Below, piece by piece: positions 1 through 64,000 of a DNA stretch of 64,000 nt. Below the pieces are notes generated by a model that did no database searches, was not told the DNA's origin, and saw only the letters and a program-made list of their open reading frames with translations. The position numbers and the translations under genes are program-made. Position 1 is the stretch's first letter, and each line of letters opens with the position of its first letter. The stretch is from Gelidibacter salicanalis (GTDB taxonomy: Bacteria; Bacteroidota; Bacteroidia; Flavobacteriales; Flavobacteriaceae), in assembly GCF_016469035.1 (NCBI RefSeq), contig NZ_JAEHJZ010000047.1:1-64000 (forward strand). The letters are read 5' to 3'.

Positions 1-177
1 ATCTGGTTCGAGAACTTAAAAATGAAACCTTATTTTTGAAACCAATTTCACTTAGAGTGATTGGGCAAATTTAATTTAGAATAACCACTGTTTATCAGTC
101 AGTTACAATCAAGTCTTTGTTCTTTTCCCGATAGTTATCGGGACTATAAGCGCAGCGATCTTAATTCTTTATCGGAC
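1..177. repeat. dispersed repeat, copy A (cut by left edge)
   Basis: This non-coding stretch is closely similar, with scattered substitutions, to 61706-61884. Both copies share the order: a CTGG..CGAGA block, TTAAAAATGA, TTAGAGTG, a TTATCA(G/C)TCAGTTA block, an 18 bp palindrome (TCCCGATA-GT-TATCGGGA at 126-143), then ACTATAAGCGCAGCG. No ORF spans it. The similarity reaches the window edge, so the element may be longer on the left. No transposase lies near either copy in this window. Confidence 0.8.
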
Positions 178-266
178 AATAATCCAAAAAATAATTATAA
201 TGAATCCCTTTTAGGAATTGCAAAAAAAATGCTTACGAACTATGACCAATGTCATATAGCATTGTC

Positions 267-297
267 CTTGTTTTACTGAATGAAATTATTATTTTTG
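267..297 (+). promoter_or_regulatory. Bacteroidota-type promoter of pta-ackA
   Basis: A TTG at 268-270 and TATTTTTG at 290-297 are separated by 19 bases. This matches the Bacteroidota TTTG/TAnnTTTG consensus and spacing. The -7 box ends 25 bases before the ATG at 323, leaving a short leader. The assignment is by sequence match only. Confidence 0.6.
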
Positions 298-322
298 TTA
301 AAATATATAGTTGTGTAATCAA

Positions 323-2431
323 ATGACAAAAAAAGCAACCAACAAAGGCATCTACATTGCCACTACAGAACCTAATATAGGTAAATCCATTATCTCACTC
401 GGCTTGATGCAGTCCTTACTCGGAAAAGCTGCCAAAGTAGGCTATTTCAGGCCTATCATAGACAACTTTACCCCAGGAGAAATTGATAACCATATCAATA
501 CTGTCTCAACATATTTTAATTTGGACATCAAGTTTGAAGACGCTTATGCCTTTACAAGAAGTCAGGTGATCAAGAAAATAAATGAGAACAAAGACGATGA
601 GGTTATCGGAAAGATTATTGAAAAATACAAAGCTCTTGAAGACCGATTTGATTTTGTCTTGGTAGAAGGGTCCAGTTTTATTGGCGAAGGCTCTATTATG
701 GAGTTTGACATGAACGTTTTAATTGCTAAAAACTTGGGTGTCCCAGCCATGATTATTGGTGGTGGCGTAGGCAAGACTTTAGACGAATTGGTAGGTAACT
801 TACAAATGGCTTTTGATTCTTTTAGAGATAAAGGTGTTGAAGTATTGGCTGTTATTGCCAATAAAATAGAACCTAAAAACTTAACGCTGGTTACTACAGA
901 GTTGGAAAAATATTTGCCTAAAGAGGTTATTGTTAACGCAATTCCGTTAAATGACAGTCTGGCAAACCCGTCTATTAAAGAAATTGTGGATACCTTAGAT
1001 GCAAAGGTCCTTTTTGGTGAAGAATTCATTAATAATCAAGCGGGTAATTTTAGTGTGGGGGCAATGCAACTACGCAATTACCTTATTCATCTAAAAGAAA
1101 ACGCTTTAGTGATTACACCGGGCGATAGGGCTGATATTATTTTGGGTGCGCTGCAAGCAAACATCTCGCACAATTATCCATCTATATCTGGTATTGTATT
1201 GACTGGCGGATTAATGCCGGAAGAACCTATACTCAAACTCATTGAAGGACTTTCAGAGGTGGTGCCGATTATTTTGGTAGAAGGAGGAACGTTCTCAGTC
1301 ACCAATCGTCTTGGCAATATCAAATCGCAGATTTACGCTGAAAACACTGAGAAAATAAGAACTTCCATCAAGGAGTTTGAAAAGTACGTTACCGTAGAGC
1401 CACTGATAGAGCGCCTCATTACATTTAAAACAAACGGGCTCACGCCTAGAATGTTTCAGTACAATTTATTTCAAAGAGCAAAAACAAACAAAAAACATAT
1501 TGTTTTACCGGAAGGGGAGGACGAGCGTATTTTAAGAGCCACAAAAAGACTTGTTGACCTTGATGTCGTGACTATAACCCTGCTGGGCGATAGAAAACAG
1601 ATAGACGAAAAAATCACCACACTCGATATTGGATTGGATTTACACAAGGTGAACATTATTAACCCGATTGAATCTGAATATTTTGAATCGTATGCAGAAA
1701 CCTTATTTGAACTGCGTAAACATAAGAATGTCAATCTACCAATGGCTAAAGATTTAATGGAAGACGTCTCCTATTTTGGCACTATGATGGTATACAAAGG
1801 GGATGCAGACGGGATGGTTTCTGGCGCTGCGCACACCACGCAACACACCATTCTTCCCGCGCTTCAATTTATTAAAACAAAACCTGAAGCACCTATTGTA
1901 TCTTCTGTATTTTTCATGTGTTTGGACGATCGTGTTTCAGTGTATGGCGATTGTGCCATTAATCCTAACCCAACCGCAATTCAGTTGGCTGACATTGCCA
2001 TTTCTTCTGCAGCCACCAGTACGATCTTTGGAATCGATCCAAAAATTGCAATGCTTTCTTATTCTTCTGGTACTTCAGGGGTAGGAGCAGATGTAGAACG
2101 TGTGCGTGAAGCCACTAAAATTGTAAAGGATAAAAGGCCTGACCTAAAAGTTGAAGGCCCAATTCAATATGATGCCGCGGTAGACGCTAAGGTGGGTAAA
2201 TTAAAACTCCCAGATTCTGAAGTCGCAGGTCAAGCCAATGTGTTTATTTTTCCCGATCTTAACACCGGAAACAACACTTATAAAGCAGTGCAACGTGAAA
2301 CAAAAGCCTTAGCCATCGGCCCTATAATTCAAGGTTTGAATAAACCAGTTAACGATTTAAGCCGGGGTTGTACTGTTGACGATATTTATAATACGGTAAT
2401 TGTTACTGCAATTCAGGCACAAGGCATTTAA
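323..2431 (+). CDS. pta: phosphate acetyltransferase, long form
   Basis: Interconverts acetyl-CoA plus phosphate with acetyl phosphate plus CoA; with ackA it forms the cytosolic acetate/acetyl-phosphate node. The 702-residue protein has the long three-domain form: an N-terminal BioD-like P-loop domain (ATTEPNIGKS, about residues 12-21), a central DRTGG-type domain (about 215-330, with GDRADI and VLTGG) and a C-terminal PTA_PTB catalytic domain from about 385 (EGEDERIL near 392, SYSSGTSG near 578). The frame is also open from a TTG at 311, but the ATG at 323 lies at a sensible distance from the promoter at 267-297 and is preferred. The stop is 12 bases before ackA, so the two genes are probably one transcript ended by the hairpin at 3657-3685. 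No key motif appears damaged. Confidence 0.96.
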   Translation: MTKKATNKGIYIATTEPNIGKSIISLGLMQSLLGKAAKVGYFRPIIDNFTPGEIDNHINTVSTYFNLDIKFEDAYAFTRSQVIKKINENKDDEVIGKIIEKYKALEDRFDFVLVEGSSFIGEGSIMEFDMNVLIAKNLGVPAMIIGGGVGKTLDELVGNLQMAFDSFRDKGVEVLAVIANKIEPKNLTLVTTELEKYLPKEVIVNAIPLNDSLANPSIKEIVDTLDAKVLFGEEFINNQAGNFSVGAMQLRNYLIHLKENALVITPGDRADIILGALQANISHNYPSISGIVLTGGLMPEEPILKLIEGLSEVVPIILVEGGTFSVTNRLGNIKSQIYAENTEKIRTSIKEFEKYVTVEPLIERLITFKTNGLTPRMFQYNLFQRAKTNKKHIVLPEGEDERILRATKRLVDLDVVTITLLGDRKQIDEKITTLDIGLDLHKVNIINPIESEYFESYAETLFELRKHKNVNLPMAKDLMEDVSYFGTMMVYKGDADGMVSGAAHTTQHTILPALQFIKTKPEAPIVSSVFFMCLDDRVSVYGDCAINPNPTAIQLADIAISSAATSTIFGIDPKIAMLSYSSGTSGVGADVERVREATKIVKDKRPDLKVEGPIQYDAAVDAKVGKLKLPDSEVAGQANVFIFPDLNTGNNTYKAVQRETKALAIGPIIQGLNKPVNDLSRGCTVDDIYNTVIVTAIQAQGI

Positions 2432-2443
2432 AAATATAATATA

Positions 2444-3628
2444 ATGAAAATATTAATAATCAATTCAGGAAGTTCTTCTATCAAATTTCAACTAATTGAG
2501 ATGCCTTCCGAAACTTTAATATGTAGCGGACTAGTAGAGCGGATTGGCTATGATGATGCTATTATAAACTATAAAACCAAAGGCGATAGCCTTAATCAGA
2601 CTCACAATATCAAGACACATAGGGAAGGACTGAATAAAATTGTAGAATTATTACTTGATGCTGAAAAAGGAGTTATTGCGAACACTAACGAAATCAATAT
2701 AGTTGGCCATCGGGTTGTACACGGCGGAAATTCATTTTCAAATACCACATTAATCACTTCCGAAGTTAAAGAGAAAATTCAAGAATACGCTGCTTTGGCT
2801 CCTTTGCATAATCCTGGTAATCTTGAAGGCATCTTTGTTTCTGAAGAAATTTTTCCAATGGCCAAGCAAGTCGCTATTTTCGATACGGCTTTTCACCAAA
2901 CCATTCCGGAAAAGGTTAAAAAATATGCCATTCCCAATGAGCTTTATGAAAACCACGGCATCCAGGTGTATGGTTTTCACGGCACGAGTCACCAATATGT
3001 GTCTAATAAGGCCATTGCATATCTGGGTTTAGAAACTTCTAAAATCATCACCATCCATTTGGGTAATGGATGTAGTATGACTGCCGTTAAAGACGGCAAA
3101 AGCATAGACACAAGCTTAGGGTTTACACCGTCCAATGGTTTGGTAATGGGCTCGCGAAGTGGCGATATTGATCATGCCATTATCTTCCATTTGGTAAATA
3201 ATTTAAAATATACACTGAATGAAGTCAAAACACTACTCACCAATAAAAGTGGTATGTTGGGACTTACGGGGCATATGGACCTGAGAGACATTGTGGAAGA
3301 AGCTGAAAATGGTAATGCCGAATGCCAACTCGCTTTAGCAATAAGCACCTACCGCATTAAAAAATATATTGGTGCTTATATAGCAGCGATGAACGGAGTA
3401 GACGCCATTGTTTTTACCGCTGGAATTGGAGAAAACTCACCTACTATTCGAAAACTGTCGTGTGAAGATTTGGAAGTATTTGGGATTGATTTAGACGACG
3501 CTAAGAACAAATCAGGATCAAGAGACCTAAGAGAAATCAACACTGCCAAATCTAAAGTGAAATTATTGGTCATCCCGACCAATGAAGAACTAGAGATTGC
3601 AAAACAAGCGTATGAGTTGGTGAATTAA
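2444..3628 (+). CDS. ackA: acetate kinase
   Basis: Transfers phosphate between acetyl phosphate and ADP, giving ATP and acetate, and so completes the pathway begun by pta. At 394 residues it has the normal family length. Visible ASKHA-fold signatures are INSGSSSIKF at the N-terminus (phosphate-1 region), HRVVHGG near 87-93 with the substrate arginine, FDTAFHQ near 146, HLGNGCS near 205 (phosphate-2), SRSGDID near 233, TAGIGENS near 325 (adenosine loop) and the TNEE acidic pair near 380. It starts at an ATG just behind pta, with an AT-rich leader and no strong Shine-Dalgarno, as is common in this phylum. Confidence 0.97.
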   Translation: MKILIINSGSSSIKFQLIEMPSETLICSGLVERIGYDDAIINYKTKGDSLNQTHNIKTHREGLNKIVELLLDAEKGVIANTNEINIVGHRVVHGGNSFSNTTLITSEVKEKIQEYAALAPLHNPGNLEGIFVSEEIFPMAKQVAIFDTAFHQTIPEKVKKYAIPNELYENHGIQVYGFHGTSHQYVSNKAIAYLGLETSKIITIHLGNGCSMTAVKDGKSIDTSLGFTPSNGLVMGSRSGDIDHAIIFHLVNNLKYTLNEVKTLLTNKSGMLGLTGHMDLRDIVEEAENGNAECQLALAISTYRIKKYIGAYIAAMNGVDAIVFTAGIGENSPTIRKLSCEDLEVFGIDLDDAKNKSGSRDLREINTAKSKVKLLVIPTNEELEIAKQAYELVN

Positions 3629-3656
3629 TTTTTTCCACCGTACTGTATATAAAAGG

Positions 3657-3685
3657 GTAGTATCAGTAATGGTACTACTTTTTTT
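3657..3685 (+). terminator. intrinsic terminator of pta-ackA
   Basis: Stem GTAGTATC (3657-3664) pairs with GGTACTAC (3671-3678), including one G-U pair, around a 6-base loop. A run of seven T follows. It lies 29 bases after the ackA stop. Confidence 0.8.
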
Positions 3686-3770
3686 ATTTAGCATTAATTC
3701 ATAACTAAGCTATCATCATTATAAATTGATATCTTTAATCAACACATAACCTTTTAAAAGGAAATGGCCA

Positions 3771-4481
3771 ATGAATCTTGAAGCACATTATTCTAAACTT
3801 TATAAAACATCCATTGATAAGATTGCTTCAGAGAGGTATGAGATTGATCATATGATCCATTCTGATCAAGACAATAGGTTTGGATTGTCGCTGGTTATAA
3901 GACCCTCATACGCGGTCAAAAATGAGATACAGAAATTCCTCAACAAACTTAAAAGCGTTGCACCAGATCAGTATTACTATCCCGATTCAGACCTCCATAT
4001 TACGGTGATCTCCATAATTTCTTGTTACGACGGATTTGATATGGCAATGATTAATGTGCCCGCCTATAGTAATCTAATAAAACAAAGTCTTCAGAAGACG
4101 CCAGAGATAAGTATAAGTTGTAGAGGCATTACGGCATCACCATCCTGCATCATGGTTCAAGGATTTCTCAATGATGCAAGTTTGAACAATTTACGAGACA
4201 ACCTTAGAGCGGCCTTTAAAAACTCAGATCTGCAACAAAGTATGGATGAAAGATATGTTATACACACAGCCCACGCTACCGTATTTCGGTTTAGCCAACC
4301 TTTACAAGAAACAAAGAAGTTCCTGAAAATGGTAGAAAAGTATAGCGATTACAATTTTGGAACATTTAAAGTAAACGCACTTGAACTGGTACATAACGAT
4401 TGGTACCACCGGGAGAAATTGTCAACAAAATTGCATGAATTTGACTTGGACAGCAGTGCTACAAATTCAAAACAGGGGTAA
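3771..4481 (+). CDS. 2H phosphoesterase superfamily protein (RNA ligase/cyclic phosphodiesterase-like)
   Basis: The 236-residue protein has two HxTV motifs, LHITV near residue 75 and THATV-like AHATVF near 167. These are the two catalytic His-x-Thr/Ser motifs that define the 2H phosphoesterase fold (2'-5' RNA ligase, LigT, cyclic phosphodiesterases). Members cleave or form 2',3'-cyclic phosphate or 2'-5' linkages; the substrate here cannot be read from sequence. The C-terminus (LELVHNDWYHREKL) resembles the family's last strand and helix. No signal peptide is visible, so it is likely cytosolic. The start is an ATG behind a purine-rich AAAAGGAAA. It stands alone between the ackA terminator and the tRNA-Arg promoter. 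An alternative is a mutarotase-like or stand-alone phosphodiesterase branch of the same fold. Confidence 0.7.
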   Translation: MNLEAHYSKLYKTSIDKIASERYEIDHMIHSDQDNRFGLSLVIRPSYAVKNEIQKFLNKLKSVAPDQYYYPDSDLHITVISIISCYDGFDMAMINVPAYSNLIKQSLQKTPEISISCRGITASPSCIMVQGFLNDASLNNLRDNLRAAFKNSDLQQSMDERYVIHTAHATVFRFSQPLQETKKFLKMVEKYSDYNFGTFKVNALELVHNDWYHREKLSTKLHEFDLDSSATNSKQG

Positions 4482-4634
4482 CGTTAAAGTGATTTCATGA
4501 GATATTATAAAATATAATTCAAAGACACTGAGCGAGACTGGGGCACTTAACTAATTAGTAATTAAGTCATTTCTGCCAGTATTTTTTCAGGACCAAAAAA
4601 CATATCATTTAATCCTTATTTTTTTTACTTTTTA

Positions 4635-4666
4635 TTTATAATGTTTTAATAGAAATTGTATATTTG
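4635..4666 (+). promoter_or_regulatory. promoter of tRNA-Arg
   Basis: TATATTTG at 4659-4666 is a full match to the TAnnTTTG -7 box. TTTA at 4635-4638 is a weak -33 element, 20 bases upstream. The box ends 65 bases before the tRNA. Confidence 0.5.
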
Positions 4667-4731
4667 CCGACCGTAAGACAAATGAAATATATTTTTATTG
4701 TCGTACCATTTCAGAACATTAGTTCTTGAAT

Positions 4732-4805
4732 GGGCTCGTAGCTCAGTTGGATAGAGCACCTCCCTTCTAAGGAGGCGGTCATAGGTTCGAATCCTATCGG
4801 GCTCA
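4732..4805 (+). tRNA. tRNA-Arg, anticodon TCT
   Basis: The sequence folds as a complete cloverleaf. Acceptor arms GGGCTCG (4732-4738) and CGGGCTC (4798-4804) pair with two G-U pairs. The D arm is GCTC/GAGC. The anticodon stem CCTCC/GGAGG has loop CTTCTAA with anticodon TCT at 4766-4768. The T arm ATAGG-TTCGAAT-CCTAT is intact. The discriminator is A4805 and CCA is not encoded. It reads AGA codons. A false minus-strand ORF crosses this gene. Confidence 0.97.
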
Positions 4806-4820
4806 CTTAACTCAAAACTT

Positions 4821-4850
4821 CCATCAGCCAACAGGCTGGTGGATTTTTTT
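4821..4850 (+). terminator. intrinsic terminator of tRNA-Arg
   Basis: A nine-pair stem CCATCAGCC/GGCTGGTGG (4821-4829 with 4834-4842, one G-U pair) has loop AACA and is followed by seven T. It begins 15 bases after the tRNA. Confidence 0.88.
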
Positions 4851-4860
4851 GTTTAAGATT

Positions 4861-6616
4861 CCTGTTGCAATTTGTCATTCCTACCTAAGGAGGAATTGCA
4901 TAACGATAAGCCTCGGTAAGACTTCGGGTATGTGATGTCTCATTGAATTCGACATGACAAACTGTTTCATTGATCCTTCCGTCGATTTTGTAAGTTCTAT
5001 TTTCATTCCTGTTGCAATCTGTCATTCCTACCTAAGGAGGAATCGCATAACAATAAGCCTCGGTAAGACTTCGGGTATGTGATGTCTCATTGAATTCGAC
5101 ATGACAAACTGTTTCATTGATCCTTCCGTCGATTTTGTAAGTTCTATTTTCATTCCTGTTGCAATTTGTCATCCCGACCTAAGGGGAAATCGCATAACGA
5201 TAAGCCTCGGTAAGACTGCGGGTATGTGATGTCTCATTGAATTCGACATGACAAACTGTTTCATTGATCCTTCCGTCGATTTTGTAAGTTCTATTTTCAT
5301 TCCTGTTGCAATTTGTCATTCCTACCTAAGGAGGAATCGCATAACAATAAGCCTCGTTAAGACTGCGGGTATGTGATGTCTCATTGAATTCGACATGACA
5401 AACTGTTTTATTGATCCTCCCGGGATCAAGATCAACTATGCCCTGTTATTCCTGTTGCAATTTGTCATTCCGACCTAAGGAAGGAATCGCATAACGATAA
5501 GCCTCGTTAAGACTTCGGGTATGCGATGTCTCATTGAATTCGACATGACAAACTGTTTCATTGATCCTTCCGTCGATTTTGTAAGTTCTATTTTCATTCC
5601 TGTTGCAATCTGTCATTCCTACCTAAGGAGGAATCGCATAACAATAAGCCTCGGTACGACTGCGGGTATGCGATGTCTCATTGAATTCGACATGACAAAC
5701 TGTTTCATTGATCCTCCCGGGATCAAGACCAACTATGCCTCTGTCATTCCTGTTGCAATTTGTCATTCCGACCTAAGGAGGAATCGCATAACGATAAGCC
5801 TCGTTAAGACTTCGGGTATGTGATGTCTCATTGAATTCGACATGACAAACTGTTTCATTGATCCTTCCGTCGATTTTGTAAGTTCTATTTTCATTCCTGT
5901 TGCAATCTGTCATTCCGACCTAAGGAGGAATCGCATAACGATAAGCCTCGGTACGACTGCGGGTATGTGATGTCTCATTGAATTCGACATGACAAACTGT
6001 TTTATTGATCCTTCCGTCGATTTTGTAAGTTCTATTTTCATTCCTGTTGCAATCTGTCATTCCTACCTAAGGAGGAATCGCATAACGATAAGCCTCGGTA
6101 AGACTTCGGGTATGTGATGTCTCATTGAATTCGACATGACAAACTGTTTCATTGATCCTTCCGGGATCAAGACCAACTATGCCTCTGTCATACCTGTTGC
6201 AATTTGTCATTCCGACCTAAGGAGGAATCGCATAACAATAAGCCTCGTTAAGACTTCGGGTATGTGATGTCTCATTGAATTCGACATGACAAACTGTTTC
6301 ATTGATCCTTCCGGGATCAAGATCAACTATGCCCTGTCATACCTGTGGCAATTTGTCATTCCGACCTAAGGGGGAATCGCATAACAATAGGCCTTGGTCA
6401 GACTTCGGGTATGTGATGTCTCATTGAATTCGACATGACAAACTGTTTCATTGATCCTTCCGTCGATTTTGTAAGTTCTATTTTCATTCCTGTTGCAATT
6501 TGTCATTCCGACCTAAGGAGGAATCGCATAACAATAAGCCTCGGTAAGACTGCGGGTATGTGATGTCTCATTGAATTCGACATGACAAACTGTTTATTGA
6601 TACTTCCGTCATGATT
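4861..6616. repeat. tandem array of twelve 147-150 bp units
   Basis: Units begin with CCTGTTGCAA (CCTGTGGCAA in unit 11) at 4861, 5008, 5155, 5302, 5451, 5599, 5749, 5896, 6043, 6193, 6342 and 6489; the twelfth decays after about 6600. Each unit has a dyad-symmetric part of about 90 bp, bounded by TTTGTCAT (or TCTGTCAT) and ATGACAAA, with an inner pair ATCGCATA/TATG(T/C)GAT. A spacer follows, of one of two kinds: type A contains GTCGATTTTGTAAG (period 147-148), type B contains CGGGATCAAGA (period 149-150). Order: A A A B A B A A B B A A-like. Most units also carry TAAGGAGG inside a small ATTCC..GGAAT hairpin. No transposase or Cas gene is nearby, and ORFs inside the array are repeat-derived. 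It fills the space between tRNA-Arg and the B12 operon. Best guess: tandem amplification of a REP/MITE-like palindromic element. Confidence 0.93.
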
Positions 6617-6853
6617 TTGGAAGAATTCCACGTTCCTGACACCTTAACCGCTTGGTTTTCAAGAATTTTTTGTTTTTAAAGAGATTATTATATACAAATT
6701 AATCTTCACAACAAATTATCATAAAATATCATCTCTATATTTCATTTGATGAGTAGTTATTGACACTCAACTCTTATGACTCTTAACATGAGTTGTATAC
6801 GGAGTTTCGGAAATTTAAATTCTTTTAACACTGGCAATTGTAAAAAGAATCTC

Positions 6854-6861
6854 TAATTTTG
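6854..6861 (+). promoter_or_regulatory. probable -7 box of the cobalamin operon
   Basis: TAATTTTG is a full match to the TAnnTTTG consensus and lies about 20 bases before the riboswitch. No good -33 box sits at the expected spacing. The rest of 6617-6853 is AT-rich and I see no gene or clear structure in it. Confidence 0.5.
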
Positions 6862-6880
6862 CAAATTAATATTTTTAGAA

Positions 6881-7030
6881 AAGGTTGCCTATTTACGTAG
6901 GCATTAAAAGGGAATCTGGTGAGAATCCAGAACTGTCCCGCAGCTGTAAGCTTTTTGTTGAAGCCCAATTATGGTCACTTTCTTTTGAGATGGGAAGGCC
7001 GGGTGGATGAAGCAAGTCAGAACACCTGCC
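6881..7030 (+). promoter_or_regulatory. cobalamin riboswitch
   Basis: The stretch contains the conserved cobalamin-riboswitch core in order: a GCCTA..TAGGC hairpin (6887-6902), AAAAGGGAATC and GGTGAGAATCC (6907-6928), CTGTCCCGCAGCTGTAAG (6933-6950, the B12-box core), GAAGCC (6960-6965), TGGGAAGGCCGGG (6991-7003), then AGCAAGTCAG and ACACCTGCC (7011-7030), closely matching the family's CAGGAGACCTGCC-type end. It precedes a BtuB-like receptor gene, the classic target. In this class, bound adenosyl- or methylcobalamin lowers expression, so uptake genes are made when B12 is scarce. Confidence 0.93.
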
Positions 7031-7081
7031 ATTTCTTATAATTCTTTAAGGCTCTCGGGGATTGGAGCTTGGATTAGTGAA

Positions 7082-7110
7082 ACAAACACGGCTTATACAT
7101 AGCTGTTTGT
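7082..7110 (+). promoter_or_regulatory. hairpin between riboswitch and btuB (expression platform candidate)
   Basis: ACAAACA (7082-7088) pairs with TGTTTGT (7104-7110), and an inner GCT/AGC pair follows a two-base bulge. A pyrimidine-rich stretch (CTTCCTTGTTCTTCC) follows, up to the start of the receptor gene. It could work as a weak terminator or by masking the translation start. Which one cannot be told from sequence. Confidence 0.45.
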
Positions 7111-7138
7111 CTTCCTTGTTCTTCCTCGTGTGCATAAA

Positions 7139-9148
7139 ATGATCATGAGGAACTGTTTAAATTTCATTTGTATTCTATTTTTCGGCCTGGCGTGCTGCCC
7201 TCCTGTTCTTTTTGCCCAAGAGCGGGATACTTTGGTGCCTATTGAATTAAAGGAAGTACTCTTAAGTCACGACAAAAATCGGCACGAAGCACACCATTCG
7301 CCAGCTCCGGTACAATCGGTCTCAGGAGAAAAACTCAAAAAACTCAACAGTTTATCAGTTGCCGATGCCCTAAGATATTTTAGTGGCATTCAACTCAAGG
7401 ATTATGGCGGTATTGGCGGCATAAAAACGGTTAATGTCCGAAGTATGGGCTCGCAACATACCGGCGTTTTTTATGATGGCATTCAGTTAGGAAATACCCA
7501 AAACGGCCAAGTGGATCTGGGCAAATTCTCTCTAGAAAATATGGAACAAGTTAGCCTCTATCAAGGCCAACGCACAGATATGGATCAATCTGCAAAATCA
7601 TATGCTTCAGCCAATACTATTTATCTCAAAACCAAAACACCTAAATTCACCAAAGGTCAAAAGTATCAGTTAGCAGCCGGGTTCCGCACAGGATCTTTCG
7701 GACTGGTCAATCCTTCATTGAGCCTCAACTATAAACTTAGCGAATCGGTTTCTACCCGTTTGAGCACAGAGCTGGTGAACGCACATGGCAAGTATAAATT
7801 TCAATATTCCAATGGCGTTTATGACACCATTGCCCACAGAAACAATGCTGACATCACCTCCTATCGTCTGGAAGCTTCGCTACATGGCCAACATCAAAAA
7901 GACACTTGGAATCTGAAGTATTACCATTATGATTCTGAAAGAGGACTGCCAGGGGCGATAGTGGCCAATCGGTTTAAGCGTCCGCAACGCTTGTGGGACA
8001 GAACAAATTTTTTGCAGGCCGATTATAAACATCAATTTGGACGCAATTATGCGCTTACCATTCGGGGTAAATACGCTGACAATTATTCCAGGTATTTAGA
8101 TCCTGAAATTGTAACGACAACCGGATTTCTTGACAATACCTACGAACAGCAGGAATATTACCTCTCTTTGGTTAATACCTACAACATCAAGCCGTTCTGG
8201 ACCTTGAGTGTTGCGACGGATTTTCAGCACAATGTGATGCAGGCCAATTTGTACCGCTTTGCCTATCCAAAAAGAAGTTCTCTACTAAATGCCTTAGCGA
8301 CGAATTTGAATTTTGAAAAATTTAATCTTCAGGCGAGCCTATTAAGTACCAGCGTCTTTGAATCTGTAAAATATTACGAGGCAGCCGATGATTTCCAGGA
8401 GTATTCGCCGTCTCTCCTTATTAATTTTCAACCGTTTGTTTCCCCTGGCTTCAGGGTGCGCGCATTTTATAAGACCATTTTTAGGATGCCCACCTTCAAC
8501 GATCTGTATTACACTTTTGTGGGCAATACGTTTTTGGATCCCGAATATTCTGAACAGATTAATTTAGGATTTTCCTGGCAGAAAAACCTTGGAACTACGG
8601 TTTTCAACATCAGCAGCGACCTCTATAAAATTTGGATTACCGATAAAATAGTGGCAGTTCCGGGTACGAATCTGTTTAGATGGACCATGTTCAATCTGGG
8701 GGAAGTAGAAACAAAGGGGATAGAAACGAAACTTACCAACTCCGGAAAGCTCGAGTCTAACATTAATTACACCGCTGTCCTCAACTATACGTTCCAGGAA
8801 TCTGTAGATGTCACCCCCGGAGGCAGTAGCTATGGACAGCAAATCCCTTATACACCCAAGCATAGTGGCGGTTTAAGCGTGATGGTCGATTATAAAGAAT
8901 TCGGTTTCAACTATAGTTTTATTTATACAGGAGAACGCTATAGCCAAAAAGCCAACATTGCCTCCAACTATCTACAACCGTGGTACACGCATGATCTGTC
9001 AATTCATTACGCCATCCCAATGCTATTGAAAAACCCATTAAAAATTGGACTGGAAGTAAACAATCTACTAGACCAGCAATATGCCGTGATAAAAAATTTC
9101 CCAATGCCCGGAAGGTCCTTTCGGTTAAGTCTTAATTATGAATTTTAA
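7139..9148 (+). CDS. btuB: TonB-dependent outer-membrane receptor, probable cobalamin transporter (BtuB-like)
   Basis: An outer-membrane receptor that imports its ligand using TonB energy. B12 is the likely ligand because a cobalamin riboswitch sits directly upstream. A signal peptide ends at VLFAQ. A TonB-box-like DTLVPIELKEVLL follows, then a plug domain at about 50-190 (LSVADALRYFSGIQLKDYG, NVRSMGSQHTGVFYDGIQL) and a barrel ending in the aromatic SFRLSLNYEF. It has about 670 residues and no CarboxypepD-like N-terminal extension, so it is a BtuB-type rather than SusC-type receptor. Starts at GTG 7130, ATG 7139 or ATG 7145 are all possible; 7145 gives the most compact signal peptide. It heads an operon with three lipoproteins. 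No BtuFCD transporter is seen in this window. Confidence 0.88.
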   Translation: MIMRNCLNFICILFFGLACCPPVLFAQERDTLVPIELKEVLLSHDKNRHEAHHSPAPVQSVSGEKLKKLNSLSVADALRYFSGIQLKDYGGIGGIKTVNVRSMGSQHTGVFYDGIQLGNTQNGQVDLGKFSLENMEQVSLYQGQRTDMDQSAKSYASANTIYLKTKTPKFTKGQKYQLAAGFRTGSFGLVNPSLSLNYKLSESVSTRLSTELVNAHGKYKFQYSNGVYDTIAHRNNADITSYRLEASLHGQHQKDTWNLKYYHYDSERGLPGAIVANRFKRPQRLWDRTNFLQADYKHQFGRNYALTIRGKYADNYSRYLDPEIVTTTGFLDNTYEQQEYYLSLVNTYNIKPFWTLSVATDFQHNVMQANLYRFAYPKRSSLLNALATNLNFEKFNLQASLLSTSVFESVKYYEAADDFQEYSPSLLINFQPFVSPGFRVRAFYKTIFRMPTFNDLYYTFVGNTFLDPEYSEQINLGFSWQKNLGTTVFNISSDLYKIWITDKIVAVPGTNLFRWTMFNLGEVETKGIETKLTNSGKLESNINYTAVLNYTFQESVDVTPGGSSYGQQIPYTPKHSGGLSVMVDYKEFGFNYSFIYTGERYSQKANIASNYLQPWYTHDLSIHYAIPMLLKNPLKIGLEVNNLLDQQYAVIKNFPMPGRSFRLSLNYEF

Positions 9149-9157
9149 TCTAAAAAA

Positions 9158-10297
9158 ATGATGAAAAAACTGTGTTTATTAGTGATGATTTTCTTCACTG
9201 CGTATGCTTGCCAAACCGATGATCCGGTGGCAGATGATGGTATTCAAAATCCTGGAGAAGGTGGCATTGATCAACCCTCCGGTGCTGTTGATGGCTTCTA
9301 TTTATTGAACGAAGGCAACATGTCCATGAATAAAGCATCGCTTGATTATATGGATTATGAGACAGGAACCTACAAGAGAAATGTATTTAGCCAAGCCAAT
9401 CCAAACTTGGTAGGAGGACTAGGAGATGTCGGAAATGCAATGGGCATCTATGGCTCAAAATTATATGTCGTGGTGAATGCCTCCAACAAAATAGAAGTGC
9501 TTAATGCCAATACCGGCGTCCGCATCAAACAAATAGACTTAGCAAATGGTAGGTACGTCACCTTTTATAATGGAAAAGTGTATGTGAGTAGTTATTTAGG
9601 CACCATTGGAGATCCCAACGCGCCTAAAGGCATTGTGGCGGAAATTGACACCACGAGTTTGAACATAACGCGGCGGGTAGAAGTAGGGAGACAGCCTGAA
9701 GAACTAGTGGCTTACAATGACAAAATTTACGTGGCCAACTCTGGAGGTTACAGTCCGCCAGATTATGAATCTACCATTTCCGTGATTGACATTCCTAGCT
9801 TTACTGAAAGCAAACGTATAGAGGTGGCGGTAAACCTTCACCGCTTAAAAATAGATAGCGACGGGGATTTATATGTGACTTCTAGGGGCGATTATTATGA
9901 GATTCCGTCAAAGCTATTTGTGATCGACACCAAAACTGAAAAAGTCAAACAAAGTTTCGATGTCGGGGTGACCGATCTTACGATACATAATGATATTGCA
10001 TATATGTACAGTACAGAGTTCAGTTATATTTCAGGCGATTATGATATTTCTTACCGAATGCTGGATACTCAAACAGAAACCTTTTTGGAAACCACGTTTA
10101 TTTCTGACGCACACAAAGCGCTTATTGAAATGCCTTATGGTATAGCGGTTCATCCTGAAACAGGAGATGTGTTGATTACCGACGCCAAAGATTACGTGAC
10201 GCCAGGAACACTTTATTGCTTTACTCCTGAAGGAGTATTGAAATGGTCGGTTGAAACAGGCGATATTCCCGCACATATGGCTTTTAAATTCAAATAA
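9158..10297 (+). CDS. surface lipoprotein, YncE/DUF5074-type beta-propeller (BtuG-like)
   Basis: The 379-residue protein has a lipoprotein signal peptide with cysteine 18 (AYAC), followed by QTDD. This acidic tail resembles the Bacteroidota lipoprotein export signal for surface display. The rest is repeated propeller-blade sequence (GIYGSKLYVVVNASNKIEVLNANTG, blades near 90-330) of the YncE/DUF5074 kind. Bacteroides BtuG, a surface propeller lipoprotein that binds B12 next to BtuB, is the closest known model. Position right behind the riboswitch-controlled receptor (9-base gap) supports a role in B12 capture. The BtuG analogy is inferred from architecture and context, not from alignment. Confidence 0.72.
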   Translation: MMKKLCLLVMIFFTAYACQTDDPVADDGIQNPGEGGIDQPSGAVDGFYLLNEGNMSMNKASLDYMDYETGTYKRNVFSQANPNLVGGLGDVGNAMGIYGSKLYVVVNASNKIEVLNANTGVRIKQIDLANGRYVTFYNGKVYVSSYLGTIGDPNAPKGIVAEIDTTSLNITRRVEVGRQPEELVAYNDKIYVANSGGYSPPDYESTISVIDIPSFTESKRIEVAVNLHRLKIDSDGDLYVTSRGDYYEIPSKLFVIDTKTEKVKQSFDVGVTDLTIHNDIAYMYSTEFSYISGDYDISYRMLDTQTETFLETTFISDAHKALIEMPYGIAVHPETGDVLITDAKDYVTPGTLYCFTPEGVLKWSVETGDIPAHMAFKFK

Positions 10298-10312
10298 TCT
10301 AAACTATAAATA

Positions 10313-11431
10313 ATGAAAACAAATTACAACAAACTACTGGTGGCTTTTTTTGGAATAGCTTTTTTAATGACGTCCTGTTCTAACGATGACGATAATGGAA
10401 TTTTAGCACCTGAAGTGGCTATGGCCATCCAAGAGCAAGTGCTTCAATATTACGTTGGGGACACTTCAACCTTCTCCGCAAGCAATCAAAATAATTCAGT
10501 GTATACGGAAACCTGGTCTTTGGGCGATAGTATTGTATCCAATACGGACACCTATACTTTTGAACCGAAAAACTCAGGAACTTATAGCCTTTCTTATGCT
10601 GCCGCTAATGCAGCAGGGACGTTTAACTATGAATATACGATAAAGGTTACTCCGAAATTAAGACCAATAACAGCCGCTAGTAAGGCTTTCGTAACTGATC
10701 TTTTAGACTATACACCAGCCCCAGGTCAGTTTATCAATAAAAAGCCAGGAAATCTAGAAAGTGCTGAAGGCATTATTGGAGGCCGTGGCTTAGTTAGTTT
10801 AGGAGGCTGGGGAGGTTCTGTAACGTATGCTTTTGATCATACGGTGCTTAATCATGAAGATAAAAATGACCTAATTGTCTATGGCAACGCCATGCCTACA
10901 TTCTCTGAGCCAGGTGTTATTTATGTCATGCAAGATGATAATGCGAACGGATTGCCAGATGATATCTGGTACGAAATTAAAGGAAGCGGGCATGCTTTAG
11001 AAGGTATAGACCGCGCTTACAACATCACCTACTTTAGACCTGCAACGGCTGAAGACGACGTGCCATGGGAAGATAGCAAAGGGAACACTGGTGTTATCGC
11101 AAAAAATGCATTTCATAAACAAGCTTATTATCCAGAATGGATTACAGAAGACTCTTATACAATTGCTGGCACTTTGTTGTCCGATAGCAATATTGATATG
11201 AGTAATCCTTCTTACATCACCAGTAAATCATTTGAATACGGTTATGCAGACAATACTAGCGGTGGCGATCAAATAGATTTAGCTGATGCCATAGATGAAG
11301 AGGGTAACACCGTTAACTTAAGTGGGGTTGACTTTATCAAAATTCAGACAGGAGTGCAGGCCAATATGGGCTGGTTGGGCGAATTGTCTACTGAAGTAAC
11401 TGGTATTGCTGATTTAAATATGATTGACTAA
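10313..11431 (+). CDS. surface lipoprotein of the B12 operon, unassigned family
   Basis: A lipoprotein of 372 residues with lipobox LMTSC (cysteine 22) and the surface-type tail SNDDDNG. Residues about 35-115 look like a PKD/Ig-like beta-sandwich (TWSLGDSIV..YTFEPKNSGTYSLSY). The larger C-terminal part (about 120-370) has GGRGLVSLGGWGG, the acidic loop DDNANGLPDDIWYEIKGSG, and IQTGVQANMGWLGELSTEV. I do not recognise a named catalytic family in it. It is 15 bases after the first propeller gene, in the riboswitch operon. Bacteroides B12 loci also encode accessory B12-binding surface lipoproteins (for example BtuH), so a second cobalamin-binding protein is a reasonable guess. The NANG/DD loop could bind calcium. 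Confidence 0.6.
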   Translation: MKTNYNKLLVAFFGIAFLMTSCSNDDDNGILAPEVAMAIQEQVLQYYVGDTSTFSASNQNNSVYTETWSLGDSIVSNTDTYTFEPKNSGTYSLSYAAANAAGTFNYEYTIKVTPKLRPITAASKAFVTDLLDYTPAPGQFINKKPGNLESAEGIIGGRGLVSLGGWGGSVTYAFDHTVLNHEDKNDLIVYGNAMPTFSEPGVIYVMQDDNANGLPDDIWYEIKGSGHALEGIDRAYNITYFRPATAEDDVPWEDSKGNTGVIAKNAFHKQAYYPEWITEDSYTIAGTLLSDSNIDMSNPSYITSKSFEYGYADNTSGGDQIDLADAIDEEGNTVNLSGVDFIKIQTGVQANMGWLGELSTEVTGIADLNMID

Positions 11432-11457
11432 TAATTACATAACTAAAAAAAAACAAC

Positions 11458-12777
11458 ATGAGACTTAATTTTACTTTTTTTAAACAACTATTCCTTCTCG
11501 CCTTTGCAGTGACCATAGTAGGCTGTAGTAATGATGATGCTATTCTTATCAATCCACCATCGGTAGAGGGTTCCCAACAACTGCAAGATACCATCACCAT
11601 GGGGGAGAGCTTTTTACTGAGCCCAAAATTCAGTAATGCTGAAAATTCAATTTTTGAATGGATTGTAGATGGAGAAATAGTTGGCAACGATTCTACCTAT
11701 GTTTTCATACCTCAAACCCGCGGAACGCATCAAGTGAGCGTACAGGCAAAAAATGAAGGAGGAGAAGCATCTCTGACTTACGACATCCACACTTGGGGGG
11801 CTTTTGAGAACGGTTTTTATTTGATTAACGAAGGCTGGTTCGGTCACGGCACCGGTACGGTTGGGTTTTATCGCTATGATACCCAAAAGATGGAAGACAG
11901 TGTGTTTGTAAAGACAAACCCCACTAAAGATTTATATCCGTTAAATTCAACCTTACAATTTGGAACAGTCTATAATGAAAAATTATATTTAGTGAGCAAG
12001 GCAGGAGGGCCAGTTGTGGTTTCAGATGCCTATTCATTAGTAGAAGAACAACGGATTCCATCCAATTCCGGAAACAATTGGCGCGCATTTGTAGGCGTTT
12101 CAGAGACGCAAGGTTTGTTGAGTTCCAGTAATGGCATTCACAAGGTCAATCTTGAAACCCTCGTAGTTGAAGGTGCTATACCTGGAATTTCAGGACAGAT
12201 AGGAGATATGGTAAAAGTAGGAGAATATATTTTTGTATTATCTCAGCGGGAAGGTGTTATTATTTTAAATGCTGCCACCTATGAAGTTGAGAAACGTATT
12301 CCTGAAATGACTTTAGGTTTTGCAAAAACTGAAGACAACAATATTTGGGTAGCAGGTGGTACGACATTGGTTAAAATTAATCCTAGTACTTTAGAAACTG
12401 AAGCGATTGAACTCGGATTTAAAGCAAACAGTAGCTGGGGAGCTTGGCATCCTGGTTCTATAACCGCCAGTGCCAACACTGTTTTTATTGCTAAAAACGG
12501 ATCTTTCGGAGGTGGAAATGAAATTTATAGCTATACAAATGACATCGCTTCATTGCAAAATCCATTTATCAAACTTCCGGAGGCAGAGGTGCTTTACGGT
12601 GCTGGACTTGCATTTAATCCTGATTCAGGCCAATTGGTTGTGCGGACAGTTCGCGATGGGTGGGGAGAAAACTTCAGTTATAACAAACTTCATTTTTACA
12701 ATACGGCTTCTGGCGCTCTAGAAAACACCATAGGCTATGAGGGGTATTACTTTCCAGCATCTCCCGTGTTTCATTAA
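11458..12777 (+). CDS. surface lipoprotein: PKD-like domain plus DUF5074 propeller
   Basis: The last gene of the B12 operon. The 439-residue protein has a signal peptide with cysteine 23 (TIVGC), followed by SNDDA. A PKD/Ig-like domain (about 35-110: FEWIVDGEIVGNDSTYVF..GTHQVSV) precedes a propeller (about 115-435). The propeller opens with ENGFYLINEGWFGHGTG, the same feature as DGFYLLNEGNMS in the first lipoprotein, so the two propellers are probably related. Its PKD domain resembles that of the middle lipoprotein, as if domains had been shuffled. Likely surface-exposed and working with the BtuB-like receptor. Its separate role, when a first propeller already exists, is unknown. Confidence 0.68.
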   Translation: MRLNFTFFKQLFLLAFAVTIVGCSNDDAILINPPSVEGSQQLQDTITMGESFLLSPKFSNAENSIFEWIVDGEIVGNDSTYVFIPQTRGTHQVSVQAKNEGGEASLTYDIHTWGAFENGFYLINEGWFGHGTGTVGFYRYDTQKMEDSVFVKTNPTKDLYPLNSTLQFGTVYNEKLYLVSKAGGPVVVSDAYSLVEEQRIPSNSGNNWRAFVGVSETQGLLSSSNGIHKVNLETLVVEGAIPGISGQIGDMVKVGEYIFVLSQREGVIILNAATYEVEKRIPEMTLGFAKTEDNNIWVAGGTTLVKINPSTLETEAIELGFKANSSWGAWHPGSITASANTVFIAKNGSFGGGNEIYSYTNDIASLQNPFIKLPEAEVLYGAGLAFNPDSGQLVVRTVRDGWGENFSYNKLHFYNTASGALENTIGYEGYYFPASPVFH

Positions 12778-12822
12778 TATCTAATATTAATCTAGGAGAT
12801 CCTTTCTCCATATTTAATTATA

Positions 12823-12855
12823 AAGGCTCCAATGTAAACATTGGAGCCTTCTTTG
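12823..12855. terminator. terminator between B12 operon and convergent metalloprotease gene
   Basis: A perfect 12-pair stem AAGGCTCCAATG/CATTGGAGCCTT (12823-12834 with 12839-12850) has loop TAAA. It is followed by CTTTG on the plus strand. The genes on both sides converge, so it may serve both. Confidence 0.78.
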
Positions 12856-12959
12856 TCTGCGTAATCCTTGCTTACCTTGCTTAGTTAAATACTATAATTG
12901 CTCCTAATATTTAGGATTATATAGGATACTATTCTCTAATAGCAAAAGTGTTTTATGTT

Positions 12960-14114
12960 TTATAGCGACTCACCAACAATACTTGGCAACACTGAAATAA
13001 AAGCGTCATGTACAACTTGTGGATCAGAAATATGACCTTTTTTCTGTTGGCTGGCTGCCAATAGATAGCCCTGTCTTGCTGCTTCTAAACGTTGGTTTGG
13101 AGTACCATGGTGACCTGGACTCGTAAAACCACAATCGCCAATATTATAAAATGACAACAGCACATCTTCAACTCTCTTCCAATTATAGGTACCACCACGT
13201 TTATGAGTTAAATAATAACCTGTAAGAAAATCCGCTTCTAACTCTGTCATACGCGTAGATTCTGGAGTTCCAATAAATGCTGGTACTGGGTAGTTCCATT
13301 TGCCATAATTTTGAAATTGTATTTGGTGTCCCCATTCATGTGCCAGTATACCGGACCAAACTACTTTTGGATCTAAACCAGTTTCTGACAACATAGATAC
13401 AATGCCATCACCTATAACTATGAAACCACTAAAAGTTGCAAATCCATCTGCAGCGTAGAAAGGATTTTCTGGGATTTGGTCACTGGTTGTATTAAAGTGT
13501 TCTGCAATACTTATAAAATAATCAATCACCTCAGGCGAAGCATTAGAGTAATTTTCGTACACATAACGTATAAACGCTAAATCCTCTAAGGTGGAAGTAT
13601 GTTGTCCTCTAACACTGATCAGATCAGGCATGTCCCAAAATTTTTCCAGACTTCTAACTCTATTCTGTACGTAATGGGTATACTCTCCATTAGCACCAAA
13701 GGTATCAGCATTTTTGTTTTCATTTAAGGCAGCAATTTGATTGATAACAAAATAATCTTCCAATATCACTCCAATGGCATCAGGATTACCATCCCAACTA
13801 GATATAAATCCATTAATAAGGGCATTATTGTAATATGAGGAAACTTCTCTAAATGGAGTATTGCCACACTCGCTCGGTTCAACTGCTTTAATAATTTTGT
13901 AGGAGAATTCATGTGCTTTAATTCCAGAAATATCCCATTGTATATTACCAGCAATGTTTTCCGGTAAAGCTGTTCTAGAATTCACTGTCATTTGGTCATT
14001 CATATCAACTGAAGCAGGATCTGCATTAGAAACCGCTTCATCTTTACTACAGGACGCTAAGGTGAGTCCTAATGTCAAAGCCACTAGAACATGTTTTGTA
14101 GTCATTTTTTTCAT
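12960..14114 (-). CDS. zinc metalloprotease-like lipoprotein
   Basis: A secreted lipoprotein of 384 residues (cysteine 22 in TLASC, then SKDE). It carries a zinc-peptidase signature, LAHEWGHQIQFQ near residue 257, and an ELEADFLTGYY motif about 35 residues later that can supply the third ligand. A C-terminal HHGTPNQRLEAARQGY resembles the tail of putative neutral zinc metallopeptidases (YpfJ type) and related gluzincin-like proteins. The N-terminal 200 residues are helical-looking and not assigned. The acidic tail after the cysteine suggests surface exposure. It faces the B12 operon and has no obvious partner. The protease class is well supported; substrate unknown. Confidence 0.75.
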   Translation of the reverse strand: MKKMTTKHVLVALTLGLTLASCSKDEAVSNADPASVDMNDQMTVNSRTALPENIAGNIQWDISGIKAHEFSYKIIKAVEPSECGNTPFREVSSYYNNALINGFISSWDGNPDAIGVILEDYFVINQIAALNENKNADTFGANGEYTHYVQNRVRSLEKFWDMPDLISVRGQHTSTLEDLAFIRYVYENYSNASPEVIDYFISIAEHFNTTSDQIPENPFYAADGFATFSGFIVIGDGIVSMLSETGLDPKVVWSGILAHEWGHQIQFQNYGKWNYPVPAFIGTPESTRMTELEADFLTGYYLTHKRGGTYNWKRVEDVLLSFYNIGDCGFTSPGHHGTPNQRLEAARQGYLLAASQQKKGHISDPQVVHDAFISVLPSIVGESL

Positions 14115-14364
14115 AATTATGATTTTATTTTAAATTAGTATCGTCAATTTAATAAAAATTAGACATTAATTTTAAGAATAATTCCATGAAATTAGGTTTA
14201 TAATGAATATTTAACTTTTCTGGCTCTGCTTTTCCATATTTAGTCTTTATTTTTGAGGTACTTCCTTAACTCTTTTTTTTGAATTTATAGCAATGTTTTG
14301 TCCTATGGGAGCAAGACTTAATTATAAATAGGTTAAGGCCATTATCATCAATAGCAGCTGTAGA

Positions 14365-14412
14365 CAAAAAATGCCCACTTCAAAAACCCTTGGGATTCTG
14401 AAAGTAGGCATT
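14365..14412 (-). terminator. terminator of ferritin gene; 14115-14466 otherwise empty
   Basis: On the minus strand AATGCCTACTT pairs with AAGTGGGCATT (one mismatch-like G-U position), leaving a loop of about 25 bases, and a T run (TTTTTT) follows. It lies just downstream of the ferritin stop at 14467. The rest of the 352-base gap 14115-14466 is AT-rich and shows no ORF, RNA gene or repeat that I can support. Confidence 0.65.
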
Positions 14413-14466
14413 GACACCACTAAAGTTTGTAACTGTATCGAGTTGACTTTGTTTGCTTATCTAGCT

Positions 14467-15021
14467 TTACTCCGGTTTATCCATTGAAGCATCACGAGCC
14501 AACGGCACATCATCCGGTAATTCACCAATAAACTTGTCAAGGCTAAACAGAGATTCATTGGTTGCTTGATCTCCACCAGCAATTTTAAGTTTATCCAATA
14601 ACTCCATTACTAATTTTTCCTCTTCTATTTGTTCTTTAACAAACCATTGTGCAAAATTGTAGGTTGCCCAATCACGTTGCTCATGCGCTAAATTTACAAT
14701 TTCATAAATGGCAGTTGTATTATCAACCTCATGTTGAAAAGTCTTTTCAAAACAATCTTTTAAACTGGAAGGATTTGCTGGTGGTGCTTTAATAGCCGTA
14801 ATCTTAACCGTGCCGCCACGCTCCAAGATATACTGCATCACTTTCATCATATGGTCGCGCTCTTCTGCCACGTGTCTAAAAAAGAAATTGGCAATTCCTC
14901 CGTACCCTTGGGCATCTGCCCAACAACCGTAACTCAGGAAAACCTGCGCTGCTTCAGCTTCTTTGGTAACTTGAGCATTTAAGATGTTTTGTATCTCTTT
15001 TGATAATCTGTTAGTATCCAT
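14467..15021 (-). CDS. ftnA: ferritin (non-haem, bacterial type)
   Basis: Oxidises Fe(II) and stores iron as a mineral core in a 24-subunit cytosolic shell. The 184-residue protein shows the four-helix ferritin-like pattern and di-iron ligands in order: KEAEAAQ (first glutamate near 22), VAEERDHM near 52-59 (ExxH), HEVD near 97 and KEQIEEEK near 132. The C-terminal tail (LPDDVPLARDASMDKPE) extends a few residues beyond many family members. It is transcribed alone on the minus strand, with its own terminator, and diverges from the PNPOx-like gene. No haem-ligand methionine typical of bacterioferritin was identified. Confidence 0.92.
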   Translation of the reverse strand: MDTNRLSKEIQNILNAQVTKEAEAAQVFLSYGCWADAQGYGGIANFFFRHVAEERDHMMKVMQYILERGGTVKITAIKAPPANPSSLKDCFEKTFQHEVDNTTAIYEIVNLAHEQRDWATYNFAQWFVKEQIEEEKLVMELLDKLKIAGGDQATNESLFSLDKFIGELPDDVPLARDASMDKPE

Positions 15022-15239
15022 AAATTCTAAATTTTATTGAACACTAAAATTACGTGTATAAATGCAAACTGTTTATCTCATTTACTAAAATAAAGTGTGA
15101 GAACGGTTATTTAGATGAAAAAACTCATTTCCAATAGCGCTATTATTTTATTGGATTGCACTATTGTTCTGTCTTTTTGTTTAGTAATTTTATCATTAAA
15201 TTAAACAGAATAATTTATTAATTTAAAATATAGATCATT

Positions 15240-15740
15240 ATGAGCAACGACAATTTATATAACGAAGACGCCAAAAAGAAAATTAAAGACATGGTTGAGG
15301 ACATAGACTTTACCATGATGGCGACCAATTTAAAACAAGCCCCACTGCATATGGTCCCCATGAGCACGAAAAAAGTGGATGATCAGGGTAATATTTGGTT
15401 TTTAAGCAATAAAAACAGCACACACAATCAAAATATTATGAATGACGCGAACCTCCATCTCATTTATGCGAATAAAAGTGATATGCAGTTTTTAAATGTT
15501 TATGGGATGGCAACAATTACCACAGATCGATCAATGATTGATGAGTTGTACGGTAGTGGAGATGATGCCTGGTTTGAAGGTAAGGATGATCCAAACATTA
15601 CGGCAATTTCTGTAAAACCTACAGAGGCCTTTTATTGGGATCCTAAAAACAACAAGTTGATTACTTTGATTAAAATGGGCGTTGGCGCTATCACCGGAAA
15701 TCAACCTGACACAATGGATATTGGAAAATTGAAACCATAA
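15240..15740 (+). CDS. PNPOx-like flavin-binding protein (general stress protein 26-like)
   Basis: A 166-residue split-barrel protein of the pyridoxamine 5'-phosphate oxidase-like group. Family features are MMATNLKQAPLHMVPMS, GNIWFLSNKNSTHNQNI and the conserved FYWDPKNNKLITLIKM near the C-terminus. Relatives bind FMN or F420-like flavins, and several are stress-induced (GSP26). True PNPOx activity is unlikely because these short forms lack the C-terminal substrate-binding region. It is divergent to ferritin and upstream of the DNA repair operon, but 85 bases separate it from the next gene. Function is open. Confidence 0.75.
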   Translation: MSNDNLYNEDAKKKIKDMVEDIDFTMMATNLKQAPLHMVPMSTKKVDDQGNIWFLSNKNSTHNQNIMNDANLHLIYANKSDMQFLNVYGMATITTDRSMIDELYGSGDDAWFEGKDDPNITAISVKPTEAFYWDPKNNKLITLIKMGVGAITGNQPDTMDIGKLKP

Positions 15741-15825
15741 TCAAAACATATAAAAACACATCAACTCTTACATCATTCGGGTTGTTGTATTATTTTTATT
15801 GGTATAAAGGATTAGTACATCTTAT

Positions 15826-16848
15826 TTGAAACTCATTAAATTCACCCAAAAAGGCATTTATTGCATCCCAGGAAAATTTTATTTAGATCCGTGGTTGCCG
15901 GTAGACTATGCCATAATCTCTCATGGTCATGCCGATCATGCACGGAGGGGCATGAAGCACTATTTGTGTCAAACAGATTCCAAAGCTATATTAAAGCATC
16001 GGTTGGGAGCTGATATTCAGGTTGAATCTTTAAATTATAATGAACCTAAACTAATCAATGGGGTGCAGGTGAGTTTTTTTCCTGCCGGCCATGTCATAGG
16101 ATCCGCACAGATCAGATTGGAATATAAAGGTTTTGTAGTTGTTTTTACGGGCGATTATAAAGTTAAGAATGACTATTTGACTGTTCCGTTTGAGCCGATA
16201 AAATGTCATGAATTTATCACCGAAAGCACCTTTGGACTTCCCATTTACAATTGGTTAAGTGAAGCACAATTGCAGCAACAAATGCACGATTGGGTGCAAA
16301 AAAATCAAGCTCATAATAGAACGAGTGTGTTTTTGGGCTATTCTTTAGGTAAAGCGCAACGCATCATGAAACTTATGGAAGGGGTGGATAAAATGTACGT
16401 GCATTCCGCCATCCACAATTTAAATATCGCTATTCAAGGCTCAGGGATTTCACTGCCAGAAACAGAGTTATTAAGTTATGACTTTAAGAAAGAAGACGTT
16501 CAGAACAAAATCGTAATCCTTCCTCCGGGATTGTTGGGTTCAAAACTTATTAAGAAAATTCCAAATGCGGCAACGGCTATTTGTTCCGGATGGATGCAAA
16601 TTCGCGGGAATAGAAGATGGCAAGCTGTAGATGCAGGATTTGCCGTAAGTGACCATGCCGATTGGAACGGACTTCTATCGGCAGTCAAAGCCACCGAAGC
16701 TGAAAAAGTATATGTGACTCACGGAAGTCAAGCGACGTTCTCTAAATATTTAAATGAAATAGGCATCCCCTCTGCGGAAGTGAAAACAGAATATGGAACA
16801 GAGGAAGAGGAGAAAGACGTTGTGTCAGAAAAAATAATCAGCCCATGA
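15826..16848 (+). CDS. ligase-associated DNA exonuclease (metallo-beta-lactamase/beta-CASP)
   Basis: First gene of a four-gene DNA repair operon. The 340-residue protein has the metallo-beta-lactamase signature SHGHADHA near residues 28-35, GHVIGSAQI near 88, TGDYK near 107 and VSDHADW near 274, an order seen in beta-CASP nucleases of the mRNA 3'-processing/SNM1 type. Members next to ATP-dependent ligases are annotated as ligase-associated exonucleases. It begins at TTG 15826: no in-frame ATG or GTG lies nearby, and KFTQKGIYC follows directly, like family N-termini. Its stop overlaps the ligase ATG by four bases (ATGA), so translation is coupled. Confidence 0.88.
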   Translation: MKLIKFTQKGIYCIPGKFYLDPWLPVDYAIISHGHADHARRGMKHYLCQTDSKAILKHRLGADIQVESLNYNEPKLINGVQVSFFPAGHVIGSAQIRLEYKGFVVVFTGDYKVKNDYLTVPFEPIKCHEFITESTFGLPIYNWLSEAQLQQQMHDWVQKNQAHNRTSVFLGYSLGKAQRIMKLMEGVDKMYVHSAIHNLNIAIQGSGISLPETELLSYDFKKEDVQNKIVILPPGLLGSKLIKKIPNAATAICSGWMQIRGNRRWQAVDAGFAVSDHADWNGLLSAVKATEAEKVYVTHGSQATFSKYLNEIGIPSAEVKTEYGTEEEEKDVVSEKIISP

Positions 16849-18437
16849 AACATTTTTCTGATCTTATTAGTGCTATTGAAATCACCAATAAAACGAACTC
16901 AAAAATAGATGCTTTAGTGGATTATCTGAAGATTGCTCCTGAAAAGGATAAACTTTGGCTAATTACGTTATTTACTGGTAAAAGACCACCACGACCTGTT
17001 AAAACTACGCTTATGCGCCAATGGTGCTTGGAGATTACAGGACTTCCTGAATGGTTATTTTTAGAAAGTTATAGTAATGTGGGCGATTTGGGTGAAACAA
17101 TTGCATTAATGTTGCCAGACCCAGTCTATCATATCGATAAATCATTGAGTGATTGGATGACCGAACTGATTGCTTTAAAACCTAAATCAGATGCTGATAA
17201 GAAACAATATGTACTTCAGGCATGGTCAGGTTTACATATGCAGGAACGCTTAATTTTCAACAAACTTATTGGGGGTAGTTTCAGGATTGGAGTTTCCAAG
17301 AAAACGCTTGTAAACGCACTTGCCAAATATTCAGGAATTGATGCCAATCGACTTATGCATAGTATTATTGGTAATTGGGATATAAATAATATCAGTTTTG
17401 AAGATTTGCTGAATGGTGAACATATTAATTATGATAATTCTAAGCCGTATCCGTTTTGTTTGGCATATGCCTTAGAGAAAGAATTACCAAAATTGGGACA
17501 GCCGGAAGAATGGCAAGTAGAATATAAATGGGATGGTATTAGAGGCCAAATTGTAAAACGTAACGGCGAGATTTTCATTTGGTCTAGAGGTGAAGAATTA
17601 GTAACCAGTCAGTTCCCTGAACTCGTTGCCATTATGGAAAGCTTTAAGGAAGATTTTGTCATTGATGGTGAAATATTGGCGCTTAAGGATAATGCAGTGC
17701 TGCTTTTTAATGATTTACAAAAACGCCTTAACCGAAAAAATGTCAGCAAAAAAATGCTGGAAGACATTCCCGTCGGGTTTTATGTCTATGACCTTTTGGA
17801 ATGGAATGGCAAAGATATTCGGACTAAACCTTTAAGCTACCGTCGTCAATTGTTGGAGCAGCTTTTGGATAGAGGCAAAGCACATGACACCCTTGTAATT
17901 TCAGAAATTATAGAGTTTCAAGATTGGAATGACCTTGACGGCATTCGCAATAAGGCTAGAGAATTCAATAGCGAAGGCTTGATGTTGAAGCAGAAAAACT
18001 CGCCTTACCATACCGGACGTAAAAAAGGGGATTGGTGGAAATGGAAAGTTGATCCGCTAACCATAGACGCCGTCATGATTTACGCCCAAAAGGGGAGTGG
18101 CAGGCGCAGTAGCAAATACACTGATTATACCTTTGCAGTAAAAAAGGACGACGGTTTGGTCACAGTAGCGAAAGCCTATTCTGGATTGACCGATAAAGAA
18201 ATTACTGAAATTTCACGATTCGTTAATAAAAATGCCATTGAGAAATTTGGCCCAGTGCGTACCGTAAAACCCGAACTAGTTTTCGAAATTGCCTTTGAAG
18301 GGATTGCGTTAAGCAATCGTCATAAATCTGGTGTCGCTTTAAGATTTCCTCGGATATTGAGATGGCGTCGCGACAAATCTGTTGATGACATTGATACCAT
18401 TGAACAAGTCAAACTTCTAATCACAAATCCAAATTGA
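16845..18437 (+). CDS. ATP-dependent DNA ligase, repair operon
   Basis: Seals DNA nicks through a lysyl-AMP intermediate. The 530-residue protein has an N-terminal DNA-binding domain (about 1-200), then the nucleotidyltransferase core with motif I EYKWDGIRGQ near 225 (adenylated lysine in KWDG), motif IV EGLMLK near 376 and motif V KWKVD near 397. An OB-fold follows (about 410-525) with VFEIAFEGI and ALRFPRILRWRRDK. The length and the N-terminal domain suit the bacterial stand-alone LigB/LigC-like group rather than Ku-linked LigD. It overlaps its neighbours on both sides by four bases. The NAD-dependent replicative ligase should be elsewhere. Confidence 0.94.
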   Translation: MKHFSDLISAIEITNKTNSKIDALVDYLKIAPEKDKLWLITLFTGKRPPRPVKTTLMRQWCLEITGLPEWLFLESYSNVGDLGETIALMLPDPVYHIDKSLSDWMTELIALKPKSDADKKQYVLQAWSGLHMQERLIFNKLIGGSFRIGVSKKTLVNALAKYSGIDANRLMHSIIGNWDINNISFEDLLNGEHINYDNSKPYPFCLAYALEKELPKLGQPEEWQVEYKWDGIRGQIVKRNGEIFIWSRGEELVTSQFPELVAIMESFKEDFVIDGEILALKDNAVLLFNDLQKRLNRKNVSKKMLEDIPVGFYVYDLLEWNGKDIRTKPLSYRRQLLEQLLDRGKAHDTLVISEIIEFQDWNDLDGIRNKAREFNSEGLMLKQKNSPYHTGRKKGDWWKWKVDPLTIDAVMIYAQKGSGRRSSKYTDYTFAVKKDDGLVTVAKAYSGLTDKEITEISRFVNKNAIEKFGPVRTVKPELVFEIAFEGIALSNRHKSGVALRFPRILRWRRDKSVDDIDTIEQVKLLITNPN

Positions 18438-20893
18438 AAAACGTTCAGGACTCAAAAGGCTACCAAATTATTGCGGATTGGATGCATGAAAAAGGGCAGA
18501 AGCCATTCGATTTTCAATTGCAAACTTGGAACCACTATTACAATGGGTATAGCGCCATGGTGGTTGCGCCAACTGGTTTCGGGAAAACGTTTTCCGTTTT
18601 TTTAGCTGTTGTTATTGACTATCTTAATCAACCAGAAGCATACAAAAAGGGCATGAAATTGCTTTGGATAAGTCCGTTGCGATCTTTAGCGAAAGATTTA
18701 GCAAAAGCGATGGCGATTGCTGTGGAAGAAATTGGTTTAGATTGGGAAGTAGAAGTGAGAAATGGCGATACACCACAAAAGGACCGCCGTCGACAAGAAC
18801 GGCTTATGCCAGATGTCTTGTTAACCACTCCAGAAACACTTCACATTTTATTTTCCCAAAAAAATAACTCCCGATTTTTCAAAACCCTAAATTGTGTTGC
18901 GGTAGATGAGTGGCACGAGTTATTAGGTTCTAAACGTGGCGTACTTACAGAGTTAGCGGTTTCTAGATTACTGACCTTATCACCAAAATTGCAGATGTAT
19001 GGGATTACGGCTACCATAGGTAATTTAGACGAAGCTCAAGCCGTGTTGATACCGTATAAACATATCAAAACCAAACGCATTGTAGCCAAGGAGAAAAAGA
19101 AAATTGAAATTGTTTCCGTGTTGCCAGATGAGATTGAAGTCTTGCCGTGGGCAGGACATATGGGGGTTAAAATGGCTACCAAAATAATTCCCATTATTTA
19201 CGCCAATAATACCACGCTTATTTTTACCAATACCCGGAACCAATCGGAGATTTGGTACCAACAAATTTTAAAAATTGAACCGGATCTGGCGGGTCAAATT
19301 GCCATTCACCATGGCTCCATAGACGCTGAACTTCGTAATTGGATTGAAGACGCCATTTCTGACGGTCTTTTAAGAGCCGTTGTGTGTACGTCATCTTTAG
19401 ATTTGGGCGTGGATTTTAAACCTGTGGATTGCGTTATTCAAATTGGGTCCCCAAAAGGGATTGCCAGATTTATGCAACGGGCCGGACGTAGTGGGCACTC
19501 GCCTTACGAAACGTCTAAGATTTATTTTGTGCCAACACATTCTTTAGAACTCATTGAAGCTGCTGCTTTAAAACAAGCGGTAAAAGATAAGCGTATAGAA
19601 GCCAGAGAACCAATGGTACTGACCTTTGATGTGCTCATACAATATATGGTATCATTAGCGGTGGGCGAAGGTTTTAATGAGAACGAATTATTTACCGCAA
19701 TTCGGAAAGTGCACGCGTTTCATTATATGACTGAAGAGGACTGGCATTGGGCGCTGCATTTTATCACCGAAGGTGGCAATACTTTAAAATCTTATGAAGA
19801 ATATCATAAAGTCATCATTGATGATGATGGCTTGTACAAAGTAAAAAGCCGACGGATAGCCATGTTGCACCGTATGAATATTGGTGCCATCGTCAGCGAT
19901 GCCATGTTAAAAGTAAAGTATTTTTCTGGCGGTTATATTGGGATGGTGGAAGAGTATTTTATCTCAAAATTAAAACCCAATGATCATTTTATTTTAGCCG
20001 GAAGGGTTTTAGAAATTGTCACGATTAAAGATATGACGGTTTTAGTAAAACGTAGCAAGCGGAAATCGGCAGTTACACCCAGTTGGCTTGGCGGTCGGTT
20101 GCCATTGTCATCTTATTTGAGCCATTATTTACGCGAAAAGCTGTCAGAATCCTTACATCCCAGAACCACTGAGAAAGAGCTTAAATTTTTATACCCGCTC
20201 ATTTCCCAACAGGAAAAGCATTCCCATATTCCTAAAAAAGATGAATTTTTAATCGAATTAATTGAGACTAAAGATGGACATCATGTGTTTATGTATCCAT
20301 TTGAAGGGCGTTTGGTTCATGAAGTTATGGCTGCTTTAATCGCATATCGTTTGAGTTTAATTAAACCGCTGACCTTCACTATTGCCATGAACGATTATGG
20401 ATTTGAATTGTTGAGCGATCAATCCATTCCTATTGATGAACACACTATCAAATCAATTCTATCAAAAGAAAATTTAATGGAAGATGTGATTGGTAGTATC
20501 AATGCGTCTGAAATGGCATCTCGAAAATTTCGGGACATCGCGGTTATTTCTGGCTTGGTTGTACAAAGTCAGCCAGGAAATCGTAAAAACAATAAAAGTT
20601 TACAATCATCTTCTGGACTTATTTTTAGAGTGTTGGAAGATCATGAACCTCAAAATTTATTATTACGGCAAGCCTATACCGAAGTATTTAATCAACAGTT
20701 GGAGGAAGTCCGTTTAAAAGAAGCTTTTGAACGCATTTCTAAAAGCAAACTTATTCTTAAATTTGCAAAATCATTCACACCTTTAAGTTTCCCTATAAAA
20801 GTGGATAGTTTACGCCAATCGCTCACCAGTGAAGATCTGGATGCACGTATCAGGCGTATTCGGGACGAGGTGATGAGGCAAACCCAACTATGA
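18434..20893 (+). CDS. ligase-associated DEXH-box helicase (Lhr-core)
   Basis: An ATP-driven 3'-to-5' DNA translocase/helicase by family. The 819-residue protein shows Walker A APTGFGKT near 45, the DEWHE box near 158, SATIGNL-like TATIGNL near 195, motif V SLDLGVDF near 320 and motif VI QRAGRSGHS near 347. An Lhr-type winged-helix and beta-barrel core follows to the end. The first codon is TTG (18434), overlapping the ligase stop as TTGA. The next ATG (18482) would remove the conserved early residues, so TTG is preferred. In Pseudomonas putida the same four enzymes are clustered, and the Lhr-core protein is an active helicase. Confidence 0.92.
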   Translation: MKNVQDSKGYQIIADWMHEKGQKPFDFQLQTWNHYYNGYSAMVVAPTGFGKTFSVFLAVVIDYLNQPEAYKKGMKLLWISPLRSLAKDLAKAMAIAVEEIGLDWEVEVRNGDTPQKDRRRQERLMPDVLLTTPETLHILFSQKNNSRFFKTLNCVAVDEWHELLGSKRGVLTELAVSRLLTLSPKLQMYGITATIGNLDEAQAVLIPYKHIKTKRIVAKEKKKIEIVSVLPDEIEVLPWAGHMGVKMATKIIPIIYANNTTLIFTNTRNQSEIWYQQILKIEPDLAGQIAIHHGSIDAELRNWIEDAISDGLLRAVVCTSSLDLGVDFKPVDCVIQIGSPKGIARFMQRAGRSGHSPYETSKIYFVPTHSLELIEAAALKQAVKDKRIEAREPMVLTFDVLIQYMVSLAVGEGFNENELFTAIRKVHAFHYMTEEDWHWALHFITEGGNTLKSYEEYHKVIIDDDGLYKVKSRRIAMLHRMNIGAIVSDAMLKVKYFSGGYIGMVEEYFISKLKPNDHFILAGRVLEIVTIKDMTVLVKRSKRKSAVTPSWLGGRLPLSSYLSHYLREKLSESLHPRTTEKELKFLYPLISQQEKHSHIPKKDEFLIELIETKDGHHVFMYPFEGRLVHEVMAALIAYRLSLIKPLTFTIAMNDYGFELLSDQSIPIDEHTIKSILSKENLMEDVIGSINASEMASRKFRDIAVISGLVVQSQPGNRKNNKSLQSSSGLIFRVLEDHEPQNLLLRQAYTEVFNQQLEEVRLKEAFERISKSKLILKFAKSFTPLSFPIKVDSLRQSLTSEDLDARIRRIRDEVMRQTQL

Positions 20894-21540
20894 CACTAAT
20901 TACCAAAGAGATTACTGTTCAAAATAAAATTTTAACACTTACCAATCAGCGCGCACTGTATTGGAAAGCGGAAACCACTTTAATAGTGTCAGACCTACAT
21001 ATTGGTAAAACAGCACATTTTAGAAAGGCAGGGATTGCCATTCCGTCCGCAGTGCTGGATACGGACTTGAACCGTTTGCAACAGTTGATTGATCAGTTTA
21101 AAGTCAACACTATTTTGGTGGTGGGTGATCTATTTCATGCGGAAAATAATACTGATCTTGATCAATTTCAAACCTTCATACAACATAATAATGCCATAAC
21201 TTTTGAACTCATTAAAGGCAATCACGACCGATTAAAAGATAGTTTTTACGACGCCATGGGTATTGTCGTTTATAAAACCCATAAAGATATTGAAGGACTA
21301 AAGTTTGTACATGATGAACAACATTGTGATGCTGCTACGTTTTGTGTGTCCGGACACACACATCCGGGTGTCACCATCAAAGGCCGAGGAAAGGTGTTTA
21401 TAAAACTTCCTTGTTTTGAAGTCTCTGAACAACGTCTAATTCTTCCTGCGTTCAGCGAATTTACGGGATTGAATACCAAACGTACTGTGGAAGCAGCCGT
21501 TTGTTATGGTTTTACGGCAAAATCACTATTTGAGCTATAA
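20890..21540 (+). CDS. pdeM: ligase-associated metallophosphoesterase/endonuclease PdeM
   Basis: A manganese-dependent nuclease/phosphodiesterase of the calcineurin-like fold; in the Pseudomonas cluster the equivalent protein acts on DNA. In 216 residues it shows all metal motifs: DLHIGK near 35, GDLFHAE near 79, GNHDR near 110 and SGHTHPG near 154. The ATG overlaps the helicase stop by four bases, making it the fourth coupled gene of the operon. Together the set offers end processing (exonuclease, endonuclease), unwinding (helicase) and sealing (ligase). The damage handled by the pathway is still poorly defined. Confidence 0.9.
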   Translation: MTLITKEITVQNKILTLTNQRALYWKAETTLIVSDLHIGKTAHFRKAGIAIPSAVLDTDLNRLQQLIDQFKVNTILVVGDLFHAENNTDLDQFQTFIQHNNAITFELIKGNHDRLKDSFYDAMGIVVYKTHKDIEGLKFVHDEQHCDAATFCVSGHTHPGVTIKGRGKVFIKLPCFEVSEQRLILPAFSEFTGLNTKRTVEAAVCYGFTAKSLFEL

Positions 21541-21606
21541 ATTCTATGTAATGCGCACATAACGAGTTAAAATTTAAACTACATTTAATCCTTAAAATTT
21601 ACAAAG

Positions 21607-21744
21607 ATGAAAAATATACTCAGAGCGCTTCTTGCAGGTTGGGGAGCAAAAAAAGTTGGTGGTGGCAAATGCGGATGTATTGGTACCGTGGTAGTGTTTA
21701 TTATTATATATGTTCTACTCGGACCAGTCTTTAATTTATTTTAA
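21607..21744 (+). CDS. small membrane protein, 45 residues
   Basis: A short ORF starting at ATG 21607 behind an AT-rich leader. It encodes a basic N-terminus (MKNILRALLAGWGAKKV), a GGGKCGC cysteine pair, and one hydrophobic segment (TVVVFIIIYVLLGPVF) ending in NLF. The organisation (cytoplasmic head, CxC, single membrane span) is coherent and the codon use looks like its neighbours. I recognise no family. It lies 66 bases after pdeM and could be the end of that operon or an independent gene. The CGC pair could bind metal or be lipidated or oxidised; no lipobox precedes it. Confidence 0.6.
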   Translation: MKNILRALLAGWGAKKVGGGKCGCIGTVVVFIIIYVLLGPVFNLF

Positions 21745-21845
21745 GGCTAAGTATCTTAAAAAACATTTCGACAACTCTTTATATAATCAGCTGAATTGCC
21801 AATAATGTGGAAACACATGACTAGGGTAATTCAGCTCGATTCATT

Positions 21846-23027
21846 TTAAAGCACCTTGGTACAGCTTATTACAATTTTTTCATTGTCCAGATTGGTAGTG
21901 AAAAAAAGATATTGACTACCACCATCTTTAATTTTAAAGGTTTTACGAAGATTTTGAACCGTTTCTGGAAAGTTTCTTGTGGTAATATTTGCCTTTTCAA
22001 TTGACAGGGCTTTAACTTGTTTTTTATTATAGGGCACAACTTTAAGTATTTCAAAAATCCTTCCCGGAAATTCCTCCAAAGTCTCACTAGTATATAAATG
22101 AGAGTGTTGCTGCAATTTTTTAACAGCAAATGCCGTGGTTAAAGAATTGAAACCTCCCGATTTAAGAATGGCCGAATTAGGTTCATAAAGATAGGCCAGT
22201 GGAGCACTATACTGAGCTACCACATTAGACTCCTCATTCATCAAAAAATTAAACTGTTCTGAATGCTGTGCTTTTAAATTTGTGGTTTTAATTTCAATGT
22301 CGCCATCAAAACTGTATTCTAAAATCCACAGTAATTCTTTTACCTCATTTTTAACGGCAATAATATGAATAGTCTTCACAAACTCTAACTCATTTAATCC
22401 CATCGTAAGATCTAATAATGGCGCCGTTTTGATCATGATATTTTTTGAATGCGACCAAAGTGCATTTAAATGTTCCGGGATATTTGGTAAACAATCTTTT
22501 AAAAAGAACACTTTCCCTTTACTGTCATGACGTCTTGATGGATCAACGTAAATCCAATCATATGTAATACTAGAGTTTTCAAGGTGTGTTAATCCGTCAC
22601 TTGCTATACATTCAATATTTGTGATGTTGAGGGTTTTAAAATTATAGCGGACAACTGCACTTAAGATGGCATTCCATTCGCAGTGCGTCACGTGTTTAAA
22701 CTGTTTCGAAAAGAAATACGCATCAATACCAAACCCACCTGTGAGATCAATCAGCGTGTTTCCTTCAATTAATGAGGCTTTATATTCCGCAGTTGTTTCA
22801 GAAGACGTCTGTTCAATATTTAATTTATTGGGATAGTAAATTCCGGGTTGTAGAAACCAGTGGGGTAGTTTTTTTTCGCATTTATTTTTTGCTTCTATCT
22901 GTTCTACTACCTCTTGTACAGACACATCCTGAAAAGGAACACCTTTTAAAATCAACGCAGTGGCAGCAATTTTAAGATGCGTGTTGATAAACTCTTGCAC
23001 ATGAGGCTCTAGAATAGCTGCATTCAT
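21846..23027 (-). CDS. class I SAM-dependent methyltransferase with THUMP-like domain
   Basis: A 393-residue protein with a Rossmann methyltransferase core in the middle: motif I LIDLTGGFGIDAYFF near 95, followed by TKAC-like HCEWNAIL and motif IV YVDPSRRHDSKGK near 162. The C-terminal third (about 290-393) is the THUMP-like domain often annotated on Bacteroidota proteins of this layout. The DPSRR signature replaces the NPPY typical of base-amino methyltransferases. The substrate is unknown, probably RNA. The next gene upstream on the minus strand ends 35 bases before its start. Annotation to family is firm; activity is not. Confidence 0.8.
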   Translation of the reverse strand: MNAAILEPHVQEFINTHLKIAATALILKGVPFQDVSVQEVVEQIEAKNKCEKKLPHWFLQPGIYYPNKLNIEQTSSETTAEYKASLIEGNTLIDLTGGFGIDAYFFSKQFKHVTHCEWNAILSAVVRYNFKTLNITNIECIASDGLTHLENSSITYDWIYVDPSRRHDSKGKVFFLKDCLPNIPEHLNALWSHSKNIMIKTAPLLDLTMGLNELEFVKTIHIIAVKNEVKELLWILEYSFDGDIEIKTTNLKAQHSEQFNFLMNEESNVVAQYSAPLAYLYEPNSAILKSGGFNSLTTAFAVKKLQQHSHLYTSETLEEFPGRIFEILKVVPYNKKQVKALSIEKANITTRNFPETVQNLRKTFKIKDGGSQYLFFTTNLDNEKIVISCTKVL

Positions 23028-23062
23028 TACTATCGGTTTATCGCGAAATTATTAAAAAGAAA

Positions 23063-24151
23063 CTAGAGGTCCTTGGTTAAATGTTTTACAATTTTATATT
23101 CTGACAGAAACTCCTTTGAAATAACTTTAAGCGTGGTATACACTGGAACAGCCAATATCATTCCTGGAATACTAAATAATAACCCACCACAAATAATGAC
23201 AATAAATACTTCTAAAGGATGAGAACGCACACTGTGACTAAAAATTATTGGTTGGGAAATGAGATTATCAATAAGCTGTGCAATACCAACTCCTATCATG
23301 ACTTTTACAAGTAGCGGTAATAAATCTGATGAAAAATCGGCGCCTAAATTATTAGAAACCACTACTAAAATCATAACCACCCCGCCAAGAAGAGGCCCTA
23401 AATACGGTACAATGTTAAGGAACGCACAAATAATTGCGATGGCAAGTGCGTTTTTAACGTCTATATATATTAATAATAATAGATAGAAAATGGCTATGAT
23501 TGTCGTTTGAACCATAAGACCAATAAAATATCGAGACAATAATTCCTTCACCTTATCTAAAACTCTTATAAAGCGACGTTCTTTTCCCTCTTCAGCAAAT
23601 ACGGCCACGGCATTGGAAATCATGCGTTCATCTTTCAATAGAAAGAATGAGATAAACAAGACGGAAAATAGGCCAACAATAAAAGAGGTGATGTTGTTTA
23701 CAAATATATCAACAAAACTCTCCACGATTTCAGAATCAAAATCTCTTACATAGTCAGTGCGCTTAATGGCCTCAATGATGTTTATTTTGTCAACACCAAG
23801 ATATTCGCTCGCCTGAATGTTCAATTCATTCAAATCTGTTTTGACCATCTCAAAATCAATTTCTGAAATGCTTTTACTTTGTTCTAATATAATTGGAACA
23901 AAAATCCACAAAATCAAAGCGAATAGACCTCCTATTAATAATAGCGTTATAATGGACGAGAGGGTTTTCCCAAGTCGTAGTCTATTCTTAAGAAAATAAA
24001 CGACCGGTCTAAAAATAAGTGAAATAACGCCAGCTATAAATAAATAGAGAATGAGCGATTGAATCTGATAAAGAAAATAAATGAGTACTATAATGCCAAA
24101 TACGATGGCTAGGGTTTTTAAAAGTCCTTTAGAGATGATGTTCGATTTCAT
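23063..24151 (-). CDS. AI-2E family transporter (PerM/UPF0118)
   Basis: An inner-membrane protein of 362 residues with about seven or eight hydrophobic segments: two at the N-terminus (about 10-45), one near 65-85, then a soluble stretch to about 150, and a C-terminal cluster to about 345. Family hallmarks are FLNIVPYLGPLLGG near 250 and the DNLISQPIIFS..HPLEVFIVIICGG block near 290-325. Members include TqsA, reported to export AI-2, and several Na+/H+ antiporter-like proteins; substrate cannot be predicted. The start ATG fits MKSNIISKGLLK. Confidence 0.88.
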   Translation of the reverse strand: MKSNIISKGLLKTLAIVFGIIVLIYFLYQIQSLILYLFIAGVISLIFRPVVYFLKNRLRLGKTLSSIITLLLIGGLFALILWIFVPIILEQSKSISEIDFEMVKTDLNELNIQASEYLGVDKINIIEAIKRTDYVRDFDSEIVESFVDIFVNNITSFIVGLFSVLFISFFLLKDERMISNAVAVFAEEGKERRFIRVLDKVKELLSRYFIGLMVQTTIIAIFYLLLLIYIDVKNALAIAIICAFLNIVPYLGPLLGGVVMILVVVSNNLGADFSSDLLPLLVKVMIGVGIAQLIDNLISQPIIFSHSVRSHPLEVFIVIICGGLLFSIPGMILAVPVYTTLKVISKEFLSEYKIVKHLTKDL

Positions 24152-24236
24152 GTTTTAAATATAACCCAAATATAGGTTGCGGTTGATATAAAATTTAACG
24201 GTTTTCAAAATATTTTGTATGCTATGTGCATAATCT

Positions 24237-24743
24237 CTATTCACCCTTCAGTTGCTTTGTAATCTCATACAGGGCTATGCTGGTTGCTTGTGTAACATTC
24301 ATACTACTATTTTGTCCGAACATTTCAATATGAATAATAGCATCTGCCAGCTTTAAGCAGGCGTCAGAAATTCCAAAATTTTCATCCCCAATAAGTAAGG
24401 CAATAGGCTGATTGACTCCAAATTTAAAACTGTTAAGTGACCTACTGGTCTCGGTTATTTCTAGTGCCACAATTTGGTACCCTGATGTTTTGAGAGCTTT
24501 TAAAAGTGTAGACGCATTCTGGTGCATTTCATAGGGTACATACTTTTCAGTAGCGCGGGACGTTTTTGTCATTTTCCTTCCTAAGGGAATTGGGCTTCCA
24601 CAGAAAAGGATTTTTTCTAACCCAAACGCATCAGCAGTTCTAAACAAACTTCCAATATTGGCTACGTTCGTCACGTTTTCACAAACTAATGTAATAGGAA
24701 ACACTTTCTGGGTGAATTTGGAGGTATAATGGGTGAGTTGCAT
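24237..24743 (-). CDS. TrmH/SpoU family RNA 2'-O-methyltransferase
   Basis: A 168-residue SPOUT methyltransferase, the short form with no N-terminal substrate-binding domain. Motif 1 is NVANIGSLFRTADAFG (about 25-40), motif 2 ALLIGDENFGIS near 132 and motif 3 IEMFGQNSSMNVTQATSIALYEI near 146-165. The N..R, E and N..S residues used for SAM binding in the trefoil knot are present. It probably methylates ribose in tRNA or rRNA; the exact base cannot be told. Downstream it is 85 bases from the AI-2E transporter start. Confidence 0.88.
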   Translation of the reverse strand: MQLTHYTSKFTQKVFPITLVCENVTNVANIGSLFRTADAFGLEKILFCGSPIPLGRKMTKTSRATEKYVPYEMHQNASTLLKALKTSGYQIVALEITETSRSLNSFKFGVNQPIALLIGDENFGISDACLKLADAIIHIEMFGQNSSMNVTQATSIALYEITKQLKGE

Positions 24744-24744
24744 A

Positions 24745-24790
24745 GGGATTGATGATTGGTGATTGTTGATTGGTGATTGATGAATATTTG
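24745..24790. repeat. low-complexity GATTG-type repeats
   Basis: The intergenic stretch upstream of the TrmH-like gene consists of repeated variants of GATTGATGATT and GGTGATTGTTGATT. It is non-coding and resembles, in style though not sequence, the array at 62360-62500. Confidence 0.6.
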
Positions 24791-24847
24791 AAAAAGGATA
24801 GATTGTTGATTAAAATCAGTTATGGCATTATCTAAAAGACAGTTGCA

Positions 24848-25516
24848 TTAGTTTTCAAAAACATATTTCAAAATGTTGGCACCCATTTTCAAAGCTTTTT
24901 CTCTTACCTCAATAGGGTCATTATGGACTTCTTCGTCTTCCCAGCCATTACCCAAATCACTTTCATAGGTAAATAATAATACCAACCTTTCATTTTCAAA
25001 AATCCCAAAAGCTTGCGGTCGTTTACCATCATGTTCATGAATTTTTGGAAGCCCTTCAGGGAAATTAAATACGGAACTAAAAATGGGATGTGTTTTTGGC
25101 AACTCCATCAATTCTTTATTTGGGAATACTTTTTTAAGCTCTTTAACAATGTAAGGTTCCATACCATAGTTGTCGTCAATATGTAAAAATCCGCCAGAAA
25201 GGAGATAGTTTCTAAGATTTTCAGTGTCATTTTCACTAAAAAACACATTACCATGACCTGTCATATGAATCCATGGAAATTGATAAATATCTGGACTGTC
25301 AGGCTCCACTGTTTGTGGATTAGGATTGATTTTTGTATTAATATTTGCATTACAATATGCAATCAAGTTTGGTAATGCAGTTGGATTTGCATACCAATCT
25401 CCACCTCCTTTATATTTTAAAACGGCAATGTCTTGCGCAAATAGTGGATTTGCAACACAGACACTAAAGATCAAACAAACCAAAATTTGTTTCGATAAGG
25501 TCACGCTAAATGTCAT
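24848..25516 (-). CDS. exported DUF4159 protein
   Basis: A 222-residue protein with a cleavable signal peptide ending at NPLFAQ. The DUF4159 domain then fills it: LKYKGGGDWYANPTALPNL near 35, WIHMTGHGNVFFSENDTENLRNYLLSGGFLHIDDNYG near 80-115, and LLFTYESDLGNGWED near 190. This glutamine-amidotransferase-like fold lacks an obvious catalytic cysteine. Relatives occur widely in Bacteroidota and gliding/MoxR-associated loci, but no role is established. It is likely periplasmic. Expressed alone or with the TrmH-like gene. Confidence 0.82.
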   Translation of the reverse strand: MTFSVTLSKQILVCLIFSVCVANPLFAQDIAVLKYKGGGDWYANPTALPNLIAYCNANINTKINPNPQTVEPDSPDIYQFPWIHMTGHGNVFFSENDTENLRNYLLSGGFLHIDDNYGMEPYIVKELKKVFPNKELMELPKTHPIFSSVFNFPEGLPKIHEHDGKRPQAFGIFENERLVLLFTYESDLGNGWEDEEVHNDPIEVREKALKMGANILKYVFEN

Positions 25517-25701
25517 AGTCCAAAAATAGAAATAAAAACAATCAAAAGGTTATAAGTGTTTAATTAAAAGGAATAAACGCAGACATATAAAATCAGTTTG
25601 TATACAACAACAAGGAGTGATAACAGAGCATATTATCAAGAAATATAAATTTAAAATAAAATTAATAATCTACTATTAATAAAACGATTACACCTTCTTA
25701 C

Positions 25702-26415
25702 TTACATTAATGGTTCATTTGAAAAAACAATGCTATGACAGGCTACCACGGCTGCTGTTTCTGTGCGCAAACGTGTACTTCCTAACATGACCGGTTCAAA
25801 ACCTAAGGCTTTAGCCAGTGAAATCTCTTTAGTACTGAAATCGCCTTCCGGACCAATTAAAATAAGAACATCTTTCTGTAATTCTAAACTTGCCTTTAGA
25901 GATTTTCGATCGGTTTCTTCACAATGTGCAATAAATTTTTTCCCGTTAAATACTGTGGACACAAATTCATTAAACGGGATAGCCTCCTCAAGTGTTGGCA
26001 AATAATAATGCAGCGATTGCTTCATGGCCGATTGTAGAATTTTTTCGAATCGGTCATTCTTGATCACCTTGCGCTCACTGTGATCGCAAATAATGGGCGT
26101 GACGGTATCAATTCCAATTTCTGTAGCTTTTTCCAAAAACCATTCATAACGGTCGTTCATCTTAGTAGGGGCTACAGCCAAATGAATCTTATAGTCCCGC
26201 GGCGGCGAAAACGATTTGGAAAGAATAGTTGCCTGACAGTTTTTTATATCTGCAATGGTAATTTCAGCAATAAACAGCCAACCTTTTCCATTGGTGATTT
26301 GAAGTTTGTCGCCACCACTTTGACGAAGTACTTTTACAATATGTCTGCTTTCCTCTTTAGAAAAGGAGATCTGGGTTGTTTCTTCAGTAAGTATCGGGTT
26401 GTAAAAAAGCTGCAT
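25702..26415 (-). CDS. rsmE: 16S rRNA (uracil-1498-N3)-methyltransferase
   Basis: Methylates N3 of U1498 in 16S rRNA near the decoding site. The 237-residue protein has the RsmE layout: an N-terminal PUA-like barrel (about 1-70, with SFSKEESRHIVKVLR) and a SPOUT knot domain containing VAPTKMNDRYEWFLEKATEIGI near 90, LIGPEGDFSTKEI near 186 and LGSTRLRTETAA near 213. It begins 19 bases after the end of tsaD, so the two are probably co-transcribed. Confidence 0.95.
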   Translation of the reverse strand: MQLFYNPILTEETTQISFSKEESRHIVKVLRQSGGDKLQITNGKGWLFIAEITIADIKNCQATILSKSFSPPRDYKIHLAVAPTKMNDRYEWFLEKATEIGIDTVTPIICDHSERKVIKNDRFEKILQSAMKQSLHYYLPTLEEAIPFNEFVSTVFNGKKFIAHCEETDRKSLKASLELQKDVLILIGPEGDFSTKEISLAKALGFEPVMLGSTRLRTETAAVVACHSIVFSNEPLM

Positions 26416-26434
26416 ATTCTATTCTGCTAATATT

Positions 26435-27457
26435 TTAAATTTTGAGACGTGATGACGCCATCACATTTTGAGCTGCAAAATCACCTTCCAAATACTTTAA
26501 ATACCCCACAATAGCAATCATGGCTGCGTTGTCTGTGGTAAATTCAAATTTAGGCACATAGGTAGTCCAACCAAATTTAGCTTCTCCGTTTTTCAACGCT
26601 TCCCTAATGCCAGTATTGGCAGACACTCCGCCACCAATTGCAATATGGGTGATGCCTGTTTGTTTGGTTGCCAGTTTCAGTTTATCAATCAGAATACCAA
26701 TAATGGTATATTGAATGGAGGCACAAATATCATTTAAACGCTCCTCAATAAAATTGGGATTCGCCTTGACTTCTTTTTGAATAAAATACAGAATGGCTGT
26801 TTTTAATCCTGAAAAACTAAAATTGAGTCCGTCAACTCTGGGTTTCGTAAATTTAAAAGCTTTAGGGTTACCCAATTTTGCGCGTCGGTCAATTTCTGGT
26901 CCGGCAGGATAGCCCAATCCTAATATTTTTCCGCTTTTGTCAAAGGCTTCACCAACCGCATCATCAATGGTTTCGCCAATAACGTCCATATCAAAATAAG
27001 AATTCACTTGCACAATTTGGGTATGTCCGCCAGAGATGGTCATCGCCAAAAAGGGAAAAGGTGGTTTTTCAAATCCTTCTTCATCAATAAAATGCGCCAA
27101 AATATGCGCTTGCATATGATTGACATCAATCAAGGGGATGTGGAGTCCATAAGCCAACGATTTTGCAAACGAGGTACCCACCAATAGAGATCCCATGAGT
27201 CCCGGACCACGTGTAAAGGCAATGGCACTCAGTTGGCTTTTATCAACATTAGCCCTGCTTAAGGCCTGATCTACAACTGGTACAATGTTTTGCTGATGGG
27301 CTCGAGATGCCAGTTCTGGCACCACACCACCGTACGCTTCATGAATACTTTGACCCGCCACAACATTGCTCAGGATTTTGCCGTTAAGCATTACAGAAGC
27401 CGCCGTGTCATCACAGGAAGACTCAATAGCAAGAATATAAATATTTTGTGTAGGCAT
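26435..27457 (-). CDS. tsaD: tRNA N6-threonylcarbamoyladenosine synthase subunit TsaD
   Basis: Transfers threonylcarbamoyl to A37 of ANN-decoding tRNAs, with TsaB and TsaE. The 340-residue protein has the ASKHA features: ILAIESSCDDTAASV at the N-terminus, the metal-binding histidines in NHMQAHILAHF near 111-120, TISGGHTQI near 137 and IGGGVSANTGIRE near 273. Length is normal. A good promoter sits just upstream at 27496-27524. Followed closely by rsmE. Confidence 0.97.
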   Translation of the reverse strand: MPTQNIYILAIESSCDDTAASVMLNGKILSNVVAGQSIHEAYGGVVPELASRAHQQNIVPVVDQALSRANVDKSQLSAIAFTRGPGLMGSLLVGTSFAKSLAYGLHIPLIDVNHMQAHILAHFIDEEGFEKPPFPFLAMTISGGHTQIVQVNSYFDMDVIGETIDDAVGEAFDKSGKILGLGYPAGPEIDRRAKLGNPKAFKFTKPRVDGLNFSFSGLKTAILYFIQKEVKANPNFIEERLNDICASIQYTIIGILIDKLKLATKQTGITHIAIGGGVSANTGIREALKNGEAKFGWTTYVPKFEFTTDNAAMIAIVGYLKYLEGDFAAQNVMASSRLKI

Positions 27458-27495
27458 TAGTAAGAATTAGGCACAATAATTGTTAATTTTGACTC

Positions 27496-27524
27496 CAAAG
27501 TTATAACTTTTAAAACGTATCAAA
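27496..27524 (-). promoter_or_regulatory. promoter of tsaD-rsmE
   Basis: On the minus strand, TTTG (27524-27521) and TAACTTTG (27503-27496) are 17 bases apart. This fits the Bacteroidota consensus, 38 bases before the tsaD start. It overlaps the possible upstream extension of the divergent tamB reading frame. Confidence 0.55.
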
Positions 27525-27566
27525 AAACTTTTAAAAATAGCATCTAAAATTGTAGCAATAATCGTA

Positions 27567-30500
27567 TTGCTATTCATCATTATGGTGCTGATTCTCTCTA
27601 TTCCACCAGTTCAAACCTATCTCGGTAAAAAGGTCACACAACGCATCAATAACACTTACGGAACGCACATTTATATCAATAAAGTAGCGCTACAATTAAA
27701 CGGCGATGTGGAACTTAAGGGTGTTTATATTGAAGATTATAAAAAAGACACCCTTATTGGCATTGATGAGTTGAATACTTCAATTAGAAGCTATAAAAAT
27801 CTTATCAATGGTAAATTGGCTTTTGGAGATGTTGACATCCAGGGGCTCACCTTCAATGTCCGAACGTATTTGGGGGAAGCGGAAACAAATTTAGATGTAT
27901 TTGTAAAACGGTTTGTTGAGGATAATCCGACTAAGAAAAGCGACTTTTTACTGTCGTCCAGTGATGTGTCGATTTATAGCAGTGTCTTCAGAATGATCAA
28001 TGACAATAAGGAAACTCCTAAACTTTTAGAGTTTAACAATCTCAACCTTAACGCTACCAATTTCCTAATCAATGGGAGCAACGTGAGTGCCCGAATCAAT
28101 ACTCTAACTTTTAGGGATAGTAGAGGATTGACCATTCAAAATATGGTGACTGATTTTGAATACACTTTGGAGTATATGACCTTTGCAAATCTGTCCATAA
28201 AAACGCCCAACTCGTATTTAAACGGTGAATTGACCTTTAAGTATAACAGAGAAGATTTTATTGATTTTACCAATAAAGTTGAAGTTATTGCAAGTTTTAA
28301 GGATTCTGACGTCATGCTTAATGAGTTGAATACCTTTTACAATGAATTTAGTATTAAAGATCATGCCACTTTTAGTGTTAATTTAACGGGAACGTTGAAT
28401 GATTTAGACATGAATAACCTCCGACTCAATACCAGCAGTCAGACCAAGATTTATGGTGATATCAATTTTAAGAACTTGTTCAATAGTGAGAATAACACAT
28501 TTGCCATGGCCGGCGATTTTAGTAATCTCTCATCAAATTATTACGATTTAAAATCCTTAATGCCCAATGTTTTGGGAGCTTCCGTCCCTAGTGTGTTTTC
28601 AAAATTGGGAAGTTTTACGATTTACGGAAAAACTGAAATTACGGCTACAGACATTTATGCCGATTTAAAAATAAATACGGCACTTGGGCATATTGATGCG
28701 AATTTGGATTTATTGCGTTTTAATGATATTGACAATGCCAGTTATAAAGGGAATATTATTGTCGAAAATTTTGATGTAGGAGAGCTTTTAAATGATCCAA
28801 ACATTGCAGAAACTAGTTTTGACCTCGATGTTGATGGGAAGGGTTTTACACTCGAGAATTTAAGAACCAACGTAAAAGGTCAGGTGTTCAGTATCAATTA
28901 CAACAACTATAACTATCAAAACATTGATGTTTCAGGACAATTGGGAAACAAGGTATTCAACGGGAATTTGGTCTCCCACGATGAAAACTTTAAATTCAGA
29001 TTTAGCGGTTTAGCAGACATGTCTAAGAATGTCCGCTCTATGGATTTTACGGCAAATGTGGAATATGCCAATTTAAAAGCCCTGAACTTTGCAAAAAAGG
29101 ATAGCATGTCAGTATTTATGGGCAACATCTTTATGGATATGGACGGTTCCACAATTGACGATGCTTATGGCAAGTTGACCTTTCAAAACACGACCTATAT
29201 AAATGAACAGGATTATTACTATTTTGAAGATTTTGAGATCACCTCCCGTTTTGATGGTGAAGAACGCATCATAGAAATCAATTCTCCTGATATTGTTCAA
29301 GGGACTGTCAGCGGTATTTTTAAATTTAAAGATATTGGTAAACTGGTTGAAAATTCAATTGGTAGCATCTACACAAACTATGTACCGCATAAAATTTTGA
29401 CGGAGCAGTATTTAGATTTCAATTTTACCATTTACAACAAAATTGTGGAAGTTTTTTATCATGATTTAGAGCTCGGAAAAAACACCTTCCTGAAAGGACG
29501 TATTGAAAGCGATGAAAGGGGATTCGATTTATCATTCAATTCGCCCCAAATCAAATTGCTCGATTATTTTGCTAATGATATTCAGGTGACCATAGACAAT
29601 AGCAATCCACTTTTCAACACCTTTATAGAAGTAGACTCCATCAACACCAACTTTTATAATATCTCCAAATTCAGTTTGATTAATGTGACAGTTAGGGATA
29701 CCCTGTTTATCAAATCTGAATTTAGTGGCGGCAAGAGAAATAAAGACCAATTCAATTTAAGTTTGTTCTATACCATTGATGAGGAGAACAAATCTGTTGT
29801 TGGTTTTAAAAAATCTGATATTGTTATCAAAGACAATAAGTGGTTTATTAACGAAGACAAAGATCAACTAAACAAAGTCGCTTTTGATAGAGGGTTTCAA
29901 GAGTTTAATATCTCTGACGTGCTATTTAGTCATGAAGATGAAGAAATTCAAATAGCAGGAGCGTTTAGGGATTCGACGTATAAAGATCTTAAAATGAGCT
30001 TTAAGGATGTATATTTAGATAAGATTACACCAACGCTAGATAGCCTGTCATTTGGTGGTATTCTCAATGGTAATTTAGATGTGCTTCAACAAAACGGGGT
30101 ATATGTCCCAAATTCAAATGTGACCATTGACAACTTTAAATTTAATGAGTACTTATTGGGCGATTTAAAGGCTGATATTGTGGGCAATCAGTCGCTCACC
30201 AATTATGAAGTCGATTTGTTTTTACGCAATGACAACCTAAAATCATTGGACGCTACAGGAAACATTGACGTTAGTGCCAACAATTCTAATATTGATCTGG
30301 ACATTGACTTTGACGAATTCGATTTAGAGCCGCTAAACGTTTTTGGCGCTGATGTCATTAATAATATTAGAGGACTGGCGTCAGGGAACGTAAAAGTAAC
30401 CGGAGATTTGAAAAAACCACAAATTGAAGGTAAGTTAGTATTGGACAATGCAGGCATGGCTATTCCATATTTAAATGTGGATTACGCCTTTGACTTTGAT

Positions 30501-31970
30501 ACGGAAGTCACTTTAAAAGAACAGCGTTTTATATTAAATGACGTGGTGCTTACAGATTCAGAATTCTTTTCTAAAGCCACCTTAAACGGTTACATGTCTC
30601 ACCAAAATTTTTCTGATTGGAAGCTCGGATTGAACATTGACACCAACCGATTATTGGTCCTAAATACTGATGATGCTGAAGATGCCCTATACTACGGCAC
30701 CGCATTTATGAATGGTACGGCCAGCATTTTCGGGCCAACGGATCAGTTGGTAATTACCGTTGACGGAAGTACTTCAGAAGGCACGGTATTTAAAATTCCG
30801 TTAAATGATGTTGAAAGTTTTGGAGACAACTCTTATATAAAATTTTTAAGTCCAGAAGAGAAGGCCGCACGCTTAAGAGGTGAGGTTATTACAGAAACAC
30901 AAGTAAAAGGTCTAGAGTTGAAGTTTGACTTAGACGTGAATCAAAATGCAGACATTGAGATTGTAATTGATAGAAACTCAGGAAGTACCATTCAGGGCAA
31001 TGGAGAAGGCAACCTCTTGTTTGAAATCAATACCAACGGGAAATTTAAAATGTGGGGTGATTTTTCGGTATTTAAAGGGATTTACAACTTCTCCTATGGG
31101 GGTCTGATTCAAAAAGACTTGGTTGTTGAGCCAGGCGGCAGCATAATTTGGGAAGGTGACGCCTTAAAAGCTCAAATCAATCTTAAAGCAATTTATAAAA
31201 CCGAGGCCAATCCGTCAATTTTATTGGATAACCCCATCAATCGAAGTATTCCTGTAAATGTAGAAATCAGTTTAACGGGACAGTTGGAGCAGCCAACACC
31301 AGATTTTGCGGTAACCTTTCCAAACGCAAGTTCTACTGTAAAATCAGAATTGGAATACCGCCTCGAAACTAAAGAAAGCAGAGAGAATCAAGCACTATTT
31401 TTATTGGCAACAGGATCATTTGCCAGTGAGATCAGTTTAGGTCAGCAAGCGTATGGCACCATTGCAGACCGTGTGAACAGCCTCTTTAACGGCTTACTGT
31501 CCAGTGACGATGACAAGCTCAAATTCGGTGTGAATTTTCAGGCAGGAGAACAAACACCAGATTATAAAACAGATGACCGCTTAGGGCTGACCTTAAGTAC
31601 CAAAATTAGCGATCGGGTACTTTTTAACGGTAAAGTAGGAGTGCCAATTGGCGGGGTCAATGAAACAGTAATTGCGGGAGATGCTGAAATAGAACTCTTA
31701 TTGAACGAAGACGGAACCTTGTCTGCAAAATTTTTCAACAGAGAAAATAACATTCGGAATTTTGGCGAAGAAATTGGTTACACCCAAGGAGTGGGATTAT
31801 CTTATAACGTAGAATTTGATACTTTTAGAGAGTTGTTAAGAATCATATTCGAAGGTAAGAACAGAAAGAAAGAGGCCGTTGTGGATGAGAAAAAAATAGT
31901 CGCCAGAGAAGATGAACCGCTTTCTGAATTCATTAAAATGAAAGCTCAAAAAGACGAAGAGGAGAATTGA
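27567..31970 (+). CDS. tamB: TamB-like translocation/assembly protein (DUF490)
   Basis: A very large envelope protein (at least 1467 residues) with an N-terminal membrane anchor. A long repeated beta-strand region rich in N/D-F/L alternation follows, with a C-terminal DUF490/TamB domain (about 1050-1430: GSTIQGNGEGNLLFEINTNG, WGDFSVFKGIYNFSYGG). Such proteins bridge inner and outer membranes and are linked to outer-membrane protein insertion and lipid transport. The start is unclear. TTG 27567 would cut into the anchor. The same frame is open upstream to 27507 and encodes KRIKKLLKIASKIV, a normal basic n-region, but has no ATG, GTG or TTG. An unusual start codon or a sequence error is possible. 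It ends in a charged tail (MKAQKDEEEN). Confidence 0.88.
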   Translation: MLFIIMVLILSIPPVQTYLGKKVTQRINNTYGTHIYINKVALQLNGDVELKGVYIEDYKKDTLIGIDELNTSIRSYKNLINGKLAFGDVDIQGLTFNVRTYLGEAETNLDVFVKRFVEDNPTKKSDFLLSSSDVSIYSSVFRMINDNKETPKLLEFNNLNLNATNFLINGSNVSARINTLTFRDSRGLTIQNMVTDFEYTLEYMTFANLSIKTPNSYLNGELTFKYNREDFIDFTNKVEVIASFKDSDVMLNELNTFYNEFSIKDHATFSVNLTGTLNDLDMNNLRLNTSSQTKIYGDINFKNLFNSENNTFAMAGDFSNLSSNYYDLKSLMPNVLGASVPSVFSKLGSFTIYGKTEITATDIYADLKINTALGHIDANLDLLRFNDIDNASYKGNIIVENFDVGELLNDPNIAETSFDLDVDGKGFTLENLRTNVKGQVFSINYNNYNYQNIDVSGQLGNKVFNGNLVSHDENFKFRFSGLADMSKNVRSMDFTANVEYANLKALNFAKKDSMSVFMGNIFMDMDGSTIDDAYGKLTFQNTTYINEQDYYYFEDFEITSRFDGEERIIEINSPDIVQGTVSGIFKFKDIGKLVENSIGSIYTNYVPHKILTEQYLDFNFTIYNKIVEVFYHDLELGKNTFLKGRIESDERGFDLSFNSPQIKLLDYFANDIQVTIDNSNPLFNTFIEVDSINTNFYNISKFSLINVTVRDTLFIKSEFSGGKRNKDQFNLSLFYTIDEENKSVVGFKKSDIVIKDNKWFINEDKDQLNKVAFDRGFQEFNISDVLFSHEDEEIQIAGAFRDSTYKDLKMSFKDVYLDKITPTLDSLSFGGILNGNLDVLQQNGVYVPNSNVTIDNFKFNEYLLGDLKADIVGNQSLTNYEVDLFLRNDNLKSLDATGNIDVSANNSNIDLDIDFDEFDLEPLNVFGADVINNIRGLASGNVKVTGDLKKPQIEGKLVLDNAGMAIPYLNVDYAFDFDTEVTLKEQRFILNDVVLTDSEFFSKATLNGYMSHQNFSDWKLGLNIDTNRLLVLNTDDAEDALYYGTAFMNGTASIFGPTDQLVITVDGSTSEGTVFKIPLNDVESFGDNSYIKFLSPEEKAARLRGEVITETQVKGLELKFDLDVNQNADIEIVIDRNSGSTIQGNGEGNLLFEINTNGKFKMWGDFSVFKGIYNFSYGGLIQKDLVVEPGGSIIWEGDALKAQINLKAIYKTEANPSILLDNPINRSIPVNVEISLTGQLEQPTPDFAVTFPNASSTVKSELEYRLETKESRENQALFLLATGSFASEISLGQQAYGTIADRVNSLFNGLLSSDDDKLKFGVNFQAGEQTPDYKTDDRLGLTLSTKISDRVLFNGKVGVPIGGVNETVIAGDAEIELLLNEDGTLSAKFFNRENNIRNFGEEIGYTQGVGLSYNVEFDTFRELLRIIFEGKNRKKEAVVDEKKIVAREDEPLSEFIKMKAQKDEEEN

Positions 31971-32107
31971 TGCCCGTTTTTTTTAAACAATTGTTATATA
32001 GTTATTAACGAAAACGTTTGAATTTTAATTTACTGCTTAAAATATGATAAATCCTACCATATTTATAATATATGTTTAGTAGTTTTACTTTTCTAACAAA
32101 AATATAA

Positions 32108-33094
32108 ATGTCAAAAAGCATAAAAAAAATAGGGGTTATGACTTCTGGAGGTGATTCTCCAGGAATGAATGCAGCCATTCGTTCCGTTGTCAGAACCTGC
32201 GCTTATCATAATGTAGAATGTGTAGGGATCTATCGTGGCTATGAAGGTATGATGGAAGGAGATTTCAAACCTATGGATGCCCGTAGTGTAAAAGATATTA
32301 TCAATAAGGGTGGAACGGTTTTAAAATCGGCACGTTCAAAAGAATTTAGAACACCTGAAGGGCGTAAAATTGCACATCAAAAACTTATGGATGTCAACAT
32401 AGAGGCTTTGGTAGTTATTGGTGGAGATGGGACCTTTAATGGCGGATTGGTCTTTAATAAAGAATTTGACTTTCCAATTATTGGAATCCCAGGCACTATA
32501 GATAATGATATTTTTGGAACCACACATACCCTTGGTTTTGACACTGCTTTAAATACCGTGGTAGAGTGTATTGACAAAATTAGAGATACAGCAAGTTCAC
32601 ATAACCGCTTATTTTTTGTAGAGGTTATGGGGCGCGACGTTGGCCATATTGCATTAAACGCTGGTGTGGGCGCTGGTGCCGAAGAGATTTTGATTCCTGA
32701 AGAAAACCTAGGTCTTGAACGTCTTTTAGAGTCCTTACAACGCAGTAAACGCTCGGGAAAATCTTCCAGTATTGTAGTGGTGGCCGAAGGCGATAAGATT
32801 GGCAAAAACGTGTTTGAACTGAAAGACTATGTAGAAACCAATTTAGACGAATATGACGTTAGAGTTTCTGTGTTGGGCCACATGCAACGCGGCGGACCTC
32901 CATCTTGTTTTGACAGGGTATTGGCGAGTAGAATGGGTGTAAAAGCTGTAGAAAGTTTATTGGAAGGCAAGTCTAATTATATGGTGGGCCTTATCAACAA
33001 CAAAATGACCTTGACACCTTTAGAACAGGCTGTTAAAGGTAAAACGCAAATAGACAGGGAATTGTTGCGCGTGTCTGAGATCATGTCCACGTAA
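32108..33094 (+). CDS. pfkA: ATP-dependent 6-phosphofructokinase
   Basis: Phosphorylates fructose 6-phosphate to fructose 1,6-bisphosphate, the committed step of glycolysis. The 328-residue protein has GVMTSGGDSPGMNAAIRS (nucleotide loop, residues 8-25), VVIGGDGTFNGG near 98, GIPGTIDNDI near 122-131 (catalytic TIDND), EVMGRDVGHIA near 171 and LGHMQRGGPPS near 257. The GDGT glycine preceding the tripeptide points to ATP rather than pyrophosphate as donor. The next gene, gapA, starts 90 bases later, so the two glycolytic genes are adjacent and may be co-transcribed. Confidence 0.97.
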   Translation: MSKSIKKIGVMTSGGDSPGMNAAIRSVVRTCAYHNVECVGIYRGYEGMMEGDFKPMDARSVKDIINKGGTVLKSARSKEFRTPEGRKIAHQKLMDVNIEALVVIGGDGTFNGGLVFNKEFDFPIIGIPGTIDNDIFGTTHTLGFDTALNTVVECIDKIRDTASSHNRLFFVEVMGRDVGHIALNAGVGAGAEEILIPEENLGLERLLESLQRSKRSGKSSSIVVVAEGDKIGKNVFELKDYVETNLDEYDVRVSVLGHMQRGGPPSCFDRVLASRMGVKAVESLLEGKSNYMVGLINNKMTLTPLEQAVKGKTQIDRELLRVSEIMST

Positions 33095-33097
33095 TAA

Positions 33098-34186
<1,089 letters not shown>

Positions 34187-34196
34187 GTAACTCCAT

Positions 34197-34252
34197 AAAA
34201 TCCGTATAAGTTTTTGCTTTTTAAGTATCGCTTAACTTATACGGATTTTTTT
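34197..34252 (+). terminator. intrinsic terminator of gapA
   Basis: AAAATCCGTATAAGTT (34197-34212) pairs with AACTTATACGGATTTT (34234-34249) across a loop of about 21 bases, and the T run continues. The next gene starts 14 bases later. Confidence 0.88.
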
Positions 34253-34265
34253 ATTCCATATACAC

Positions 34266-35129
34266 ATGAGATTAATAGTTGACAGCGGTTCTACAAAATG
34301 CGATTGGATTTCAGTAGACAATAATGGCAAACAACTTCAAGAAAAAATACGCACTAGCGGTTTAAATCCTGAAATTCTTAAGGAAAAGAAACTTTATAAG
34401 ATTATCCGTAAGAGTGAAGAATTGATGAAGAACAAAGAAGATGTTACCCATATATTCTTCTATGGTGCAGGTTGTGGTACTGAAAATCCGAAATTACTTT
34501 TAAAACGTGTTTTGGAAGATATATTCGTCAATGCAGAAGTTGAAGTTACAGAAGACACCATGGCTGCTGTAAGAGCAACGCTTAATGATGATGATGAGGC
34601 TGCAATTGTCTGTATTTTGGGTACAGGTTCCAACTGTAGTTATTATAATGGTACAGATTTAGAGCAACGCGTTCAATCATTGGGATATACCTTAATGGAT
34701 GATGCGTCAGGTAATTATTTTGGGAAGCAAATGGTACGTGATTATTATTTTAAGCACATGCCAGAAACCATTAGAGTTTCTTTTGCTGACAAACATAATA
34801 TGGATGCTGATTATATCAAATACAACCTTTATAAACAGCCTAGCCCTAATGCATATCTAGCAAATTTTGCTGAATTCATGTTCTTGAATATTGATTCTAC
34901 CTATATCCAGGATATGATTAAGGATGGCATCCGTCTGTTTGCAAAAAATATGATTTTTCAATATAAGGATGAAGTAGAAAAGGTGCCAGTACATTTTGCC
35001 GGCTCTATTGCGTTTTTTGCGAAACATCAAATCAAAGAGGTGGCAGAAGAAATGGGGTTTACAGCAGGAAACTTTATACGCCGGCCTATTGAAGGTTTGG
35101 TCGCCTACCATACAAAAAAATTGAGCTAA
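34266..35129 (+). CDS. BadF/BadG-type ATPase, N-acetylglucosamine kinase-like
   Basis: A 287-residue ASKHA-fold kinase. Phosphate-1 motif VDSGSTKCDW lies at the N-terminus, GAGCGTEN near 69, DTMAAVRAT near 97 and phosphate-2 ILGTGSNCSYYNG near 119. DDASGNYFGKQM near 147 and HFAGSIAFF near 240 also fit. Eukaryotic NAGK and bacterial BadF/BadG-type members share this pattern. The sugar is inferred, most likely N-acetylglucosamine from cell-wall or chitin turnover. It begins right after the gapA terminator, so it likely depends on its own promoter or on read-through. Confidence 0.75.
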   Translation: MRLIVDSGSTKCDWISVDNNGKQLQEKIRTSGLNPEILKEKKLYKIIRKSEELMKNKEDVTHIFFYGAGCGTENPKLLLKRVLEDIFVNAEVEVTEDTMAAVRATLNDDDEAAIVCILGTGSNCSYYNGTDLEQRVQSLGYTLMDDASGNYFGKQMVRDYYFKHMPETIRVSFADKHNMDADYIKYNLYKQPSPNAYLANFAEFMFLNIDSTYIQDMIKDGIRLFAKNMIFQYKDEVEKVPVHFAGSIAFFAKHQIKEVAEEMGFTAGNFIRRPIEGLVAYHTKKLS

Positions 35130-35159
35130 AACTTCAGTTTTTCTCTAATTTTACTAAAA

Positions 35160-35197
35160 AAGCAGTGTTCTTATTAAAGAGCACTGCTTTTTTTTTG
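35160..35197 (+). terminator. terminator after the NAGK-like gene
   Basis: AGCAGTG (35161-35167) and CACTGCT (35182-35188) form a stem extended by TCTT/AGAG with a bulge. A run of nine T follows. It separates this gene from ridA, which converges on it. Confidence 0.82.
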
Positions 35198-35241
35198 TGG
35201 TTTGGACAACAATCCCATTAACCAACGTAAACGGAATGTCT

Positions 35242-35622
35242 TTATTTTACTGCAATCATACTGATCTCAACATTCACAAACTTTGGAAGGTTGGCTACTT
35301 CAACAGTTTCTCTGGCCGGCGCTGTTTCTGCGTCAAAATAGGTGCCATACACCTCGTTAATCTGTCCGAAGTTATTCATATCACTAATAAAAATTGACGC
35401 CTTAATAACGTTTTCAAACGTCATGTCGGCCGCCGTTAAAACAGCTTTAAGATTCTCCATCACTTGCTTTGTTTCGGCAACAATAGTATCCAAGACCAAT
35501 TCGTTCGTCTTAGGATCAAATGCAATTTGACCTGAGGTATACAGTGTGTTTCCTGTTAAAATTGCTTGGTTATAAGGCCCTATAGGTGCAGGTGCATTAG
35601 GAGTGTTGATAATTTTTTTCAT
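35242..35622 (-). CDS. ridA: RidA family reactive intermediate deaminase
   Basis: Hydrolyses reactive enamine/imine intermediates such as 2-aminoacrylate. The 126-residue protein begins MKKIINTPNAPAPIGPYNQAI and has YTSGQIAFDP near 32-41, the conserved arginine in APARETVEVANLP near 105 and the C-terminal VNVEISMIAVK. All are hallmarks of the trimeric YjgF/RidA fold. It stands alone between a convergent terminator and lptD, with 44 bases to the lptD stop. Confidence 0.93.
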   Translation of the reverse strand: MKKIINTPNAPAPIGPYNQAILTGNTLYTSGQIAFDPKTNELVLDTIVAETKQVMENLKAVLTAADMTFENVIKASIFISDMNNFGQINEVYGTYFDAETAPARETVEVANLPKFVNVEISMIAVK

Positions 35623-35666
35623 AATTGATAGCTTTTACTTACTAATTAGAGTGTTATAAAATTAAA

Positions 35667-38378
35667 CTATAACCGTTGATCCGGTTCACGTTGTTTGTCG
35701 TATTTGATGTCTTTTAATAAACTCGATTTGATACCAATAAAGAAGTTCCAAGAACTACGCTCGCTAAATGGAATCCAACTAAAATTCATGCGCCAGCTCA
35801 TCAAATCACGCTCAAACCGCAATTGTGTATACGTAAATCCTTGGTTTTTAAAATCGTATCCTGAAGACACGCCAACCGTCCATCGTGGCGAGAGATCAAT
35901 ATCTCCGGAGAACATCAAAGAATTTGAAGATATTTCACTTTGTCGTGCACTATTGGAGTAATTGACAGCATAGGCAATACGCAAACTCCACGGGATTGTG
36001 AAATTATAAAACTCAGAATCGACTTCTTTTTCCTTGTCACGATCTTCATCGCCCAATCGGTCATCAGCAAAGTTTTGGGGTTTTCCAAATAAGTCATCGG
36101 CACGACCACCACTTCTTACTGATTCATCAATGGCGCGTTGGTCAGGCTCTTTTTTTCCTGAAAAACTATCGCTGCTCAAACTGTAGCTTAAGTTCATACT
36201 TGCTGAAGTCAATCGGAATAAGCTTCCACCATTGGCAATATTATATTTGTCTACACGTCGGTTATTATTATCGAGCGCGTACGGATCTAAAGTCATCCCA
36301 AAATTGACACTCATTTGATTATCGAACAATTGGGTACCTCCTGAAACCCTCACCGGACTCCATTGTAAAGAGTCGCCCGCAAAATTATAAGAGGTTGAAA
36401 AATTAAGGTTATTCAATAAAATGATTTTTTTAGGTTCTGTTTTGGTCGAGTCTCTGTCTCTTACTTTAGCTTCAAAATTGTTCCCTAAACTCAGTCCTAA
36501 AGAACTGGAAAAGTTTTTATTTGGAGACCCGTATAGCGACTCTTCAAACCTGCTGTATTCTGCCCGCGTTAAATCGCCGTTAGCAGTGATATAATCAAAA
36601 GAATCATAATATTCATCAAATGCAGGGTTAATATTGTAACTGATAGAAGGCCTCATGATATGTCTAATAGCCTTAATCTTAGTGTCTTTTCCTTTCTTTT
36701 CAAGATTGAACATTCCATAAATAGTAGTACCCACACTAGTACTAAAATTATAGGTTCTAAAACTGTCAAAACCAGTGAGATCTTGGGTTAAAATTGTGTT
36801 TTCTCCTTCATCATAATATTTACGCACTGTATTCAGGGTCCAATTCTCTTCAAAATTGGTACTAGCACTCACACTAAAATATTTAAAGACCTTAAAATTT
36901 GTGGAAATGGGGATGCTTTGTTGCACGCCAACTCTGGCATCATCAAACATTTCCTTTTTAAAAAAAAGAGAATCTGTGGTGCTGATCCTATTTTGAGCAT
37001 TGACGTTATATTGAAAATTGATATTATCAATAATCCCTTTTTTAGTGCCCACTTTTGGTGCAAATGGAAAAATCCTACTCACACTTCCCTGAAAGGTAGG
37101 CAAGGTCATGTCTATTTGCTGGGTCCTTGTGTTTTGTGAATGGGTAGCGGTAACGCTCATATTAACTTGTGGCTCCCCAGTAAATGACTTGGCATAGGAC
37201 ACAGAAGAGGATAAGGTGTTGTTCAAGAAATTGGACGCGTTAATCTGATTAACCGACTCTTGGTAATACTTACTGCTCCCTAAGTTGACGGAAGCCGAGA
37301 AACGCGAACTCGGATTCGCTTTTGAATCTTGAGAGTGAGACCATCTAAGGTTGTATATCGATGATTTTGAATAATCAGGAAAACCGCGTTCGCTATTGAT
37401 TAAGTTCTCATACCTAAATCCAAAATTTCCTCTAAATTTATAACGTACGGCGTAACTACTCTCTGTACGTAGCCCATAACTACCGTTGGTGTAATAATCA
37501 GCATACACCGCTAAATCCACATAGTCACTAATTGCAAAATAGTAACCTCCATTTTGCAGGTTGTAACCACGCCTGCTATCCTGACCAAAAGTAGGGAAGA
37601 GGATCCCGGAAGTCTGCTTTTTTGTCAACGGAAAATAGGCAAACGGCAAGCCTATGGGGGTTGGCACATTATAGATGTACATATTGGTCAACCCTGTAAC
37701 CACTTTTTTATTGGGCACAATTTTGGCCTTCCGCATTAAAAAATAAAACTCCGGATCTTCTTTATTCTCAGACGTGGTAAATTTTCCACGATTTATAAAA
37801 TATACTGAATCATTCTCCTTTTTGGTGATATCGGCAATGATGTAACCCCCACTTTGCTCTGTTCTCGAATTAAAAATAAGGGCTTTTTTGGTTTCTGTAT
37901 TAAAAATTATGGAATCCGGTTCCACTAAATTGGCACCTTGTTTAAAAGTAGGCGCCTGAGAATACACTCCAGCTGAATCTTTTAAACGTCCAGCATATAC
38001 CAAGTTTTTATTATGATCAATCACAATAATACCGGACTTAATCTCCATATCCTGATAGTTTACTTCAGCTTGATCATATAAGGTAGTTTGCTTAAACTTT
38101 TGATTGAGGGAGACATAGCCTAATGCCTTATAATTAACTACATCAGTCAAAAATTCTTTCTTTTTAGGAAGGGTGTCTTGTAGTATGCTATCGGTTTCCT
38201 TAAGATTGGCGGTAGGCTTCAATAAACTATCCACATCAATAGTTACCCGCATAGAATCATTTTCTGTTTTTGGTAATATCGGTGTTTGCTTTTTAGGAAT
38301 TTCTTGAGCGAACCCCAAAGTATTAACAAACACTGTAAAACTCAGAAAAAAAAGAATATGAAAGCTATTTGTATGCAA
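35667..38378 (-). CDS. lptD: LPS-assembly protein LptD-like outer-membrane protein
   Basis: Inserts lipopolysaccharide into the outer leaflet, as the barrel part of the Lpt bridge. This Bacteroidota-type LptD has a signal peptide ending at LGFAQ, an OstA/LptA-like N-terminal region (about 80-280: YKALGYVSLNQKFKQTTLYDQAEVNYQ) and a large barrel, ending in KSSLLKDIKYDKQREPDQRL. TTG 38429 lies inside a TAATTTTG promoter box (38434-38427), so it cannot easily be the start. TTG 38378 (HTNSFHILFFLS) gives a compact signal peptide and is preferred; no ATG exists in this region. Divergent from the amidase gene. Confidence 0.85.
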   Translation of the reverse strand: MHTNSFHILFFLSFTVFVNTLGFAQEIPKKQTPILPKTENDSMRVTIDVDSLLKPTANLKETDSILQDTLPKKKEFLTDVVNYKALGYVSLNQKFKQTTLYDQAEVNYQDMEIKSGIIVIDHNKNLVYAGRLKDSAGVYSQAPTFKQGANLVEPDSIIFNTETKKALIFNSRTEQSGGYIIADITKKENDSVYFINRGKFTTSENKEDPEFYFLMRKAKIVPNKKVVTGLTNMYIYNVPTPIGLPFAYFPLTKKQTSGILFPTFGQDSRRGYNLQNGGYYFAISDYVDLAVYADYYTNGSYGLRTESSYAVRYKFRGNFGFRYENLINSERGFPDYSKSSIYNLRWSHSQDSKANPSSRFSASVNLGSSKYYQESVNQINASNFLNNTLSSSVSYAKSFTGEPQVNMSVTATHSQNTRTQQIDMTLPTFQGSVSRIFPFAPKVGTKKGIIDNINFQYNVNAQNRISTTDSLFFKKEMFDDARVGVQQSIPISTNFKVFKYFSVSASTNFEENWTLNTVRKYYDEGENTILTQDLTGFDSFRTYNFSTSVGTTIYGMFNLEKKGKDTKIKAIRHIMRPSISYNINPAFDEYYDSFDYITANGDLTRAEYSRFEESLYGSPNKNFSSSLGLSLGNNFEAKVRDRDSTKTEPKKIILLNNLNFSTSYNFAGDSLQWSPVRVSGGTQLFDNQMSVNFGMTLDPYALDNNNRRVDKYNIANGGSLFRLTSASMNLSYSLSSDSFSGKKEPDQRAIDESVRSGGRADDLFGKPQNFADDRLGDEDRDKEKEVDSEFYNFTIPWSLRIAYAVNYSNSARQSEISSNSLMFSGDIDLSPRWTVGVSSGYDFKNQGFTYTQLRFERDLMSWRMNFSWIPFSERSSWNFFIGIKSSLLKDIKYDKQREPDQRL

Positions 38379-38426
38379 TGCTTTTAAGTGTATTTTTGTA
38401 AAAGTATGGCTCGGTTTTTGAAAAGT

Positions 38427-38434
38427 CAAAATTA
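38427..38434 (-). promoter_or_regulatory. -7 box of lptD
   Basis: TAATTTTG on the minus strand matches TAnnTTTG fully; no TTTG was found at the -33 spacing. It overlaps the upstream-most possible TTG start and so helps to decide the lptD start. Confidence 0.45.
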
Positions 38435-38516
38435 CATATATTTTTTTGTGATTAATTATTATTCATTTAAAATTTGAAATTAAAATAAACCGAGTTTTTT
38501 ATTCGTTTAAACCTTT

Positions 38517-39662
38517 ATGAGAACGCACCTACATTACATTTTCGTATTACAGCTATTTTTATTCTCCAGTTTTATATCGTCTGCCCATGCCTTTCAGAAA
38601 AATAAAGGCAAATTTGTGGTAGTTTTAGATGCAGGCCATGGGGGCACGGACCCTGGTAATACTGGAAATGGTTATAAAGAAAAAGATATTGCACTTAATA
38701 TTGTCCTTACTGTTGGTAAGGCATTAGAAAAACACCCTAACATTAAAGTTATTTACACCCGTACCACGGATGTATTTGTGCCTTTAAGGGGGCGTGCTAA
38801 AATAGCAAATGACGCCGATGCTGATTTATTTGTGTCTGTACATTGCAACGCACACAACTCAAGTGCTCATGGTACTGAGACCTTTGTTTTGGGTTTGCAC
38901 GCCAACCAGCGCAACTTTGAAGTAGCCAAAAAGGAGAATGAGGTTATCTTTTTGGAGGAAGACTATAAATCACATTATGACGGGTTTGACCCCAATGCTC
39001 CAGAATCCTTTATTGGTTTGACCTTGATGCAGGAAGATTATTTGGACCAGAGTACCCAATTGGCACGATTGGTTCAGGATAACTTTACGAATAATTTGAA
39101 ACGCACGGATCGAGGCGTAAAACAAGCTGGGTTTTGGGTGTTGCACAACACTTATATGCCGAGTATTTTAGTAGAAACGGGGTTTTTAACTTACAAGCCT
39201 GAAGGCGCTTACTTAAATTCTTCTAAAGGGCAAAATGAAATGTCCCTATCTATCTACAAAGGGGTTATGGATTACAAAATGATCCTTGACAGAAATGTTG
39301 GGCAAAACGTCTATAAGGATATCACGGACGTTGAAAGTATTAAAGAGGCTGTAACCGAAGAAATCAAACCTGATGAGACGTCAGCAGAGGTTTATGCAAA
39401 CACGGTTTTTAAAGTCCAATTAGCAGCAAGCTCCAATAAAATAGAGCCAAAGTCTTTTAATTTTAAAGGCTTACAAAATATTTCAAGAGAAAAGGAGGGC
39501 AAATTATTTAAATATTACTATGGTTACTCTTCTGATTTTAATGAAGTTAAAAAACTCGCGGAAGTTGCAAAAGCCCAAGGATATCCTTCCTCATTTATTG
39601 TTGCCTACCAAAATGGCAAACGTATAGAGCTCTCTCAGGTTCTAAAATCTCCCTCAAATTAA
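38517..39662 (+). CDS. N-acetylmuramoyl-L-alanine amidase (Amidase_3) with SPOR-like tail
   Basis: A zinc amidase that cuts peptides from peptidoglycan strands. The 381-residue protein has a signal peptide ending near SAHAF. The Amidase_3 domain (about 33-260) shows VVLDAGHGGTDPGNTG (zinc histidine, near 38), KEKDIALNIV (zinc glutamate near 55), SVHCNAH near 107 and LVETGFLTY near 219. A C-terminal FKVQLAASSNKIEPKSFNF..YYYGYSSDFNEVKKL..GYPSSFIVAY region resembles a SPOR domain, which binds denuded glycan at division sites. Divergent from lptD; the mlaD-like gene starts 53 bases downstream. Confidence 0.92.
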   Translation: MRTHLHYIFVLQLFLFSSFISSAHAFQKNKGKFVVVLDAGHGGTDPGNTGNGYKEKDIALNIVLTVGKALEKHPNIKVIYTRTTDVFVPLRGRAKIANDADADLFVSVHCNAHNSSAHGTETFVLGLHANQRNFEVAKKENEVIFLEEDYKSHYDGFDPNAPESFIGLTLMQEDYLDQSTQLARLVQDNFTNNLKRTDRGVKQAGFWVLHNTYMPSILVETGFLTYKPEGAYLNSSKGQNEMSLSIYKGVMDYKMILDRNVGQNVYKDITDVESIKEAVTEEIKPDETSAEVYANTVFKVQLAASSNKIEPKSFNFKGLQNISREKEGKLFKYYYGYSSDFNEVKKLAEVAKAQGYPSSFIVAYQNGKRIELSQVLKSPSN

Positions 39663-39686
39663 AAAGATTCTTAATATATTTATACC

Positions 39687-39694
39687 TAATTTTG
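39687..39694 (+). promoter_or_regulatory. -7 box of the mlaD-like gene
   Basis: TAATTTTG, a full TAnnTTTG match, lies 21 bases before the TTG start at 39716. The spacing fits a very short leader. No clear -33 partner. Confidence 0.4.
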
Positions 39695-39715
39695 TGCAAC
39701 TAAATCTCAAAGACT

Positions 39716-40708
39716 TTGAAAATAACAAGAGAAGTTAAAACTGCTATACTCGTAATACTAGGGATTCTCCTAATGATTTTTACGATCAATTACTTAAACG
39801 GCATCAACATCTTAAAGAAGCACAATCGTTATTATACACAGTTTGATTATAACGCCTTGAGTTCCTCTTCTTTAGTGACTATTAAAGGTAATAAAATAGG
39901 TAAAATTGAAGCAATCACATATGACGATAAAACGGGTAAAACCATTGTAGCTATTGTCATTACTGAGGATGTTAAGTTTTCAAAAAACAGTAAGATCCGG
40001 ATGTATGAAACAGGCCTTATGGGCGGGAATGCCTTGGCAATTGTGCCAATGCCCGGACCAGAACTTGCAGAGGATGGCGATTTTATAGAATCAGAAATAG
40101 AAGAAGGACTTATCACCAGTTTAACCAAAAACTTTTCGGGAATCAGCAGCAATTTAGGGGTGACCTTACAAACCGCCGATTCTCTTATGTCCAACTTTAA
40201 TAAGCTGATTATTAATGAGAATGAAGATGGTCTAAAAGCAGCCATTGCTGAATTGAACAGAACCATCGTTTCATTTCGAAGCGTATCTACGGCCATGAGT
40301 GCTTTGGTTGTTAAAAACGATGCATCCTTGACTTCAGCTATTGATAATTTTGATACAGTTTCTGGGAATCTTGCAGAAATTACTACAGAATTTAAACAAG
40401 TTGAAATCTCCAAAACCTTCGCAAGTCTCGATCAAACCCTTCAAGAAGTTAACGACTTATTGGCAAGTGTAAAAGATGGGAAAGGATCTCTTGGCAAAAT
40501 GCTTAACGATGACCAACTTTATGTGAATCTTGAGTCTGCGTCCCTACAATTAGAACAATTATTACAAGACTTTAAGTTGAACCCGAAACGTTATGTGCAT
40601 TTTTCTGTTTTCGGCAAGAAACCAAAGCGTTTTGACGCAGAAGGCAACATTATTGAAGATGAGAAGACACAACCAGAAGAGATTCGTATAGAATTAGAAA
40701 ACAACTAA
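39716..40708 (+). CDS. MlaD-like MCE-family lipid transport protein
   Basis: The substrate-binding subunit type of phospholipid (Mla) or related lipid transport. The 330-residue protein has one N-terminal membrane anchor (AILVILGILLMIFTINYLNG), the MCE domain (about 35-115: VTIKGNKIGKIEAITYDD, MYETGLMGGNALAIVPMPG) and a long coiled, helical tail (about 140-290). The start codon is TTG, with KITREVKTA following as in homologues. It lies between the amidase and an Fe-S protein gene (10 bases downstream), an arrangement of envelope genes common in this phylum. No MlaEF genes are seen here. Confidence 0.88.
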   Translation: MKITREVKTAILVILGILLMIFTINYLNGINILKKHNRYYTQFDYNALSSSSLVTIKGNKIGKIEAITYDDKTGKTIVAIVITEDVKFSKNSKIRMYETGLMGGNALAIVPMPGPELAEDGDFIESEIEEGLITSLTKNFSGISSNLGVTLQTADSLMSNFNKLIINENEDGLKAAIAELNRTIVSFRSVSTAMSALVVKNDASLTSAIDNFDTVSGNLAEITTEFKQVEISKTFASLDQTLQEVNDLLASVKDGKGSLGKMLNDDQLYVNLESASLQLEQLLQDFKLNPKRYVHFSVFGKKPKRFDAEGNIIEDEKTQPEEIRIELENN

Positions 40709-40718
40709 CCAACTCCTG

Positions 40719-42023
40719 ATGAATTACATTCCAAATATCCTTTTTGCCGTAGCACTGATTATAGGCATTGGTTATTTTGCAAAAAATGTAAAAAAGCTAA
40801 TCCGTAATATTAAATTAGGTCACGATGTAGATGTGAGTGATAATATCTCGCAGCGATGGAAAAATATGGCAATGATCGCTTTAGGTCAGAGCAAAATGGT
40901 AAAACGACCAATCGCGGGCTTTCTACACATCATTGTCTATGTAGGTTTTATCATCATTAATATTGAAGTTTTAGAAATTATCATTGACGGTTTGGCGGGT
41001 ACACATCGTATCTTTTCTTCCATAGGTCCACTTTATGGCGTACTTATTGGCGCTTTTGAGGTATTGGCACTTTTAGTCTTTGTTTCTGTAATCGTTTTTT
41101 GGATACGACGTAATATTGTAAAAATTAAAAGGTTTTGGGCTAAAGAAATGACAAGTTGGCCAAAAAATGATGCCAACTATATCCTCTATATTGAGATGGT
41201 GCTCATGCTATTGTTTTTAGTTATGAATGCCACAGATTTGCAATTCCAAGCCATGAACAATGGCAACGTCATCAGTCAGTTTATAGCTCCGTTGTTTAGC
41301 GGACTTTCAGAAAACGCGATTCATATTGTAGAGCGTACCGCTTGGTGGTTACATATTTTGGGTATTTTAGGATTCTTGAATTACCTATATTTCTCTAAAC
41401 ATTTACATATTCTTTTAGCATTCCCAAACACCTATTACGGAAAGGTAAAGCCGAAAGGAGAATTGGATAATTTAGAATCTGTGACCAATGAGGTCAAAAT
41501 GATGATGGATCCGAATATTGATCCTTTTGCTGCACAACCAGAAAGTACAGAGGCGCCTGCAAAATTTGGAGCTAGTGATGTTCAGGATTTGAATTGGGTA
41601 CAATTACTTAACGCCTATACCTGTACGGAATGTGGCCGCTGTACAAGTGAGTGTCCTGCAAACCAAACTGGAAAAAAACTGTCGCCTCGTAAAATCATGA
41701 TGGACACGAGAGACCGTCTTGAAGAAGTGGGGAAAAACATTGATGCCAACAACGGAACCTTTAAAGAAGATGGCAAACAGCTATTGGACAATTATATCAC
41801 ACGAGAGGAGCTTTGGGCGTGTACCACATGTAATGCTTGTGTAGAAGCCTGTCCGGTAAGTATTGATCCGTTATCCATTATTATGGAAATGCGACGCTAT
41901 TTGGTCATGGAGCAATCTGCAGCACCAATGGAATTGAATACTATGATGACCAATGTTGAAAATAATGGAGCACCATGGCCTTATAATCAAATGGACCGAT
42001 TGAACTGGAAAAATGAAGCCTAA
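40719..42023 (+). CDS. membrane Fe-S protein with two 4Fe-4S clusters (HdrC/DsrM-like)
   Basis: A 434-residue electron-transfer protein. The N-terminal half has about five or six membrane segments (near 5-20, 65-90, 100-128, 145-170, 205-225) with scattered histidines, like a haem-b NarI/DsrM-type module. The C-terminal half carries two 4Fe-4S motifs: CTECGRCTSECP near 301 and CTTCNACVEACP near 368. With the next gene (CCG domains) it forms a heterodisulfide-reductase-like pair, probably passing electrons between menaquinone and a soluble partner. Electron donor and acceptor are unknown. Co-transcription with the mlaD-like gene upstream is plausible from the 10-base gap. Confidence 0.82.
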   Translation: MNYIPNILFAVALIIGIGYFAKNVKKLIRNIKLGHDVDVSDNISQRWKNMAMIALGQSKMVKRPIAGFLHIIVYVGFIIINIEVLEIIIDGLAGTHRIFSSIGPLYGVLIGAFEVLALLVFVSVIVFWIRRNIVKIKRFWAKEMTSWPKNDANYILYIEMVLMLLFLVMNATDLQFQAMNNGNVISQFIAPLFSGLSENAIHIVERTAWWLHILGILGFLNYLYFSKHLHILLAFPNTYYGKVKPKGELDNLESVTNEVKMMMDPNIDPFAAQPESTEAPAKFGASDVQDLNWVQLLNAYTCTECGRCTSECPANQTGKKLSPRKIMMDTRDRLEEVGKNIDANNGTFKEDGKQLLDNYITREELWACTTCNACVEACPVSIDPLSIIMEMRRYLVMEQSAAPMELNTMMTNVENNGAPWPYNQMDRLNWKNEA

Positions 42024-42131
42024 ATTCCTGTGTAAATAGGAAATCGAAGATTCAACAAAGGCAATCCAATTATGGAGGTTAGCAGCATATAAGTTTAAAA
42101 CCTAAACTCAAAAACTAACAAACTTATTAAA

Positions 42132-42923
42132 ATGAGCAACACATTGAAAGTGCCAACAATGGCAGAATATATGGCCGAAGGGAAGCAACCAGAAGTACTC
42201 TTTTGGGTAGGTTGCATGGGGAGTTTTGATGATAGAGCAAAGAAAGTCACCAAAGCTTTTGTCAAATTGCTACATAAATCCAACGTTAATTTTGCAGTCC
42301 TGGGAACAGAAGAAAGTTGTACGGGAGACCCCGCAAAACGTGCCGGGAATGAATTTCTTTTTCAAATGCAGGCAGTGACCAATATTGAAGTGCTTAATGC
42401 TTATGAAATTAAGAAAATCGTTACGGCCTGTCCGCATTGTTTCAATACCCTAAAAAATGAATATCCAGGACTTGGTGGTAATTATGAAGTTATGCATCAT
42501 ACGCAGTTCCTAAAATCACTTTTAGATGAAGGGCGCCTGACCATTGAAGGCGGTCAATTTAAAGGTAAACGCATCACCTTTCATGACCCTTGTTATTTGG
42601 GTCGTGGCAATGATATCTATGAAGCGCCAAGAGAGTTGATCAGGAAGTTGGATGCTGAGTTGGTAGAAATGAAAAGCTGCAAATCCCGCGGATTATGTTG
42701 TGGTGCCGGCGGAGCTCAAATGTTTAAAGACGCAGAACCAGGTACTAAAGAAGTGAATGTTGCACGTACCGAACAAGCTATAGACGTCAAACCAGAAATT
42801 ATTGCCGCAGGTTGCCCATTTTGTAATACCATGATGACTGATGGCGTAAAAGCCAAGGATAAAGAATCTGAAATTGCGGTTATGGATATTGCAGAGTTAA
42901 TTGCAAATGCACAAGATCTATAA
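42132..42923 (+). CDS. CCG-domain Fe-S protein (HdrB/GlpC/LutA-like)
   Basis: A soluble 263-residue partner of the preceding membrane Fe-S protein. Two cysteine-rich CCG-type modules are visible: WVGCMGSFDDR near 23 with CPHCFNTLKNEYP near 102, and HDPCYLGRGNDIYEAPR near 156 with GLCCGAGGAQMF near 190 and AAGCPFCNTMM near 220. Such modules bind 4Fe-4S clusters, noncubane ones in HdrB. The stop shares one base with the serB start (TAATG), so serB is translationally coupled. Links to serine metabolism are not evident; the arrangement may be only transcriptional. Confidence 0.85.
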   Translation: MSNTLKVPTMAEYMAEGKQPEVLFWVGCMGSFDDRAKKVTKAFVKLLHKSNVNFAVLGTEESCTGDPAKRAGNEFLFQMQAVTNIEVLNAYEIKKIVTACPHCFNTLKNEYPGLGGNYEVMHHTQFLKSLLDEGRLTIEGGQFKGKRITFHDPCYLGRGNDIYEAPRELIRKLDAELVEMKSCKSRGLCCGAGGAQMFKDAEPGTKEVNVARTEQAIDVKPEIIAAGCPFCNTMMTDGVKAKDKESEIAVMDIAELIANAQDL

Positions 42924-44146
42924 TGACCCACGAGATATTTCTATTAAACATTTCAGGACAGGATAAACCTGGTTTAACATCAGGTTTAACTAATGTTTTA
43001 GCACACTATGGCGCTAAAGTTTTAGATATCGGACAAGCCAATATACACGACACGTTATCATTGGGCTTTTTGTTTGAAATTGAGTCAGGCCCTAAATCAG
43101 CAGCAGTATTAAAAGATCTATTATTTAAAGCTTATGAGCTAGGAGTTAAGGCCAAATTTACACCAATTTCATCTGAAAATTATGAAAAGTGGGTTGGCAA
43201 TCAAGGCAAAGATCGGTACATCATTACCATCTTAGGAGAAAAATTAACTGCAGAGCAGATTTCTAAAGTCACTGAAGTTATTTCAGATAAAAACTTAAAC
43301 ATTGATTCTATAAAAAGACTTACCGGTCGTTTATCCCTAACTAAAAAAGAGGATTATCCAAGAGCCTCCATACAATTATCCATTAGAGGTAAAATTGATG
43401 ATAAACGTGAATTTACAAAAAAATTCATGCAAATTTCGCATGATTTAGATGTAGACATCGCGTTTCAAGAAGATAATATTTATAGACGAAACAGAAGGTT
43501 AGTATGTTTTGATATGGATTCTACCTTAATTCAGGCTGAAGTGATTGATAAATTAGCTGAATTGGCAGGTGTTGGAGATGAAGTAAAAGCAATCACGGAA
43601 GCTGCTATGCAAGGTGAAATTGATTTTAACGAAAGTTTTATTCGCAGAATGAAACTTTTGGAAGGTTTAAGTGAAGATGTATTACATGATGTGGCTATCA
43701 ATTTACCAATTACCAAAGGTGCCAGAAGACTCATTGATACCCTTAAAAAATATGGTTTTAAAACGGCTATATTATCGGGTGGATTCACCTATTTTGGAAA
43801 CTATTTACAAAAGGAATTAGGTATTGATTATGTGTATGCAAATGAATTAGAAATTAAAAATGGTAAGCTCACAGGGAATTATATTGGTGCCATTGTTGAT
43901 GGTGATAAAAAAGCAGAATACCTGCAAGATATAGCAAATAAAGAAGGTATTGATATCAATCAGACCATAGCTGTTGGCGACGGTGCAAATGATTTACCTA
44001 TGCTTAGTTTAGCAGGATTGGGGATTGCTTTTCATGCCAAACCAAAAGTGAGAAACAATGCACAAAGTGCCATATCGAGTATAGGTCTAGATGGGGTATT
44101 ATACTTATTAGGATACCATGATAGATATATTGATTTAATTGAATAA
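42923..44146 (+). CDS. serB: phosphoserine phosphatase with N-terminal ACT domains
   Basis: Dephosphorylates phosphoserine in the last step of serine synthesis. The 407-residue protein has a regulatory N-terminal half with two ACT-like units (about 1-85 and 90-175; LLNISGQDKPGLTSGL opens the first). The HAD phosphatase follows: CFDMDSTLIQAEVID near 194 (nucleophile aspartate in DMDST), ILSGGFTYF near 287, and GDGANDLPML near 353 (magnesium site). ACT domains suggest feedback by serine or another amino acid. Its ATG overlaps the upstream stop by one base. Confidence 0.95.
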   Translation: MTHEIFLLNISGQDKPGLTSGLTNVLAHYGAKVLDIGQANIHDTLSLGFLFEIESGPKSAAVLKDLLFKAYELGVKAKFTPISSENYEKWVGNQGKDRYIITILGEKLTAEQISKVTEVISDKNLNIDSIKRLTGRLSLTKKEDYPRASIQLSIRGKIDDKREFTKKFMQISHDLDVDIAFQEDNIYRRNRRLVCFDMDSTLIQAEVIDKLAELAGVGDEVKAITEAAMQGEIDFNESFIRRMKLLEGLSEDVLHDVAINLPITKGARRLIDTLKKYGFKTAILSGGFTYFGNYLQKELGIDYVYANELEIKNGKLTGNYIGAIVDGDKKAEYLQDIANKEGIDINQTIAVGDGANDLPMLSLAGLGIAFHAKPKVRNNAQSAISSIGLDGVLYLLGYHDRYIDLIE

Positions 44147-44157
44147 AAACAATAAAA

Positions 44158-44643
44158 ATGCTAGTTGATTTTAATACCTTACCAGAAGAATCCAAAGTTT
44201 GGATCTATCAAGCCAACCGATCGTTTACCGATGATGAAATTGAAGAACTGGAATCTAAATTGGACACATTTATAACCAACTGGACAGCTCACGGAAGTGA
44301 CTTAGAATCTGGTTATATTATTAAATATAAACGGTTTATCATTATTGCCTTAAATCAGAACCTAAATAAAGCAACAGGTTGTAGTATTGATGCGTCTGTT
44401 CATTTTATCCAACAATTGGAGAAAGATTACAATGTAGATCTTATGGACAAAATGAATGTGTCTTACAAACAAGGCGATTTTGTAGCCTATAAAACCCTAT
44501 TGGATTTCAAAAAAATGGCTAAGGAAAAAGCGGTGTCAAAAAACACAATTGTCTTTAACAATTTGGTTCATAATATTGCGGAGTTTAATGAAAATTGGGA
44601 AGTTCCTGCCAGTGAAAGTTGGCACAGTCGTTTTCTTAAATAA
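44158..44643 (+). CDS. conserved unknown protein (often labelled ABC transporter ATPase)
   Basis: A 161-residue soluble protein: MLVDFNTLPEESKVWIY..DEIEELESKLDTFITNWTAHGSDL..YKRFIIIALNQNLNKATGCSIDASVHFIQQLE. I recall such proteins being called ABC transporter ATPase in flavobacteria, yet no Walker A, signature or Walker B motif exists here, and the length is too short. The conserved block NWTAHGSDL, the CSIDASV segment and the helical C-terminus with SWHSRFL suggest a small alpha/beta protein of unknown role. It lies 11 bases after serB and probably shares its transcript. A hairpin with T run follows at 44660-44710. Confidence 0.75.
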   Translation: MLVDFNTLPEESKVWIYQANRSFTDDEIEELESKLDTFITNWTAHGSDLESGYIIKYKRFIIIALNQNLNKATGCSIDASVHFIQQLEKDYNVDLMDKMNVSYKQGDFVAYKTLLDFKKMAKEKAVSKNTIVFNNLVHNIAEFNENWEVPASESWHSRFLK

Positions 44644-44659
44644 AAATTTACGCGCTACT

Positions 44660-44710
44660 TGGCATTCATCGTAATTTCTATTCTTTTTAAACGCATTGAA
44701 TGCCATTTTT
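44660..44710 (+). terminator. terminator of the serB operon
   Basis: TGGCATTCA (44660-44668) pairs perfectly with TGAATGCCA (44697-44705). The loop is about 28 bases and five T follow. The large loop lowers confidence. The remaining intergenic DNA to 44856 holds nothing I can name. Confidence 0.55.
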
Positions 44711-44856
44711 AGGTATCGGATTGCGTTCTTAAAAGTAATACTATTTGATTGTTCCGTTCGTTATAAAACTATCTTAAAATTTCATCCACTTCCTTGAAAA
44801 GTGGTATTTTGCTACTTCATTACCCCTAACACCCAGCTTAAAAGACCTAATATTCT

Positions 44857-47772
44857 ATGCGATTACTTGTTTCCCTCGTTTTATGTTTTTTTATTTTTAA
44901 AAGTTCTGCCCAGAACTCTAAAAATCCATTGGCAACAAAGGATGCAGTAGCACAACAAAAATGGGTAGATCATATTTATGACAACATGGATCTTCGTCAG
45001 CGCATTGGTCAGTTGTTTATGGCCAGGGCATTGTCTAACGGTAATAAATCCAATGAGGCTGAAGTTGCCAAGCTCATTAACGAGTATCACATTGGTGGTC
45101 TTATCTATTCCACAGGTGGCCCCGTAAAACAAGCCAAGCTAAACAACCGGTACCAAGCCATTTCCAAAGTACCGCTGTTGATTGGTATGGATGCAGAATG
45201 GGGGTTGAGCATGCGCTTAGATTCTACTTATGCATTTCCGTATAATATGACCCTTGGTGCCATTACTGATAATAATCTTATAGAGCAAATGGGCAAACAG
45301 CTTGGTGAGCATTGCAAACGTATTGGAGTCCATTTTAATTTTGCGCCTGACGTAGATATCAATACCAATCCTAAAAACCCGATTATTGGCAACCGCTCTT
45401 TTGGAGAGGATAGAGATAATGTAACTGCAAAGTCCTTGGCGTTTATGAAAGGAATCCAAGGCGCTGGTGTATTGGCCAATGCGAAACATTTTCCAGGGCA
45501 TGGTGATACAGATACTGATAGTCACAAAACGCTCCCTACCATAAATTTTAATGAAAAACGCATTGACTCCATAGAGCTCTATCCTTATAAAAAACTGATC
45601 AATGAAGGCTTGTCCAGTGTTATGGTGGCTCATTTAAACGTGCCCAGTCTAGAACCCAAACTTGGTACACCATCTTCTTTATCTAAACGTATTATTACTG
45701 ATCTTTTAAAGGAGCGCTTACAATTTGAAGGCTTAATTTTTACAGATGCTTTAGAAATGAAAGGGGTGTCTAACTTTAGTAAACCTGGAGATATTGATCT
45801 GGCTGCGTTTATGGCAGGAAATGATGTGCTATTAATTTCTGAAAACATTCCTGTAGCCATTGATAAAATGGTCGCAGCATATGAGTCTAAAGTATATACG
45901 GAAGAACGTTTGGCACATTCAGTTAAAAAGATTTTAATGGCCAAATACAAGGTAGGCCTTAATAAATATGTGCCCATAGGCACTAAAAATCTTGTAAAGG
46001 ACCTTAACAGATTAAAAGACGATCTGCTCTACGAACAGCTCATGGAAAACGCCATTACCGTGGTGCGTAATCAAAAGCAAATCCTGCCTTTAAGACATTT
46101 GGAAACAAAAAAAATTGCTTATGTAGAAATGGGTGATGCGGTTGATAATTCGGCATATCTAGAGGAATTAAGAAAATACACTAAAGTGCACAACATCAAA
46201 GCTGATAAGTTAGATGAACTCTTGACCAAGCTTCAAAATTACAATACGGTTATTGTAGGCTTTCACAAATCGAACGTCAATCCATGGAAACCGTATCAGT
46301 TTTCAGAAAAGGAGCTGACTTGGCTTTATGAAATTGCACGCACCAACACCGTGGTGTTGGATGTTTTTGCGCGTCCGTATGCACTTATCGATTTACATTC
46401 TATAAAAAACATAGAAGGAATCGTGGTGAGTTATCAAAATAGTGAGATTTCCATGCGTAAATCGGCACAACTTATTTTTGGAGCCATTCCGGCAAAAGGA
46501 ACCTTGCCAGTATCTACCGGAGAAAACTTTAAAGTTGGGAAGGGATTTATCTATAACAGTTTAGAATCCTTAAGCTATGGACTTCCCGAATCAGTTGGGA
46601 TGAGTTCAGAAAAATTGAAAAAACTGGACTCTATGGCTAAAATTACTATTGCCCTTAAAGCGGCACCTGGATTGCAGTTATTGGTAGCCAGAAGAGGAAA
46701 AGTTATTTACAATAAAGCCTTTGGAAAACATACCTATGACGGTAATGAGATGGTCGATTTAGATGATATGTACGACGTTGCTTCGCTGACAAAAATTTTA
46801 GCAACCTTGCCATTACTGATGGAATTGGAAGAACAGGGTATGGTCTCTACGGAAACTAAACTGTCTCAAATTTTACCAGAGTATAGAGAATCCAATAAAA
46901 AGAACATCACCTTAAAACAGATGCTCTCTCATTATGCACGACTAAAGCCATGGATCCCCTTCTACACAGCTACTTTAGATGCTGCTAAGAAACCCGATCC
47001 CAAATACTATAGAAGAACGTCGAGCCCGATGTTTAACGTAAAGGTGGCCGAGGAGATGTATTTGAGACATGATTATCCTGACACCCTTCAAAAAATAATT
47101 AGAGACACAGATTTGCTACCAACATTACGTTACAGATATAGTGATTTCCCGTATTTTATTCTGAAAAAATATATTGAGCGCCATTATCAAAAAGGATTGG
47201 ATGAGTTGGTCCAAGAGCATTTTTACCAGTCTTTGGGCGCTAACCACACCACTTATAATCCATCATCCAAATTTAGCAATACGCAATTAGTACCTTCTGA
47301 AGAAGATAATTATTACAGATATCAAACCATTCAAGGCTATGTGCATGACATGGGAGCAGCTATGCAAAATGGTGTTGGTGGCCATGCAGGTATTTTTAGC
47401 AATAGCAATGACATTGCAAAAATGATGCAGATGTACCTTCAAAAAGGGTTTTATGGAGGAAAACGATATTTAAATACTGAAACCATTGACAAATTTAACA
47501 CCTGTTATTATTGCGAAACTGGAGTAAGAAGAGGGATTGGATTTGATAAACCTCAATTGGGGACGGCCGGACCAACCTGCGGATGTGTTTCATTATCTAG
47601 TTTTGGACATTCCGGATTTACAGGTACTTACGCTTGGGCTGATCCTGATCAGGAAATTGTTTATGTATTTTTGTCCAATAGAACTTATCCTTCCGCTGCT
47701 AACAACACCTTGATTAAGAAAGGGATTAGAACCGAAATCCAACGGCTGATCTATGAAGCAATCATTGATTAA
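44857..47772 (+). CDS. exported GH3 glycosidase fused to serine hydrolase (beta-lactamase-like)
   Basis: A 971-residue two-enzyme protein with a signal peptide (ends near FKSSAQ). Residues about 40-360 are a GH3 catalytic domain with the NagZ-type motif KHFPGHGDTDTDSH near 209, which in NagZ provides the His/Asp general acid pair. This points to beta-N-acetylhexosaminidase activity on muropeptides. A GH3 C-terminal domain follows (about 390-560). Residues about 590-965 are a class C beta-lactamase/DD-peptidase-like domain with SLTK near 642 (SxxK), RYSD near 760 (YxN position) and GHSGFTG near 918. The pairing suggests one protein trimming both glycan and peptide of peptidoglycan fragments in the periplasm. 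Aspartate replaces asparagine in YSN. Confidence 0.87.
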   Translation: MRLLVSLVLCFFIFKSSAQNSKNPLATKDAVAQQKWVDHIYDNMDLRQRIGQLFMARALSNGNKSNEAEVAKLINEYHIGGLIYSTGGPVKQAKLNNRYQAISKVPLLIGMDAEWGLSMRLDSTYAFPYNMTLGAITDNNLIEQMGKQLGEHCKRIGVHFNFAPDVDINTNPKNPIIGNRSFGEDRDNVTAKSLAFMKGIQGAGVLANAKHFPGHGDTDTDSHKTLPTINFNEKRIDSIELYPYKKLINEGLSSVMVAHLNVPSLEPKLGTPSSLSKRIITDLLKERLQFEGLIFTDALEMKGVSNFSKPGDIDLAAFMAGNDVLLISENIPVAIDKMVAAYESKVYTEERLAHSVKKILMAKYKVGLNKYVPIGTKNLVKDLNRLKDDLLYEQLMENAITVVRNQKQILPLRHLETKKIAYVEMGDAVDNSAYLEELRKYTKVHNIKADKLDELLTKLQNYNTVIVGFHKSNVNPWKPYQFSEKELTWLYEIARTNTVVLDVFARPYALIDLHSIKNIEGIVVSYQNSEISMRKSAQLIFGAIPAKGTLPVSTGENFKVGKGFIYNSLESLSYGLPESVGMSSEKLKKLDSMAKITIALKAAPGLQLLVARRGKVIYNKAFGKHTYDGNEMVDLDDMYDVASLTKILATLPLLMELEEQGMVSTETKLSQILPEYRESNKKNITLKQMLSHYARLKPWIPFYTATLDAAKKPDPKYYRRTSSPMFNVKVAEEMYLRHDYPDTLQKIIRDTDLLPTLRYRYSDFPYFILKKYIERHYQKGLDELVQEHFYQSLGANHTTYNPSSKFSNTQLVPSEEDNYYRYQTIQGYVHDMGAAMQNGVGGHAGIFSNSNDIAKMMQMYLQKGFYGGKRYLNTETIDKFNTCYYCETGVRRGIGFDKPQLGTAGPTCGCVSLSSFGHSGFTGTYAWADPDQEIVYVFLSNRTYPSAANNTLIKKGIRTEIQRLIYEAIID

Positions 47773-47849
47773 AAAGCGTGTCAGTTGTAAGCACTTAAAG
47801 TTTGAAGCGACAATCTTTAGAGCTTACAAAAATTTAACTTTAAAATCTC

Positions 47850-47857
47850 TAACTTTG
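47850..47857 (+). promoter_or_regulatory. -7 box of bshA
   Basis: TAACTTTG, a full TAnnTTTG match, lies 50 bases before the bshA start. No convincing -33 box was found. Confidence 0.4.
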
Positions 47858-47907
47858 CCGCCAAAACCATAGGTGCATTTTGGTGCTCATCACTTAAAAA
47901 TCAAAAC

Positions 47908-49047
47908 ATGAAAATAGGAATTGTATGTTACCCAACCTTTGGTGGTAGTGGTGTAGTGGCAACCGAGTTGGGTCTCGCCTTGTCAAAACGCGGTCATGAA
48001 ATCCATTTTATCACGTATAGTCAACCTGTCAGACTGGATCTATTGGGCAGCCATGTGCACTATCATGAAGTTAATGTTCCTGAATATCCGCTGTTTTTAT
48101 ACCAACCCTATGAATTGGCACTGTCCAGTAAGTTAGTAGACATGGTGAAGTTGCACGGTATTGAAATCTTACATGTGCATTATGCAATTCCACATGCCTA
48201 TGCCGCCTATATGGCAAAAATGATGCTGCAAGAAGAAGGCATCTACGTGCCTATTGTGACTACACTTCACGGTACAGATATTACATTGGTAGGCAGCCAT
48301 CCGTTTTACAAACCGGCTGTCACCTTTAGCATCAACAAATCAGATGCGGTAACCTCTGTGTCTCAAAGTTTAAAAGATGAGACTATGCGTCTCTTTGATA
48401 TTAAAAACGAGATTGACGTGGTGCCTAATTTTATAGATTTTAGCCGACATAAAACACATTTTTCAGATTGTCAGCGCCATATAATAGCTGATGCCAATGA
48501 AAGAATTATAACTCATATTAGTAACTTCCGCAAAGTAAAGCAGATTCCTGATGTCATTAAAATATTTTATAACATTCAAAAACAAATGCCTGCAAAGTTG
48601 CTGATGGTAGGTGAGGGGCCTGAAAAGTTGGAAGCAGAACGTCTTTGCGTAAAATTGGGAATTGAAGATAAAGTCGTTTTTTTTGGTAACAGTAATGAGA
48701 TTGATAAGATTCTTTGCTTTAGTGATTTGTTTCTATTGCCTTCGCAAACAGAAAGTTTTGGTTTGGCAGCTTTAGAAGCCATGGCCTCGGGGGTCCCTGT
48801 AATTTCAAGTAATACCGGTGGCATTCCAGAAGTTAACATTGAGGGTGTCTCAGGTTTTTTAAGTAATGTGAATGATGTAGAAGATATGTCAAACAATGCC
48901 ATTTATATTTTAAGTGATGATCAACGACTCGATACCTTTAAAGTGAATGCTGCAAAAGAAGCCGCAAAATTTGGTATCAGTAAGGTCGTACCACAATACG
49001 AAGCTATTTACGTTCGAACCCTAAAAGAAAGTCTGTTAGCAAAATAA
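47908..49047 (+). CDS. bshA: N-acetyl-alpha-D-glucosaminyl L-malate synthase
   Basis: Makes GlcNAc-malate from UDP-GlcNAc and L-malate, the first step of bacillithiol synthesis. The 379-residue GT4 glycosyltransferase has MKIGIVCYPTFGGSGVVATELG at the N-terminus, ITYSQPVRLD near 35, TTLHGTDITLVG near 113 and the donor-binding ESFGLAALEAMASGVPVISSNTGGIPEV near 281-310. These blocks are those of BshA. Bacillithiol is the main low-molecular-weight thiol in many Bacteroidota, so glutathione is probably not made; this matters for reading the GshB-like gene at 60495. Confidence 0.95.
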   Translation: MKIGIVCYPTFGGSGVVATELGLALSKRGHEIHFITYSQPVRLDLLGSHVHYHEVNVPEYPLFLYQPYELALSSKLVDMVKLHGIEILHVHYAIPHAYAAYMAKMMLQEEGIYVPIVTTLHGTDITLVGSHPFYKPAVTFSINKSDAVTSVSQSLKDETMRLFDIKNEIDVVPNFIDFSRHKTHFSDCQRHIIADANERIITHISNFRKVKQIPDVIKIFYNIQKQMPAKLLMVGEGPEKLEAERLCVKLGIEDKVVFFGNSNEIDKILCFSDLFLLPSQTESFGLAALEAMASGVPVISSNTGGIPEVNIEGVSGFLSNVNDVEDMSNNAIYILSDDQRLDTFKVNAAKEAAKFGISKVVPQYEAIYVRTLKESLLAK

Positions 49048-49105
49048 CGCTATCTTTACCCTCTTCCTTAAACTCGATTTACTGGAAGGCAAAATTTCAA
49101 AGTAC

Positions 49106-50128
49106 ATGGTTACGATTAAAGTTAATTCTTTGCCAGTAGATTTAGTCATTCTCGATTTGGCTGAAGCATTTCAAATACCCTACCAGCTCAATTGTAAGGA
49201 GTATCATTTAGAACTCACTGAAAAGGTTGGTAAAGGCTATATAAAAGCTATGATGCTCGAGTCTGGATTGGGCATCATTGAATACAATTGTCAATTTAAC
49301 ATGGATATAGAAATCCAGTTTGTTAAGGATTTTACGCATCCCTTAAAATTTCTCTACTGTACAAAGGGTCATTTTGACCATCGGTTTTCTAATGAAGAGC
49401 AACTTCATGACTTACAAGAATACCAGCAGGCAATTGTCGCGAGCAAAGATTACAATGGCCATGTCATTCGATTTCAGAAAGATCAGGAGATCAATCTGTA
49501 CAGTCTAGAAATGGACAGAGAACGTTTTACGCTTCATGATGAATGCGCCTCCGAACTCATTAAAACAGATCTTGAAGCTATATTTGGAGATGTTTGGGCC
49601 ACAAATAGCTTTTATCATGAAGGGTATTACAGTTTGGCGCTTGCCGAAGTATTTGAAGATATAAAAGCTTTTCAGGACAGCTTTTTCCTTAGATATATTT
49701 TTATGATTAGTTGTGGATATCAATTGCTGGGGAAACAAATTGTGCAGTACCAAGACGACTTAAACAATGAAGAAAACCGTCACGTCTTAAGACAATATGA
49801 AGTGTCTAAGGTAAAAGAAGCAGTCCAGGTTATTAAACAGAACATTGAAAAAACCTATACCATTAGCGACATTGGTAGAGAAGTTGGCCTGACCGATGCA
49901 AAATTACAAGAAGGTTTTAAAGTTCTATACAAAACCACGGTAAATAATTATATCAATGAAGTACGTTTAGACCTTGCCTCATCGTTGTTGAGGGATACAA
50001 ATTTCAACATTTCAGAAGTGGTCTATAAAATCGGGTTAACGAGTCGTAGCTACTTTTCCAAAATTTTTAGGGAAGCCTACAATATGACACCTACCGAGTA
50101 TCGGAATATGTATTTAAAAAAGTCATAA
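49106..50128 (+). CDS. AraC-family transcriptional regulator
   Basis: A cytosolic DNA-binding protein of 340 residues. The C-terminal 100 residues (about 235-335) carry two helix-turn-helix units with YTISDIGREVGLTDAKLQEGFK and VYKIGLTSRSYFSKIFREAYNMTPTEYRN, the classic AraC/XylS end. The N-terminal part shows no clear cupin motif (YNCQFNMDIEIQ, ILYCTKGHFDH-like), so the effector is unknown. Starts at an ATG 58 bases after bshA, in the same direction. It may regulate nearby genes, but no operator can be read. Downstream terminator at 50220-50250. Confidence 0.88.
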   Translation: MVTIKVNSLPVDLVILDLAEAFQIPYQLNCKEYHLELTEKVGKGYIKAMMLESGLGIIEYNCQFNMDIEIQFVKDFTHPLKFLYCTKGHFDHRFSNEEQLHDLQEYQQAIVASKDYNGHVIRFQKDQEINLYSLEMDRERFTLHDECASELIKTDLEAIFGDVWATNSFYHEGYYSLALAEVFEDIKAFQDSFFLRYIFMISCGYQLLGKQIVQYQDDLNNEENRHVLRQYEVSKVKEAVQVIKQNIEKTYTISDIGREVGLTDAKLQEGFKVLYKTTVNNYINEVRLDLASSLLRDTNFNISEVVYKIGLTSRSYFSKIFREAYNMTPTEYRNMYLKKS

Positions 50129-50219
50129 AAGAGAAAGTGTCTTATTAATTCTTAAACCATTCTGAGCTTTGCATATTTGAAGAGCACTCTAGGAGAGTCC
50201 CGAGAAGATACTATAAAAA

Positions 50220-50250
50220 AAGCCGTTTCAACTAGTGTTGAGACGGCTTC
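50220..50250. terminator. bidirectional terminator hairpin
   Basis: AAGCCGTTTCAAC (50220-50232) pairs with GTTGAGACGGCTT (50237-50249), one G-U pair, loop TAGT. An A run lies on the left and CTTCTTT on the right. Genes converge here, so it can serve both strands. A near-identical hairpin is at 61644-61680. Confidence 0.75.
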
Positions 50251-50295
50251 TTCTTTAGTATAAGCTTCACTACGGAAGCGGTGGATTATTAGATA

Positions 50296-50796
50296 TTAGA
50301 ATTGGTATCTGATCCCTAAGGCAATATCAAAATCTAAATCATCATTCCCAAAATAATCATCTCCAAAACCTAACTCTGGTCTAAAGTCTAATGATAGCAT
50401 TAATGGAATGTCAAAATTATATTCAATTCCTACTTGACCTGCAATAAAAACAAAAGTTTCACTGTCATCTCTATTAGGCAGACGATAATCATCATCATAG
50501 CTGTAATTCGCAATACCTGCTCCAGGACCCGCATACCAATTAAAACCCCCATCAATGTTCCATACCCATTGGTAAATACCTGCTAGTTTAAAGCCATCAT
50601 ATTTATCTCCACTTCTAATTCCTAAATCCAATTCTAAACGATTGTCTGCGCCTAATGCACGTTGGTAAGAGACTTCAGCCCCAAAGCCGTCACTGTCTCC
50701 TAAACGTAACCCAATAGCATTTTCAGCAATATCCTGAGCGTTCATCATCATAGAGCCGCCAATAAAAGCAACCGCAATTAAAAATATTTTTTTCAT
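50296..50796 (-). CDS. small outer-membrane beta-barrel protein
   Basis: A 166-residue secreted protein. The ATG at 50796 gives MKKIFLIAVAFIGGSMMMNAQD, a clean signal peptide; an upstream in-frame start (50829) would add residues before it and lies on the wrong side of the promoter box. The mature part has alternating beta strands (RLGDSDGFGAEVSYQRAL, DNRLELDLGI, FKLAGIYQWVW) and ends in the aromatic-terminal ALGIRYQF, typical of eight-stranded barrels. Glycine and aspartate are abundant in the loops. The function is unknown (OmpW/OmpX-like size). Confidence 0.8.
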   Translation of the reverse strand: MKKIFLIAVAFIGGSMMMNAQDIAENAIGLRLGDSDGFGAEVSYQRALGADNRLELDLGIRSGDKYDGFKLAGIYQWVWNIDGGFNWYAGPGAGIANYSYDDDYRLPNRDDSETFVFIAGQVGIEYNFDIPLMLSLDFRPELGFGDDYFGNDDLDFDIALGIRYQF

Positions 50797-50818
50797 AATT
50801 AAAGTTTTTAAGTTTAAA

Positions 50819-50852
50819 CAAAAATACATTTTGAATTGTTATAATTAACAAA
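50819..50852 (-). promoter_or_regulatory. promoter of the small beta-barrel gene
   Basis: On the minus strand, TTTG (50852-50849) and TATTTTTG (50826-50819) are 22 bases apart. The -7 box ends 22 bases before the ATG at 50796. Slightly long spacing but otherwise a good match. Confidence 0.55.
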
Positions 50853-50941
50853 ATAATCCGCCAACTTTCTGTTAAAATTCGTTAAATACCCCTAATTTTA
50901 GGGTATTCTTTTAACAACAAACAAGAATCTCACACATCCCA

Positions 50942-53869
50942 ATGCTTAAAGACCTTAACACGCCATTCCAAGACCTTAAAAATGAACTGGAAGGCCAATT
51001 TTTTACAGACAATTTAATGAAAGCGCTCTATGCTACAGACGCGTCTGTTTATAGAAAATTACCCATTGCCGTTGCATATCCAAAGACTATAAAGGACATA
51101 AAATTGCTGATTAAGTTTGCAAAAATCCATAAAACCTCTTTAATTCCACGCACGGCAGGAACCTCTTTAGCGGGACAATGTGTAGGCGAAGGTATTGTGG
51201 TAGATGTTTCTAAACATTTTACAAAAATCCTCGACATCAATGAAAAGGCACAAACGGTTACAGTGCAACCAGGTGTTGTACGGGATGAACTTAATAATTA
51301 CCTAAAACCATTCGGGTTGTTTTTCGGACCAAACACCTCAACGTCCAATCGGTGTATGATTGGCGGCATGGTGGGGAACAATTCTTCTGGCACCACTTCC
51401 ATTCAATATGGTGTTACCAGAGATAAAGTGGTCCAAATGAAGACTATTTTAAGCGATGGAAGCGAGGCGGTCTTTAAGAACACGACTAAGGATGAATTTT
51501 TCGAAAAAACCAAAATGGATACCTTAGAAGGTCGTATCTATCAAAACATCTTTGAAGAACTACAACCAGAACAGGTACAACAACGCATTGAAGATAATTT
51601 TCCAAAACCTGAAATCCACAGAAGAAATACAGGGTACGCTATTGATGAGCTATTAAAGAGCGCCGTGTTTAACCCAAGCTCAGAGCAGTTCAATATGTGT
51701 AAACTCTTATCGGGAAGTGAAGGCACCTTAGCGTTTACCACAGAAATCACTTTAAAGTTAGATGCACTCCCACCAAGTGAAAGTATGATGGTGGCCGCGC
51801 ATTTTCACACTATTGAAGCCTGTTTGCAAAGTGTCGAAATGACCATGCAGCACCATCTTTTTACCTGTGAAATGATGGATAAAACCATTTTAGACTGTAC
51901 CAAACAAAATAAAACACAAGCAGAAAATAGAGCTTTTATCATTGATGATCCTCAAGCCATATTAATGTGTGAAGTACGCGCAACTACCTTCGAAGCTGTA
52001 CAACAACAAACGGATGCCCTTGTAAAAGCAATTCAGGAATCGGGATTGAGTTACGCTGCTCCTGTTCTGATAGGAAACGAGATTGAAAAAGCGGTAGAGC
52101 TGCGAAAAGCAGGATTGGGACTTTTAGGCAATATGATAGGCGATAAAAAATCGGCGGCATGTATAGAGGATACTGCGGTAGCGTTACCGGATTTAGCCAA
52201 TTATATTAGCGAGTTTACACAACTGATGAAAGGTCATAATCAAGAAGCCATTTATTATGCACACGCTGGTGCGGGAGAATTACATTTAAGACCCATTTTA
52301 AACCTTAAAAAGAGTGAAGATGTAACGCTCTTTAGACAAATTACGACGGACGTGGCGCATCTGGTCAAAAAATATCAGGGCTCGATGAGTGGCGAGCATG
52401 GCGATGGAATTGTTAGAGCTGAATTTATCCCGTTGATGATTGGGGACGAGAATTATCAGTTGTTAAAACGTATAAAAAGCCTCTTCGATCCGTACAATAT
52501 TTTCAATCCAGGGAAAATTGTTGACGCCTATCCCATGGATGAAGACTTGCGGTACCAACCGGATAGAACCGAGCCGGAAATAGAAACCTTATTGGATTTT
52601 TCTGCCTCTTTAGGTATTTTAAGGGAAGCTGAAAAATGCAACGGCTCTGGCGACTGTAGAAAACTTCCTGAATTTGGCGGAACGATGTGCCCGAGCTACA
52701 GAGCCACCAGAAACGAAAAAGACACCACCCGTGCTAGAGCAAATGCCTTACGCGAGTTTTTGACCAATTCAAACAAAGCCAACAAATTTGACCATCACGA
52801 ATTAAAAGAAGTATTTGATCTTTGCCTGAGTTGTAAAGCTTGTGCTAGTGAATGCCCCAGCAGTGTGGATGTGGCCAGTTTAAAGGCGGAATTTCAATAC
52901 CAATACCAAAAGGCAAATGGCGTTTCATTAAGAACAAAACTGTTTGCTTATAACAATGATTTGAACAATTTGGCCAGCAAGGTTCCTCAGCTCACAAATT
53001 TCTTTTTCACTAACCCGTTAACCTCCTCAATTATAAAGAGCATCTTCAAAATAGCCAAAGAACGAACCTTACCATTAATTTCAATTAAAAGTTTAGATAA
53101 CTATATTAAAAATTGTAAAAATCAAATAGTTGATAAAAAATTTATTAAGACAATTTATTTTTTTAATGATGAGTTTACCAACCATTTGGACGCGGCCATT
53201 GGAAGAGATGCAATCAACTTACTAAGGGGTTTGAATTATCAAATTAAGTTCGTTTCACACGCTGAATCTGGGCGTGCATTTTTATCTAAAGGATTATTGG
53301 AACAAGCTAAAAAAGTAGCCAATACCAATGTTGCTTTGTTTAAGGATTTGATTTCTGCAGAGACGCCATTAATCGGTATCGAACCCTCCGCAATCTTAAC
53401 TTTTACTGATGAATACCCAAAACTCGCCGACAATAAACAAGCAGCCAAAAGCATTGCTAAGCACACCTTGTTGATCGAAGAATTCATTCAACAGGAAATA
53501 CTGTTGAACAACATTACGGCTTCGCAATTTACAACAGAAGCTAAAACGATCAAATTCCATGGGCATTGCCATCAAAAGGCACTGCGAAACCAACTCTCGA
53601 GTTTTGCTGTTTTGAATCTGCCAGAAAATTATAAAGTCACCATAATTCCAAGTGGCTGCTGCGGTATGGCAGGGAGTTTTGGTTATGAAAAGGAACATTA
53701 TGAGGTCAGCATGCAAGTAGGGGAGCAAACATTGTTCCCTGCGGTGAGATTAGCTTCAGAAGGCACGGTGATTTCAGCAAATGGAACCAGTTGCAGACAT
53801 CAAATTAAAGATGGTACACAGAGGGAGGCCTTACATCCCATCACTATTCTGAGACGCGCACTAGTATAA
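50942..53869 (+). CDS. FAD-linked oxidase with Fe-S domain (GlcD/YdiJ-like)
   Basis: A 975-residue fusion of a flavin oxidase and an Fe-S electron carrier. Residues about 35-290 bind FAD in the PCMH fold (PRTAGTSLAGQCVG near 75, GGMVGNNSSGT near 140). The FAD-oxidase C-terminal domain runs to about 540 (HAGAGELHLRP near 440, GSMSGEHGDGIVR near 480). Then two 4Fe-4S motifs (CNGSGDC..CPSY near 567, CLSCKACASECP near 627) and a CCG domain (HGHCHQKAL near 878, SGCCGMAGSFG near 903) follow. Relatives oxidise D-lactate, glycolate or D-2-hydroxyglutarate (YdiJ). The substrate is not resolved. It is monocistronic and divergent from a small barrel gene. Confidence 0.87.
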   Translation: MLKDLNTPFQDLKNELEGQFFTDNLMKALYATDASVYRKLPIAVAYPKTIKDIKLLIKFAKIHKTSLIPRTAGTSLAGQCVGEGIVVDVSKHFTKILDINEKAQTVTVQPGVVRDELNNYLKPFGLFFGPNTSTSNRCMIGGMVGNNSSGTTSIQYGVTRDKVVQMKTILSDGSEAVFKNTTKDEFFEKTKMDTLEGRIYQNIFEELQPEQVQQRIEDNFPKPEIHRRNTGYAIDELLKSAVFNPSSEQFNMCKLLSGSEGTLAFTTEITLKLDALPPSESMMVAAHFHTIEACLQSVEMTMQHHLFTCEMMDKTILDCTKQNKTQAENRAFIIDDPQAILMCEVRATTFEAVQQQTDALVKAIQESGLSYAAPVLIGNEIEKAVELRKAGLGLLGNMIGDKKSAACIEDTAVALPDLANYISEFTQLMKGHNQEAIYYAHAGAGELHLRPILNLKKSEDVTLFRQITTDVAHLVKKYQGSMSGEHGDGIVRAEFIPLMIGDENYQLLKRIKSLFDPYNIFNPGKIVDAYPMDEDLRYQPDRTEPEIETLLDFSASLGILREAEKCNGSGDCRKLPEFGGTMCPSYRATRNEKDTTRARANALREFLTNSNKANKFDHHELKEVFDLCLSCKACASECPSSVDVASLKAEFQYQYQKANGVSLRTKLFAYNNDLNNLASKVPQLTNFFFTNPLTSSIIKSIFKIAKERTLPLISIKSLDNYIKNCKNQIVDKKFIKTIYFFNDEFTNHLDAAIGRDAINLLRGLNYQIKFVSHAESGRAFLSKGLLEQAKKVANTNVALFKDLISAETPLIGIEPSAILTFTDEYPKLADNKQAAKSIAKHTLLIEEFIQQEILLNNITASQFTTEAKTIKFHGHCHQKALRNQLSSFAVLNLPENYKVTIIPSGCCGMAGSFGYEKEHYEVSMQVGEQTLFPAVRLASEGTVISANGTSCRHQIKDGTQREALHPITILRRALV

Positions 53870-54031
53870 CACATTTGTAGAAATAGAAAAATAGGAGTCA
53901 CTGATTGGTATAGTTACTAATAATATCCGACCAGTCGCAATTAATTAAAATACAATAAATTGATTTTGAACACCTTAACAAGTAGTGTTGGGATTTTATA
54001 AATTAAAAAACCTAAAAAGGTTTTAAAATCC

Positions 54032-54039
54032 TATTTTTG
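54032..54039 (+). promoter_or_regulatory. -7 box of aroC
   Basis: TATTTTTG, a full TAnnTTTG match, lies 41 bases before the aroC ATG. It follows a weak AAAACC/GGTTTT hairpin at 54007-54024. No convincing -33 box. Confidence 0.4.
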
Positions 54040-54080
54040 TTTCTCTCAGAATACAATTACATTAGCATAAAACAAATTAT

Positions 54081-55148
54081 ATGGCAGGGAATTCCTTCGG
54101 AAAATTGTTCAAACTCACCACTTTTGGCGAGTCTCATGGTGTCGCTATTGGCGGCGTAATTGATGGTTGCCCATCCGGCATAAAGTTAGATTTTGAAGCC
54201 ATCCAATTAGAAATGGACCGTCGTAAACCGGGACAATCAGATATTGTAACCCAAAGAAAAGAGTCAGACAAAGTCGAATTTCTATCGGGGATTTTTGAAG
54301 GACAAACTACAGGAACGCCCATAGGTTTTATGATTAAAAACACCAATCAGAAGTCTAATGACTATTCCCATATAAAGGACGTATACCGCCCCAGTCATGC
54401 TGATTACACTTATGACCAGAAATATGGCGTACGTGATTATAGAGGTGGTGGCAGGAGCTCAGCCCGAGAAACTGCATGTCGCGTTGTTGCCGGTGCCATA
54501 GCCAAACAAATGCTCAAAGACGTGAAGATTTATGCGTACACGTCTTCTGTTGGCGATCTATTTTTAGAGAAACCTTACCAAGAATTAGAATTTTCAAAGA
54601 TTGAAAGTAACACTGTACGTTGCCCTGATGAAACAATTGCAAATCAAATGATTGAGCGCATCAGAGAAATCAGGAAGCAAGGCGACACCATTGGTGGGAC
54701 AGTGACCTGTGTGATTCAAAACTTACCGGTTGGACTTGGAGAACCTGTTTTTGATAAATTACATGCGGAACTCGGCAAGGCAATGCTTTCTATTAACGCC
54801 GTTAAAGGTTTTGAATACGGCAGCGGATTCTGCGGTGCTAAAATGAAGGGCAGTGATCATAACGATCAATTCAATGCAGACGGCACTACAAAAACCAATT
54901 TATCTGGAGGCATCCAAGGCGGCATCAGCAATGGTATGGATATTTATTTTAGGGTTGCATTTAAACCTGTAGCCACCCTTATTCAAAAACAAAACACACT
55001 CGATAATAAAGGTAATATTGTAGAAATGCAGGGTAAAGGTAGGCATGACCCATGTGTGGTGCCAAGAGCCATCCCTATTGTAGAGGCCATGGCAGCCTTG
55101 GTTTTAGCAGATTACCAACTTTTGCGCAAGCAGGAGTCTCATAACTAA
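54081..55148 (+). CDS. aroC: chorismate synthase
   Basis: Converts EPSP to chorismate using reduced FMN, the last step of the shikimate pathway. The 355-residue protein has all signature blocks: [18 protein letters not shown] (residues 11-28), [13 protein letters not shown] near 48-60, [12 protein letters not shown] near 122, and [18 protein letters not shown] near 325-340. Normal length and ATG start. Only an 85-base gap with a hairpin separates it from the downstream symporter. Confidence 0.97.
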
Positions 55149-55195
55149 TATCGAGACAGACTCCGTTTCGAAATTATCTGTTTAGAAATGAAAAG

Positions 55196-55215
55196 ATTCC
55201 CGCCTTCGCGGGAAT
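55196..55215. repeat. short palindromic hairpin, REP-like
   Basis: ATTCCCGC (55196-55203) pairs perfectly with GCGGGAAT (55208-55215) around CTTC. Short palindromes of this CCCGC-CTTC-GCGGG style are widespread in flavobacterial spacers, and a T/A run follows (ATAAAATTAT). It could act as a weak terminator of aroC or be a repeat remnant. Confidence 0.55.
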
Positions 55216-55233
55216 AAAATTATATTTATTTAC

Positions 55234-56679
55234 ATGAAAAAATTAGCACTACACTGGAAAATCATCATCGGAATGGTCCTGGGTATTATATGGGCATTAG
55301 TATCCAGTACAATGGGCTGGAGCGCTTTTACCATTAATTGGATTGATCCGTTTGGCACTATTTTTATCAATTTATTAAAATTGATTGCCGTTCCATTGGT
55401 GTTATTTTCCATTATAAGTGGGGTTGCTAATATTGGCGATCCTAAAAGTTTAGGACGCATGGGCGGGAAGACCTTAGGGATGTATTTGGTAACCACAATT
55501 CTTGCAATTTCGTTAGGGTTACTGTTGGTAAATACCATAAAACCAGGTAAACTGATTGACAAACAGAGCCGCATAGACAACCGGATCAATTACGAAATTT
55601 GGGCCGATTCTCAAGGCTATCAGATTAAAGACGGAATTAACTATTTAAAAGATCCTGAATATTTTAAGCGCGCCCAAGAAATTTCTGATTTGACCAAGAA
55701 AGACTTGAGAGCAGTTTCAGTATCAGATAAGATTGAAACCGCTGGTAAGCAAAAAGAAACGACACCTTTACAGCCATTGGTTGACATTGTGCCAGACAAC
55801 TTCTTTTATTCGCTATCCAATAACGGATTGATGTTACAGGTCATCTTTTTTGCTATTTTCTTCGGTGTTTCACTGTTGTTTATTCCCGACGAAAAATCGG
55901 CCCCCGTACTAAATTTGGTGGACGGTATTAATGAAGTGTTTCTCAAAATGGTAGACTTAGTGATGCAAGCCGCCCCGTTTTTTGTATTTGCCTTATTAGC
56001 CGGGGTGGTCAGTAAAATGGCAGGTGATGACATTGGAAAAGTAATTGAGATATTTAAAGGCTTGAGCTGGTATTCTTTAACCGTGTTATCCGGACTGCTC
56101 ATAATGATATTTATTACCTATCCTTTAATATTGAAAGGCTTCGTAAAGAGAATTCCTTACTCTGGTTTCTTTAAAGCAATGAGTCCCGCACAAACCTTGG
56201 CATTCTCTACATCAAGTAGTGCTGCAACCCTTCCCGTAACCATGGAGTGCGTAGAACAGAACCTAGGTGTCAACAAAAAAATAAGCAGCTTTGTGCTCCC
56301 TATTGGTGCTACTGTCAATATGGATGGCACGAGTCTGTACCAAGCGGTGGCGGTGATTTTTCTAGCGCAGTTGCACATGATTGATTTAACCATAGGTCAG
56401 CAAATCACCGTTGTAATGACTACTACTTTGGCCTCAATTGGTTCAGCGGCGGTACCAAGTGCAGGTCTGGTAATGTTGATAATTGTATTGGACTCTGTAG
56501 GCCTTAACCCAGCCTGGATTGCTATTATTTTCCCTGTGGATCGTATTTTAGATATGTTTAGAACCGTGGTTAACGTAACGGGAGATGCTACTGTGTGCTC
56601 TATCATTGCCGACGGCGAAAATATGTTGGATTATAAAGACAAGAAAAGCCCAACGGAAACTTTTGATCTCGATTCTTAA
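55234..56679 (+). CDS. dicarboxylate/amino acid:cation symporter (DAACS, GltP-like)
   Basis: An inner-membrane importer for glutamate, aspartate or C4-dicarboxylates driven by sodium or protons. The 481-residue protein has the family core: FSTSSSAATLPVTMEC near 327 (serine-rich re-entrant loop), LPIGATVNMDGTSLYQ near 355-370 (NMDGT cation site) and VNVTGDATVCSII near 448. The stretch of about 70 polar residues near 110-180 (between TM3 and TM4) is long compared with GltP. DAACS ion coupling cannot be read. Start ATG at 55234, 18 bases after the REP-like hairpin. Confidence 0.92.
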   Translation: MKKLALHWKIIIGMVLGIIWALVSSTMGWSAFTINWIDPFGTIFINLLKLIAVPLVLFSIISGVANIGDPKSLGRMGGKTLGMYLVTTILAISLGLLLVNTIKPGKLIDKQSRIDNRINYEIWADSQGYQIKDGINYLKDPEYFKRAQEISDLTKKDLRAVSVSDKIETAGKQKETTPLQPLVDIVPDNFFYSLSNNGLMLQVIFFAIFFGVSLLFIPDEKSAPVLNLVDGINEVFLKMVDLVMQAAPFFVFALLAGVVSKMAGDDIGKVIEIFKGLSWYSLTVLSGLLIMIFITYPLILKGFVKRIPYSGFFKAMSPAQTLAFSTSSSAATLPVTMECVEQNLGVNKKISSFVLPIGATVNMDGTSLYQAVAVIFLAQLHMIDLTIGQQITVVMTTTLASIGSAAVPSAGLVMLIIVLDSVGLNPAWIAIIFPVDRILDMFRTVVNVTGDATVCSIIADGENMLDYKDKKSPTETFDLDS

Positions 56680-56681
56680 AA

Positions 56682-57587
56682 TCAAATGTGCGCGGCACGC
56701 CTTCTGTTAATCCTGTTTTTGATTGCTGAAAAGTTGAAAACAACTATAGAAATGACTATCAAGATATAACATATCGCTTCCAAAAGGCTGATCTCTTCAC
56801 CAAAATAAAAGATGGCCAGCACGAAATTAATAAGCGGATTTAAATAAATAAACACCCCAACAACAGAAGAGTTTAAACCTCTTAGCGCATAGATATTAAG
56901 AAACATAGGAATGATGGTAAAAACCACAGCAATTAACGCTAACATGCCATAAAAGAACGGTGTTTTCTCGTTTGGAGAGTCATAGCTGATTATAAAAGGC
57001 AATAGAAAGACCACTGCAAAAAACACCTGACAGGTTAAAACTAAAAACCGGTCCAATTCCTGGTTCTTGCGCTGCAACACCAAATACAAGGCGTAGGAAA
57101 GGGCAATAATCATACTGTAAAACAAGTCGGTTAAATTTCCTAAAGAAAGGACCAAACATCCTACTAAACTCAATACCACAGCAACCCATTGCAGTTTAAA
57201 AAGCTTTTCCTTCAGTATCAAATACGCCAACACCATGGTTAAAATAGGACAGAGCAAATACGCCAATGAAGTAGCGCTAACACTGACGTTGTTCATGACA
57301 TATATATAGATATACCAATTGAGCGCCAAAAACAAACCGCTTAAGATGTTGACAACAATAATCCGTCGTTTGTCAAGTTTCCCTAGCGTCTTAAACAAAT
57401 TTAGATTGGTTTTCAAAGCTTTAGGCCGCAGTACTAAGGTCACAAAAAGCATGATCATTACAGAACCCAACGTACGATAACTCAAAATATCGAATGCTGT
57501 AAACGCGTCCAGCGATTTAAGCACCACACTAAAAAAGCCCCAAATACTAAAGGCGGTAATAACTGCAACATAATATTTAGAGTTCAT
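56682..57587 (-). CDS. EamA/RarD-type transporter
   Basis: A polytopic membrane protein of 301 residues with about ten hydrophobic helices, in two EamA halves (roughly 5-140 and 150-295). Conserved N-terminal YYVAVITAFSIWGFFSVVLKS, AYLLCPILTMVLAYLILKEKL near 115 and the repeat-like PLINFVLAIFYFGEE near 260 fit the RarD-like drug/metabolite exporters. Start at ATG 57587: the TTG at 57614 lies inside the TACATTTG promoter box, so it cannot be used. The stop is two bases after the convergent symporter gene. Substrate unknown. Confidence 0.87.
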   Translation of the reverse strand: MNSKYYVAVITAFSIWGFFSVVLKSLDAFTAFDILSYRTLGSVMIMLFVTLVLRPKALKTNLNLFKTLGKLDKRRIIVVNILSGLFLALNWYIYIYVMNNVSVSATSLAYLLCPILTMVLAYLILKEKLFKLQWVAVVLSLVGCLVLSLGNLTDLFYSMIIALSYALYLVLQRKNQELDRFLVLTCQVFFAVVFLLPFIISYDSPNEKTPFFYGMLALIAVVFTIIPMFLNIYALRGLNSSVVGVFIYLNPLINFVLAIFYFGEEISLLEAICYILIVISIVVFNFSAIKNRINRRRAAHI

Positions 57588-57611
57588 CGCAATCCATTTA
57601 AAATAAGATTG

Positions 57612-57619
57612 CAAATGTA
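57612..57619 (-). promoter_or_regulatory. -7 box of the EamA transporter gene
   Basis: TACATTTG on the minus strand matches TAnnTTTG. It lies 24 bases before ATG 57587 and overlaps the upstream in-frame TTG, which decides the start. Confidence 0.45.
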
Positions 57620-57812
57620 TTCAAATACACACACGTATATTATTATAATCATAAGAAGTTTTTGATGATTAAACGGGTTGTGGGGTAATGAAATACTAAT
57701 AAATTGTTAATACTGGCCTACAAAGCAGAAATCGATACAATTGTGAGGATATGAGTCCACCGGAAGGCTTTTAAAACCTTAACTTTCACTTTTAAATAAT
57801 GTTAGAGATCTT

Positions 57813-58643
57813 ATGCAAAAATTATCAATTGAAGACATCATCTTAAAAATAGAAGCTGAAGAATTGTTCCATGCAGTGTCTTCTGATTACGCCTTCACCA
57901 TAAAAATTGACGATTACGTTCCGTATGTCTGTGCAGCAGTGCATAATGGCCATCAATTTAGAAAAGAATTATGGGCAAAATGCCTACATACGGCATACGA
58001 CCGTTGGTATGAAGAGGATCCAGAGACTGAAAATATGGTAAAACATCATCCCATAGTCATTTCAGGCTTAGACTCCAGATTTGAATATGATTTGAATCGC
58101 GACCCAGACAATGCCATTTATGACGATGCTTGGGGCAAAAAGCTTTGGAAGGAACCATTAAGCGAAGATGAGAAATCGAGAAGTCTTGAAAAACACCAGA
58201 ATTTCTATAAAATTGTTCATGCGCTCATTACAGCGTTAGAGCAAAAATTTGGATGCTGTATTGTTTACGATATGCATAGTTATAATTGGAAACGTTGGGA
58301 TAGGGAAGTGCCCACATGGAATTTAGGGACCTCCAATATCGATAATGAACGTTATAAAAATTCAATCGAAGATTGGCGAAAAGACCTTTCTGAAATTAAA
58401 TTACCTAAAGGCATCCCAACAACAGCCAAAGTCAATGATACCTTTCAGGGCAATGGTTATTTTTTAAAATTCATCACCACCAATTTTCCTCACACTTTGG
58501 TTTTAGCCACGGAAGTGGCCAAGATTTATTGTGATGAAGAAAGTCAGGTCATCTATCCAGAAGTAGTTTCCGCCATCAGAAAAGGACTTAGAACGCGATT
58601 GCCCGAACACGCCTCAAATTTTTATAATATTTACTCCAATTAA
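57813..58643 (+). CDS. N-formylglutamate amidohydrolase-like protein
   Basis: First gene of a three-gene operon. The 276-residue protein resembles the zinc N-formylglutamate deformylase/HutG-like (FGase) family: CAAVHNGHQFRKEL near 37-50, HHPIVISGLDSRFEYDLNRDP near 79-99, CIVYDMHSYNWKRWDRE near 150, and ATEVAKIYCDEES near 232. The HNG, DxH-type histidine (YDMHSYNW) and glutamate can supply a metal site. No histidine-degradation genes are near, so formylglutamate is not a safe substrate. Coupled without a gap to the next gene (stop 58641-58643, ATG 58644). It may hydrolyse an amide in a metabolite made or used by the partners. Confidence 0.78.
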   Translation: MQKLSIEDIILKIEAEELFHAVSSDYAFTIKIDDYVPYVCAAVHNGHQFRKELWAKCLHTAYDRWYEEDPETENMVKHHPIVISGLDSRFEYDLNRDPDNAIYDDAWGKKLWKEPLSEDEKSRSLEKHQNFYKIVHALITALEQKFGCCIVYDMHSYNWKRWDREVPTWNLGTSNIDNERYKNSIEDWRKDLSEIKLPKGIPTTAKVNDTFQGNGYFLKFITTNFPHTLVLATEVAKIYCDEESQVIYPEVVSAIRKGLRTRLPEHASNFYNIYSN

Positions 58644-60482
58644 ATGATTGAAGATTACCATATAGATGCTGAATTAGTTGAAACTATTTGCAAAAACATT
58701 ACAGAAAATGTTCCTGTAAATGTGGAGCTGCCCAATAAGGGTGTCTTGCATATTGACAAACTTCTACCATTTATTTGTGTTTATAGATATAAAGAACGCG
58801 ATGTGTATTTTGCAAGACTTTTAAAAACACAGGCGTCTTACGTTATTGTAGACGAAACTATTGACATTTCACATCTTCTCGAAGCCATCAGATTAATGAC
58901 TTCTGAAAAATTTGACACCTTCTTGATTTTAGAATTGTGGCCAAATGCTGATACTTTAAAAAATCAGTTTCAAATTTACGGTCCTAAAAATAAATCATTA
59001 GAAACGTTGAATGCCTTGAGCGAGGGGTTTAGCGAAATAAAAAAAACCTTGGGAAATGTTGGGTCTCAGATCATTCAAACTGAATTTAGACATCCAAAGC
59101 ACTTGTTACCTCTAGTGGACATCGACAAGTCTAAAAAACAGGGTACGCTTGTTATAGGCGTTTCGATACCTGTAGTATATAAAAACACCGCAACCGATCA
59201 ATTGTTTTCTTTATTTTTCAGAAAGTTTTATACCATTTTTTCTGAAACAATCAAACGGGCGGTTTATGAATTTATAAGAGTGCAGACTACAGATGCATTT
59301 GAAAATTATTTGATGCTCGGTAAAACCCATATTGACGCGGTAACCTTGTCCTCAGACACCAAATTGGCAGAGATTAGCGAAGGTATGTCGTTTCTGCTAA
59401 GAGTAACACCTGTAAATAGTAATGAAGAATGGGACAAATTTGAGCAAAACAATTTTGAAACCGTTCCTTCATTTAAATACCGACTGCTTGCCATTGATCC
59501 AGAGCTTGAAAAACGTAAACTCTTTAACATCCCATTAGATCTCATAGAAGATCCAACCATCGCCTTTATTTTAAGGGGGAAGCGTCTTGAAATAGAGAAG
59601 CAATTGATGATGTTGGAAGAACGTGGTACAGATAATTTTCGATTTATAGGAGAAAGTCTTTATGGCGTGATTAGAGATGATATTTTAGAGGTCGCAAAAA
59701 ACATCTTGCAAGTGTATCCCAAAGCAGAAACCATCACCAGTTCAGAACGTTATAACGGTGTTGAATTTGCAAAACACGCCCAAAGGGAACTAGATCATTA
59801 CGCTCTGCAATTTCCAGACCTAGATCTCGGCATTGAAATTAGAGACGATGTTGCCGGTATCATGGTCTCAAAATCAAAATTGCTGATTAATGATGAAATG
59901 AATTTGGATGTCAATAGATGTGACGCCCTCATTCAACATGAAATTGGAACCCATATTTTAACCTATTGCAACGGTAAAAGTCAGCCGATAAAGCAAATGT
60001 ACGAAGGGTTTGAAGGTTATGACCAATTGCAGGAAGGTTTGGCCGTAATTGCCGAATATTTGGTGGGTGGCTTAACCATAAATAGGCTCCGATTGTTGGC
60101 CGGAAGGGTTATTGCGGTACAATCTATGGTAGATAATGCCACTTTTATCCAAACTTTTAATCTGCTAAGAACAACCTACGCCTTCCCGGCCCATGTGGCA
60201 TACTACATTAGCATGCGTGTATATAGAGGTGGCGGACTTACCAAAGACGCGGTTTATTTGGCAGGACTTATAGACTTGATGGCGTATTTGAAAAATGGCG
60301 GCAAACTTGAACCGCTTTATACAGGTAAGTTTAATGTGACGCATATTAAATTAATTGAAGAATTACTTTACCGTAAGGTACTAAAACAGCCAATTTTACC
60401 AAGATTTTTAGATCGTGACGATGTTAAGGTCCGATTACAAAAACTACGTGAAGGCATAAACATTGTTGAACTTGTAAATTAA
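58644..60482 (+). CDS. DUF1704/QEGLA metallopeptidase-like protein (MATCAP-like)
   Basis: A 612-residue soluble protein of the DUF1704 family, named for its QEGLA motif (flavohemoglobin expression-modulating QEGLA protein in NCBI style). Near residues 432-437 lies HEIGTH (HExxxH) and 32 residues later the glutamate of LQEGLAVIAEY (464). In the eukaryotic relatives MATCAP1/2 (KIAA0895), which remove the C-terminal tyrosine of tubulin, an HExxxH motif binds zinc. A metallopeptidase or amidase role is therefore inferred. The N-terminal 300 residues are unassigned. It follows the formylglutamate amidohydrolase-like gene with no gap and precedes the ATP-grasp gene by 12 bases. The bacterial substrate is unknown. 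Confidence 0.78.
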   Translation: MIEDYHIDAELVETICKNITENVPVNVELPNKGVLHIDKLLPFICVYRYKERDVYFARLLKTQASYVIVDETIDISHLLEAIRLMTSEKFDTFLILELWPNADTLKNQFQIYGPKNKSLETLNALSEGFSEIKKTLGNVGSQIIQTEFRHPKHLLPLVDIDKSKKQGTLVIGVSIPVVYKNTATDQLFSLFFRKFYTIFSETIKRAVYEFIRVQTTDAFENYLMLGKTHIDAVTLSSDTKLAEISEGMSFLLRVTPVNSNEEWDKFEQNNFETVPSFKYRLLAIDPELEKRKLFNIPLDLIEDPTIAFILRGKRLEIEKQLMMLEERGTDNFRFIGESLYGVIRDDILEVAKNILQVYPKAETITSSERYNGVEFAKHAQRELDHYALQFPDLDLGIEIRDDVAGIMVSKSKLLINDEMNLDVNRCDALIQHEIGTHILTYCNGKSQPIKQMYEGFEGYDQLQEGLAVIAEYLVGGLTINRLRLLAGRVIAVQSMVDNATFIQTFNLLRTTYAFPAHVAYYISMRVYRGGGLTKDAVYLAGLIDLMAYLKNGGKLEPLYTGKFNVTHIKLIEELLYRKVLKQPILPRFLDRDDVKVRLQKLREGINIVELVN

Positions 60483-60494
60483 ATTAAATAACAA

Positions 60495-61535
60495 ATGAAG
60501 ATAGCATTTATAATAAATGACCATGCCACAGAAAAGTGGAATTACACAACACCTGCTTTAGGCTATGCAGCTTATAAAAGAGGCCATGAGGTCTATTTTA
60601 TTGGGGTAGGCGAATTGTCTTATGCCTCTAAAGGACATCTCTCCGTGCGTTGTAAAACGATAAAAGAACGGACTTTTAAAAGCGAAGAAACGTATTTTAA
60701 AGCTGTTCAAAAGGAAGAGTTTACAACCTTATCATCGGAAGAATTAGACGTGCTTTTCTTAAGGAACAATCCTGCTGATGAAATTAATGAACGCGATTGG
60801 GCCTATAATGCGGCCTTTATTTTTGGAGAAATTGCCATGAGAAACGGTGTTATTGTACTGAACCACCCAAGTAGTTTGGCTGGAGCTGTCAATAAAATGT
60901 ACTTTCAGCATTTTCCGGAAATACTTCGTCCAAAGACTATTATTACCAGAGATCACAATGAGATCAAGGAGTTTTTCAAGGAGCAGAAACAAAAGATGAT
61001 TCTAAAACCTTTACAAGGATCTGGAGGCACAAACGTCTTTATGATGGATAAGAAAAATGAACATAATTTATCCCAAACCATTGATGCCATTTGTAGAGAT
61101 GGCTTTGTAATTGCACAAGAATATCTTACGGAAGCTACGGGAGGTGATACCCGTTTATTTTTAATGAATGGTGAGCCATTGCAGGTCAATGGAGCATATG
61201 CGTTGATGCAAAGAGTCAATGCTTCAGGAGACATCAGAAGCAATATTCACGCAGGAGGGAAACCTCAAAAAGTAAAAATGACGGACCAAATTATGGAATT
61301 GGCAGATATTGTGAGACCTAAACTCGTTCAAGACGGTATGTTTTTGGTAGGCATTGATATTGTTGGTTCAAAATTGATGGAGATTAATGTTTTCAGTCCG
61401 GGTGGATTAAACGTCATGGGACAAATGTACGATGCAGATTTTGCAACTCCCGTGATCGAGTCCATTGAACGTAAAGTCTATTATAAGAGCATGTATAATG
61501 ACTACCTTTACAATAGTAGATTGGCAACCTTATAA
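60495..61535 (+). CDS. ATP-grasp ligase, GshB-like
   Basis: A 346-residue ATP-grasp protein. The N-terminal pre-ATP-grasp domain (MKIAFIINDHATEKWNYTTPALGYAAYKRGHEV) precedes the ATP-binding core: ILKPLQGSGGTNVFMM near 168-183 (glycine-rich loop), DGMFLVGIDIVGSKLMEINVFSPGGL near 280-305 (metal-binding glutamate and asparagine). The order resembles glutathione synthetase GshB and RimK-like ligases, which form peptide or amide bonds through acyl phosphates. Because bshA is present (47908), glutathione is unlikely, and a peptide-like product or a tag on a small molecule or protein is inferred. Last gene of the operon; a terminator-like hairpin follows at 61644-61680. Substrates unknown. Confidence 0.8.
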   Translation: MKIAFIINDHATEKWNYTTPALGYAAYKRGHEVYFIGVGELSYASKGHLSVRCKTIKERTFKSEETYFKAVQKEEFTTLSSEELDVLFLRNNPADEINERDWAYNAAFIFGEIAMRNGVIVLNHPSSLAGAVNKMYFQHFPEILRPKTIITRDHNEIKEFFKEQKQKMILKPLQGSGGTNVFMMDKKNEHNLSQTIDAICRDGFVIAQEYLTEATGGDTRLFLMNGEPLQVNGAYALMQRVNASGDIRSNIHAGGKPQKVKMTDQIMELADIVRPKLVQDGMFLVGIDIVGSKLMEINVFSPGGLNVMGQMYDADFATPVIESIERKVYYKSMYNDYLYNSRLATL

Positions 61536-61643
61536 CTAAAAGGTTCTAGCATAAGAGTATGTCTCAATACTTATACAACCTATCTGAGAGTTGAGTATTT
61601 GAGAACCATTCTCGGACAGCTATCCAAGAGAAAAACATAAGAA

Positions 61644-61680
61644 AAGCCGTTTCAATTAGTTATGAGACGGCTTCATCTAT
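61644..61680 (+). terminator. hairpin after the ATP-grasp gene
   Basis: AAGCCGTTTCA (61644-61654) pairs with TGAGACGGCTT (61663-61673), with one G-U pair and an eight-base loop. No strong T run follows (CATCTATATT), so termination is uncertain. It is nearly the same as the hairpin at 50220-50250. The gap 61536-61904 holds this hairpin and the repeat below; nothing else is visible. Confidence 0.5.
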
Positions 61681-61705
61681 ATTAAAACAAGTAAAAATAA
61701 AGCAA

Positions 61706-61884
61706 ACCTGGCACGAGATCTTAAAAATGACCCCTTGCTTTTTGAACCTAATTTCAATTAGAGTGGTTGGACAAATTAATTTATAATAACGATTGTTTAT
61801 CACTCAGTTATAATCAACTCTTTGCTCTTTTCCCGATGGCTATCGGGACTATAAGCGCAGCGGTCTTGATTCTTTATAGAACAT
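61706..61884. repeat. dispersed repeat, copy B
   Basis: It matches the element at 1-177 across its length. The palindrome here is TCCCGATG-GC-TATCGGGA (61831-61848). The change A to G in one arm leaves a G-U pair, so the hairpin is kept. It is followed by ACTATAAGCGCAGCGGTCTTGA as in copy A. No ORF or transposase is associated. Confidence 0.8.
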
Positions 61885-61904
61885 GAATGATTTTAAAGTG
61901 TGAT

Positions 61905-62321
61905 TTACAAAAACTTCGATTTAAGCTCCGGCGTGGGAATCATACATTCGTCCTTCTTGCCATACCATTTGTATCTGTTCTTAGCAATAAAATCATAAAC
62001 CCAATTTCTGATAAATGGCGGGATAATAATGAAAATGACCATTATATTTCTTGGAAACCCCAATTGAGAAGCAATTTTTAAAGCTGCGGTCGATTTGTAG
62101 AAAATACCATTTTCTTCAGAATAGAGTAGGATGGAATCAGTTTTTGAGGTGTCTATCTTATAGTGTTCTAAAATTTCCTGGCCCACCTCACTTTGCAATG
62201 CTGTATATCTAAAAATATCCTGCTGATCGTGTTTAATGACGTATTGCACTGAAGAATTACAAAGATTGCAGACGCCATCAAAAAGGATGAGTTGTTTGTT
62301 CTTTTCTAAATTTATGGCCAT
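61905..62321 (-). CDS. DCC family thiol-disulfide oxidoreductase-like protein
   Basis: A 138-residue protein of the DUF393/DCC family: LILFDGVCNLCNSSVQYV near 12-28, with the CxxC motif near 19-22, and conserved FRYTALQSEVGQEIL near 38-53. Hydrophobic stretches in the second half (MVIFIIIPPFIRNWVY) suggest membrane association. The CxxC supports a thiol-redox role, but the family is not characterised in detail. It is transcribed alone, away from the MutS2-like gene by 207 bases of low-complexity spacer. Confidence 0.82.
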   Translation of the reverse strand: MAINLEKNKQLILFDGVCNLCNSSVQYVIKHDQQDIFRYTALQSEVGQEILEHYKIDTSKTDSILLYSEENGIFYKSTAALKIASQLGFPRNIMVIFIIIPPFIRNWVYDFIAKNRYKWYGKKDECMIPTPELKSKFL

Positions 62322-62359
62322 GGATTTTCTTTCTCTAATAATAGTTTAATTTTATATTC

Positions 62360-62500
62360 GGTTGTCGGTTGTCGGTTGTCGGTTCTCAGTTTTCAGTTAG
62401 CAGTCTTCAGTTAGCAGTATTCAGTTAGTAGTTCTCACTATTTCCTAACTTCTACAATCTACAATCGTCAATCGTCAATCGTCAATCGTCATTCCTTAAT
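62360..62500. repeat. low-complexity direct repeats
   Basis: Three short-unit arrays lie side by side between the two minus-strand genes: GTTGTCG/GGTTGTCG, then CAGT(C/A)TTCAGTTAGCAGT, then CAATCGT repeated about four times. The sequence is non-coding, with no promoter box, and looks like slippage-prone spacer DNA. Confidence 0.75.
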
Positions 62501-62528
62501 CCCCTCTTCAGCCGTCCAGAAATACCAA

Positions 62529-64000
62529 CTACTTCATCTTTTCCACCAACTCCAATTGGTCCATACTCACGCTGGTCGTAAATATTCCGTAATTGATAAA
62601 GGCCTTGTTTTTTTCAATTTTGTCAATGCTCCCTACAGCTCTACCATCTTGCAACCGGACGCGGTCTCCAACTTTAAAAAGTGGTTTCGGTTTTGGTGCT
62701 GCATCTACTTTTATTTTGGCGGCTTTCTTTTTTTGACGGATAACTTCAACCGTTTTTTCAGCCTCTTTAATGACTTTTTGTTCTTTAGATTTCTGGACCT
62801 TTTTTACTTTGGGAGAGGTTTTCTTTCGTTTCGAATTTTCAATCTGCACTAATTTGAACAACTCGTCCATCAGCTCTCGCTTTTTATTGTTGTCAAAATA
62901 TTTTTCCGACAGATCATTTATCTTCTGACCCAAATAAATCAAACGTTGATTACTATCATACAATTCTTGATAGCTTTCCAGTTTCTTCTGAATTTTGAGG
63001 TTAGTCTCTTCTAGCTTTTCGGCCTCAGATTGTGTTTTTCTTTCGTTTAATTTTAAGGACTGTTCTGTTTTTTCGAGTTTGCTGCGTTCTTTCTGAAGTT
63101 TGGCTATGGTAGCGTCAAAACGCACTTTTCCGCGTTCTATTTTCTTTTTCGCCCGATTGACCAAACTGAACGGAATGCCGTTTTTTTGTGCCACTTCAAA
63201 AGTAAACGAGCTTCCCGCTTGGCCCAAAGCCAATTTAAAAATGGGCTCCAAGGTTTTTTCATCAAACATCATATTGGCGTTTTGCATAAAGGGCAACTCA
63301 TTGGCCAATACTTTAAGGTTGGAGTAGTGGGTGGTAATTATCCCAAACGCTTCTCTATGGTAAAATTCTTCCAAGAAGGTTTCCGCTAAAGCACCTCCCA
63401 ATTCTGGATCACTCCCGGTTCCAAATTCATCAATCAAAAAGAGCGTGTTTTTGTTGCACTTTTTCAAGAAATAATTCATCTGTTTTAAGCGGTAACTGTA
63501 GGTGCTCAGATGATTTTCTATCGATTGATTATCGCCAATATCAGTCAAAATCCGATCAAACAAACACACTTTACTGCGTTCATGAACAGGAATTAACAAG
63601 CCGCTTTGCAGCATGACCTGCAACAAGCCAACCGTTTTTAAAGTGATACTTTTACCGCCCGCATTAGGTCCTGAAATTACAATAATTCTGTTCTCAGGAT
63701 GGAGCGCTATAGATTGCGAAAACGTTTTGACATTCTTCTTTTGATTCGATATATACAGCAACGGATGAATGGCGTCCCTTAAAACATAATCTTTATTATC
63801 AGTAATTTCTGGTAAAATGCCATGAATGGATGCCGCATATTTTGCTTTTGCATAGATCACATCCAATTCTGTCAAAAACAGCTGGTACGCCTTTAGCAAA
63901 CTCTGAAAAGGCCTGATGTAATTAGTGAGCTGTTTTAATATTCTCGTCACTTCTTCCTGTTCATCAAACTCTAAATTATTGAGTTCCCGTGTGTATCTGA
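62529..64000 (-). CDS. MutS2-like DNA mismatch/recombination protein, C-terminal part
   Basis: The frame stays open through the right edge (..YTRELNNLEFDEQEEV before the GTG at 63950), so only the C-terminal 490 residues are here and the start lies outside. The ATPase domain has Walker A SGPNAGGKS (63646-63670 region), the Q-loop and Walker B FLIDEFGTGSD (63409-63450 region), then a long coiled-coil clamp with many K/E residues. The tail is KOW/SH3-like (FKVGDRVRLQDGRAVGSIDKI). This is the MutS2 layout, but no C-terminal Smr endonuclease domain (usual HGxR motif) is present. MutS2 acts on recombination intermediates and, in some bacteria, collided ribosomes; the Smr-less form may differ. Confidence 0.85.
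   Translation of the reverse strand, partial: RYTRELNNLEFDEQEEVTRILKQLTNYIRPFQSLLKAYQLFLTELDVIYAKAKYAASIHGILPEITDNKDYVLRDAIHPLLYISNQKKNVKTFSQSIALHPENRIIVISGPNAGGKSITLKTVGLLQVMLQSGLLIPVHERSKVCLFDRILTDIGDNQSIENHLSTYSYRLKQMNYFLKKCNKNTLFLIDEFGTGSDPELGGALAETFLEEFYHREAFGIITTHYSNLKVLANELPFMQNANMMFDEKTLEPIFKLALGQAGSSFTFEVAQKNGIPFSLVNRAKKKIERGKVRFDATIAKLQKERSKLEKTEQSLKLNERKTQSEAEKLEETNLKIQKKLESYQELYDSNQRLIYLGQKINDLSEKYFDNNKKRELMDELFKLVQIENSKRKKTSPKVKKVQKSKEQKVIKEAEKTVEVIRQKKKAAKIKVDAAPKPKPLFKVGDRVRLQDGRAVGSIDKIEKNKAFINYGIFTTSVSMDQLELVEKMK

Follow-up and report, generated by a model that had tools for sequence, protein, structure and literature searches.

A three-gene operon of Gelidibacter salicanalis links a bacterial MATCAP-family peptidase with an ATP-grasp ligase and an FGase-superfamily hydrolase

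Here, we describe a three-gene operon of Gelidibacter salicanalis which is part of a widespread, little-studied gene set pairing a maker of peptide-like bonds with breakers of such bonds. It encodes an FGase-superfamily amidohydrolase, a MATCAP/DUF1704 (QEGLA) protein and an ATP-grasp ligase, and in our guarded judgement it is probably a make-and-break module devoted to the peptide bonds of a single small peptide-like metabolite. The analysed window, a 64,000-nucleotide stretch of contig NZ_JAEHJZ010000047.1, carries the operon at 57813-61535 on the + strand. Its three adjoining ORFs encode proteins of 276, 612 and 346 aa and are separated by gaps of 0 and 12 bases, so that the operon coordinates and gaps given in a preliminary description were borne out by the ORF positions. 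The following features were assigned:

57813..58643, + strand: FGase-superfamily amidohydrolase, 276 aa (PF05013, 54 bits)
57942-57944, + strand: H44, candidate metal/catalytic residue of the FGase (24/24 rows)
58275-58277, + strand: H155, candidate metal/catalytic residue of the FGase (23/24 rows)
58512-58514, + strand: E234, candidate metal/catalytic residue of the FGase (24/24 rows)
58644..60482, + strand: long MATCAP/DUF1704 (QEGLA) protein, 612 aa (PF08014, 310.2 bits)
58644..59318, + strand: N-terminal domain of the MATCAP protein, residues 1-225, probable degenerate FGase domain (profile-profile comparison)
59436..60452, + strand: MATCAP catalytic domain (PF08014 match)
59937..59954, + strand: HEIGTH, HExxxH zinc motif, residues 432-437
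60030..60044, + strand: QEGLA motif, including E464 as putative third zinc ligand
60495..61535, + strand: type-B ATP-grasp ligase, 346 aa, annotated 'glutathione synthetase' PRK12458 (NF009110, 429 bits)
61512..61532, + strand: ligase C-terminal tail NSRLATL, conserved in type-B rows
61644-61673, + strand: terminator-like hairpin 3' of the operon (pattern match only)

Promoter-like matches between 56500 and 62800 were at chance level, with 21 matches compared with a shuffled mean of 19.8. The FGase-MATCAP-ligase order is kept in 10/10 Gelidibacter/Lacinutrix loci (L002-L011) and is identical in all eight rhizobial-type plasmid loci (L042-L046, L049, L050 and L073), L043 having a disturbed ligase reading frame. 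Sinorhizobium meliloti 1021 likewise carries a copy of the operon, on pSymB. This shared order in Gelidibacter/Lacinutrix and rhizobial-type plasmids is more than chance. Across 395 Flavobacteriaceae genomes, MATCAP/DUF1704 was present in 197 and the ligase in 185, all inside the 197, while none of the 198 genomes without MATCAP encoded the ligase. The check for rare co-occurrence proposed in the preliminary description thus found the ligase accompanied by MATCAP in 185/185 of these genomes and in 14/14 ligase carriers among 296 Bacteroidota genomes, as statistics that ignore shared ancestry. Two observations count against a make-and-break module, namely that 12 of the 197 MATCAP genomes are without the ligase and that two genomes (G053 and G273) lack the FGase while keeping the long MATCAP and the ligase.

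The cassettes fall into two paired lineages. In the first, a long MATCAP is found with a type-B ligase (31/31 loci), and in the second a short or intact-fusion MATCAP is found with a type-A ligase and an FGase (16/18 loci). Trees were built by a quick method with SH-aLRT support only, leaving out close Gelidibacter rows (L003, L005-L007, L009-L011) and L043, and L071-L073 in case of the ligase tree. These paired lineages, the probable degenerate FGase domain and the non-GshB scoring of the ligase are new here; the type-A cassette and the degenerate domain were absent from the preliminary description. Chorismate synthase, SDF symporter, DCC1-like protein, MutS2 and rhodanese were rejected as pathway members and assigned to shared synteny, because a chorismate synthase-SDF-DCC1-MutS2 block is present at L053 and SDF plus rhodanese at L051 and L054, none of which has the cassette. 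SDF may nevertheless be linked to MATCAP, because L065 and L070 keep both while ligase and FGase are missing.

The window FGase passes the PF05013 gathering cut-off of 28.9 in a Pfam search. It resembles HutG (N-formylglutamate deformylase, PF05013) in its superfamily match and conserved His/Glu positions but lies far under the cut-off of the HutG model TIGR02017 (19.3 vs 278.75 bits). Based on family membership, H44, H155 and E234 would form a metal site. FGases are a family of N-acyl-amino-acid hydrolases, so that a small compound fits as substrate at least as well as a protein. The MATCAP protein passes the PF08014 cut-off of 27 and scores under that of the QEGLA family model TIGR02421 (300.9 bits, cut-off 338.65), which is met by rhizobial L044 (360.7) and Photobacterium L071 (459.9). 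The putative zinc site proposed earlier, HEIGTH at residues 432-437 together with E464, was correctly placed, and a check for HExxxH loss in relatives found H432, E433, H437, Q463, E464 and G465 identical across all 24 aligned rows.

Residues 1-225 of the MATCAP protein probably represent a degenerate FGase domain, as judged by profile-profile comparison and column shuffling. The likeness is supported statistically, with a score of 52.7 (probability 92%, E 6.6e-7) compared with a best score of 22.0 among 200 column shuffles. This region had no Pfam match in the window member and no PDB match; blastp against FGase was weak (best E 4e-5 and most above 0.1 among the matches listed), as were single-profile comparisons. 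Further, FGase and MATCAP are fused in a single ORF with intact residues at L031, L071 and L072, and at L047 in a fusion that has lost His155. The degenerate domain and the three intact fusions suggest that both hydrolases may form one complex. An apparent MATCAP-ligase fusion at L040 (914-aa ORF) was rejected, the MATCAP lying in another frame.

The window ligase belongs to the GSH-S_ATP family (PF02955, 176.7 bits, cut-off 23) and exceeds the NF009110 cut-off of 408, yet misses both glutathione-synthase equivalogs, NF003573 (218.3 bits, cut-off 272) and TIGR01380 (205.8 bits, cut-off 299.05). The ligases of rhizobial L044 and of L036 are likewise under both cut-offs, whereas two Bacteroidota GshBs from genomes without MATCAP pass both (407-428 bits). 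All three type-A ligases scanned scored 278-294 bits, over NF003573 and not over TIGR01380, which argues against a make-and-break module making another product. GshB is the nearest solved relative (25-row ligase profile against 1gsa, E 1.1e-65) and shares the ATP-grasp residues, while RimK, which ligates residues to ribosomal protein S6, is a weaker profile match and more distant. A check for loss of ATP-grasp residues found ten positions kept in 27/27 ligases. In contrast to GshB, the window ligase forms part of a separate MATCAP-tied subfamily in which both cassette types carry other residues at the substrate-side positions D9, K87, E124 and T288 (E. coli GshB numbering). Of the glutamate-cysteine-ligase families PF04262 and PF04107, which the count covers since a PF08886 search matched nowhere, neither was matched in 9/16 carrier genomes; PF04262 was found in none of the 16 and PF04107 (GCS2 family) in seven, where the two resolved matches, that of G000 included, are PRK13515 carboxylate-amine ligases. 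Our results suggest that the annotation 'glutathione synthase' is wrong for many genes, whose products would make another compound.

Published expression data add a possible cue. In an RNA-seq study of Photobacterium damselae, two genes that have neighbouring locus tags and are annotated GshB and QEGLA were 38.42-fold and 27.51-fold up, respectively, at 1% vs 3% NaCl, and polyamine genes were also up (PMC10308900). Induction at low salt is a poor fit to a high-salt osmolyte and in this respect speaks against the make-and-break reading. A phage or defence role was rejected, with no PADLOC match and a weak sole PHROG match (ligase). No MATCAP relatives were confirmed in viral contigs, the ligase profile gave one match there, at a contig edge, and one unverified phage record carries a 26.7% MATCAP match. 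Among the matches listed in open-licence PMC literature, titles and abstracts did not describe the cassette, and no function was given for bacterial MATCAP members.

In the proposed module, the ligase would activate a carboxylate as acyl phosphate and join it to an amine, giving an amide product other than glutathione. The MATCAP domain, a predicted HExxxH+E zinc peptidase, would remove the C-terminal residue of this product, and the FGase would hydrolyse a second, N-acyl amide. With both hydrolases acting as one complex, the system could both build and recycle its compound. The proposal draws on direct observations, namely the operon, the conserved motifs with their kept catalytic residues, the co-occurrence in which the ligase is found only with MATCAP, the paired lineages and the fusions, and also on the statistically supported degenerate FGase domain, the co-induction reported in P. 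damselae and the lack of a glutamate-cysteine-ligase match in nine carriers. From these we infer the complex, a shared substrate, the small-molecule nature of the compound and the flux direction.

A linear pathway without recycling, in which a precursor is first shortened by MATCAP and FGase and then completed by ligation of its last residue, would fit the gene-content data equally well, and the polyamine genes raised in the same P. damselae condition (PMC10308900) may point to an amine source. We nevertheless consider it unlikely, as twelve genomes keep MATCAP alone and no consistent extra biosynthetic gene was found, the five synteny genes named above also occurring at cassette-free L051, L053 and L054. 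The preliminary description had further suggested that an ATP-grasp ligase and metallohydrolases, all with their motifs intact, work as a unit, which holds, and a protein C-terminal cycle, which was not established because the ligase is nearest GshB, a small-peptide ligase, and the FGase suits a small compound. In such a tubulin-like tag cycle, the ligase would extend the C-terminus of a protein by an amino acid that MATCAP would take off again, and the conserved tail of the ligase itself could serve as substrate or docking peptide. Active-site motifs are common to bacterial MATCAP and the human enzyme, which trims tubulin tails (PMC10499314). The type-B tail ends in LAT followed by L, I or M in 14/18 rows, with low column entropy at N340, L343 and A344 (computed without L002 and L038). 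The tail differs, however, in the other four rows (L036, L039, L041 and L042), RimK is more distant than GshB, and the cycle gives the FGase no role. We therefore regard a protein tag cycle as possible but unsupported, and on balance improbable. The same low likelihood applies to a broader bacterial reversible ligation, in which the ligase would add a residue to a peptide or protein C-terminal carboxylate, possibly its own N-x-x-L-A-T-L tail, and MATCAP on an FGase or degenerate-FGase scaffold would remove it with salinity as cue; if true, bacteria would have their own equivalent of the tubulin tyrosination cycle. Genuine synthesis and turnover of glutathione, with the ligase as second glutathione synthase and the hydrolases degrading glutathione or its conjugates, is in keeping with the existing annotation, the NF003573 scores of type-A ligases and the GCS2-family genes, and is very improbable given the missed equivalogs, the replaced GshB positions, the identity of the two resolved PF04107 matches and the lack of PF04262 in the 16 carriers.

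In conclusion, the cassette gives bacterial MATCAP a genetic partner in the ligase (185/185 in MATCAP genomes, in a draw of 395) and a likely physical partner in the FGase, fused or degenerate, with salinity as an expression cue from published data, which together make its function testable. MATCAP enzymes have recently been described as tubulin carboxypeptidases, and human MATCAP/TMCP1 (KIAA0895L; PF08014) is a tubulin tyrosine carboxypeptidase. It belongs to the same catalytic family as the bacterial protein: the 24-row bacterial profile matches 7z5g (E 1.8e-17), and HExxxH, EGLA and the KDxVYLxG stretch align, with E433 opposite E281 of human TMCP1. The bacterial protein differs in being paired with a ligase and an FGase and in its probable N-terminal degenerate FGase domain. 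Ligase and peptidase are genetically linked in the cassette, and the likeness to the tubulin tyrosine ligase/detyrosinase cycle, with ATP-grasp addition and peptidase removal, holds as logic and nothing beyond. The N-acetylglutaminylglutamine amide system and glutathionylspermidine synthetase/amidase are bacterial small-molecule systems that likewise combine an amide ligase with a hydrolase, through enzyme families other than those of the cassette.

The preliminary description placed three genes here with gaps of 0 and 12 bases between them, and pointed to a HEIGTH motif plus E464 in the MATCAP protein. ORF positions and Pfam matches bear out the genes and their coordinates, and the gaps and motif were likewise as described:

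57813-58643, + strand, FGase-like protein
58644-60482, + strand, MATCAP/DUF1704 protein (612 aa)
60495-61535, + strand, ATP-grasp ligase

The first protein belongs to the FGase superfamily (PF05013) and is distant from HutG (19.3 bits versus a cut-off of 278.75), the second is MATCAP/DUF1704 (PF08014; 310.2 bits) and the third is a member of NF009110 (429 bits, cut-off 408), a family named 'glutathione synthetase' by NCBI. A search with the MATCAP protein retrieved ten loci, nine from Gelidibacter and one from Lacinutrix, and every one has the trio.

MATCAP was detected in 16 of 296 Bacteroidota genomes, and all 14 genomes with a ligase above the cut-off were among these. A fifteenth, G002, scored 396.5, under the cut-off, and G186 alone among the 16 lacked the ligase. 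Outside MATCAP genomes, the best ligase-profile scores in this set were 214.8 and 193.9 (Fisher p 3.6e-22 for the association, shared ancestry ignored). Across 395 Flavobacteriaceae genomes, MATCAP occurred in 197 and the ligase in 185 (E <= 1e-90; 171 above the curated cut-off). Every ligase genome was also a MATCAP genome, and the 198 genomes lacking MATCAP yielded no ligase (Fisher p 3e-99, shared ancestry again ignored). The FGase is bound less tightly to the cassette than the ligase; it was unmatched in G053 and G273, both carrying long MATCAP and ligase, and in all four genomes examined (G343, G412, G442, G466) of the 12 with MATCAP only.

Among 52 fetched MATCAP loci (L002-L011, L027-L050, L056-L073), 31 encode a long MATCAP, always adjoined by a type-B ligase, the type found in the window; 26 of the 31 also have the FGase, which L039, L041, L057, L058 and L060 lack. 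Short MATCAP (about 390 aa) was found in 15 loci, 13 of them with a type-A ligase and FGase and two (L065, L070) with neither. Single-ORF FGase-MATCAP proteins with intact FGase residues are encoded in L031, L071 and L072, each with a type-A ligase. In quick trees, the division of ligases into A and B and the grouping of long MATCAPs both received top SH-aLRT support. Both ligase types flank FGase and long MATCAP in L008, L032, L033 and L056, and genomes G305 and G526 carry a short/type-A set (L059 and L061, respectively) and a long/type-B pair (L058 and L060) at distinct places. Because the window FGase is nearer to FGases of type-A loci (52-70% identity to five in an alignment) than to those of long-MATCAP loci outside Flavobacteriaceae (25-32%), the operon in Gelidibacter appears to be a hybrid whose own type-A ligase has been lost.

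In L065 and L070 (genomes G466 and G343), the short MATCAP adjoins an SDF dicarboxylate symporter. In L053 (genome G182), chorismate synthase, SDF, DCC1 and MutS2 are contiguous and the cassette is absent, resembling the Flavobacteriaceae locus in an unoccupied state. The type-B ligase frame of L043, a long-MATCAP locus (S. meliloti ml59 pSymB, about 8658-9950), is seemingly disturbed relative to L042 and no gene is annotated there; this may reflect a decaying cassette or a sequence error. A viral IMG/VR contig that also contains phage-like ORFs carries a type-B-like ligase (L080:295-1341; 49% identical, tail NVDMATL) near its end, perhaps in bacterial sequence flanking a provirus. The record of Pseudomonas phage Y1, marked UNVERIFIED, holds a MATCAP-like segment (L081:5001-6026; 26.7%, covering 51% of the query). 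Two divergent MATCAPs with neither ligase nor FGase beside them represent a separate subfamily:

L027, 5931-7205, about 425 aa, HExxxH present
L048, 5908-7188, about 425 aa, HExxxH present

No Pfam match was obtained for residues 1-225 of the MATCAP protein in the window, and a profile of 15 such N-terminal domains gave no PDB match. Compared with an FGase profile to which the fusions had been added, this profile scored 52.7 (probability 92%, E 6.6e-7; 87.7% without fusions), whereas 200 column-shuffled FGase profiles averaged 14.3 (sd 2.5, maximum 22.0) and controls reached 14.5 (reversed FGase), 10.8 (ligase), 14.95 (reversed ligase) and 17.1 (MATCAP catalytic domain). Single-sequence comparisons were weak, several sharing one diagonal. 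The histidine of the FGase DMHS segment appears lost, since this segment aligns opposite ELW of the window protein. We read long MATCAP as a putative FGase-MATCAP fusion with a decayed FGase part, a working FGase usually being encoded next door. One further fusion, with no ligase nearby, would represent this decay caught midway:

L047, 5317-7308, Vibrio sp. HDW18 plasmid, Tyr in place of His155 in the FGase part

The decayed domain, the three intact fusions and this single-loss fusion together suggest that FGase and MATCAP form a physical complex.

The best-supported reading is that the cassette would act as an amide make-and-break module on a peptide-like metabolite. HExxxH+E, R525, K534, D535 and Y538 are identical in all 24 aligned MATCAPs, and the bacterial profile matches human MATCAP, for which PMC10499314 proposes HExxxH and the Glu of EEG as metal site and reports an inactive E281A form. 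A protein tag cycle run by ligase and MATCAP is a live but less likely alternative; one fresh hint is the type-B ligase tail, which in 14 of 18 rows closes with LAT and one of L, I or M, although it differs in the other four. A glutathione-synthase role is unlikely for the type-B ligases, and the case against it is less firm for type A: the window ligase scores below both glutathione-synthase equivalog cut-offs, but all three type-A ligases scanned exceed one of them (278-294 bits versus 272) while falling below the other, which counts against a non-glutathione function. K125, K160, G166, G167, D208, R210, R225, D273, E281 and N283 (E. coli GshB numbering) are kept in all 27 cassette ligases compared, nine of type A and 18 of type B. 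Four positions that E. coli GshB shares with two Bacteroidota GshBs (the latter two above both cut-offs and from genomes without MATCAP), namely D9, K87, E124 and T288, are replaced in both types, and 16 of 18 type-B rows have Phe at T285; the replaced positions probably line the substrate pocket. Nine of the 16 carrier genomes match neither of two glutamate-cysteine-ligase families (PF04262, PF04107); a PF08886 search matched nowhere and gives no indication either way. Of the PF04107 matches in seven carriers, the two resolved, in G000 and G130, are PRK13515 carboxylate-amine ligases. That of G000, the genome of the window (L074, G000:C176:70500-73800), is flanked by ATP-grasp-like and glutamine-amidotransferase-like proteins, possibly another peptide-ligase cluster.

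Returning to the metabolite module, the published RNA-seq data of PMC10308900 for Photobacterium damselae at 1% versus 3% NaCl list 'Glutathione synthase GshB' RS17020 as up 38.42-fold and the QEGLA (MATCAP) protein RS17025 as up 27.51-fold, adjacent as judged from tag numbers alone. In two other Photobacterium records (L071, L072), the type-A ligase overlaps the FGase-MATCAP fusion by 14 bases. The same P. damselae table has RimK, another ATP-grasp ligase, up 52.24-fold, and polyamine genes (agmatinase, gamma-glutamylputrescine oxidase, carboxynorspermidine enzymes and PotD2) rise with GshB and QEGLA at 1% NaCl; one guess is that the product is a polyamine conjugate. No title or abstract found by keyword search of open-licence PMC text describes the cassette, and its parts are known families.
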